Below, piece after piece: positions 1-32,422 of a stretch of DNA of 32,422 nucleotides (position 1 is its first letter; every line of letters begins with the position of its first letter). Below the pieces are notes generated by a model. It did no database searches. It saw nothing but the letters and a program-made list of their open reading frames with translations, and was not told where the DNA came from. The stretch spans positions 1 to 32,422 of the forward strand of contig JAACET010000007.1 of NCBI GenBank assembly GCA_011682385.1, written 5' to 3'. The stretch is from Actinomycetota bacterium (lineage in GTDB: Bacteria; Planctomycetota; Phycisphaerae; JAACET01). The translations under genes and the position numbers were made by a program.

Positions 1-173
1 TTTAATGTCTTTCGTAGTAGTGCTTTTATCAGTATACGCTATCCCTCAGGCTGTAGTTTGCGATAACTACTTATACCCGAATGGGTTAGCGTATGCTACT
101 TTACTTTTTCATGTACAAATTCTTATGAGGAACCTCATTTTTTTAGCTTTTGCTAAGGCATTTACTGATGAGA

Positions 174-1457
174 TTACTGTTCCCCAGCGGTCAGGTCCGA
201 GTAGGTTTCGCGCCGGCGGATGAGCTTTTGCTCGGAACCGTTTACCAGCACCTCGGGCGCCCGTAGCCTGGAGTTGTATTGGCTGGCCATGCTGAAACTG
301 TAAGCGCCAGCCGTGAACACAGCCAAAAGGTCCCCGCGTCTTACCGGCGGCAACAGCCTATCCTTAGCCAGAAAATCACCCGACTCGCATATCCCGCCTA
401 CCACATCCGCTTTGATGAGTCCATCCATAGCTGGCTCTGAGGTGCGTTCAGTGGGGACAAAACCCTCCGCTGGCTGCACCGGCCAGATGAAGTGAAAGGC
501 ATCGTAAAGGGCCGGCCTAATGAGGTCATTCATAGCCGCATCCACAATCACGAAACGCCGTGGCCCCGATTGCTTCACGTACAACACCCGTGTCAGCAGT
601 ACCCCGGCATTGCCGGAGATAAACCGCCCCGGTTCCATAGCGATCCGCAGGTCTTGCCCCGCGAGCATCTCCACCAGTGCCGTTGCGTAGTCTGGAGCCA
701 AAGGAGCGGTATCGCTTTGGTAGTCAGCTCCGAATCCGCCGCCAAGGTCCAGCCACTCGATTTTGTATCCTCGACTGCGCAGGGTTTGGATGAGCCCCAG
801 CATCTTCTTCAGGGCTGTCACGTAAGGATTGATGGTAGTGATCTGTGAGCCTATATGCATGTGCAGACCGACCAGGTTCAGGCCCGGCAGATCGCTGTAT
901 TTTTCGAAAAAGGCTACCGCCTCTTCGATGTCCACGCCGAACTTGGTTAGTTTCTTACCGGTCGTTATGTACTTATGCGTTTTCGGGTCCACGTCAGGAT
1001 TCACCCGCAGCGTAGCAGCAACCTTTCGGCCAAGTCCCTCCGCCAGCCGAGAGATGTTCTCAGCCTCCTCCGCCGACTCCAGCGTGAAAAAGCCGATCCC
1101 AGCCTCAATAGCCTCCGATATCTCCTGGTCAGTCTTTCCTACACCGGCGAAAGCCACCTTGGCCGGATCACCACCGGCTTGCAGCACGCGGAACAACTCT
1201 CCGCCTGATACTATGTCGAAGCCAGCCCCTGCCTGCTCCAGCAGCCGAAGAATGTGCTTATTCGAATTGGTCTTGACCGAGTAGCAGATCAAAGCCTCCA
1301 GTGGGGCAAAGGCCCTGGCTAACTGCTGATAGTGGTGTAAAAAGGTCGCCGAGCTGTAAACGTATGCCGGTGTACCATGCGAGGCAGCTATAGCGTCGAG
1401 CCGAACGCCCTCGCAATACAACTGTCCTGATTGGTAATTGAAATAATCCATAGCCAC
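174..1457 (-). CDS. lysA: Diaminopimelate decarboxylase
   Basis: 427 aa; PLP-dependent fold III decarboxylase motifs (ICYSVKTNSNKHILRLLEQAGAGFDIVSGGEL, HMHIGSQI, LDLGGGFG, EPGRFISGNAGVLLTRV, CESGDFLAKDR). Confidence 0.96.
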   Translation of the reverse strand: MAMDYFNYQSGQLYCEGVRLDAIAASHGTPAYVYSSATFLHHYQQLARAFAPLEALICYSVKTNSNKHILRLLEQAGAGFDIVSGGELFRVLQAGGDPAKVAFAGVGKTDQEISEAIEAGIGFFTLESAEEAENISRLAEGLGRKVAATLRVNPDVDPKTHKYITTGKKLTKFGVDIEEAVAFFEKYSDLPGLNLVGLHMHIGSQITTINPYVTALKKMLGLIQTLRSRGYKIEWLDLGGGFGADYQSDTAPLAPDYATALVEMLAGQDLRIAMEPGRFISGNAGVLLTRVLYVKQSGPRRFVIVDAAMNDLIRPALYDAFHFIWPVQPAEGFVPTERTSEPAMDGLIKADVVGGICESGDFLAKDRLLPPVRRGDLLAVFTAGAYSFSMASQYNSRLRAPEVLVNGSEQKLIRRRETYSDLTAGEQ

Positions 1458-1524
1458 AGGTTAGTGGGCTTGGCTCGAACAGTCAAGGTTCTGCTGTAGC
1501 CCAGATGCTAAGCATGATAACACG

Positions 1525-2949
1525 TTAGGTTTCCACCAAGGGTCCTTCAGCTATTCCGATGGGTTTTATTTCTTCCGGTTCGATCACCCGCATCTTCTTC
1601 CACTTGCCGCCCCTATAGCGCAGGTAGAACCCGCAGGCTAAGCTGATTACATAGATAGTTAAAAAGGTAAAGGCCATTCTTATTCCACCGTTGAAGTATT
1701 TGATGCCAATGTACACAGGCAATACCATGACGCCCCATGCCAGTGTCCCCGTTAGTACTAGAACGAAACGCGTATCGCCGGCACCTTTAAGGGCGGCCGA
1801 GTAAACGAAGACCACCCCTCTGAATAGGCTATAGATGGCCACGAAGACCAGCAGCATTTTTCCCAATTCCAGCATTTCAGTAGGATCTGTGGTACCATCG
1901 CGTGCCGTGAACAATCGCAGCAGTGGCTTAGGCAGCAATATAAATACCGTTGCGATCAGACCCATGTAGACCATGACAATCCTTAGGGATTTGCCGGTTG
2001 CCCGCTGGGCCAGGTCGGGGCGCTTGCGTCCCAGACATTGACCCACCAGTGTCGAAGTCGCTATGGCTAAGCCGAACATGGGCATAAAGGCCAACATATT
2101 GATACTGAAGACAGCATTGTTCGTAGCCCCTTCTGTCTGGCCGATCCTGCCCACAAAAAACACAAAAAAGGTAAATGCGGTTACATCAATACAGAAGTTC
2201 AACCCATTTGGTATGCCGTAATACAACAGTCTCTTAAAAAGTTTTTTATCGAATCCGATATTACTGGCTGTGCCAAAATCCTGTCGGTTTTTTTGACTCA
2301 GGAATAATGTGGCCAAGATTACCATTGTCAGACCTTGGGAGCTCACCGTGGCCCAGCCAGCCCCGACCAGGCCCCAACGGGGAAATCCCCAATGTCCGAA
2401 AATCCAACAGTAGTTTAACACTACGTTAACGGTATTGGCAGCCAGGCTTACCGCCATGACCGTGTACATTCGGCCCCGACCTATATAGAAGCCGTTAAGG
2501 ACTGCGTTCAATACGACGAAACCACCGCCCAGAACGAGAATACGGAAATAGTTTATCTCCAGCACCCTTACGGGTTCGGCGTGCCGTCCAGCATTCATGA
2601 TCGGCTCTGCCAGCGGGTATAGTCCCCACATCAGTACCATGGCCACCAAGCTTAAATAGATTCCCTGCCACACAGCCGGACCGATCCGATGTTCTCTGCT
2701 TGCCCCATGGTATTGAGCTACGAACGTGCTGACATATCCAGCTGTGCCTGTAAAGAAAGCCAGAGGTACGAAGCTGGCGATTCCCGCCGGCAGACTGGCA
2801 GCCAGAGAATCCTGAGAGTACCAGGCCGCGAACATTCGGTCCATGAATCGCATTACGCTCATACTGCCGGTACTAAGGATCATTGGTCCAGCCAGGCGCA
2901 GTACGTGCCGATAGCCACCATCCAACTTCGTGTTCATTTCATCTAGCAT
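1525..2949 (-). CDS. MATE family efflux transporter
   Basis: 474 aa polytopic membrane protein; MATE-like N-terminus (LRLAGPMILSTGSMSVMRFMDRMFAAWY) and internal repeat organisation. Start may be the internal Met at about 2937. Confidence 0.9.
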   Translation of the reverse strand: MLDEMNTKLDGGYRHVLRLAGPMILSTGSMSVMRFMDRMFAAWYSQDSLAASLPAGIASFVPLAFFTGTAGYVSTFVAQYHGASREHRIGPAVWQGIYLSLVAMVLMWGLYPLAEPIMNAGRHAEPVRVLEINYFRILVLGGGFVVLNAVLNGFYIGRGRMYTVMAVSLAANTVNVVLNYCWIFGHWGFPRWGLVGAGWATVSSQGLTMVILATLFLSQKNRQDFGTASNIGFDKKLFKRLLYYGIPNGLNFCIDVTAFTFFVFFVGRIGQTEGATNNAVFSINMLAFMPMFGLAIATSTLVGQCLGRKRPDLAQRATGKSLRIVMVYMGLIATVFILLPKPLLRLFTARDGTTDPTEMLELGKMLLVFVAIYSLFRGVVFVYSAALKGAGDTRFVLVLTGTLAWGVMVLPVYIGIKYFNGGIRMAFTFLTIYVISLACGFYLRYRGGKWKKMRVIEPEEIKPIGIAEGPLVET

Positions 2950-2955
2950 TTTTTG

Positions 2956-3744
2956 CTACTGCTGTATGAAGGGCAGGAACAGCACGATGAGGTCGTAGAC
3001 GATATGAGCGCCGACGGTAATGCCGAATCCTCGAAGAACGTACAGGCCGCTGAAATACACACCGCCCAGAAAGTAAAAACTGAAGCGAGGCCAATCGAAG
3101 GGCACCGGCTCGGGCCCGAAGTAAAAGTGATATACGCCGAACAGCAGAGCCGACGCCGACGCCGCGAACAGCAGAGCATATTCTTTGGAAAGACTGCCGA
3201 CTTTCGTCAGCAGCAGGGCCATGAGTGAAATCATACCCAGCCTGAAAAGCAATTCTTCGTATATGCCGGCCCCTATCATCAGTACAGCTTGCCCCGGCAA
3301 GGTCTGGGCGGTATTTGTGCTGATACCGGATGGCATTGTAGCTGCATTCGGGCCGGCCGATCCTAGAACAAAGCCCAGTACCAGCACCGGCCAAGCGAAT
3401 AGAAAGCTCTCGATGGCCATGCCCAATATCGTCCTGGCTCGGACCTGCCAGGGATATCCCTTTACCCAATGCCAGATTAGAAGGCTCCCGATGACCAAAA
3501 ACCCCGGCAGATAGAAGGCGTTGAAGCCCAGAAGGCTCAGAATGCCTCTTAGTATGCCGAACGCAGCGTTGATCAGGGGCTCACCGCCGGGGCAGTAGAT
3601 TGCGAAGATCAGCACTCCGACCTGGTGCAGCACAATGATCGGCAGCAGGAAGACCAGGCAGTTCAACGGCCGGGTAGTGGCGGTGATATACCCTGTCTTT
3701 TCGGGCCAGTCTCGCTTAGGTCTGGACTTTGATAGTTCAACCAT
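2956..3744 (-). CDS. CPBP family intramembrane metalloprotease (type II CAAX/Abi-like)
   Basis: 262 aa membrane protein with EELLFR motif (YEELLFRLGMISLMALL) and downstream FGVYHFYFG and VGAHIVYDLIV motifs. Confidence 0.85.
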   Translation of the reverse strand: MVELSKSRPKRDWPEKTGYITATTRPLNCLVFLLPIIVLHQVGVLIFAIYCPGGEPLINAAFGILRGILSLLGFNAFYLPGFLVIGSLLIWHWVKGYPWQVRARTILGMAIESFLFAWPVLVLGFVLGSAGPNAATMPSGISTNTAQTLPGQAVLMIGAGIYEELLFRLGMISLMALLLTKVGSLSKEYALLFAASASALLFGVYHFYFGPEPVPFDWPRFSFYFLGGVYFSGLYVLRGFGITVGAHIVYDLIVLFLPFIQQ

Positions 3745-3945
3745 ATCGGATTCTGCTTAAATTACCGTCAAAACGCGCCATTCATCCGATTTCTACCGAG
3801 CAGACAATTTACCAGAATAGCCGGCAAGGTTCTTACAAAAAAATCTCACTTGGCGTAAAATGATTCGGACCCTTTGGTCGAGTGCCTGTATATTCGCCTC
3901 GGACGCGATGAGCGGATATTGCGTCATTTTTGGGAGTGCAAAACC

Positions 3946-4683
3946 ATGAGAAAGACCTTCTGTTTTCTGGCTTTGGTCGCAACTGTAGCCCTGCTGGCCG
4001 GAAGGGCCTGGGCGGATCAGCCTCAGACACGCCTGCTGCAGCTCTACGTTATTGATGGCGGCTGGATTGTTTGGTGTATCCTTGTTCCCCTTAGTGTGGT
4101 CACCATCGTCTTGGCTATCGGCAATCTGCTTAGCATTCGAGCCACCGCGCTGATTCCGGAAATCGAGCACAAGCAGCTCCAGGCCCTATTGACGTCCGGC
4201 CAGGGCAGACGGGCACAGGAGTTTCTAGCCGACAGGGATAGCTTCTTAGCCGATGTAGTCGCCGCGGGCCTGCGACACGCCGCCGGGGGAACCTCGGCAG
4301 CCGTTCATGCAGCCGAGGAAATCGCTGAGCAGCGAACGGTGAAGCTTTTCCGTAAGGTCGAGATACTTAATGTCATCGGCAATATAGCCCCTATGATTGG
4401 ATTGTTTGGCACAGTCTACGGAATGATCATGTCTTTCCAGCAAATGGCTGCAGCCGCAGTGACCCAACGTCCCGTAGAGGTGGCGGCAGAAGGCATTCGG
4501 ACAGCCTTGGTGACTACGTTCTGGGGGCTGCTCGTGGGCATACCTGCTCTGTGTGTTTATGCCTTATTCCGCAACAAGATTGAAGCCTTGGCCAGCAACG
4601 GAATGCTCCAGGCCGAGGAATTACTTGAAGGCTATCAACTGGCTATCGAGCGTGCCAACGCCGCAGCCAAGCCTAAGGAGTAG
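3946..4683 (+). CDS. MotA/TolQ/ExbB proton channel family protein
   Basis: ORF is open from 3874, but ATG at 3946 gives a signal-like N-terminus (MRKTFCFLALVATVALLAGRAWA). Typical NVIGNIAPMIGLFGTVYGMIMSFQQMA and TTFWGLLVGIPALCVYALFRNKIE motifs. Confidence 0.9.
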   Translation: MRKTFCFLALVATVALLAGRAWADQPQTRLLQLYVIDGGWIVWCILVPLSVVTIVLAIGNLLSIRATALIPEIEHKQLQALLTSGQGRRAQEFLADRDSFLADVVAAGLRHAAGGTSAAVHAAEEIAEQRTVKLFRKVEILNVIGNIAPMIGLFGTVYGMIMSFQQMAAAAVTQRPVEVAAEGIRTALVTTFWGLLVGIPALCVYALFRNKIEALASNGMLQAEELLEGYQLAIERANAAAKPKE

Positions 4684-4688
4684 CCGTC

Positions 4689-5132
4689 ATGCGCGGACAC
4701 TTTCGGCGCGGCCCCCCCCGAAGCCTGCTCATCAATCTTACTCCGATGATCGATGTAGTTTTTCTACTTCTGATCTTCTTTGTATTGATAGCACAGTTCA
4801 GCTCGCGTCAGCGTGCCCAGGTCCAATTGCCCAGACCCCAACCCAGTGCCGCCAAATATCTTTACAGCTCGGATGTCCTGACCATAACAGTAATCTGTGA
4901 CCAGCAGGGAACGCTATCAGCCTATCAAATCGAGGGCCGGGAAATCGGTCCCGAGCAAATAGACGTATTGGCTCATGCGTTAGCGGTTCGATACAAGGCC
5001 AACCCGCAAGTAGAGGTAAATCTTCGTGCCGACCGACGAGCTGATGGAAAGGTCATAGAGGCCCTGATGGCTGCTTGTGCTCGAACGGGAATTCGTCACG
5101 TTAACCTTGTGGCTGCTATGCCGCAGGAATAG
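4689..5132 (+). CDS. ExbD/TolR family biopolymer transport protein (first copy)
   Basis: 147 aa; single N-terminal TM with conserved Asp (LTPMIDVVFLLLIFFVL). Confidence 0.9.
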   Translation: MRGHFRRGPPRSLLINLTPMIDVVFLLLIFFVLIAQFSSRQRAQVQLPRPQPSAAKYLYSSDVLTITVICDQQGTLSAYQIEGREIGPEQIDVLAHALAVRYKANPQVEVNLRADRRADGKVIEALMAACARTGIRHVNLVAAMPQE

Positions 5133-5143
5133 CTCCTAAGCAT

Positions 5144-5662
5144 ATGGCTCAAAAGCAACACATTCCCCAGCTGCAACGATCGGTTGAATACCGCAGCAGA
5201 TTCCGCCAATTACTCCGCTCTGCCCACAAAGGCCCGAGAGGGCTGCGGGGGGCGTCCTGGACGGGAATGATTGATGTGGTTTTTAATTTGCTTATTTTTT
5301 TCGTGGTTATTACCACCGCATCGCAGCGGGAGGGATTTTTACCCGGTGATCTGCCTGCCCAGGCCTGGAATCAGACCAGTACGGATGTGCCTGCTCTGCC
5401 CATTCGGGTGAGCATCTATGCCGGCAATAGCTTTGACGACTGCCAGCTCGAACTCGTCGGCTCGGAGCGAAGCCCCGATACTTTTAGGCAGTTGTACGAA
5501 ATCCTTTCGGATATGCACGTCAGTGGGTCAGGGCTCTATGAGGCGGACAATCCTGTGGTTCTCAGCCTGGGGGCCGGCGTCAGCGTAGATCAGATGGTCA
5601 ATACTTATAACGCAGTCGTGTTGGCAGGTTTTACCAATATTCAATTTGTCAGGAGCAGGTGA
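5144..5662 (+). CDS. ExbD/TolR family biopolymer transport protein (second copy)
   Basis: 172 aa; GMIDVVFNLLIFFVVITTASQ TM segment with conserved Asp; adjacent to first ExbD. Confidence 0.87.
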   Translation: MAQKQHIPQLQRSVEYRSRFRQLLRSAHKGPRGLRGASWTGMIDVVFNLLIFFVVITTASQREGFLPGDLPAQAWNQTSTDVPALPIRVSIYAGNSFDDCQLELVGSERSPDTFRQLYEILSDMHVSGSGLYEADNPVVLSLGAGVSVDQMVNTYNAVVLAGFTNIQFVRSR

Positions 5663-8244
5663 TAAACGTGGGTTTCAAGTACATGCTTGTTGTTGCTCTG
5701 ATTCTGATCGGCACTGTATCCGTCCAGGCTGATTCGGATGTCCAGGAATCGCTCGGGCGGATAGAGCAGCTTTGGGGCCAATACAGGGATACCCAACAGA
5801 GCCCTGCCCATCGTGCTAAGGCCCTTGAGGATATTATCGCAACCTATCAGCTTATTCTGGATCAAGATGCGCCCTCTTCAGCCACCGTTCGTGAGATACT
5901 TGACGGCGAAATCAAATGGCGTCTGGCTTTGGCTAATGCATTGGTCATCGAGCGGACTATCCAGGCTCGGCTCGCTGTAGAGGAATTGGGTTTGGCCGGC
6001 GCCTGGGCCGCCGATCTGGGCAGCACCATCAGCCGAGCTGAAAAGGTCCTGACCCAAACGACGGCACGGCTCGACCAGATCATTCGACACATGCGGGCCG
6101 ACGGGCAATTTGAACGCAATTACGTGGTCACCGGCCTATATCTTCGAGCCACCCAAGCCAAGTTTGCCGTGGACTACTACCGCGGATGGACTTCTTTTTA
6201 CCGGGCCTTGTTGACCACAGATCGCCCGAAGCGCAGCGAACTGCTGCAATCTACCATCGAGTATCTGCGTGCTTGTTGTGCCGAGCAGCCCGGCGAACCC
6301 CCAGCCGTCCAGTCTGATGGCCTCGGCGTTCGGCCGGTGTTTCGTAGCCGGGCTGTATTGCTGATGGTAAAAGCCTTGCGCTATTCGGGCCGACTCGGTG
6401 AGGCCGACAGACTTTTGGCCTGGTTGGAACGCCAAAGCCTGGACGAACAGATGGCTTATGAAGCAGCCCTGCAGCGTTGCCGACTTTTGCGAGATCAAGG
6501 TTACTATGATACTGCTCTTATGGGATTGGCTCAGTTGCGTTCCTGGTGTAATAAGAAACAGACCGCCAAACAGGCGTCTGTCCAATTGACCTTAGCCTAT
6601 GTGGAATGCACCATTCGATCAGCCCAGGCCCGCACAGCCGCCGATAGGGCGGACCTTGCCGCCGCCGGCGAGCTTAGCCGCAAGAGACTCCAGCCCTTGG
6701 CCAAGATATTTCAGGCCCACAGCAGTGACCAGGTAAGATCCATCATCTATGAACAGATCTACCGGACCAGGCTGGCTGACGGTTATGGCCAATCCTGGGA
6801 CGAGCTGGATTCGCTGGAGGTGCTGGCTATGGGGGTGGCTTCGGCTCGGGAGGGGGACATTAGTGCCGCTATGAAACATTTTGACACTCTGTTGTCTCGG
6901 ACCGATCCCGAAAGCCGCAAGTTATATCCTGAGATCTTTTGGCAGGCCGGCATAGCTGCGCGTGACAGTGATCCCCTGTTGGCTTGCGAATATCTGGGGC
7001 GGTTGGTGGACAGTTTTCCGGACTCACCACAGTCCCGGACGGCTGTGCTGTTAGCTGTGCAGGTTGCAGCCCGGTTCCGGGCAGAAAATCCTGATGAGCC
7101 GACTGCCGAAGATACCTGTTTCACAGCCCTGCAACGGCTAATGACCAAATACCCCAACAGCAGCCAGGCCCAGAACTGGCGATTCTATTGGGCTGATCTG
7201 CTCCGCAGCCGGGCCGACTTCAGCAGTGCCGCTGAACAGTTCGCCCTTGTTCCCAAAGACGATTCCCAATATGTCGCCGCTCGTTATTACCAACTCGAAT
7301 GTCAGAGACAATTACTGGACAATTCCCCCACCGATCCAGCCGCCGGTAAGGACGTCAAGCTCGCCCATTTGGCCAGAGAATTCTTGAATCTGGACCGCTA
7401 TGTTCTCGACCCTGCTACTCCTGCCGGGAATCGCGATAAAAAGTCTCGCAGCTATGGGGCCAGGGCCAGATTGACGGCCGCCGGAATATTCTGCACGGAC
7501 CTGAAGCAGATCGAGATGGGCCTGATGCTCTTGGGCACTCTTTCGTCTGATTATGCCGATCAAGATGAAATTCTTAGTCAGGCCCTGCGCTATCGAATTG
7601 TGGCTCTGGCCAAGCTTGGTCGGCTAAATGAGGTTGTAGATTTGACGCTTCCCCTTTTGCGTGACGGTGCGACTGACTCAGCCAAGGTTGCCGACGCCAT
7701 TCTGCTGCGCATACGTGAAAAATTTGCTGACTCAGACTCGCCTGCCTCTTCGGATCAGGATAAGCAGTTAGCCGATAGCTGGACTCGATTGGCCGGAGCC
7801 CGGTTGGACTTAGTGAAAAAGTCTGATTTATCCAGCGAGCAGAAAAACCGGGAATTACTAATCTCCCAGGATATGTTAGGCCGAGCCCTGTTTGCAGCCG
7901 GAAAGCTCCAGGAAGCTCTGGATACATTTAGTAATCTGAACCGAATCGCCCCCAACTCAGCCGAGTATATTCGCATGAGCGGGAAAATCCTCTTAGCTCA
8001 GAAAGAATACGATGCCGCCAGCCAGCAATGGCTTCGCCTCATTCATGGCCTGAAAGCCAATTCGCCCGAGTGGTTTGAGGCTTGGTATTATGCCCTGCGT
8101 ACCAATTTCCAAGCCGGTGGCGATCGTGAGCAGATCATTCGTCGCATCAAGCAGTTGCAATCTCTGGACCCCACTATGGGTTCCGAAGAAACTCGCTCGC
8201 GTTTTGAAACCTTCTTGGCCGAGTTATCCACCCCCACTGACTGA
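5659..8244 (+). CDS. Large exported TPR-type protein, likely partner of the ExbB/ExbD complex
   Basis: 861 aa, GTG start overlapping upstream stop, N-terminal signal peptide (MLVVALILIGTVSVQA), many helical repeat-like segments (e.g. FPDSPQSRTAVLLAVQVAARF, YPNSSQAQNWRFYWADLL, FAAGKLQEALDTFSNLNRIAPNSAEYIRMSGKILL). Confidence 0.75.
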   Translation: MINVGFKYMLVVALILIGTVSVQADSDVQESLGRIEQLWGQYRDTQQSPAHRAKALEDIIATYQLILDQDAPSSATVREILDGEIKWRLALANALVIERTIQARLAVEELGLAGAWAADLGSTISRAEKVLTQTTARLDQIIRHMRADGQFERNYVVTGLYLRATQAKFAVDYYRGWTSFYRALLTTDRPKRSELLQSTIEYLRACCAEQPGEPPAVQSDGLGVRPVFRSRAVLLMVKALRYSGRLGEADRLLAWLERQSLDEQMAYEAALQRCRLLRDQGYYDTALMGLAQLRSWCNKKQTAKQASVQLTLAYVECTIRSAQARTAADRADLAAAGELSRKRLQPLAKIFQAHSSDQVRSIIYEQIYRTRLADGYGQSWDELDSLEVLAMGVASAREGDISAAMKHFDTLLSRTDPESRKLYPEIFWQAGIAARDSDPLLACEYLGRLVDSFPDSPQSRTAVLLAVQVAARFRAENPDEPTAEDTCFTALQRLMTKYPNSSQAQNWRFYWADLLRSRADFSSAAEQFALVPKDDSQYVAARYYQLECQRQLLDNSPTDPAAGKDVKLAHLAREFLNLDRYVLDPATPAGNRDKKSRSYGARARLTAAGIFCTDLKQIEMGLMLLGTLSSDYADQDEILSQALRYRIVALAKLGRLNEVVDLTLPLLRDGATDSAKVADAILLRIREKFADSDSPASSDQDKQLADSWTRLAGARLDLVKKSDLSSEQKNRELLISQDMLGRALFAAGKLQEALDTFSNLNRIAPNSAEYIRMSGKILLAQKEYDAASQQWLRLIHGLKANSPEWFEAWYYALRTNFQAGGDREQIIRRIKQLQSLDPTMGSEETRSRFETFLAELSTPTD

Positions 8245-8259
8245 TTTTTCTACGGTGCG

Positions 8260-9651
8260 TTAATCACCCAACCCCAGCTTCCTCATCTTGCTTTGTAGCG
8301 TTGTCCGTGGCAAGTTTAGCAGTTTGGCAGCCTTTATCTGTGAGCCGTCAGCCAAGCGCAGAGCCCAGCGTATGACCTGACCCTGGACGGCATTTGTAAG
8401 CTCACTCAGATCCACTCTCCCTTGGCCGGGCAGATTCAGACTGAACAACTCTTGAGCTGGCGGCCGATGCGTAATCTCCGGCGGTAAATGAGCAACGCTC
8501 AGCCGACCGGCTGAGCAGAAGGCCACACTGGCCTCGATTACGTTCTCCAGTTCACGGATATTCCCCGGCCAATCATGCTGCACAAGATAATGCAGAGCCT
8601 CCGGATCAACCTTAGGAGGCTTCTTGCCTTGCCGGGCGGCATAATGGTTCACAAAGTGCTCCACCAGCAGTGGAAGATCCTCTTTTCGTTTAGCCAATGG
8701 CGGTAGTTCGATACGCACCACGTTCATCCGGAAGAACAAATCAGATCGGAACCGCCCAGCCTCAACCAACTGCTGCAGATCAGTTTTGCAGGCACAGATT
8801 ATTCGGCACTGCACGTCGATTTCCACTTCACCTCCGACGCGGAGAAGCTTTCGTTCCTGCAGTACCCGCAGCAGTTTCGTCTGCAATTCCAGAGGAATGT
8901 CATCTACATCATCCAAGAACAGCGTGCCGCTGGCCGCAGCCTCAAATCGTCCGACCTTCCGCCGATAGGCCCCGGTAAAGGCTCCGCGCTCGTGCCCGAA
9001 CAGCTCGCTCTCCAACAACTGTGGCGAAAGGGCTACGCAGCTGACCGGCACGAAAGGCAGGGCCCGCCGGACAGACTGAAAATGAATCGCTCTGGCCAAT
9101 AGCTCCTTGCCCGTACCGGTCGACCCCTGAATCAGCACCGTAGTGTCCAGGTCTTTGACTACCTCTGCCACGTCGAAGATTTCCTGCATTCGTTTGCTGT
9201 GGCCGATGACGTTACCCAGTCTGAAGCGGCGCTCGGCATCTTTCTGCAGCCGATCCCGATCTGCTCGCAACTGCCGTGTTTCGAATAGCCGTTCGATTTT
9301 CACCAGAAGTTCATCGACGCAGATCGGTTTAGGCAGATAGTCAGCCGCCCCCAGTTTCATAGCTGCCACTGCGTCGGACACCGTAGCGTAGGCGGTCATG
9401 ACTATTACCGAAACTGATTCATCCAGATGCTTTAGCTGTTTTAGAAAATCGATGCCGTCCGTACCCGGCAAGCGTACGTCTGTTATTATTACCTGCGGCA
9501 CCAATGAGGCCAGCTCCTGGAGTGCTTGATCTGCCGAGGCGAAGCCGGCCACGGAATAGCCGGCCTCTGTCAGCCGTTCGCTCAACGACGCTGTTACAAT
9601 CGGATCGTCTTCTACCAGTACAACTGTTTTGTTTTTGCTCATCTTGCTCAC
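8260..9651 (-). CDS. Sigma54-dependent response regulator, NtrC/AtoC family (receiver - AAA+ - Fis HTH)
   Basis: 463 aa; intact receiver (LVEDD, IITDVRLPGTDG, YLPKP), Walker A GSTGTGKE, GAFTGA loop for sigma54 contact, C-terminal Fis-type HTH (ADGSQIKAAKLLNLPRTTLQSKMRKLGL). Confidence 0.95.
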   Translation of the reverse strand: MSKMSKNKTVVLVEDDPIVTASLSERLTEAGYSVAGFASADQALQELASLVPQVIITDVRLPGTDGIDFLKQLKHLDESVSVIVMTAYATVSDAVAAMKLGAADYLPKPICVDELLVKIERLFETRQLRADRDRLQKDAERRFRLGNVIGHSKRMQEIFDVAEVVKDLDTTVLIQGSTGTGKELLARAIHFQSVRRALPFVPVSCVALSPQLLESELFGHERGAFTGAYRRKVGRFEAAASGTLFLDDVDDIPLELQTKLLRVLQERKLLRVGGEVEIDVQCRIICACKTDLQQLVEAGRFRSDLFFRMNVVRIELPPLAKRKEDLPLLVEHFVNHYAARQGKKPPKVDPEALHYLVQHDWPGNIRELENVIEASVAFCSAGRLSVAHLPPEITHRPPAQELFSLNLPGQGRVDLSELTNAVQGQVIRWALRLADGSQIKAAKLLNLPRTTLQSKMRKLGLGD

Positions 9652-10763
9652 TTATTTTCTTTGCCCGACTCATAGCGAGGCAGCGTAACCGTGAATATCG
9701 AGCCTCCGCCCGGCCTGGGATTCAGCGATATTGTCCCTCTGTGTTCTGCTATCATATTGGCACTGATGCTCAAGCCCAGGCCCGTACCCTTACCGTCGGA
9801 TTTGGTGGTGAAGAAGGGGTCGAATATTTTTTCACGCAGGTGCCCCGGAACTCCACAGCCGTTATCTGCAATGTTCAACACTACCGTTTGATCATTATCC
9901 AAAGTCATCGTAAGATCAATCTGGCCGTCCCTCCTGCCGACGAGACTGTCCAAGGCGTTATTCAGTAGATTAATAATCGTCTGCGAGATGGCGTGTGAGT
10001 CTGCATATACCCGCACGTCGGGTGCTTCGATAGAGCTGTTAATCCGCGCCTGTTGCAGCCGAGCCCGGGGACGAAGGAATTCTATCGATTGAAATACCAC
10101 ATCTGCCAGCCGCACCGATTGCCGTTTAGCCGGCGCTCGCTGGCCAAAGGTCAATACTCTCTGCACCGAGGACTGGATACGTTCCAGGCCCTGCATGATT
10201 AGCGGCAAAAACCTGTTGATCTTTTCCCAATTGCCCGGATTGTCCCGGATAATGCGTACCGACTCCATTATACCCCCCAGCGGGTTGTTGATCTCGTGAG
10301 CCACAGCCGCTGCCAGCTCGCCCAGGATAGCCATTTTCTCTGCTCGGATCATATGCCCGCAAGAGTCCCCTTGTTGCTCTTGATCTTCCAGCAGTACTGC
10401 CGTGCCTGCATAGTTTCCCGAGCCGTCTATAGACCGTGAGAAATGGACGCTCAACTTAGCGTTCTGAAGGTTGCATCTGCCCGTCAGTGGCGATTCGATT
10501 CCATTCCGTAGAGCATCGATTGCCAGAATGGTTACTGCTGAAAAATCCCCGGACAGTTTTCTGATGGTTTGACCCAGCAGCTTATCCGCCGGCCCATCCA
10601 ACAGTTCTACAGCCCGCGAATTGACGTATGCCAGCCGATCCTCAGCATCCAGCAGTACTACACCGTGCCTGCAATGATCCAGCAGCGACACAAGCTCAGA
10701 TTTATCCTTAACGGGACTCATTGAAGCTTGACGGTGTTGGGAATGAGTTTTGGCCTTCTTCAA
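9648..10763 (-). CDS. Soluble PAS-domain sensor histidine kinase
   Basis: 371 aa; PAS-like N-terminus, H-box AVAHEINNPLGG, N-box NLLNNALDSL, G-boxes DNGCGVP and FDPFFTTKSDGKGTGLGLSI; no obvious TM helices; ATGA overlap with the downstream sigma54 activator. Confidence 0.93.
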   Translation of the reverse strand: MKKAKTHSQHRQASMSPVKDKSELVSLLDHCRHGVVLLDAEDRLAYVNSRAVELLDGPADKLLGQTIRKLSGDFSAVTILAIDALRNGIESPLTGRCNLQNAKLSVHFSRSIDGSGNYAGTAVLLEDQEQQGDSCGHMIRAEKMAILGELAAAVAHEINNPLGGIMESVRIIRDNPGNWEKINRFLPLIMQGLERIQSSVQRVLTFGQRAPAKRQSVRLADVVFQSIEFLRPRARLQQARINSSIEAPDVRVYADSHAISQTIINLLNNALDSLVGRRDGQIDLTMTLDNDQTVVLNIADNGCGVPGHLREKIFDPFFTTKSDGKGTGLGLSISANMIAEHRGTISLNPRPGGGSIFTVTLPRYESGKENK

Positions 10764-10793
10764 TGTACTGCTCCGATTTCCTGCTAGGGAACA

Positions 10794-11198
10794 TTAACCA
10801 TGAGAGCGGAGAAACTTTTCCAAATGAGTCACAATCTCCGCCGGCTGCGTGGACTTGTCCAAAAAGCCCTCAGCTGGGCAGTAACCATTTTCACCTAGTT
10901 TGTTCTTCAGGCCCAAACTGAAGCGCTCGTCTACACAACTAAGCAGAAACACTGGTACAGAATCGAACCGCCCATCCGCTTTGAGATTTCTACACCAGCG
11001 TAACCCGCCATCGGGCTCAGCTAACATAATCTCCAACAGAATTAGGTCGATTTCTTCTTTATCCAGGATTGCCTGAGCTTGTCTCTCTGATTTTGCCCAT
11101 AGGACCCGGCCAAGTTTCGCTTCCAAGAATGGCTTCAACGAGACCACATAGTCGGTATCTTTGTCTACTATTAATATTCGCCACTGTCTGCGAGCCAT
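10794..11198 (-). CDS. Stand-alone receiver-domain protein, degenerate phosphorylation site
   Basis: 134 aa; ILIVDKD, LLSC and FLDKS receiver motifs, but the phosphoacceptor position reads LLEIM (Glu56) rather than LLDVM. Confidence 0.83.
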   Translation of the reverse strand: MARRQWRILIVDKDTDYVVSLKPFLEAKLGRVLWAKSERQAQAILDKEEIDLILLEIMLAEPDGGLRWCRNLKADGRFDSVPVFLLSCVDERFSLGLKNKLGENGYCPAEGFLDKSTQPAEIVTHLEKFLRSHG

Positions 11199-11241
11199 TG
11201 TTCATTATCCAACGGGAAAGATCTGCTGAACCGGCGGGCCG

Positions 11242-12006
11242 CTAGCTTTGCGACAATAGTGCCTCGGCAATCGGTGATACGTACTTCCGCTGCTCGGCCG
11301 TATCCAGCCAACAAGAGCGCCCTTCCAGATCCGCCTTGGCAATATCCGGATCGTACGGCAAGGTACCCAGGATCGGCACGTCGTTCAATGATGCCGCCAG
11401 TGAGTCTATATCCAGCCCTTCGGTGACTTTGTTTATGACAGCCCCTACCTTGGTAATACCAATCTGCGCAGCAAGTCGTTTGACGTTTAGTGCGGTTTGA
11501 ATGCTGCGTTGGCCGGGCTCAACCACCATGATCATTGTGGACACTGCTTGGGCTGTAGCTCGGCCCAGGTGTTCCACGCCGGCCTCCATGTCCAGGATTA
11601 CGATCTGCTCGGGAGTCAACAGCAGATGTGTGACCAGCGCCTTCAGCAAGGCGCTTTCCGGACAGATGCAGCCCGCCCCGCCCGTGGATGTACCGCCAAG
11701 CACTAACAAGCGGATGCCGTCCATGCGATGGCTGAATCGTTCGGGGATGTCGTCGACTTTGGGGTTAAGTTTGAAATAACTCCCGTAGCCTGCTTTGGCG
11801 TCTGTACGGTCCAGGATGAACTGGCGCATGTCGGATATCGGCGTGATCGTCTTTTCGCTGGATAGCCCCAGCGCTCCAGCCAGATTTGCGTCAGGATCAG
11901 CGTCTACCGCAATGATATCCTTTCCCTGCTCAGCCCAGAACCTGGCCAATAGGGCCGCAAGTGTCGTTTTACCTGTTCCGCCTTTGCCGGAAATTGCCAG
12001 CTTCAT
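11242..12006 (-). CDS. cooC: CooC-family Ni-insertion ATPase (CODH maturation)
   Basis: 254 aa; deviant Walker A SGKGGTGKTT, AVDADPDANLAGALG, CxC motif GCICPES, LDMEAGVEHLGR. Confidence 0.93.
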   Translation of the reverse strand: MKLAISGKGGTGKTTLAALLARFWAEQGKDIIAVDADPDANLAGALGLSSEKTITPISDMRQFILDRTDAKAGYGSYFKLNPKVDDIPERFSHRMDGIRLLVLGGTSTGGAGCICPESALLKALVTHLLLTPEQIVILDMEAGVEHLGRATAQAVSTMIMVVEPGQRSIQTALNVKRLAAQIGITKVGAVINKVTEGLDIDSLAASLNDVPILGTLPYDPDIAKADLEGRSCWLDTAEQRKYVSPIAEALLSQS

Positions 12007-12080
12007 ACTCTGTATCCTTTTGTTTTATCTAGTGATAGCTCAGCCTGATTTCAATTTGTATGAACTTACTATATCCAGCT

Positions 12081-12106
12081 TACCAGGAGAAAGCAATCAT
12101 TTTGCC
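12081..12106 (-). promoter_or_regulatory. Candidate sigma54 (-24/-12) promoter facing cooC
   Basis: Minus strand CGGCAAAATGATTGCTTTC: GG and GC dinucleotides separated by 10 nt, TTGCT -12 box exact, GGCA of the -24 box. Predicted start near 12081, about 75 nt upstream of cooC. Confidence 0.5.
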
Positions 12107-12217
12107 GAAAAAACGGCACCGGCCCGGCTACGGATGACTGCTTTTCGTGACATATATCAGTAAGTTGTTTGTAATCAAGATGTTGCAGTTGAATAGAATT
12201 AGCCGATTATCCGGCAT

Positions 12218-12247
12218 ATGAGCTACATTAGTCCGTTGTACGCTCAT
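12218..12247. promoter_or_regulatory. Imperfect dyad, candidate enhancer (UAS) for the sigma54 activator
   Basis: ATGAGC-TAC ... GTA-c-GCTCAT: 9 paired positions with a single extra base, centred about 100 bp upstream of the predicted cooS transcription start. Confidence 0.4.
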
Positions 12248-12306
12248 GAAGTGGCCCAGTGATCGGCATTTTCGGTCTCCGTGAGCCATATTTCATGGTG
12301 AATACA

Positions 12307-12323
12307 GCGGCACGATTTTTGCT
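12307..12323 (+). promoter_or_regulatory. Sigma54 (-24/-12) promoter facing cooS
   Basis: GCGGCACGATTTTTGCT versus consensus YTGGCACGNNNNTTGCW: only the T before GG differs; GG (12309-12310) and GC (12321-12322) have the canonical 10-nt gap. Confidence 0.75.
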
Positions 12324-12430
12324 TATTATAGGGCGGGGACGGGCTGTCTATCTATAGAAGTTCGGCCCCGCGAAAGTTGTTTGGGATATCACTAGTAGAA
12401 GAATCTCCTGCAGTCATAGGAGTCCATAAC

Positions 12431-14386
12431 ATGAGCTCAAAAGATAAGAATATCAGTATCGACCCTGCCAGCGAGCAAATGTTGCGATCAGAGGCGACTC
12501 AGGATCTTGAGCTCACTTGGGATCGCTACCAGGCCATGCAGCCGCAGTGCGGTTACGGGCAATTGGGTGTGTGCTGTAAGATCTGCGCGATGGGCCCCTG
12601 CCGGATCGATCCATTCGGGAATGGTCCGCAAAAGGGAGTATGTGGTGCGACTGCGGACATTATCGCAGCCCGGAATCTGGCGAGGATGATTGCCGCGGGA
12701 ACCGCAGCCCACTCGGATCACGGTCGAGATACTGTCCACGCTTTGCTCTCTGCAGCCAGCGATCCTAATAGCGACTACAAGGTTACCGATGGGAAGAAGG
12801 TTCGGGCCTTGGCCCAGGAGTGGGGCGTTGATATCCAGGGCAAGAGCAAGGAAGAGTTGGCCAAAGAGGTGGCTGAGATGTCTTTTGCAGAGTTCGGCCA
12901 GCAGCACGGCGAGTTGAAGTTCGCCCAGCGAGCTCCCGAAGAGCAGAAGAATCGTTGGCGGGAAAATGGCGTCATGCCCCGGGGAATCGACCGGGAGGTC
13001 GTGGAACTGATGCACCGCACAACCATGGGTGTAGACAGTGATTTCAAGAGTATCATCGGGCAGGGCATACGGGCGTCGTTAGCTGACGGCTGGGGTGGTT
13101 CAATGATAGCCACGGAACTTTCGGACATACTTTTCGGCAGGCCCAACCCAATCAAGTCAACCGTGAACCTTGGGATTCTGAAGGCCGACGAAGTGAATAT
13201 CCTGGTGCACGGGCACGAGCCGACGCTTTCGGAGATGCTGGTAGCCGCCACCCAGGACCCGGAGATGATCAAGCTGGCCAAGAGTAAAGGAGCAGAGGGT
13301 ATCACTTTGGCGGGCATCTGCTGTACAGCTAATGAAATATTGATGCGGCACGGCGTTCCCATAGCCGGAAACTTCCTGCAGCAGGAATTGGCCCTGGCCA
13401 CAGGGGCCGTCGATGCCATGATCGTGGACGTACAGTGCGTCATGCCTGCGTTGGGTGAGTTGGCCAAACGCTTCCACACCAAGCTGATTTCCACCAGCCC
13501 CAAGGCCAAGGTACCCTTTGCCAACCACATAGAGTTTGATGAATCCAAGGCTTTGGATATAGCCAAGCAGATTATCAGAGAGGCTATAGAAAACTTCCCC
13601 AACCGCAAGGGCAAATCGACCTGTATTCCGGATATACGCGAAAACATGGTAGCCGGCTTTACCGCCGAGAGCGTGTTTGAATTTCTTGGCGGACATTATA
13701 GACCGTCCTATCGTCCGCTGAACGAGGGGATCATAACAGGTCGGCTGCGGGGGGCTGCGGCCATCGTGGGCTGCAACAACCCTAGAATAACACACGACTA
13801 CGGCCATGTTACCATGACCAAAGAGCTGTTGGCTAACGACGTGCTGGTGGTAACCACCGGCTGCACAGCTATTGCCGACGCCAAGGCGGGACTGCTCAAT
13901 TCGGGAGAGGCTCTAAAGTACTGCGGCAAGGGTTTAAAGGAAATATGCGAAGCGGTGGGTATTCCTCCCGTGCTGCACCTGGGAGCCTGCGTGGATATTA
14001 GCCGGGTTCTGACGATCCTGTGCAACATTCTGGATCAGGGCGGACTGGGGGTGGGCATATCCGATTTGCCGGCCGCCGGAGCCGCTCCGGAATGGATGAG
14101 CGAAAAAGCTGTGGCCATCGGTTTCTATGTCGTAGCGTCGGGCGTTTATACCGTACTGGGACAAGCCTTGCCGGTAGAAGGGGCCAAGGAACTGACCCAG
14201 TACCTCTGCGAAGATATAGAGGATGTTTATGGGGGCAAGTTTGCCTTTGAACCCGACCCCATCGAAGGTGCTCATTTGATCTTGGATCACATTGACCGTA
14301 AGCGCAGCGATCTGAAGTTATCTCCGGTCTTGTATCCGGTGCCTTACGCTCCCAAGACGGTGGCTGAAGCAGCCGCAGCTTCATAA
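12431..14386 (+). CDS. cooS: Anaerobic carbon monoxide dehydrogenase catalytic subunit
   Basis: 651 aa from ATG 12431 (AGGAG at 12418); D/B-cluster cysteines CGYGQLGVCCKICAMGPCRI, C-cluster motifs HGHEP, GICCTANEIL, VQCVMP, GCNN, TGCTA, LGACVDISR. Could equally be named acsA given the adjacent acs genes. Confidence 0.96.
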   Translation: MSSKDKNISIDPASEQMLRSEATQDLELTWDRYQAMQPQCGYGQLGVCCKICAMGPCRIDPFGNGPQKGVCGATADIIAARNLARMIAAGTAAHSDHGRDTVHALLSAASDPNSDYKVTDGKKVRALAQEWGVDIQGKSKEELAKEVAEMSFAEFGQQHGELKFAQRAPEEQKNRWRENGVMPRGIDREVVELMHRTTMGVDSDFKSIIGQGIRASLADGWGGSMIATELSDILFGRPNPIKSTVNLGILKADEVNILVHGHEPTLSEMLVAATQDPEMIKLAKSKGAEGITLAGICCTANEILMRHGVPIAGNFLQQELALATGAVDAMIVDVQCVMPALGELAKRFHTKLISTSPKAKVPFANHIEFDESKALDIAKQIIREAIENFPNRKGKSTCIPDIRENMVAGFTAESVFEFLGGHYRPSYRPLNEGIITGRLRGAAAIVGCNNPRITHDYGHVTMTKELLANDVLVVTTGCTAIADAKAGLLNSGEALKYCGKGLKEICEAVGIPPVLHLGACVDISRVLTILCNILDQGGLGVGISDLPAAGAAPEWMSEKAVAIGFYVVASGVYTVLGQALPVEGAKELTQYLCEDIEDVYGGKFAFEPDPIEGAHLILDHIDRKRSDLKLSPVLYPVPYAPKTVAEAAAAS

Positions 14387-14403
14387 CCATTTGAGGAATT
14401 GCC

Positions 14404-14940
14404 ATGAAAGGCAGTATATTCGTTCAAATAAAGAAGTGCCTGTCCTGCCATTCCTGCGAGTTGGCCTGTGCTGTTGAGCACTCAGCTTCCAAGGATTTGG
14501 TTCGGGCCATTCACGAAGATCCGCCGCCTGCACCTCGCGTTCGTCTCGAGCAGGTGGAAGGCGCATCTATTCCCTTGCAGTGTCGTCATTGCGAGGATGC
14601 GCCTTGTGTTGCCGTTTGTCCTTGTGGAGCCATCGAAAAGCTCGGCCCCGAGCAGGCGGTGATCATTCACGAGGACAAGTGCATTGGCTGTAAGTTCTGC
14701 ATTGCTGTCTGTCCTTTCGGCGTGGTGGAGTTGCGCAAGGATGGCAGAGTTGCCCTCAAGTGTGATCTTTGCCTTAGCCGCACTGAAGAGGGTTTACTGC
14801 CGGCCTGTGTTACTGCTTGTCCCAGCGGGGCTCTATGTTTTCTGACCGCTGAGGAGCTAAGCAAACAGAAACGCAGGATTGCCGCTAAGAGGGAGCATCA
14901 GGCAGCCCAGGCCGCCGATGCCCAGGAGGAAGAAGCCTAA
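14404..14940 (+). CDS. CooF-like multi-[4Fe-4S] ferredoxin
   Basis: 178 aa; four Cys clusters (CLSCHSCELAC, CRHCEDAPCVAVC, CIGCKFCIAVC, CDLC...CVTAC). Confidence 0.9.
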   Translation: MKGSIFVQIKKCLSCHSCELACAVEHSASKDLVRAIHEDPPPAPRVRLEQVEGASIPLQCRHCEDAPCVAVCPCGAIEKLGPEQAVIIHEDKCIGCKFCIAVCPFGVVELRKDGRVALKCDLCLSRTEEGLLPACVTACPSGALCFLTAEELSKQKRRIAAKREHQAAQAADAQEEEA

Positions 14941-15035
14941 CCTAAGACTGTCCGCGCTGCCGAGTTCGGCCACAGCAACTTGTCGGGCTCGGCAGATCTT
15001 TACGGCCGTGTTTTCTATGTCAGCAAGGTTGTCTT

Positions 15036-15521
15036 ATGTCGAGTGAACAGCTCTCAAGTGTTGAGGAAATTGATCTAGCAGCAGCCAGGCGGATTGCCGC
15101 TGAGCATCGAGCCAAAGGTAGTTCCTTGGTCACTGTTCTGCAGGATGTGCAGACCGAATATGGTTACTTGTCGCGGGAAGTACTTGAGGTAGTGGCTGAG
15201 CAGATGCAGGTACCTCTATCGCAAGCCTATGGCCTGGCTACCTTTTATACGTCTTTCAGCCTACAGCCTCGCGGTAGGTATCACATATCCGTTTGCATGG
15301 GTACAGCGTGCCACGTTCGAGGCGCAGCCAATGTGTTGGGAAAATTAGAAAGGGATTTGGGAATCAAGGCCGGGCAGACCACTGCGGATCTAAAACACAG
15401 CTTAGAATCGGTCAATTGTTTAGGGGCTTGTGCAGCTGGGCCCATCGTGGTGATCAATGGTGTTCAGCACGGCAAAGTTGACAGCCGGAAGGTGAATGAA
15501 ATCTTACGCGAATTAGACTAG
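15036..15521 (+). CDS. NuoE/HndA-like [2Fe-2S] thioredoxin-fold subunit
   Basis: 161 aa; VLQDVQTEYGYLSREVLEVVAEQ, CMGTACHVRGA, VNCLGACAAGPIVVING. Confidence 0.93.
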   Translation: MSSEQLSSVEEIDLAAARRIAAEHRAKGSSLVTVLQDVQTEYGYLSREVLEVVAEQMQVPLSQAYGLATFYTSFSLQPRGRYHISVCMGTACHVRGAANVLGKLERDLGIKAGQTTADLKHSLESVNCLGACAAGPIVVINGVQHGKVDSRKVNEILRELD

Positions 15522-15552
15522 TCAGATTTTGCTAATGGATGACCTCTGATTA

Positions 15553-17448
15553 ATGAGTACTGTAGCATCCGAAAAACTAACCGGTTTTGCAGATCTTGAT
15601 GCCCTGCGAAGCTCGATTCAAGCACAACGGGAAAAGATTGAAACCACGGTAGTGCTCTGTGGAGGACCGGGTTGTCAGGCCTACGGCTGTAAAGCGGTGA
15701 TCGAGGCCTTTAGGGAAGCGCTGGATGACGAAGGCCTCGAAGAAAGCGTACAGCTTCGGGTCACCGGCTGTCACGGTTTTTGCGAGCGGGGCCCATTGGT
15801 AGTAATTCGTCCTGCCGGGACTTTCTATCAGGGCGTAACCGCTGAAGATGTGCCGGAAATCATCCAGAAGACACTCAAGAATAATCAATTGCTTGATCGC
15901 TTGCTTTACGTCAACGCTCAAACTTCTCAGAAGGTCCAGACAGAGAAAGAAGTCGATTTCTATGCCTATCAGCAGCGTATCATCTCCGGGGCTAACGAAG
16001 AGATTGATCCGGAATGTATCGAAGATTACTTAGCCGTTGGCGGCTATTCAGCCCTGGCTAAGGCGCTAAGCCAGATGAAGCCGGATCAGATTATCGAGCA
16101 GATTACCGAGTCCGGCCTGCGAGGCCGAGGCGGCGGAGGCTTTCTTACCGGACGCAAGTGGCAGTCCTGTAGGAATGCTCAAGGCCAACCAAAGTATGTG
16201 CTTTGTAATGGTGATGAGGGTGATCCCGGAGCCTTTATGGACAGAACTATCATGGAGGGTAATCCGCACTCTGTGTTGGAGGGAATGTGTATCGGGGCCT
16301 ATGCCATCGGTTCGAATCAGGGATACATCTATGTGCGGGATGAGTATCCGTTGGCAGTGGAAAATTTAGGCATTGCCATCCAGCAGGCCCGCGAGTTGGG
16401 TCTCTTGGGTGAAAATATCTTAGGCAGTGGCTTTGATTTTGATATTCGCATCAATCGCGGAGCAGGTGCCTTTGTTTGTGGCGAATCGACAGCCCTGATG
16501 GCTTCCATTGAAGGCAAGATCGGCGATCCGCGAGCCAAGTATATTCATACCACCGACGTGGGATTATTCGGCAAGCCTTCCAATCTTAATAACGTAGAAA
16601 CCTGGGCCAACGTCCCCCAGATTATTAATCGCGGCCCTGACTGGTTCAGTTCGCTGGGCACTGAGCACAGCAAAGGTACCAAAGTCTTTTCCTTGGTCGG
16701 TAAGATCAACAACACCGGCCTGGTGGAAGTGCCTATGGGCATAATCCTCAGGGACATCATTTTCAAGATCGGCGGCGGCATACCCAACGGCAAAAAGTTC
16801 AAGGCTGTGCAGATTGGCGGTCCGTCCGGCGGTTGCATCCCGGAGACTCTGCTGGATACGCCGGTGGACTATGAACAGCTCACCGACTTGGGAGCGATGA
16901 TGGGTTCCGGTGGCCTGATCGTCATGGACCAGGACACCTGCATGGTCGATATCGCCCGCTATTTTATGAATTTCCTCTGCGAGGAGTCTTGCGGCAAATG
17001 CACCCCCTGCAGGGAAGGCACTAAAATCATGTTGGATATTCTTACCAGGATTTGCCAGGGACAGGGCACACCGGAAGATATGGAGCAGTTGGAAACTCTG
17101 GGCGAAGATGTTCAGACGGCCTCGTTGTGTGGCTTGGGAACATCCGCTCCTAATCCTGTGCTTTCGACTTTGCGTTATTTCCGCGATGAGTACGAAGCCC
17201 ACGTGAAAGATAAACGCTGTCCCGCCGGTGTTTGCCGGGAGTTGATAAGTTTCAGTGTTACGCCGGAGGCCTGTACATCCTGCAGCCTCTGCGTCAAGGC
17301 CTGTCCGGTTGAGGCCATCAGTGGCGGAACCAGAAAAGGCAAGGGCAAAGAACGGACCAAGGTACCGGCTGTTATTGATCAGGATAAATGTATCAAGTGT
17401 CGGGCATGTTACGAGGCCTGTAAGTTCAATGCGGTAGCAGTATCGTGA
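15553..17448 (+). CDS. NuoF/HndC/HydB-like NAD(P)- and FMN-binding subunit
   Basis: 631 aa; N-terminal [2Fe-2S] thioredoxin-like domain, GLRGRGGGGFLTGRKW, NGDEGDPGAFMDR, ESCGKCTPCREGT, C-terminal 2x[4Fe-4S] ferredoxin domain. Confidence 0.95.
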   Translation: MSTVASEKLTGFADLDALRSSIQAQREKIETTVVLCGGPGCQAYGCKAVIEAFREALDDEGLEESVQLRVTGCHGFCERGPLVVIRPAGTFYQGVTAEDVPEIIQKTLKNNQLLDRLLYVNAQTSQKVQTEKEVDFYAYQQRIISGANEEIDPECIEDYLAVGGYSALAKALSQMKPDQIIEQITESGLRGRGGGGFLTGRKWQSCRNAQGQPKYVLCNGDEGDPGAFMDRTIMEGNPHSVLEGMCIGAYAIGSNQGYIYVRDEYPLAVENLGIAIQQARELGLLGENILGSGFDFDIRINRGAGAFVCGESTALMASIEGKIGDPRAKYIHTTDVGLFGKPSNLNNVETWANVPQIINRGPDWFSSLGTEHSKGTKVFSLVGKINNTGLVEVPMGIILRDIIFKIGGGIPNGKKFKAVQIGGPSGGCIPETLLDTPVDYEQLTDLGAMMGSGGLIVMDQDTCMVDIARYFMNFLCEESCGKCTPCREGTKIMLDILTRICQGQGTPEDMEQLETLGEDVQTASLCGLGTSAPNPVLSTLRYFRDEYEAHVKDKRCPAGVCRELISFSVTPEACTSCSLCVKACPVEAISGGTRKGKGKERTKVPAVIDQDKCIKCRACYEACKFNAVAVS

Positions 17449-18239
17449 GTGAAGAAACTACAAACAGCACTGTGAAGCTCTCCATCGACGGCCAAGAGAT
17501 CACCGTCGAAGCTGGCACCACTGTTCTGGAGGCTGCCCGCCGAATAGGTATTGACATACCAGCCTTGTGTTACCATCCGGTGCTTGGAGGAGCTGGCGCC
17601 TGTCGGGTATGCCTGGTGGAGGTCGTAGCCTGGGGCCGGCGAAGGATGGTTACCAGTTGTGTTTATCCAGCCCGCGAGGGCTTGGAAGTATATACCAATA
17701 CTGAGAAGGTATTGCGCTCTCGCCGAGCGGTGATCGCTATGTTGCTGGCTAAAGCACCGGCGGCCAAGGTGGTTCAGGAGTTGGCCAAGAAGTATGGCTC
17801 AACTGAACCGGCTTATGAGCCGTCCGACCCTGAGGCCCGCTGCATACTTTGCGGCCAGTGTGTGCGAACCTGTAACGAGCTCATAAAGGTCGGGGCTGTG
17901 AATTTCGCCCATCGTGGCCAGGAAAGGAAGGTTGGCACCCCTTACAACGCAACCTCGGATGTGTGCCTTGCTTGTGGTGCCTGCCAGAATCTCTGCCCTA
18001 CGGGCAATATTCGCATACGCGATAAACGTGATCTGCGAGCCATGCTGACTTGGCACACGGATGTACCCTGGAACAAATGCAGCAAGTGCGGCCAATCCTA
18101 TTTGCCCGCGCGATTGGTGGAGTTTCTTAAGCAACAGTGTCCAGTTGCGGCTGAGTTGGTAACCATCTGCCCTCGATGCCGCCGTGAAGGTACAGCCGAG
18201 AGTTTTGTTCAGGCCAGTGTATTGGCCGACGACGAATAG
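17445..18239 (+). CDS. NuoG N-terminal/HoxU-like Fe-S subunit without catalytic domain
   Basis: 264 aa; [2Fe-2S] CYHPVLGGAGACRVCLVE, CILCGQCVRTC, CLACGACQNLCPTG, and a C-terminal CSKCG...CPRC zinc-ribbon-like tail. Ends before any H-cluster or molybdopterin domain. Confidence 0.9.
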   Translation: MSEETTNSTVKLSIDGQEITVEAGTTVLEAARRIGIDIPALCYHPVLGGAGACRVCLVEVVAWGRRRMVTSCVYPAREGLEVYTNTEKVLRSRRAVIAMLLAKAPAAKVVQELAKKYGSTEPAYEPSDPEARCILCGQCVRTCNELIKVGAVNFAHRGQERKVGTPYNATSDVCLACGACQNLCPTGNIRIRDKRDLRAMLTWHTDVPWNKCSKCGQSYLPARLVEFLKQQCPVAAELVTICPRCRREGTAESFVQASVLADDE

Positions 18240-18320
18240 TGACCTTTGAATGTGTGAGGTAAGACCTAAGAACGCGGAAGAAGACTATTGACCCAGTCAA
18301 AGATTTTGAGGTGAATGCTC

Positions 18321-20504
18321 ATGTCACACGAAGTAATCTCTGCAGTAATCAGGGGAGCCAGCGGATTTGTGTCCGAAGCTGATGAAAAGCTTACCGCCGC
18401 CTTGGCCAAGCACGGCCCGGACAAGGATGTTGGTTTTCCGCAGACAGCCTTTTATCTACCCATGGCCTGCGCCTTGATGGGTATAGAGGCTAAGAAGCTT
18501 TCCGATCTACAGCCGATTGTCGAGCACTGCAAAGAAATACTGCCCCCTGTGCCTGCTAAGAAACTTTGGCTGCCTTATCTGGGTAATGGTCTGGATGCCG
18601 GAGCTGCTACCTTGTTGTCCAGTGAGGTCACTTGTGCTCTGCGTTATCTTGACGGCGAAAAGATTGAGGAAGGCTTCGAAGGTTTCATGTCCGACACCAT
18701 TCTGCGCGAGTTGGGCATCCAATTGGTTGACGGCCGTATGCCTGGCTTTGCCGCCATACTCGGACCGGCTCCGAGCAACGAGATAGCGGTAAAAATAATT
18801 CGTGAGTTGCAGAAGCGGAGCATACTTAGTTTTATTATTGCCAACCGTGACGGCAAGAGCATGTTCGATCAGCTTACTGAAGAAGGCGTGGAAATGGGCT
18901 GGAGCACTTATATCGTGCCGGTCGGTCGGGACACTCATGCCGGCATCTATGTGCTGGACTGGGCTATGCGTGGTGCCCTTACCTTCGGCGGCCATAAGCA
19001 GGGCGATTTTGCCAATTGTCTGAAGTACTGCCGCGACAGGATTTTTGCCTTCGGGATAACCTTCGGTCCCATACCCGATGACTGGTACGCCGTCGGAGCC
19101 GCCGCTATTCTGATGGGTTTCCCGGTAATCTCCGACCACGAGTCCACCCCTGAGGTTAGGCCGACTGGCGTAACCTTATATGAGGCCCTGGTGCGCGAAA
19201 CCGATTACAGCAAGCTCGTCAGCCGCTGCATCGAAGTGAGGGGAGTGAAGGTCAAGGTCGAGGAGATTGACATTCCTGTTTCCTACGCAGCTGCCTTTGA
19301 GGGCGAGAGAGTTCGACGCGAGGATATGCACGTCGAGTTCGGCGGCAAGTACTCCACAGCCTTTGAGTTTCTGCGGATGCGCGATCTGGATGAGGTCGAG
19401 GATGGAAAAATTGAACTGGTTGGTTCGGATATCGATAAGGCCGAACCCGGCGGTGCTATGGATTTGGCTATAGTGGTGGATGTAGCCGGCCGAAAGATGC
19501 AAACGGATTTTGAGGGCATTCTGGAACGCCAAGTCCACACTTATCTGAACCATGCCATGGGCTTCATGCACACCGGACAGCGTGATATTATTTGGCTACG
19601 AATCAGTAAGAACGCCTTCGAGCAGGGATTCAGATTGGCTCACATTGGAAAGATCATTCACGCCAAGCTGCACGAAAACTTTGCCGGCATCGTGGATAAG
19701 GTGGCTGTTACCGTTTACACGGATAAGAAGGACATTGAAAAGATTCTGCCTGAGGCCCGCAAGGCCTTTGATGCCCGCGACGAGCGCATCGCCGGCATGT
19801 CCGATGAATCGGTGGATACTTTTTACTCCTGCACCATTTGCCAGAGTTACGCTCCCAATCACGTCTGCGTGATTACTCCGGAACGGCTGGGCTTGTGTGG
19901 GGCCTATAACTGGCTGGACGGCAAGGCTGCTTTCGAGATCAGTCCTTCCGGACCTAATCAGCCGATCAAAAAGGGCAAGACCATTGACGAAAAGCTCGGA
20001 GAATGGCAGGGAGTTAACGAGTTCGTTTACACCACATCTAACCGTACAGTTGAGCACTTCAGTGCCTATTCGCTGATGGAAAATCCCATGACCTCCTGCG
20101 GCTGCTTCGAGTGTATTCTGGCTATTGTGCCCGAGGCCAATGGGGTGATGATCGTCAACCGTGAGTACGGCGGAGATACACCCATCGGCATGCCCTTCAG
20201 CACCTTGGCCGGCTCGGTTGGCGGTGGTGCTCAGACGCCTGGCTTCCTCGGCGTTGGTAGGTTGTATTTGACCAGTAAGAAGTTTATCTCCGCTGAGGGC
20301 GGCTTGGGTCGATTGGTCTGGATGCCCAAAGAGTTGAAAGACGCCATGCGAGAACGTCTGGTGACCCGCGCCAAGGAGGCTGGCTTGGGAGAAGATTTCG
20401 TCGATAAGATTGCCGATGAGACTATCTGCACCGACAGTGAAGGACTCATGGAATTTCTGGCTAAGGTTGAGCATCCGGCCATGAGCATGGCTTCGTTGTT
20501 CTAG
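18321..20504 (+). CDS. acsB: Acetyl-CoA synthase subunit (CODH/ACS alpha)
   Basis: About 727 aa (ORF open from 18315); A-cluster region CTICQSYAPNHVCVITPERLGLCGAYNWLDGKAAFEI and CGCFECI; bacterial full-length form with N-terminal domain. Confidence 0.97.
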   Translation: MSHEVISAVIRGASGFVSEADEKLTAALAKHGPDKDVGFPQTAFYLPMACALMGIEAKKLSDLQPIVEHCKEILPPVPAKKLWLPYLGNGLDAGAATLLSSEVTCALRYLDGEKIEEGFEGFMSDTILRELGIQLVDGRMPGFAAILGPAPSNEIAVKIIRELQKRSILSFIIANRDGKSMFDQLTEEGVEMGWSTYIVPVGRDTHAGIYVLDWAMRGALTFGGHKQGDFANCLKYCRDRIFAFGITFGPIPDDWYAVGAAAILMGFPVISDHESTPEVRPTGVTLYEALVRETDYSKLVSRCIEVRGVKVKVEEIDIPVSYAAAFEGERVRREDMHVEFGGKYSTAFEFLRMRDLDEVEDGKIELVGSDIDKAEPGGAMDLAIVVDVAGRKMQTDFEGILERQVHTYLNHAMGFMHTGQRDIIWLRISKNAFEQGFRLAHIGKIIHAKLHENFAGIVDKVAVTVYTDKKDIEKILPEARKAFDARDERIAGMSDESVDTFYSCTICQSYAPNHVCVITPERLGLCGAYNWLDGKAAFEISPSGPNQPIKKGKTIDEKLGEWQGVNEFVYTTSNRTVEHFSAYSLMENPMTSCGCFECILAIVPEANGVMIVNREYGGDTPIGMPFSTLAGSVGGGAQTPGFLGVGRLYLTSKKFISAEGGLGRLVWMPKELKDAMRERLVTRAKEAGLGEDFVDKIADETICTDSEGLMEFLAKVEHPAMSMASLF

Positions 20505-20572
20505 AACCGTAAGCCGGAGAAGTCCAAGCATTTTTGAGTTTTTGATATTTCGACCGCATTGGGAGATATGAT

Positions 20573-21910
20573 ATGGCTCTAACGGGATTGGAAATATTCA
20601 AACAGTTGCCCAGAACGAATTGCAAGGAGTGTGGCTTTCCAACTTGTTTGGCTTTTGCCATGAAGGTTGCTGCCGGCCAGGAAGGTCTGGATTCTTGTCC
20701 GCACATGACCGACCAGGCCCGTTCCGCCCTTAGTGCCGCCAGCGCCCCGCCGCAACGGCTGATCAAGATTGTTGGCTCGCAAGGTGAGTTTTCTGTCGGC
20801 CAGGAAACAGTCATGTTTCGCCACGATGAGACTTTCCACAATCCCACCGGCGTGGCTATTCTGGTTTCTGATGCTCTGGGCGATGACGAAATAAAGGCTC
20901 GCTGTGAGGCTATAAAGGGCCTGAGTTTCCATCGCGTTGGCACGGATATCACTGTGGACTTGGCTGCCGTGCAAAACACCTCCGGCGATGCCGCCAAGTT
21001 TGCAGCCGTTGCCAAGGCCGTTTCTGAGCAGACCAAACTCCCACTGGTATTAATCAGTTCCGATGCGGCAGCTCTTAAGCAGGCTGTAGAGGCGTTAGGC
21101 TCAGCCGTGAAACCTTTGCTGGTTCCCACCGACGGCGCCTTAGACTCCGCTGTAGAGTTGGCCAAGTCCCAAAAACTTCCGCTGTGCGTGACCAACCCGG
21201 ACCTGGAGGCCCTTTCGGGAGTAACTGAAAAACTCAGCGCCGACGTGCCGGACCTGGTGATTTGTCCGGGCGACCTGCCCAGTCCCAAGGTGATTGAATA
21301 CCTCAGCATAGCTCGCCGAGCTGCTTTGAAGAAGAAGTGCCGCCCGCTTGGTTTCCCTGCTCTGGTGTACGCTACCGACTCAGACCCAGCCAAGGCTGCC
21401 ATCCGAGCCAGTTCCTACGTAGCCAAGTACGCCGGCATTGTCATCCTGGATACGGTCGAGCCTTGGGCCGTCGTGTCTGTACTGACCACCCGGCAGAACA
21501 TCTACACTGATCCCCGCAAGCCGGTGCAGGTTGAGCCCAAGCTCTATGAGCTAGGTCAACCCAGTGACACGGATCCGCTGCTGATTACTACCAACTTCTC
21601 TCTGAGCTATTACAGCGTAGAGAGTGAGTTGACGGCAGCCAGGTTGCCCGCTAGAGTCTTGGCCGTGGATACCGAAGGCACCTCCGTTCTTACAGCCTGG
21701 GCAGCGGACAAGTTCAACCCCGAGACCATCACCAAGGCTCTCAATGATTCCCAGGCCCAGGGCGCCCTTAAGCACCATAAGGCGGTTATTCCCGGCCATG
21801 TGGCTGTGATCTCCGCCAGCTTGGCTGAGGAATCCAACTGGGAGGTGCTGGTTGGCCCCAAGGAGGCCTCCGGCATTCCCAGCTATATTAAGAATGACTG
21901 GAAACCGTAA
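20573..21910 (+). CDS. acsC: Corrinoid iron-sulfur protein large subunit
   Basis: 445 aa; N-terminal [4Fe-4S] motif TNCKECGFPTCLAFAMKVAAGQEGLDSCPHM followed by TIM-barrel/B12-binding domain. Confidence 0.96.
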   Translation: MALTGLEIFKQLPRTNCKECGFPTCLAFAMKVAAGQEGLDSCPHMTDQARSALSAASAPPQRLIKIVGSQGEFSVGQETVMFRHDETFHNPTGVAILVSDALGDDEIKARCEAIKGLSFHRVGTDITVDLAAVQNTSGDAAKFAAVAKAVSEQTKLPLVLISSDAAALKQAVEALGSAVKPLLVPTDGALDSAVELAKSQKLPLCVTNPDLEALSGVTEKLSADVPDLVICPGDLPSPKVIEYLSIARRAALKKKCRPLGFPALVYATDSDPAKAAIRASSYVAKYAGIVILDTVEPWAVVSVLTTRQNIYTDPRKPVQVEPKLYELGQPSDTDPLLITTNFSLSYYSVESELTAARLPARVLAVDTEGTSVLTAWAADKFNPETITKALNDSQAQGALKHHKAVIPGHVAVISASLAEESNWEVLVGPKEASGIPSYIKNDWKP

Positions 21911-21999
21911 CCGGGACGGCTCACAGGATAGCACAGGCGTACCACCTTGGTGTGGATTCACTCTGAAACACACCTGGTCAGCCGCACGTCTGAGCCGCA

Positions 22000-23952
22000 G
22001 TGAAAGCTATGACTTCTAAAACCTACACAGTGCTATTTACGCCTGAACAAGTGGAAGTCCAGGTTGAGTCCGGGACTACTATCCTGGCCGCTGCCGCCCA
22101 GGCCGGCGTGTTCATCAACAGTCTTTGCGGTGGGGATGGTGTCTGTGGGAAGTGCCGTGTTATCGTTCGATTGGGCGAGGCCCAGGGAGGTACCACCAAC
22201 CATCTGACCCGCGTGGAGATTCAGCAGGGATATATCTTAGCTTGTGAAGGCCGGGTCATGAGTGATCTGGTCGTAGAGGTCCCGCCCGAGTCTCAGCTTA
22301 CCTCGGATATGCTGGCTGAAGAACATCCAGCCGAGCAGTTTGCCGAAACTTTCCTGATGAGGACCCACGTCCCGAAGCTCGATCCTTTGGTCAGGAAGGT
22401 CTATTTGGAGTTACCTGCTCCTACATTGGAGAACAATCTGGCTGATCTGGAACGGCTCGAGCACGCTTTGAGCAAGTCTTTAGGCACTCAAGAGTTTCAG
22501 ATGGGTCTGAAGATCACCCAGAGATTAGCCACCTTACTGCGCAGCTCCGACTGGAAAGTCACCGCCACCGCCGCCTATCGCGGCTCGCTTACTGAGATTA
22601 CCGAGGTTGAATGTGGGAACACCTCGCGCTGCAATCTGGGTGTGGCCGTCGATGTCGGCACTACCACAGTCATGGCTCAGCTTATCGATTTGACCACCGG
22701 CGGAACTATGGGCATAGCCAGCAGGTATAATTCCCAGATTCGCTACGGCGGCGACATTATTCGCCGAATCATGCACGCTTCTCAGGAAGAAGGCGGACTT
22801 TCTACTCTGCAGCAGGCTATAACCGGGGATATCAATTCTCTTATCCAGAAGCTGCAGCAGAAGTTTCGTCTGGGCTGCGCCGATATCACCACGGTTACCG
22901 CAGCCGGTAATACCACCATGATGCACTGTCTATTGGGCATTCTCCCCGACTATATTCGCAAGGAGCCCTACGTGGGGGCCGCCTATTGTCCTCCGCCGTT
23001 TAGAGCTGCCGAAGTGGGGATAAAGATCAATGCCCGTGGACTGGTTTATTGTCTGCCATGCGTCAGTTCTTTTGTGGGAGCGGATATTACCGCCGGAGTA
23101 ATGGCCGTCGAAATGCACAAGTCCGACAAACTGACCATGTTCGTGGACATTGGCACTAATGGTGAGATTGTGATTGGCCACAAGGAGTTCCTGGTGGCTG
23201 CCAGTGCCTCGGCCGGGCCGGCCTTTGAGGGCACCGACAGCCATGACGGCATGCGGGCTTCCGCCGGGGCTATCGATCACCTGCAAATCTATAACAAGGA
23301 CCGCTTGTTGAGCTTTTCGACCATTGGCGGCAAACCGCCTGTCGGGATCTGCGGTACCGGATACATCGATCTGCTGGCAGAGCTGCTAAAGAACGGCCTG
23401 ATGGATAAGAGGGGCAAGCTAAATACCACCTGCGGTTCAAAGCGCATCCGTTCAGGCGAACACGGCCAACCTGAGTACGTCGTCATCCGGGCCCGAGACT
23501 CCGGCAGAGGCAAAGATGTGGTTATAACTCAGGCTGATATAGCCAATATGCTTCGGGCCAAGGGCGCTATTTACTCAGCCGGCCAGGTGCTGCTGCAGTC
23601 GCTGGGCTATACCTTTGATGATGTGGAACGTGTTTTGGTAGCCGGCGGCTTTGGAACATCCCTGAATGTTGAAAGTGCTGTCACGATTGGTTTGTTACCT
23701 GATCTGCCCCGCCAGCGGATACAGTTTGTAGGCAACGCCTCGATCAGTGGAGCAGGGCTGGCTGCCGTTTCTCGCCGGAAGTATGACGAGGCCAGAGAGA
23801 TCGCTCAGTCTATGACTTATTTCGAACTCAGTACCGACCCGACTTTTATGGGTGAGCTTGTTTCGGCTTGCTTCTTTCCCCATACCGACATCCAGCGGTT
23901 TCCTTCTGTTATGGAAGCCTTGGCTGACGGGCGTTTGTCTAAGGAAGGTTGA
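22000..23952 (+). CDS. acsV: Reductive activator of the corrinoid iron-sulfur protein (RACo)
   Basis: 650 aa; N-terminal [2Fe-2S] CGGDGVCGKCRVIV and ASKHA/DUF4445 ATPase motifs (AVDVGTTTVMAQLIDL, VDIGTNGEIVIG, GFGTSLNVESAVTIGLLPD). Confidence 0.94.
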   Translation: MKAMTSKTYTVLFTPEQVEVQVESGTTILAAAAQAGVFINSLCGGDGVCGKCRVIVRLGEAQGGTTNHLTRVEIQQGYILACEGRVMSDLVVEVPPESQLTSDMLAEEHPAEQFAETFLMRTHVPKLDPLVRKVYLELPAPTLENNLADLERLEHALSKSLGTQEFQMGLKITQRLATLLRSSDWKVTATAAYRGSLTEITEVECGNTSRCNLGVAVDVGTTTVMAQLIDLTTGGTMGIASRYNSQIRYGGDIIRRIMHASQEEGGLSTLQQAITGDINSLIQKLQQKFRLGCADITTVTAAGNTTMMHCLLGILPDYIRKEPYVGAAYCPPPFRAAEVGIKINARGLVYCLPCVSSFVGADITAGVMAVEMHKSDKLTMFVDIGTNGEIVIGHKEFLVAASASAGPAFEGTDSHDGMRASAGAIDHLQIYNKDRLLSFSTIGGKPPVGICGTGYIDLLAELLKNGLMDKRGKLNTTCGSKRIRSGEHGQPEYVVIRARDSGRGKDVVITQADIANMLRAKGAIYSAGQVLLQSLGYTFDDVERVLVAGGFGTSLNVESAVTIGLLPDLPRQRIQFVGNASISGAGLAAVSRRKYDEAREIAQSMTYFELSTDPTFMGELVSACFFPHTDIQRFPSVMEALADGRLSKEG

Positions 23953-24716
23953 TTATTATGCCCTTGAGTATCGCAGCCAGTGGAAAGGGAGGAGTGGGTA
24001 AAACCACCTTCTGTGCTTTGTTGGTACGTTATATGATCGAGGTGGGTAAGAGCCCGATTTTGGCTGTAGATGCCGATCCAAACTCCAATCTGGGTGCTTT
24101 GCTGGGCATGGAACCGGAAGGGAAGATCGCCGATCTTCGCGAGGATGCCAACCAGCCGGCCAATACTCCCAGTGGCGTTCCCAAAGCCCGCATGATCGAG
24201 ACCTGGCTAAATCAAATCGTACAGGAAGGTAAAGGTTTTGATTTATTGACCATGGGCCGGCCGGAAGGACCACGCTGCTACTGTTATGTTAACGATCTCC
24301 TGCGTCAGTTTCTTAGCCGACTCAAAAAGTCCTATCCCCTCGTCATCATAGACAACGAAGCCGGCATGGAACATCTCTCGCGCCTTACCACCGATAATAT
24401 TGATCGTCTGCTGATCGTAAGTGAGCCTACCGTACCCAGCGTCCGCACCGTGGGGCGCATATTGGAACTGGCTGCCAGCCTGCCCATCAAGGTGGGCCGC
24501 CAAGCCATGTTGCTCAATAAGGCCAAGAATGGTTCTATACCGGAGTCCGTTCGCCAACAGGCTGAAAATCTGGAGGTCTCAGCTACGCTGAAACTTTCCT
24601 ACAGCCAAACATTGGGACAGCTCTATGAGCGTGGCGGATCCGTATTTGATTTGCCCGGTAAATTGCAGGACGATCCTGAGTTGACTAAGATTGCCCAATG
24701 GTGTCTAAGCGGATAG
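23949..24716 (+). CDS. Second CooC/AcsF-type Ni-insertion ATPase
   Basis: 255 aa; SGKGGVGKTT, VDADPNSNLGALLG, CxC motif PRCYCYVNDLLR, IIDNEAGMEHLSR; overlaps acsV stop. Confidence 0.92.
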   Translation: MIIMPLSIAASGKGGVGKTTFCALLVRYMIEVGKSPILAVDADPNSNLGALLGMEPEGKIADLREDANQPANTPSGVPKARMIETWLNQIVQEGKGFDLLTMGRPEGPRCYCYVNDLLRQFLSRLKKSYPLVIIDNEAGMEHLSRLTTDNIDRLLIVSEPTVPSVRTVGRILELAASLPIKVGRQAMLLNKAKNGSIPESVRQQAENLEVSATLKLSYSQTLGQLYERGGSVFDLPGKLQDDPELTKIAQWCLSG

Positions 24717-24747
24717 AACCGCATATAGCAAAAAGGAGCACACTGAT

Positions 24748-25719
24748 ATGGCAGTTCCGGATACCAAAGAGAAATGGACAGGAAAAGTAAATACTCTCAC
24801 CCTCGGGGCCACTTCTGAGCAGGGCGGCACACGCACCAGCACCGTTACTATTGGCGGAGTTGGTTGCCTGCCGAGCCTGGAATTCGAAGGTCCCAAAGGC
24901 AACCGCCCAGCCATTGCTGTGGAGGTTTGGGACGGCGATGGCGAAGCTATGCCGGCCCCTTTGCGACAGGTCTACGGTGATTCGCTCAAGAACGTGGCCG
25001 ACTGGGCCAAGAAGGCTGTTGAATTCGGCGCCGAGATGATCTGCCTGAAGTTGCAGGGAACACATCCCGATGCGGGCGACCGCTCCGCTGAGCAGGCCTG
25101 TGATGACGTCAAAGCCGTCCTTGGGGCCGTGGGCGTACCGTTGATTGTCTGGGGCAGCGGAGTCAATGATAAAGACAATGAGGTCCTGCCCCGTTGTTGC
25201 CAGGCAGCCAGTGGCGAGAACTGCCTTTTTGGAAGTATCACCGAGAAGAACTATCGCACCTTGGTGGCTGCCTGTCTGGCTGATAAGCACAAGCTGTTGG
25301 CCGAGTCCCCTTTGGACATCAATATCGCCAAGCAGGTGAACATCCTTGCTTCGGATGTTGGCTTTGCCCTGGAAGACCTGGTGGTCTTTCCCACTACAGC
25401 CTCGTTAGGCTATGGTCTGGAATACGTCTATTCTATAATGGAGCGTGGTCGGTTGGCCGCTTTGACCGGCGATAAGCTGCTCCAACAGCCGGTGCTCTGC
25501 AACATTGGTTTTGAGGCCTGGCGAGCCAAAGAGGCCCGAGGCACAGACGAGGAAGTGCCCGGCTTCGGACCGGCCGAGAAGCGTGGCCCATTGTGGGAGG
25601 CTGCTACAGCCACCAATCTCTTCCAGGCCGGGGCGGACATCTTTGTCATGCGCCATCCCGAGGCGATTAGAATGGTCAGCGAGTCACTTGACGAGTACTA
25701 TGGGCCCAAAGGTAGCTAA
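24748..25719 (+). CDS. acsD: Corrinoid iron-sulfur protein small subunit
   Basis: 323 aa; CdhD/AcsD TIM-barrel motifs (VTIGGVGCLPSLEFEG, NRPAIAVEVWD, DNEVLPRCCQAASGENCLFGSI). Confidence 0.95.
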   Translation: MAVPDTKEKWTGKVNTLTLGATSEQGGTRTSTVTIGGVGCLPSLEFEGPKGNRPAIAVEVWDGDGEAMPAPLRQVYGDSLKNVADWAKKAVEFGAEMICLKLQGTHPDAGDRSAEQACDDVKAVLGAVGVPLIVWGSGVNDKDNEVLPRCCQAASGENCLFGSITEKNYRTLVAACLADKHKLLAESPLDINIAKQVNILASDVGFALEDLVVFPTTASLGYGLEYVYSIMERGRLAALTGDKLLQQPVLCNIGFEAWRAKEARGTDEEVPGFGPAEKRGPLWEAATATNLFQAGADIFVMRHPEAIRMVSESLDEYYGPKGS

Positions 25720-25741
25720 TGCCCGCTAAGGAGGATCAAGA

Positions 25742-26530
25742 ATGTATGTCATCGGTGAGTTGATTAATGGAATGTTTTCCAATGTCAAAAAGGCCATCCA
25801 GGATAAGGACGGTCAGGTTATACAGGACTTGGCCAAAGCTCAGGCAGACGCTGGTGCCACCGCCCTGGATGTCAATGTAGGTCCAGCCACGCGCGACGCC
25901 GTCTGGGGTCTGCTCTGGCTCGTGGAGAATATCCGCAAGGTCAGTGATATCCCCGTGGCTATCGACAATGCCAAGTGGGATATCATGAAGGAGGTCATCC
26001 CCCAGGTACCGGGTGATAAGATTATCAACTCCTCTAAGGCTGACGAAGATCTTCTGGATAAGTATGTCCCCTTGGCTGCGGAGAATAATGCCGCGCTGAT
26101 TGCTCTGACCATCGACCAAAGCGGTGTTCCCAATGACGTGGATCGCCGGGTGGAGATGGCCGCTACTATTCTCACCAAGTGTGCCGAGCATGGCCTGGAT
26201 ATGGATAAGCTCTTTATAGACCCCATTATTCTGCCGGTAAACGTAGCCGGCCAACAGGCCATGAATGTCCTGCGTTCGCTGGAGCAGATGAAGATGCTCA
26301 GCGACCCTGCCCCGCATTTTTTGTTGGGCTTATCCAATCTCTCGCAGAACTGTGCCAACCGCAGCTTGATTAACCGCACTTACCTGGCCATGGCCAGAGG
26401 AGCTGGCCTGGATGCCGCCATCCTGGATCCGCTGGACACTGAGCTGATGGATGTGGCTATTACCACTGATTTGCTCTGCGGCAAGGCTATTTATTGTGAT
26501 TCATTCTTGGAGGCTGCCCGGTCCAAGTGA
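25742..26530 (+). CDS. acsE: Methyltetrahydrofolate:corrinoid iron-sulfur protein methyltransferase
   Basis: 262 aa; pterin-binding fold motifs (GATALDVNVGP, IDNAKWDIMKE, INSSKADED, FLLGLSNLSQNCANRSLINRTYLAMARGAGLDAAILDP). Confidence 0.95.
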   Translation: MYVIGELINGMFSNVKKAIQDKDGQVIQDLAKAQADAGATALDVNVGPATRDAVWGLLWLVENIRKVSDIPVAIDNAKWDIMKEVIPQVPGDKIINSSKADEDLLDKYVPLAAENNAALIALTIDQSGVPNDVDRRVEMAATILTKCAEHGLDMDKLFIDPIILPVNVAGQQAMNVLRSLEQMKMLSDPAPHFLLGLSNLSQNCANRSLINRTYLAMARGAGLDAAILDPLDTELMDVAITTDLLCGKAIYCDSFLEAARSK

Positions 26531-26574
26531 TCGGATGCAGACGCCGGTGCGTACTCCTGAGAGGCTAGACAATT

Positions 26575-26907
26575 ATGGATCTGAATTGTCCCGGACGTAA
26601 GCACGGTGTTCCGTCGGAATCGACCGTGAGGCGTTGCCCCAACTGCGGAAAAGAGGTCGAGATTTTTGCCGATGAGGTCTCTGTCCGCTGTCACTGTGGA
26701 ACCAATGTCTATACCGAGGAGCCGCCGGCCTGCACCAAGTGGTGTCCCTCAGCCGATTTGTGCCTGGGCAAGACTACAAATCTGGATCAGTTACACTTAA
26801 AGCTCAGCGAGTCCGAGCGGCAAGAGGCCAAAGAATGCGTCGAGCGCATCGGCAAGATGATCGCCCGGGCTAAGAAACAACCTCAAGATCATGGCTCGAC
26901 AGAATAA
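26575..26907 (+). CDS. Small zinc-ribbon-type protein in the acs cluster
   Basis: 110 aa; CPNCGKEVEIFADEVSVRCHCG and CTKWCPSADLC cysteine pairs; immediately follows acsE. Confidence 0.7.
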   Translation: MDLNCPGRKHGVPSESTVRRCPNCGKEVEIFADEVSVRCHCGTNVYTEEPPACTKWCPSADLCLGKTTNLDQLHLKLSESERQEAKECVERIGKMIARAKKQPQDHGSTE

Positions 26908-27544
26908 TACCCGCGAGTTGATTGAGGCGGTTCTGCGGGGTGAAAGTCCTCAGAGTTGCTACCAACAGGCCTTTGAGTTGGCCTTGGCTAACGCCCGCAA
27001 GGTATGCCCCAGCGATTTGGCTCGGCTCGGTGTGGTCTGCGAATCACCTGATGGACTTATCATCCCCGTGTTGGCAGATGCGTTCCACGTTGATCTGGCA
27101 GCAAGCAAGGTCACAGATCCTTCGGGCCAAGACGTTCACGTGTACTGGGCTGTTCTGGCCCTGCACTATCTGCTGGGCAAACCTGCTGTCGAGCCTCTCG
27201 ACCGTTACGTCTCCTTCATGGAGGTACCCCATGCTCGCGGCTATGCCAAGCCATATCAGAGTCGAGTCATCCAGCGTTTCCTGCATACGGTCGGACGCGC
27301 TGAATCGGCTTTCAGTTCCGCAGCACGGGCCCTAGCCGCTGAGCCGATCCGGATGGGGGATCTCGCCTATGAGTTTGCGGTTTTTCCCAGGGCACACATG
27401 CGGATCATCCGGTATCGCGGTGACGACGAAATCGCCCCGGGAGTAAGCGTTCTATACGACCAGGATATTGTTGACATCTTCTGCGTGGAAGACATAGTAG
27501 TAATGTCGGGCGAGTTAATCGGAGCCCTGTGCAGGCAGTCTTGA
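26891..27544 (+). CDS. DUF3786 domain-containing protein
   Basis: 217 aa; resembles DUF3786 (EFAVFPRAHMRIIRYRGDDEIAPGVSVLYDQDIVDIFCVEDIVVMSGEL); overlaps the upstream zinc-ribbon CDS. Confidence 0.75.
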   Translation: MARQNNTRELIEAVLRGESPQSCYQQAFELALANARKVCPSDLARLGVVCESPDGLIIPVLADAFHVDLAASKVTDPSGQDVHVYWAVLALHYLLGKPAVEPLDRYVSFMEVPHARGYAKPYQSRVIQRFLHTVGRAESAFSSAARALAAEPIRMGDLAYEFAVFPRAHMRIIRYRGDDEIAPGVSVLYDQDIVDIFCVEDIVVMSGELIGALCRQS

Positions 27545-27561
27545 TCTTAGAGGGAAGCTAA

Positions 27562-28653
27562 GTGAAGCCATTATATATTAGTGCCACCGGCCAGAATGTA
27601 GGCAAGACGACTGTGATTCTGGGATTATTCGCCGAGATGTGCCGTCGCGGCACCAGGCCCGGATACATCAAACCGGTTGGTCAGCGATGGAACGAGCAGG
27701 ATGGTGTCCGCGCCGATGAGGATGCTTTTCTCCTTCGCGACGTGCTGGACAGTTCTGAGGCCCTACAGTCAATGAGTCCGGTCACTATACCCAGGGGATT
27801 CGTTGACAAGTACATAATGACTCGTGATCAACATCACCTGCAGAAGAAGGTCTGTCAGGCACTGAAAAGGATGTTTTGCACCTACAAAGAATTGCTCATC
27901 GAAGGCACGGGGCACGCGGGTGTGGGCTCCTGTATAGATTTATCGAACGCCGAGGTAGCCAGGTTGATCGGAGCTCGGGTGGTTATCATTTCCGGCGGAG
28001 GCATCGGCAAAGTTATCGACGAGATCACTCTCAACCGCTGCCTGTTCGAATCTCGCGGGGTGGAGGTGGTTGGAGCCATCCTTAACAAGGTTACGCCTGA
28101 CAAACAGGATCGCGTTCGGAAGGTCGTGGGACAGGGACTGGCCAACTTGGGCACGCGCCTGTTGGGGGTTATTCCCTACGACCGCAGACTTACTGTGCCG
28201 ACCGTCGGCCAAATCGCCACCATGCTTAAATGTGATGTGATCTCCGGCAAGGAGCTATTGGACAGCCGGGTGGAGAATACTGTTGTCGGCGCTATGGAAC
28301 CGCAGAATATGGTCCGCCACATCGCGGAGAATACTCTGGTTATTACTCCTGGCGACCGCATCGACAATATTCTGGTATCTATTACCTTCCATTTGAATCG
28401 AATCCAGGAGAAGTTCAGCATTGCCGGGTTGGTACTCACCGGAGGATTGGTACCACACTTTACCGTAATGGACCTGTTGCGGCGCAGCGGTCTGCCGGCT
28501 CTGCTCTGCCAGGAAGACACCTACGCTACTTCCTCGCGCATTCGGCAGATGGTTTTCAAAATCCGTTCTAAGGATTCAGACAAAATTGCCACCGCTCAGG
28601 AACTGGTGCTCAAGCACGTTGATCTGGACGGCCTGCTGGGCTTGCCGAGCTAG
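27562..28653 (+). CDS. BioD-like AAA_26 + DRTGG domain protein (similar to phosphotransacetylase N-terminal region, no catalytic Pta domain)
   Basis: 363 aa, GTG start; P-loop SATGQNVGKTTV, PGYIKPVGQRW, EGTGHAGVGSCIDLSNAEVARLIGA, C-terminal DRTGG-like region (TPGDRIDNILVSI...AGLVLTGG). Confidence 0.8.
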   Translation: MKPLYISATGQNVGKTTVILGLFAEMCRRGTRPGYIKPVGQRWNEQDGVRADEDAFLLRDVLDSSEALQSMSPVTIPRGFVDKYIMTRDQHHLQKKVCQALKRMFCTYKELLIEGTGHAGVGSCIDLSNAEVARLIGARVVIISGGGIGKVIDEITLNRCLFESRGVEVVGAILNKVTPDKQDRVRKVVGQGLANLGTRLLGVIPYDRRLTVPTVGQIATMLKCDVISGKELLDSRVENTVVGAMEPQNMVRHIAENTLVITPGDRIDNILVSITFHLNRIQEKFSIAGLVLTGGLVPHFTVMDLLRRSGLPALLCQEDTYATSSRIRQMVFKIRSKDSDKIATAQELVLKHVDLDGLLGLPS

Positions 28654-28792
28654 CACAGTCGGTAAGCCAGCGCATCAGGATTGTATCCACTGAGTCCTTC
28701 TGTTGACTAATCCTTGCACAAACTGCCTTTGAACCGATAATGGCTCCAGCTATGGTTGAATTCAGCAGAGGACCCGGGGTTTTTTCGCTCAA

Positions 28793-30199
28793 ATGTCTTT
28801 GCAAGTGCACATAACCACGTTCGGCTGTCAGATGAATAAGCTCGACAGCGAGCTTGTAGCCAATGAGCTTATCAGCCAAGGCTTCGAGCTTTGCCGGGAC
28901 AACGGCCAAGCCGATGTTGTTATTTTCAACACTTGCTCAGTCCGCCAACATGCTGAAAACCGCGTACTCACTTGTTTAGGTAGGCTGGGCCGGCAAAAAG
29001 CCAGCCACCCCGGCCTAATAACCGTGCTTATTGGCTGCATGGCCCAACGGCAAGGAACGGAGCTAATCGAGCGTTTTGCTGACTTGGACATTGTCTGCGG
29101 CCCCGGCGAACTCCATCGGCTCAGCGGACTTATAAACAAGGCCCGTGACGGCGCTGGTCGGCAGCTTGCCCTTACCGACCGATTACGTGCCCGTCGAACT
29201 GTGCCGACTGAGCTGGAAGATATGGATACCCGCCACCGGCTCAGCCAAATCACTTCATCAGCTCAGGCTTATGTGCGTGCCACGCGAGGTTGTGACAACT
29301 TTTGCTCCTATTGCATTGTGCCCAGTGTCCGCGGCCCGGAGATATCTCGCCCTCCGGCAAGCATTTTGGCCGAGGTTGAGAATCTGGTCGCCGCCGGATG
29401 TATCGAGATCACTTTGTTGGGCCAAACCGTCAATGGCTATCGCTATTGTGCCGATGGCCCAGAGACTGATTTTGCTGAGTTGCTGCGAATGGTTAGTGCG
29501 ATCAGCGGGCTAAAAAGGCTTCGTTTTGTTACTAGTTATCCTCGAGGTTTTTCCGACGATGTATTTTACGCCATGGCCGAGGCACCTGTGATTTGTGAAT
29601 ATCTGCACCTTCCCGCTCAATCCGGCTCAGACCGCATCCTGTCCGCTATGAAGCGCTCCTACACTTCAGCCGAGTATCTGGACCTGATCGAGCGAGGCCG
29701 GACCATCGTTCCGAATTTGTCCATTGCCGGCGATTTCATTGTGGGTTTCCCTGGCGAGACCGAGGAGGATTTTCAGGACACCGTCCGCCTGGTCAAGGCT
29801 GTCCGCTATAAGAATTGCTTTGTCTTCAAATACTCACCCCGGCCGGGTACGGTTGCAGCCCGCCGATTGACGGACGATGTGCCTGCGGAGGTCAAACGCC
29901 GCCGCAACAACGAGCTGTTGGCCGTCCAGGAAGAAATCTCGCTAGATTTGCATCGTGAGTTTATTGGCCAAAAAGTGGAAATTCTGGTTGAGGGGCCTAG
30001 TAAAGCATCCTATAAGGAACGCCCGGAACACCGGAACCAGCTTACCGGCCGAACGCGTGGCGATAACATCGTGGTCTTTGACGCCCCAGGACAAGTTGAG
30101 CAGCTCACCGGCACTTTGGTCGACGTAATTATCCGAGATGCATCAGCCTTGACCCTATTTGGCGAGTTACCCTCGACCTTGCCGAATGCCCGTCAGTAG
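28793..30199 (+). CDS. miaB: tRNA-2-methylthio-N6-dimethylallyladenosine synthase (radical SAM methylthiotransferase)
   Basis: 468 aa; TFGCQMNKLDSE, NTCSVRQHAENRV, radical SAM CDNFCSYCIVPSVRGPEISRP, C-terminal TRAM-like region. Confidence 0.93.
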   Translation: MSLQVHITTFGCQMNKLDSELVANELISQGFELCRDNGQADVVIFNTCSVRQHAENRVLTCLGRLGRQKASHPGLITVLIGCMAQRQGTELIERFADLDIVCGPGELHRLSGLINKARDGAGRQLALTDRLRARRTVPTELEDMDTRHRLSQITSSAQAYVRATRGCDNFCSYCIVPSVRGPEISRPPASILAEVENLVAAGCIEITLLGQTVNGYRYCADGPETDFAELLRMVSAISGLKRLRFVTSYPRGFSDDVFYAMAEAPVICEYLHLPAQSGSDRILSAMKRSYTSAEYLDLIERGRTIVPNLSIAGDFIVGFPGETEEDFQDTVRLVKAVRYKNCFVFKYSPRPGTVAARRLTDDVPAEVKRRRNNELLAVQEEISLDLHREFIGQKVEILVEGPSKASYKERPEHRNQLTGRTRGDNIVVFDAPGQVEQLTGTLVDVIIRDASALTLFGELPSTLPNARQ

Positions 30200-30595
30200 C
30201 CTCAACAAGCCAACACATAATAGACAAGCAGACATATCGACAGTCCAGTCGATGATGTTGCCGGATCTGCCCTGGATAAAAGATTGTACAAACTCATCGA
30301 GTGCCGCATAAGCCGCGATCGCTCCCACCAGTAGCCACGTTTTCTTCGATCGCAAATGAGTATTGTGACCCAATCCAGCGTTTAGGAAAACCAATAAGGT
30401 GAGTACGAAATAGGCTCCCAGGTGTACGCCCACACCGGAGACGGTAACATTTTTCGGTACATAGTCCTTGGGAATATGGCTGATAATGAAGATTGTCGGC
30501 CAATACACACACAGCCCAACCAGGGCCAGTCTGGACCTCTGGCCGGTGCGATGCTTTTGGGGCGGGCCCAGCTCAGCCTTGGACACTTTGGTCAT
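30167..30595 (-). CDS. VanZ family protein
   Basis: 142 aa small membrane protein; FIISHIPKDYVP, AAYAALDEFVQSFIQGRSGNIIDWTVD typical of VanZ-like proteins. Confidence 0.82.
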   Translation of the reverse strand: MTKVSKAELGPPQKHRTGQRSRLALVGLCVYWPTIFIISHIPKDYVPKNVTVSGVGVHLGAYFVLTLLVFLNAGLGHNTHLRSKKTWLLVGAIAAYAALDEFVQSFIQGRSGNIIDWTVDMSACLLCVGLLRLLTGIRQGRG

Positions 30596-31697
30596 CTGTA
30601 TAGGTCTCGGGGTCTTGGAAGTGATGTTGAGGTTCGCTGGGCGGGATTTGCTCTGCTGGCTCTATATTTTGGGCTGAACTGCTTGCGGCTGGAAACACCT
30701 CAGGCGTATCTTCAGTAAGGTCCGCTGCCTCTGCTGGAACGGTTGTTACCTCGGATACACTTGGCTCAGCGGGGGCAAGTGGTTCGACATTCTCGCCTAA
30801 TACTATCGTTTCGGTTTCTTGCGTTTGGTCCGGATTGACAGCCTCACTGGCCTGGACATCGGATACTTGAGATACTTCTGCCGACGGCTCTTCTTCGGCC
30901 GATCGTACCCCCCACCAGATGAGTAGCTCCTGGGCCAGTGCCTCGTAGTCTTCAGCTCCATGGCAGGACGGTGAGTATTCGAATATGGTTTGGCCATGAC
31001 CTGGTGCCTCGGCCAGCCTGATGTTTCGGCGGATAGGTGTGTTGAAAATGCGAGACCCTTGCCACAGGGATTTAAGCGGGTGTTCACTCTTGAAGAACCT
31101 AGCCACTTCCTTGGACACCTCGTCGCACAGTGCTGTCCGGGAATCGTAGAGGCACAGCAACACGCCGGTGATGGATAGATCGGCATTGATCCGGCGTTGG
31201 ACAAGGTTGACTGTCTCAAGTAATTTACCCAGTCCTTGCAGAGCCAGAAAATGTGGCTGCAGTGCGATGAAGACTTCACGTACTGCCGATAGGGCATTAA
31301 TAGTCAGCAGGCCCAAGCTGGGCGGGCAATCGATCAGCAACACGTCGAAGAGTTCTTTGGCCGGATACAGGGCATCGCGGAGCAGTATTTCCCGGCCGAC
31401 CACCCCAACCAGTTCGACTTCCGCACCCGCTAAGTCGATCTCAGCCGACACCAGGTCCATATTAGGCCGAACCGTGCGGAGACATTCTTGGAGACTTGCC
31501 GAACCTCCCAGTAACTCGTAGACGCTGGGTTTGGCTTTGCCGGGCTCGAGCCCCATATGTATAGTCAAATTAGCCTGGGGGTCCAGGTCTATCAGACAGA
31601 CTCGCTGACCGGCCCTGGCCAGAGCTGCTCCCAGGTTTACAGTCGTGGTGGTTTTGCCGACCCCACCCTTCTGATTGGTAATGGCTATGCTTCGCAA
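30573..31697 (-). CDS. ParA/Soj family ATPase with long acidic C-terminal extension
   Basis: 374 aa; NQKGGVGKTTTTVNLGAALA, LIDLDPQANLT, LIDCPPSLGLLTINAL; about 110 residues of E/P/S/T-rich, Lys-free sequence after the ATPase core. Confidence 0.92.
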   Translation of the reverse strand: MRSIAITNQKGGVGKTTTTVNLGAALARAGQRVCLIDLDPQANLTIHMGLEPGKAKPSVYELLGGSASLQECLRTVRPNMDLVSAEIDLAGAEVELVGVVGREILLRDALYPAKELFDVLLIDCPPSLGLLTINALSAVREVFIALQPHFLALQGLGKLLETVNLVQRRINADLSITGVLLCLYDSRTALCDEVSKEVARFFKSEHPLKSLWQGSRIFNTPIRRNIRLAEAPGHGQTIFEYSPSCHGAEDYEALAQELLIWWGVRSAEEEPSAEVSQVSDVQASEAVNPDQTQETETIVLGENVEPLAPAEPSVSEVTTVPAEAADLTEDTPEVFPAASSSAQNIEPAEQIPPSEPQHHFQDPETYTDDQSVQG

Positions 31698-31978
31698 GTT
31701 ATTGAAGCTCCTTCTCCGGACATGACAACAGGCTGGATTATAAGGCCGGGCCCACTTGAAGGCAAGGCTCTGCCCAGCCGACTGCTGTCCCCTTCCGCCT
31801 CAGGTGTGCTAAGCCGCTGGGCCCCATCCTGTTACGGCACCTGCCGAGCTCGGTTCTCCGACAATCCGGATATCTGCCATCTGTGTGTCGGATACAGCCT
31901 GGACCTTCGCAGCCGGCCGCAGTAGAGCGGGTTATTCGGATAGGCTCTAAGTGCAGCGGGCTTCTTTTGCCGGCGCAC

Positions 31979-32023
31979 AAAAAAAGAACGGAAGGTTTCG
32001 CCGTGGCTTGAAACCTCCCGTTC
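31979..32023 (-). terminator. Rho-independent terminator for the Lys-rich microprotein gene
   Basis: Minus strand GAACGGGAGGTTTC - 10-nt loop - GAAACCTTCCGTTC followed by TTTTTTT: 14-bp stem including one G.U pair that exists only on the minus-strand transcript. Confidence 0.85.
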
Positions 32024-32118
32024 CACAACTCAGAATGCCGCTTCGTTTTTGCCGTGGCGGCAAAGCTGTGTCCCCGATCCTTCGGGAACTTGCTCGCTAC
32101 TCAGCGAGCTACGACAAA

Positions 32119-32247
32119 CTACTTCTTACGTTTCTTCTTGGCTTTCTTTTTAGCTTTCTTCTTGGCTGTTTTCTTCTTAGCTGGTTTCCTCTTGGCTGTT
32201 TTTTTCTTAGCTGTTTTCTTTTTAGCAGCTTTCTTTCTCTTTGCCAT
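32119..32247 (-). CDS. 42-aa Lys/Ala-rich histone H1-like microprotein
   Basis: Translated by hand: MAKRKKAAKKKTAKKKTAKRKPAKKKTAKKKAKKKAKKKRKK*. Below the ORF track cutoff; strong SD, promoter and terminator flank it. Confidence 0.85.
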   Translation of the reverse strand: MAKRKKAAKKKTAKKKTAKRKPAKKKTAKKKAKKKAKKKRKK

Positions 32248-32253
32248 TACACA

Positions 32254-32262
32254 TCACCTCCT
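32254..32262 (-). promoter_or_regulatory. Perfect Shine-Dalgarno of the microprotein gene
   Basis: Minus strand AGGAGGTGA, 6 nt before ATG at 32247. Confidence 0.85.
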
Positions 32263-32275
32263 TTCTTAAATATGA

Positions 32276-32304
32276 ATGCTAGGGGCGTCAAAAAAGGCTG
32301 TCAA
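32276..32304 (-). promoter_or_regulatory. Sigma70-type promoter of the microprotein gene
   Basis: Minus strand TTGACA - 17 nt - TAGCAT, preceded upstream by A/T tracts at 32308-32336. Confidence 0.7.
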
Positions 32305-32422
32305 ACCTTTTTTTCAAAAAAAGTAAACTTTTTTTTCGACACTTCTCAGTATCCGCTTTCATATGAACCTGCATAACAGCACTGTTATCGACATTCAGCA
32401 CTGAAAAACTTTATGTTTTTCT

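Follow-up and report, generated by a model that had tools for sequence, protein, structure and literature searches.

The window analyzed here, a 32,422-nucleotide stretch of DNA (contig JAACET010000007.1 of assembly GCA_011682385.1), carries close to the end of the contig (G000:C52) a short minus-strand transcription unit, which encodes a Lys/Ala-rich microprotein and is followed by a parA gene with a separate promoter. The region comprises the following features:

32276-32304, minus strand: sigma-70 type promoter, TTGACA-N17-TAGCAT, with the A/T-rich GTTTACTTTTTTTGAAAAAAAGG in front; kept in loci L003 and L004
32253-32264, minus strand: extended Shine-Dalgarno (SD) sequence, AAAGGAGGTGAT, identical in three congeners
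32119-32247, minus strand: open reading frame (ORF) of the Lys/Ala microprotein, 42 aa, MAKRKKAAKKKTAKKKTAKRKPAKKKTAKKKAKKKAKKKRKK
32054-32269, plus strand: antisense ORF, 71 aa, a shadow of the Lys-rich frame and not taken as a gene
32025-32118, minus strand: structured 3' untranslated region (UTR) with three hairpins (about 32092-32109, 32070-32089 and 32025-32069)
31979-32024, minus strand: terminator hairpin with loop GCCACGG (32001-32007) and T run; match to covariance model R1 (E 2.3e-12), with covariation
31737-31765, minus strand: separate parA promoter, TTGCCT-N17-TATAAT
30573-31697, minus strand: ParA/Soj ATPase gene (Pfam AAA_31, E 5.5e-55), downstream of and outside the microprotein transcription unit

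A preliminary description of this DNA had proposed a missed gene for a 42-aa peptide, strongly signaled by a promoter, an SD sequence and a terminator of its own. Its translation was reproduced exactly from 32247-32119; our recount of the composition (25 Lys, 3 Arg, 9 Ala, 3 Thr, 1 Pro and 1 Met) retains the three Arg residues and corrects the reported 26 Lys to 25. The promoter was found at 32304-32276 and matches the consensus at 10 of 12 positions; promoter-like sites number four in the region compared to 0.3 in shuffled sequences. AAAGGAGGTGAT is complementary to the usual 16S tail over 12 nt, whereas the 26 larger ORFs of the window reach only 3-7 nt. The terminator (31985-32024, minus strand) consists of 15 bp, a 2-nt bulge, two further bp (GC/GC) and a CACG tetraloop, and was not listed by a simple terminator scan with a loop limit of 8 nt. 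As a GC-rich hairpin followed by a T run, which recurs in rows of alignments A4 and A5, it has the build of an intrinsic terminator. A second GCCACGG is located at 32052-32058 in the 3' UTR, and the 3' region of the microprotein gene folds with -68.1 kcal/mol (z -6.2). The antisense ORF likewise lies where it had been described.

A 54-base repeat, which has several copies in the class, is found at 31899-31952 of the window and at about 1501-1690 of L031. It matches one end of a short inverted-end element (AGAGCCTATCCGAATAAC ... GTTATTCGGATAGGCTCT) in contig G000:C87 and, lying between parA and the terminator of the microprotein gene, resembles the remnant of a MITE-like element.

Two genomes of the same genus, G001 and G002, carry the unit upstream of the same parA, with DNA that is 76% identical to that of the window. 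The encoded proteins (50 and 52 aa) start alike behind the same SD sequence, and length differences among the three congeners are multiples of three. Promoter, SD, reading frame and terminator are all kept at the same place in both genomes and are therefore not due to chance; the check on relatives that the preliminary description had called for thus came out in favor of the gene. The 3' region is conserved over its length in the three congeners. In 17 pairs of related units, substitutions at codon positions 1, 2 and 3 number 44, 33 and 140, and 105 codon changes are synonymous versus 58 nonsynonymous, a third-position bias that shows selection on the peptide. Judged by these sequence comparisons, the Lys/Ala ORF is a real gene. 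Neither the 42-aa protein nor its longer relatives matched a Pfam or NCBIfam family, and the 42-aa protein had no match among PDB sequences at E values up to 1, and thus none to a histone fold. The relatives of the G001 and G002 ParA proteins are overwhelmingly from Planctomycetota; the records concerned, CSMAG_1421 and CSMAG_2756 (L032 and L033), are titled Actinomycetes, which is a misfit.

The GCCACGG loop is common to terminators behind Lys-rich ORFs, and the covariance model R1 was built from ten of these. In a first scan R1 matched in 51 of 120 class genomes. Among 398 Phycisphaerae genomes it matched in 127, nearly always at one place per genome, in large scans whose stricter filters limit sensitivity, such that a missing match does not mean a missing hairpin. 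Where a second row was obtained, it was mostly the same palindrome on the opposite strand, G466 and G481 being two-contig cases. Roughly two in three class genomes lack an R1 match, and some of these have Lys-rich ORFs with other terminators. Of 238 genomes sampled across the phylum, six outside the class had an R1 match, one of them with GCCACGG and none with a Lys-rich ORF.

Over 86 distinct rows, the covariation of the stem amounts to 0.617, compared to 0.088-0.158 when the stem is slid along the alignment, and 230 cells are changed on both stem sides, compared to 59.5 in shuffles; having been aligned to the structure, these rows are biased towards the stem, but the ungapped alignment A5 agrees. 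Most units have a CACG tetraloop, replaced by CGCG in G033, UACG in G343 and G588, and others in some units of families f20 and f16; from its sequence, the GC-CACG-GC loop would have the shape of a YNMG-type tetraloop. Rfam 15 covariance models gave no match in the window region at E values up to 1, and at gathering thresholds only unrelated tRNAs in 15 other units. A known RNA family was ruled out by the missing Rfam match and a generic terminator by the near-uniqueness of the R1 match in each genome.

Association with a Lys-rich ORF was assessed in fresh matches, i.e. R1 matches that were neither rows of the model nor picked for a Lys-rich ORF or parA. Such an ORF lies 14-185 nt upstream in 22 of 30 and 65 of 72 fresh matches (together 87 of 102), while the antisense control yielded none in 72. 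The matches without ORF comprise family f19 (11 genomes), G592, G018 and G555, the last two with hairpin loops that differ from GCCACGG; outside f19, the ORF is present in 87 of 91, mostly with a perfect SD. One further ORF, with a weaker SD, was found by eye in G618.

The short-ORF search in related genomes that the preliminary description had suggested thus returned 107 units of the same build across Phycisphaerae, corroborating the claim of a missed gene. Their ORFs encode 12-133 aa (median 29), the minimum of 12 aa being reached in family f22. All 107 start with ATG and the SD match has a median of 11 nt, in a search that scored start codon, SD, position and strand and favored ATG in ties. 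Over these units, 56% of the residues are Lys and 21% Ala, a composition that was itself selected because the search demanded Lys-rich ORFs; all four Ala codons are in use (GCA, GCC, GCG and GCT 224, 284, 151 and 281 times). From these comparisons, the Lys/Ala gene and its hairpin look like a unit that spans Phycisphaerae in nearly single copy, rather than a one-off.

A survey of 110 genomes with a ParA match found parA immediately preceded by a co-oriented Lys-rich ORF (18-206 aa) in families f1, f2, f3, f5, f6, f8 and f10, and no Lys-rich ORF on the opposite strand of the same 700 bases. The 206-aa relative is parA-linked and lacks the hairpin, and the Lys-rich genes of f2 and f5 carry other terminators. 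In the genomes compared, the best ParB match is on other contigs or far off. Many units have no parA downstream and adjoin other genes, among them, as sequence resemblance suggests, a gpmI-like gene (f6) and a nadD-like gene (f16), with others in f3.

Family f19 keeps the hairpin nearly unchanged (GATGGAAGGT...GCGCCACGGCTAGACCTTCCATC). A promoter-like stretch precedes it, and the interval between them lacks a Lys-rich ORF. At least in G111, a 75-aa Lys-rich ORF is present at another place in the genome. The hairpin being kept without the ORF, the alternatives are a relocated ORF and an RNA with its own function; the RNA may therefore matter by itself. Further loops recur in the 3' UTRs, in counts that are inflated by the relatedness of the sequences. 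Of 22 f6 units, 19 carry CGUGGC (0.98 expected), which is complementary to GCCACG, and all 22 carry GGCUCC (1.20 expected); a second GCCACGG is present in 10 of 13 units of f14 (0.19 expected) and 3 of 3 of f1 (0.02 expected). A complementary CGUGG loop is not enriched in f19 (3 of 11, 1.34 expected). The CGUGGC of f6 could kiss the GCCACGG hairpin in a predicted kissing loop.

Taken with ORFs that shrink to 12 aa, these observations lend weight to an explanation in which the GCCACGG RNA, as a regulatory or protein-binding RNA, holds the conserved function and the Lys peptide is second or dispensable. However, an ORF accompanies nearly all fresh matches outside f19, the codon-position bias indicates selection on the peptide, and f2 and f5 have retained Lys-rich genes in front of other terminators. 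We regard this explanation as doubtful, albeit a serious contender. A dual-function RNA, in which a class-wide, nearly single-copy transcript combines the GCCACGG hairpin with an encoded chromatin-type polycation and one lineage is RNA-only, is a tentative proposal that we hold possible at clearly less than even odds.

We instead favor, with a probability of about one half, a strongly expressed polycation that resembles an H1 tail, stands alone and condenses nucleic acid, its mRNA being terminated, and probably regulated, by a structured 3' UTR. The product would be a polycation of repetitive Lys/Ala sequence, disordered and about 12-130 aa long, and the strong promoter and unusually long SD suggest a high output. 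Most likely, the peptide would be a sequence-unspecific binder of DNA, perhaps also of RNA, and would contribute to nucleoid condensation in the manner of an unattached histone H1 tail, with a histone-fold protein as its companion in the window's genome. A nucleoid or RNA-binding role had been put forward in the preliminary description and is suggested by the composition. The last hairpin of the 3' UTR, with its GCCACGG loop, would end transcription and, via a partner that binds the loop, probably also determine how stable the mRNA is or how it is regulated. Eukaryotic histone mRNAs encode a basic chromatin-type protein and bear a conserved 3' stem-loop; the likeness is one of working plan only, with no homology claimed, and the hairpin described here differs in sequence and structure and is also built like an intrinsic terminator with a T run.

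The histone-fold-like protein of the window's genome (63 aa, MAKKAKKEVLVV..., G000:C108:24628-24801, L364) is 62% identical to a domain in G009 that matches HLp of Leptospira (PDB 9QT0). Such histone-fold proteins have been reported from Planctomycetota (PMC12701072). The window genome's own histone has a short tail only, MAKKAKKE, and the histone-fold-like proteins of G009, G055 and G018 (L355, L356 and L021) have Lys-rich N-terminal tails (MAKKKAKKK...) that resemble the microprotein, which, unlike these proteins, is without a histone fold. Tails are said to be generally absent from prokaryotic histones. In G055, a 508-aa ORF (L011, 79-1602) resembling DNA topoisomerase I contains a Lys-rich stretch, apparently at its end.

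With its Lys/Ala low-complexity composition, maintained over the 107 units, the product resembles the H1-like Lys-rich proteins of bacteria. The chlamydial protein Hc2 (HctB) binds DNA, and the number of its Lys-rich pentamers sets a length of 165-237 aa (PMC2848022). Like the microprotein, it is a Lys-rich repetitive polycation of variable length; the microprotein differs in its 12-133 aa, nearly single copy, 3' RNA hairpin and occurrence in Phycisphaerae, and homology is not demonstrable. The C-terminal KPAA domains of AlgP and PhaF are H1-tail-like, Lys-rich and disordered, and fragments of them bind DNA (PMC9239181). They are, however, domains of larger proteins, whereas the microprotein stands alone without a folded domain.

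For condensation of the nucleoid speak the histone-fold protein in the window's genome, the Lys-tailed histones in other families and the parA neighbor; by analogy, so may the DNA binding of the Lys-rich, H1-like AlgP and Hc2. Against it speak the smallest ORFs, which at 12-20 aa are short for a nucleoid protein, the ORF-less hairpin of f19 and the many class genomes that lack an R1 match. Moreover, composition alone does not separate DNA binding from binding of RNA, polyphosphate or ribosomes. The peptide might coat RNA, polyphosphate or ribosomes, with starvation or condensates as conceivable settings: its pure Lys/Ala composition suits any polyanion, and the H1-like AlgP associates with polyphosphate granules (PMC9239181). 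As the parA linkage and the similarly tailed histone-fold proteins point, if weakly, to the nucleoid, we consider such a role outside the nucleoid unlikely.

The order of short Lys ORF, terminator and parA in several families would also fit a leader peptide or attenuator, in which translation of the Lys codons controls the terminator ahead of parA. However, parA has its own promoter-like site with a TATAAT element, many units have different neighbors, such as gpmI-like or nadD-like genes, the ORFs extend to 133 aa, and the hairpin loop is kept where parA is absent; a parA leader is therefore ruled out as far as we can judge, with very little probability left to it. Least probable of all, to a nearly negligible degree, is a purine-rich repeat that is open by chance in one frame and untranslated, an artefact that low-complexity sequence might suggest and that the uniform ATG starts, long SD matches, use of all four Ala codons, third-position bias and hairpin association strongly disfavor.

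The nucleic acid-condensing polycation that we favor and its RNA go beyond the preliminary description in several respects: a terminator that is conserved as an RNA element, a class-wide, nearly single-copy unit with parA linkage in several families, and one family, f19, that retains the RNA minus the ORF. A few bacteria are known to have Lys-rich proteins of the H1-like type. No equivalent microprotein, down to 12 aa, in many families, with its own RNA hairpin and beside parA, was found in the databases and open-access literature searched, and the unit looks like a so far unrecognized combination of a putative DNA- or RNA-binding microprotein with an RNA. It would indicate a class of genes missed through annotation length limits and low-complexity filters, and, as the host class also has histone-fold proteins, it offers a way to test directly the minimal complexity at which a chromatin-type protein still functions.
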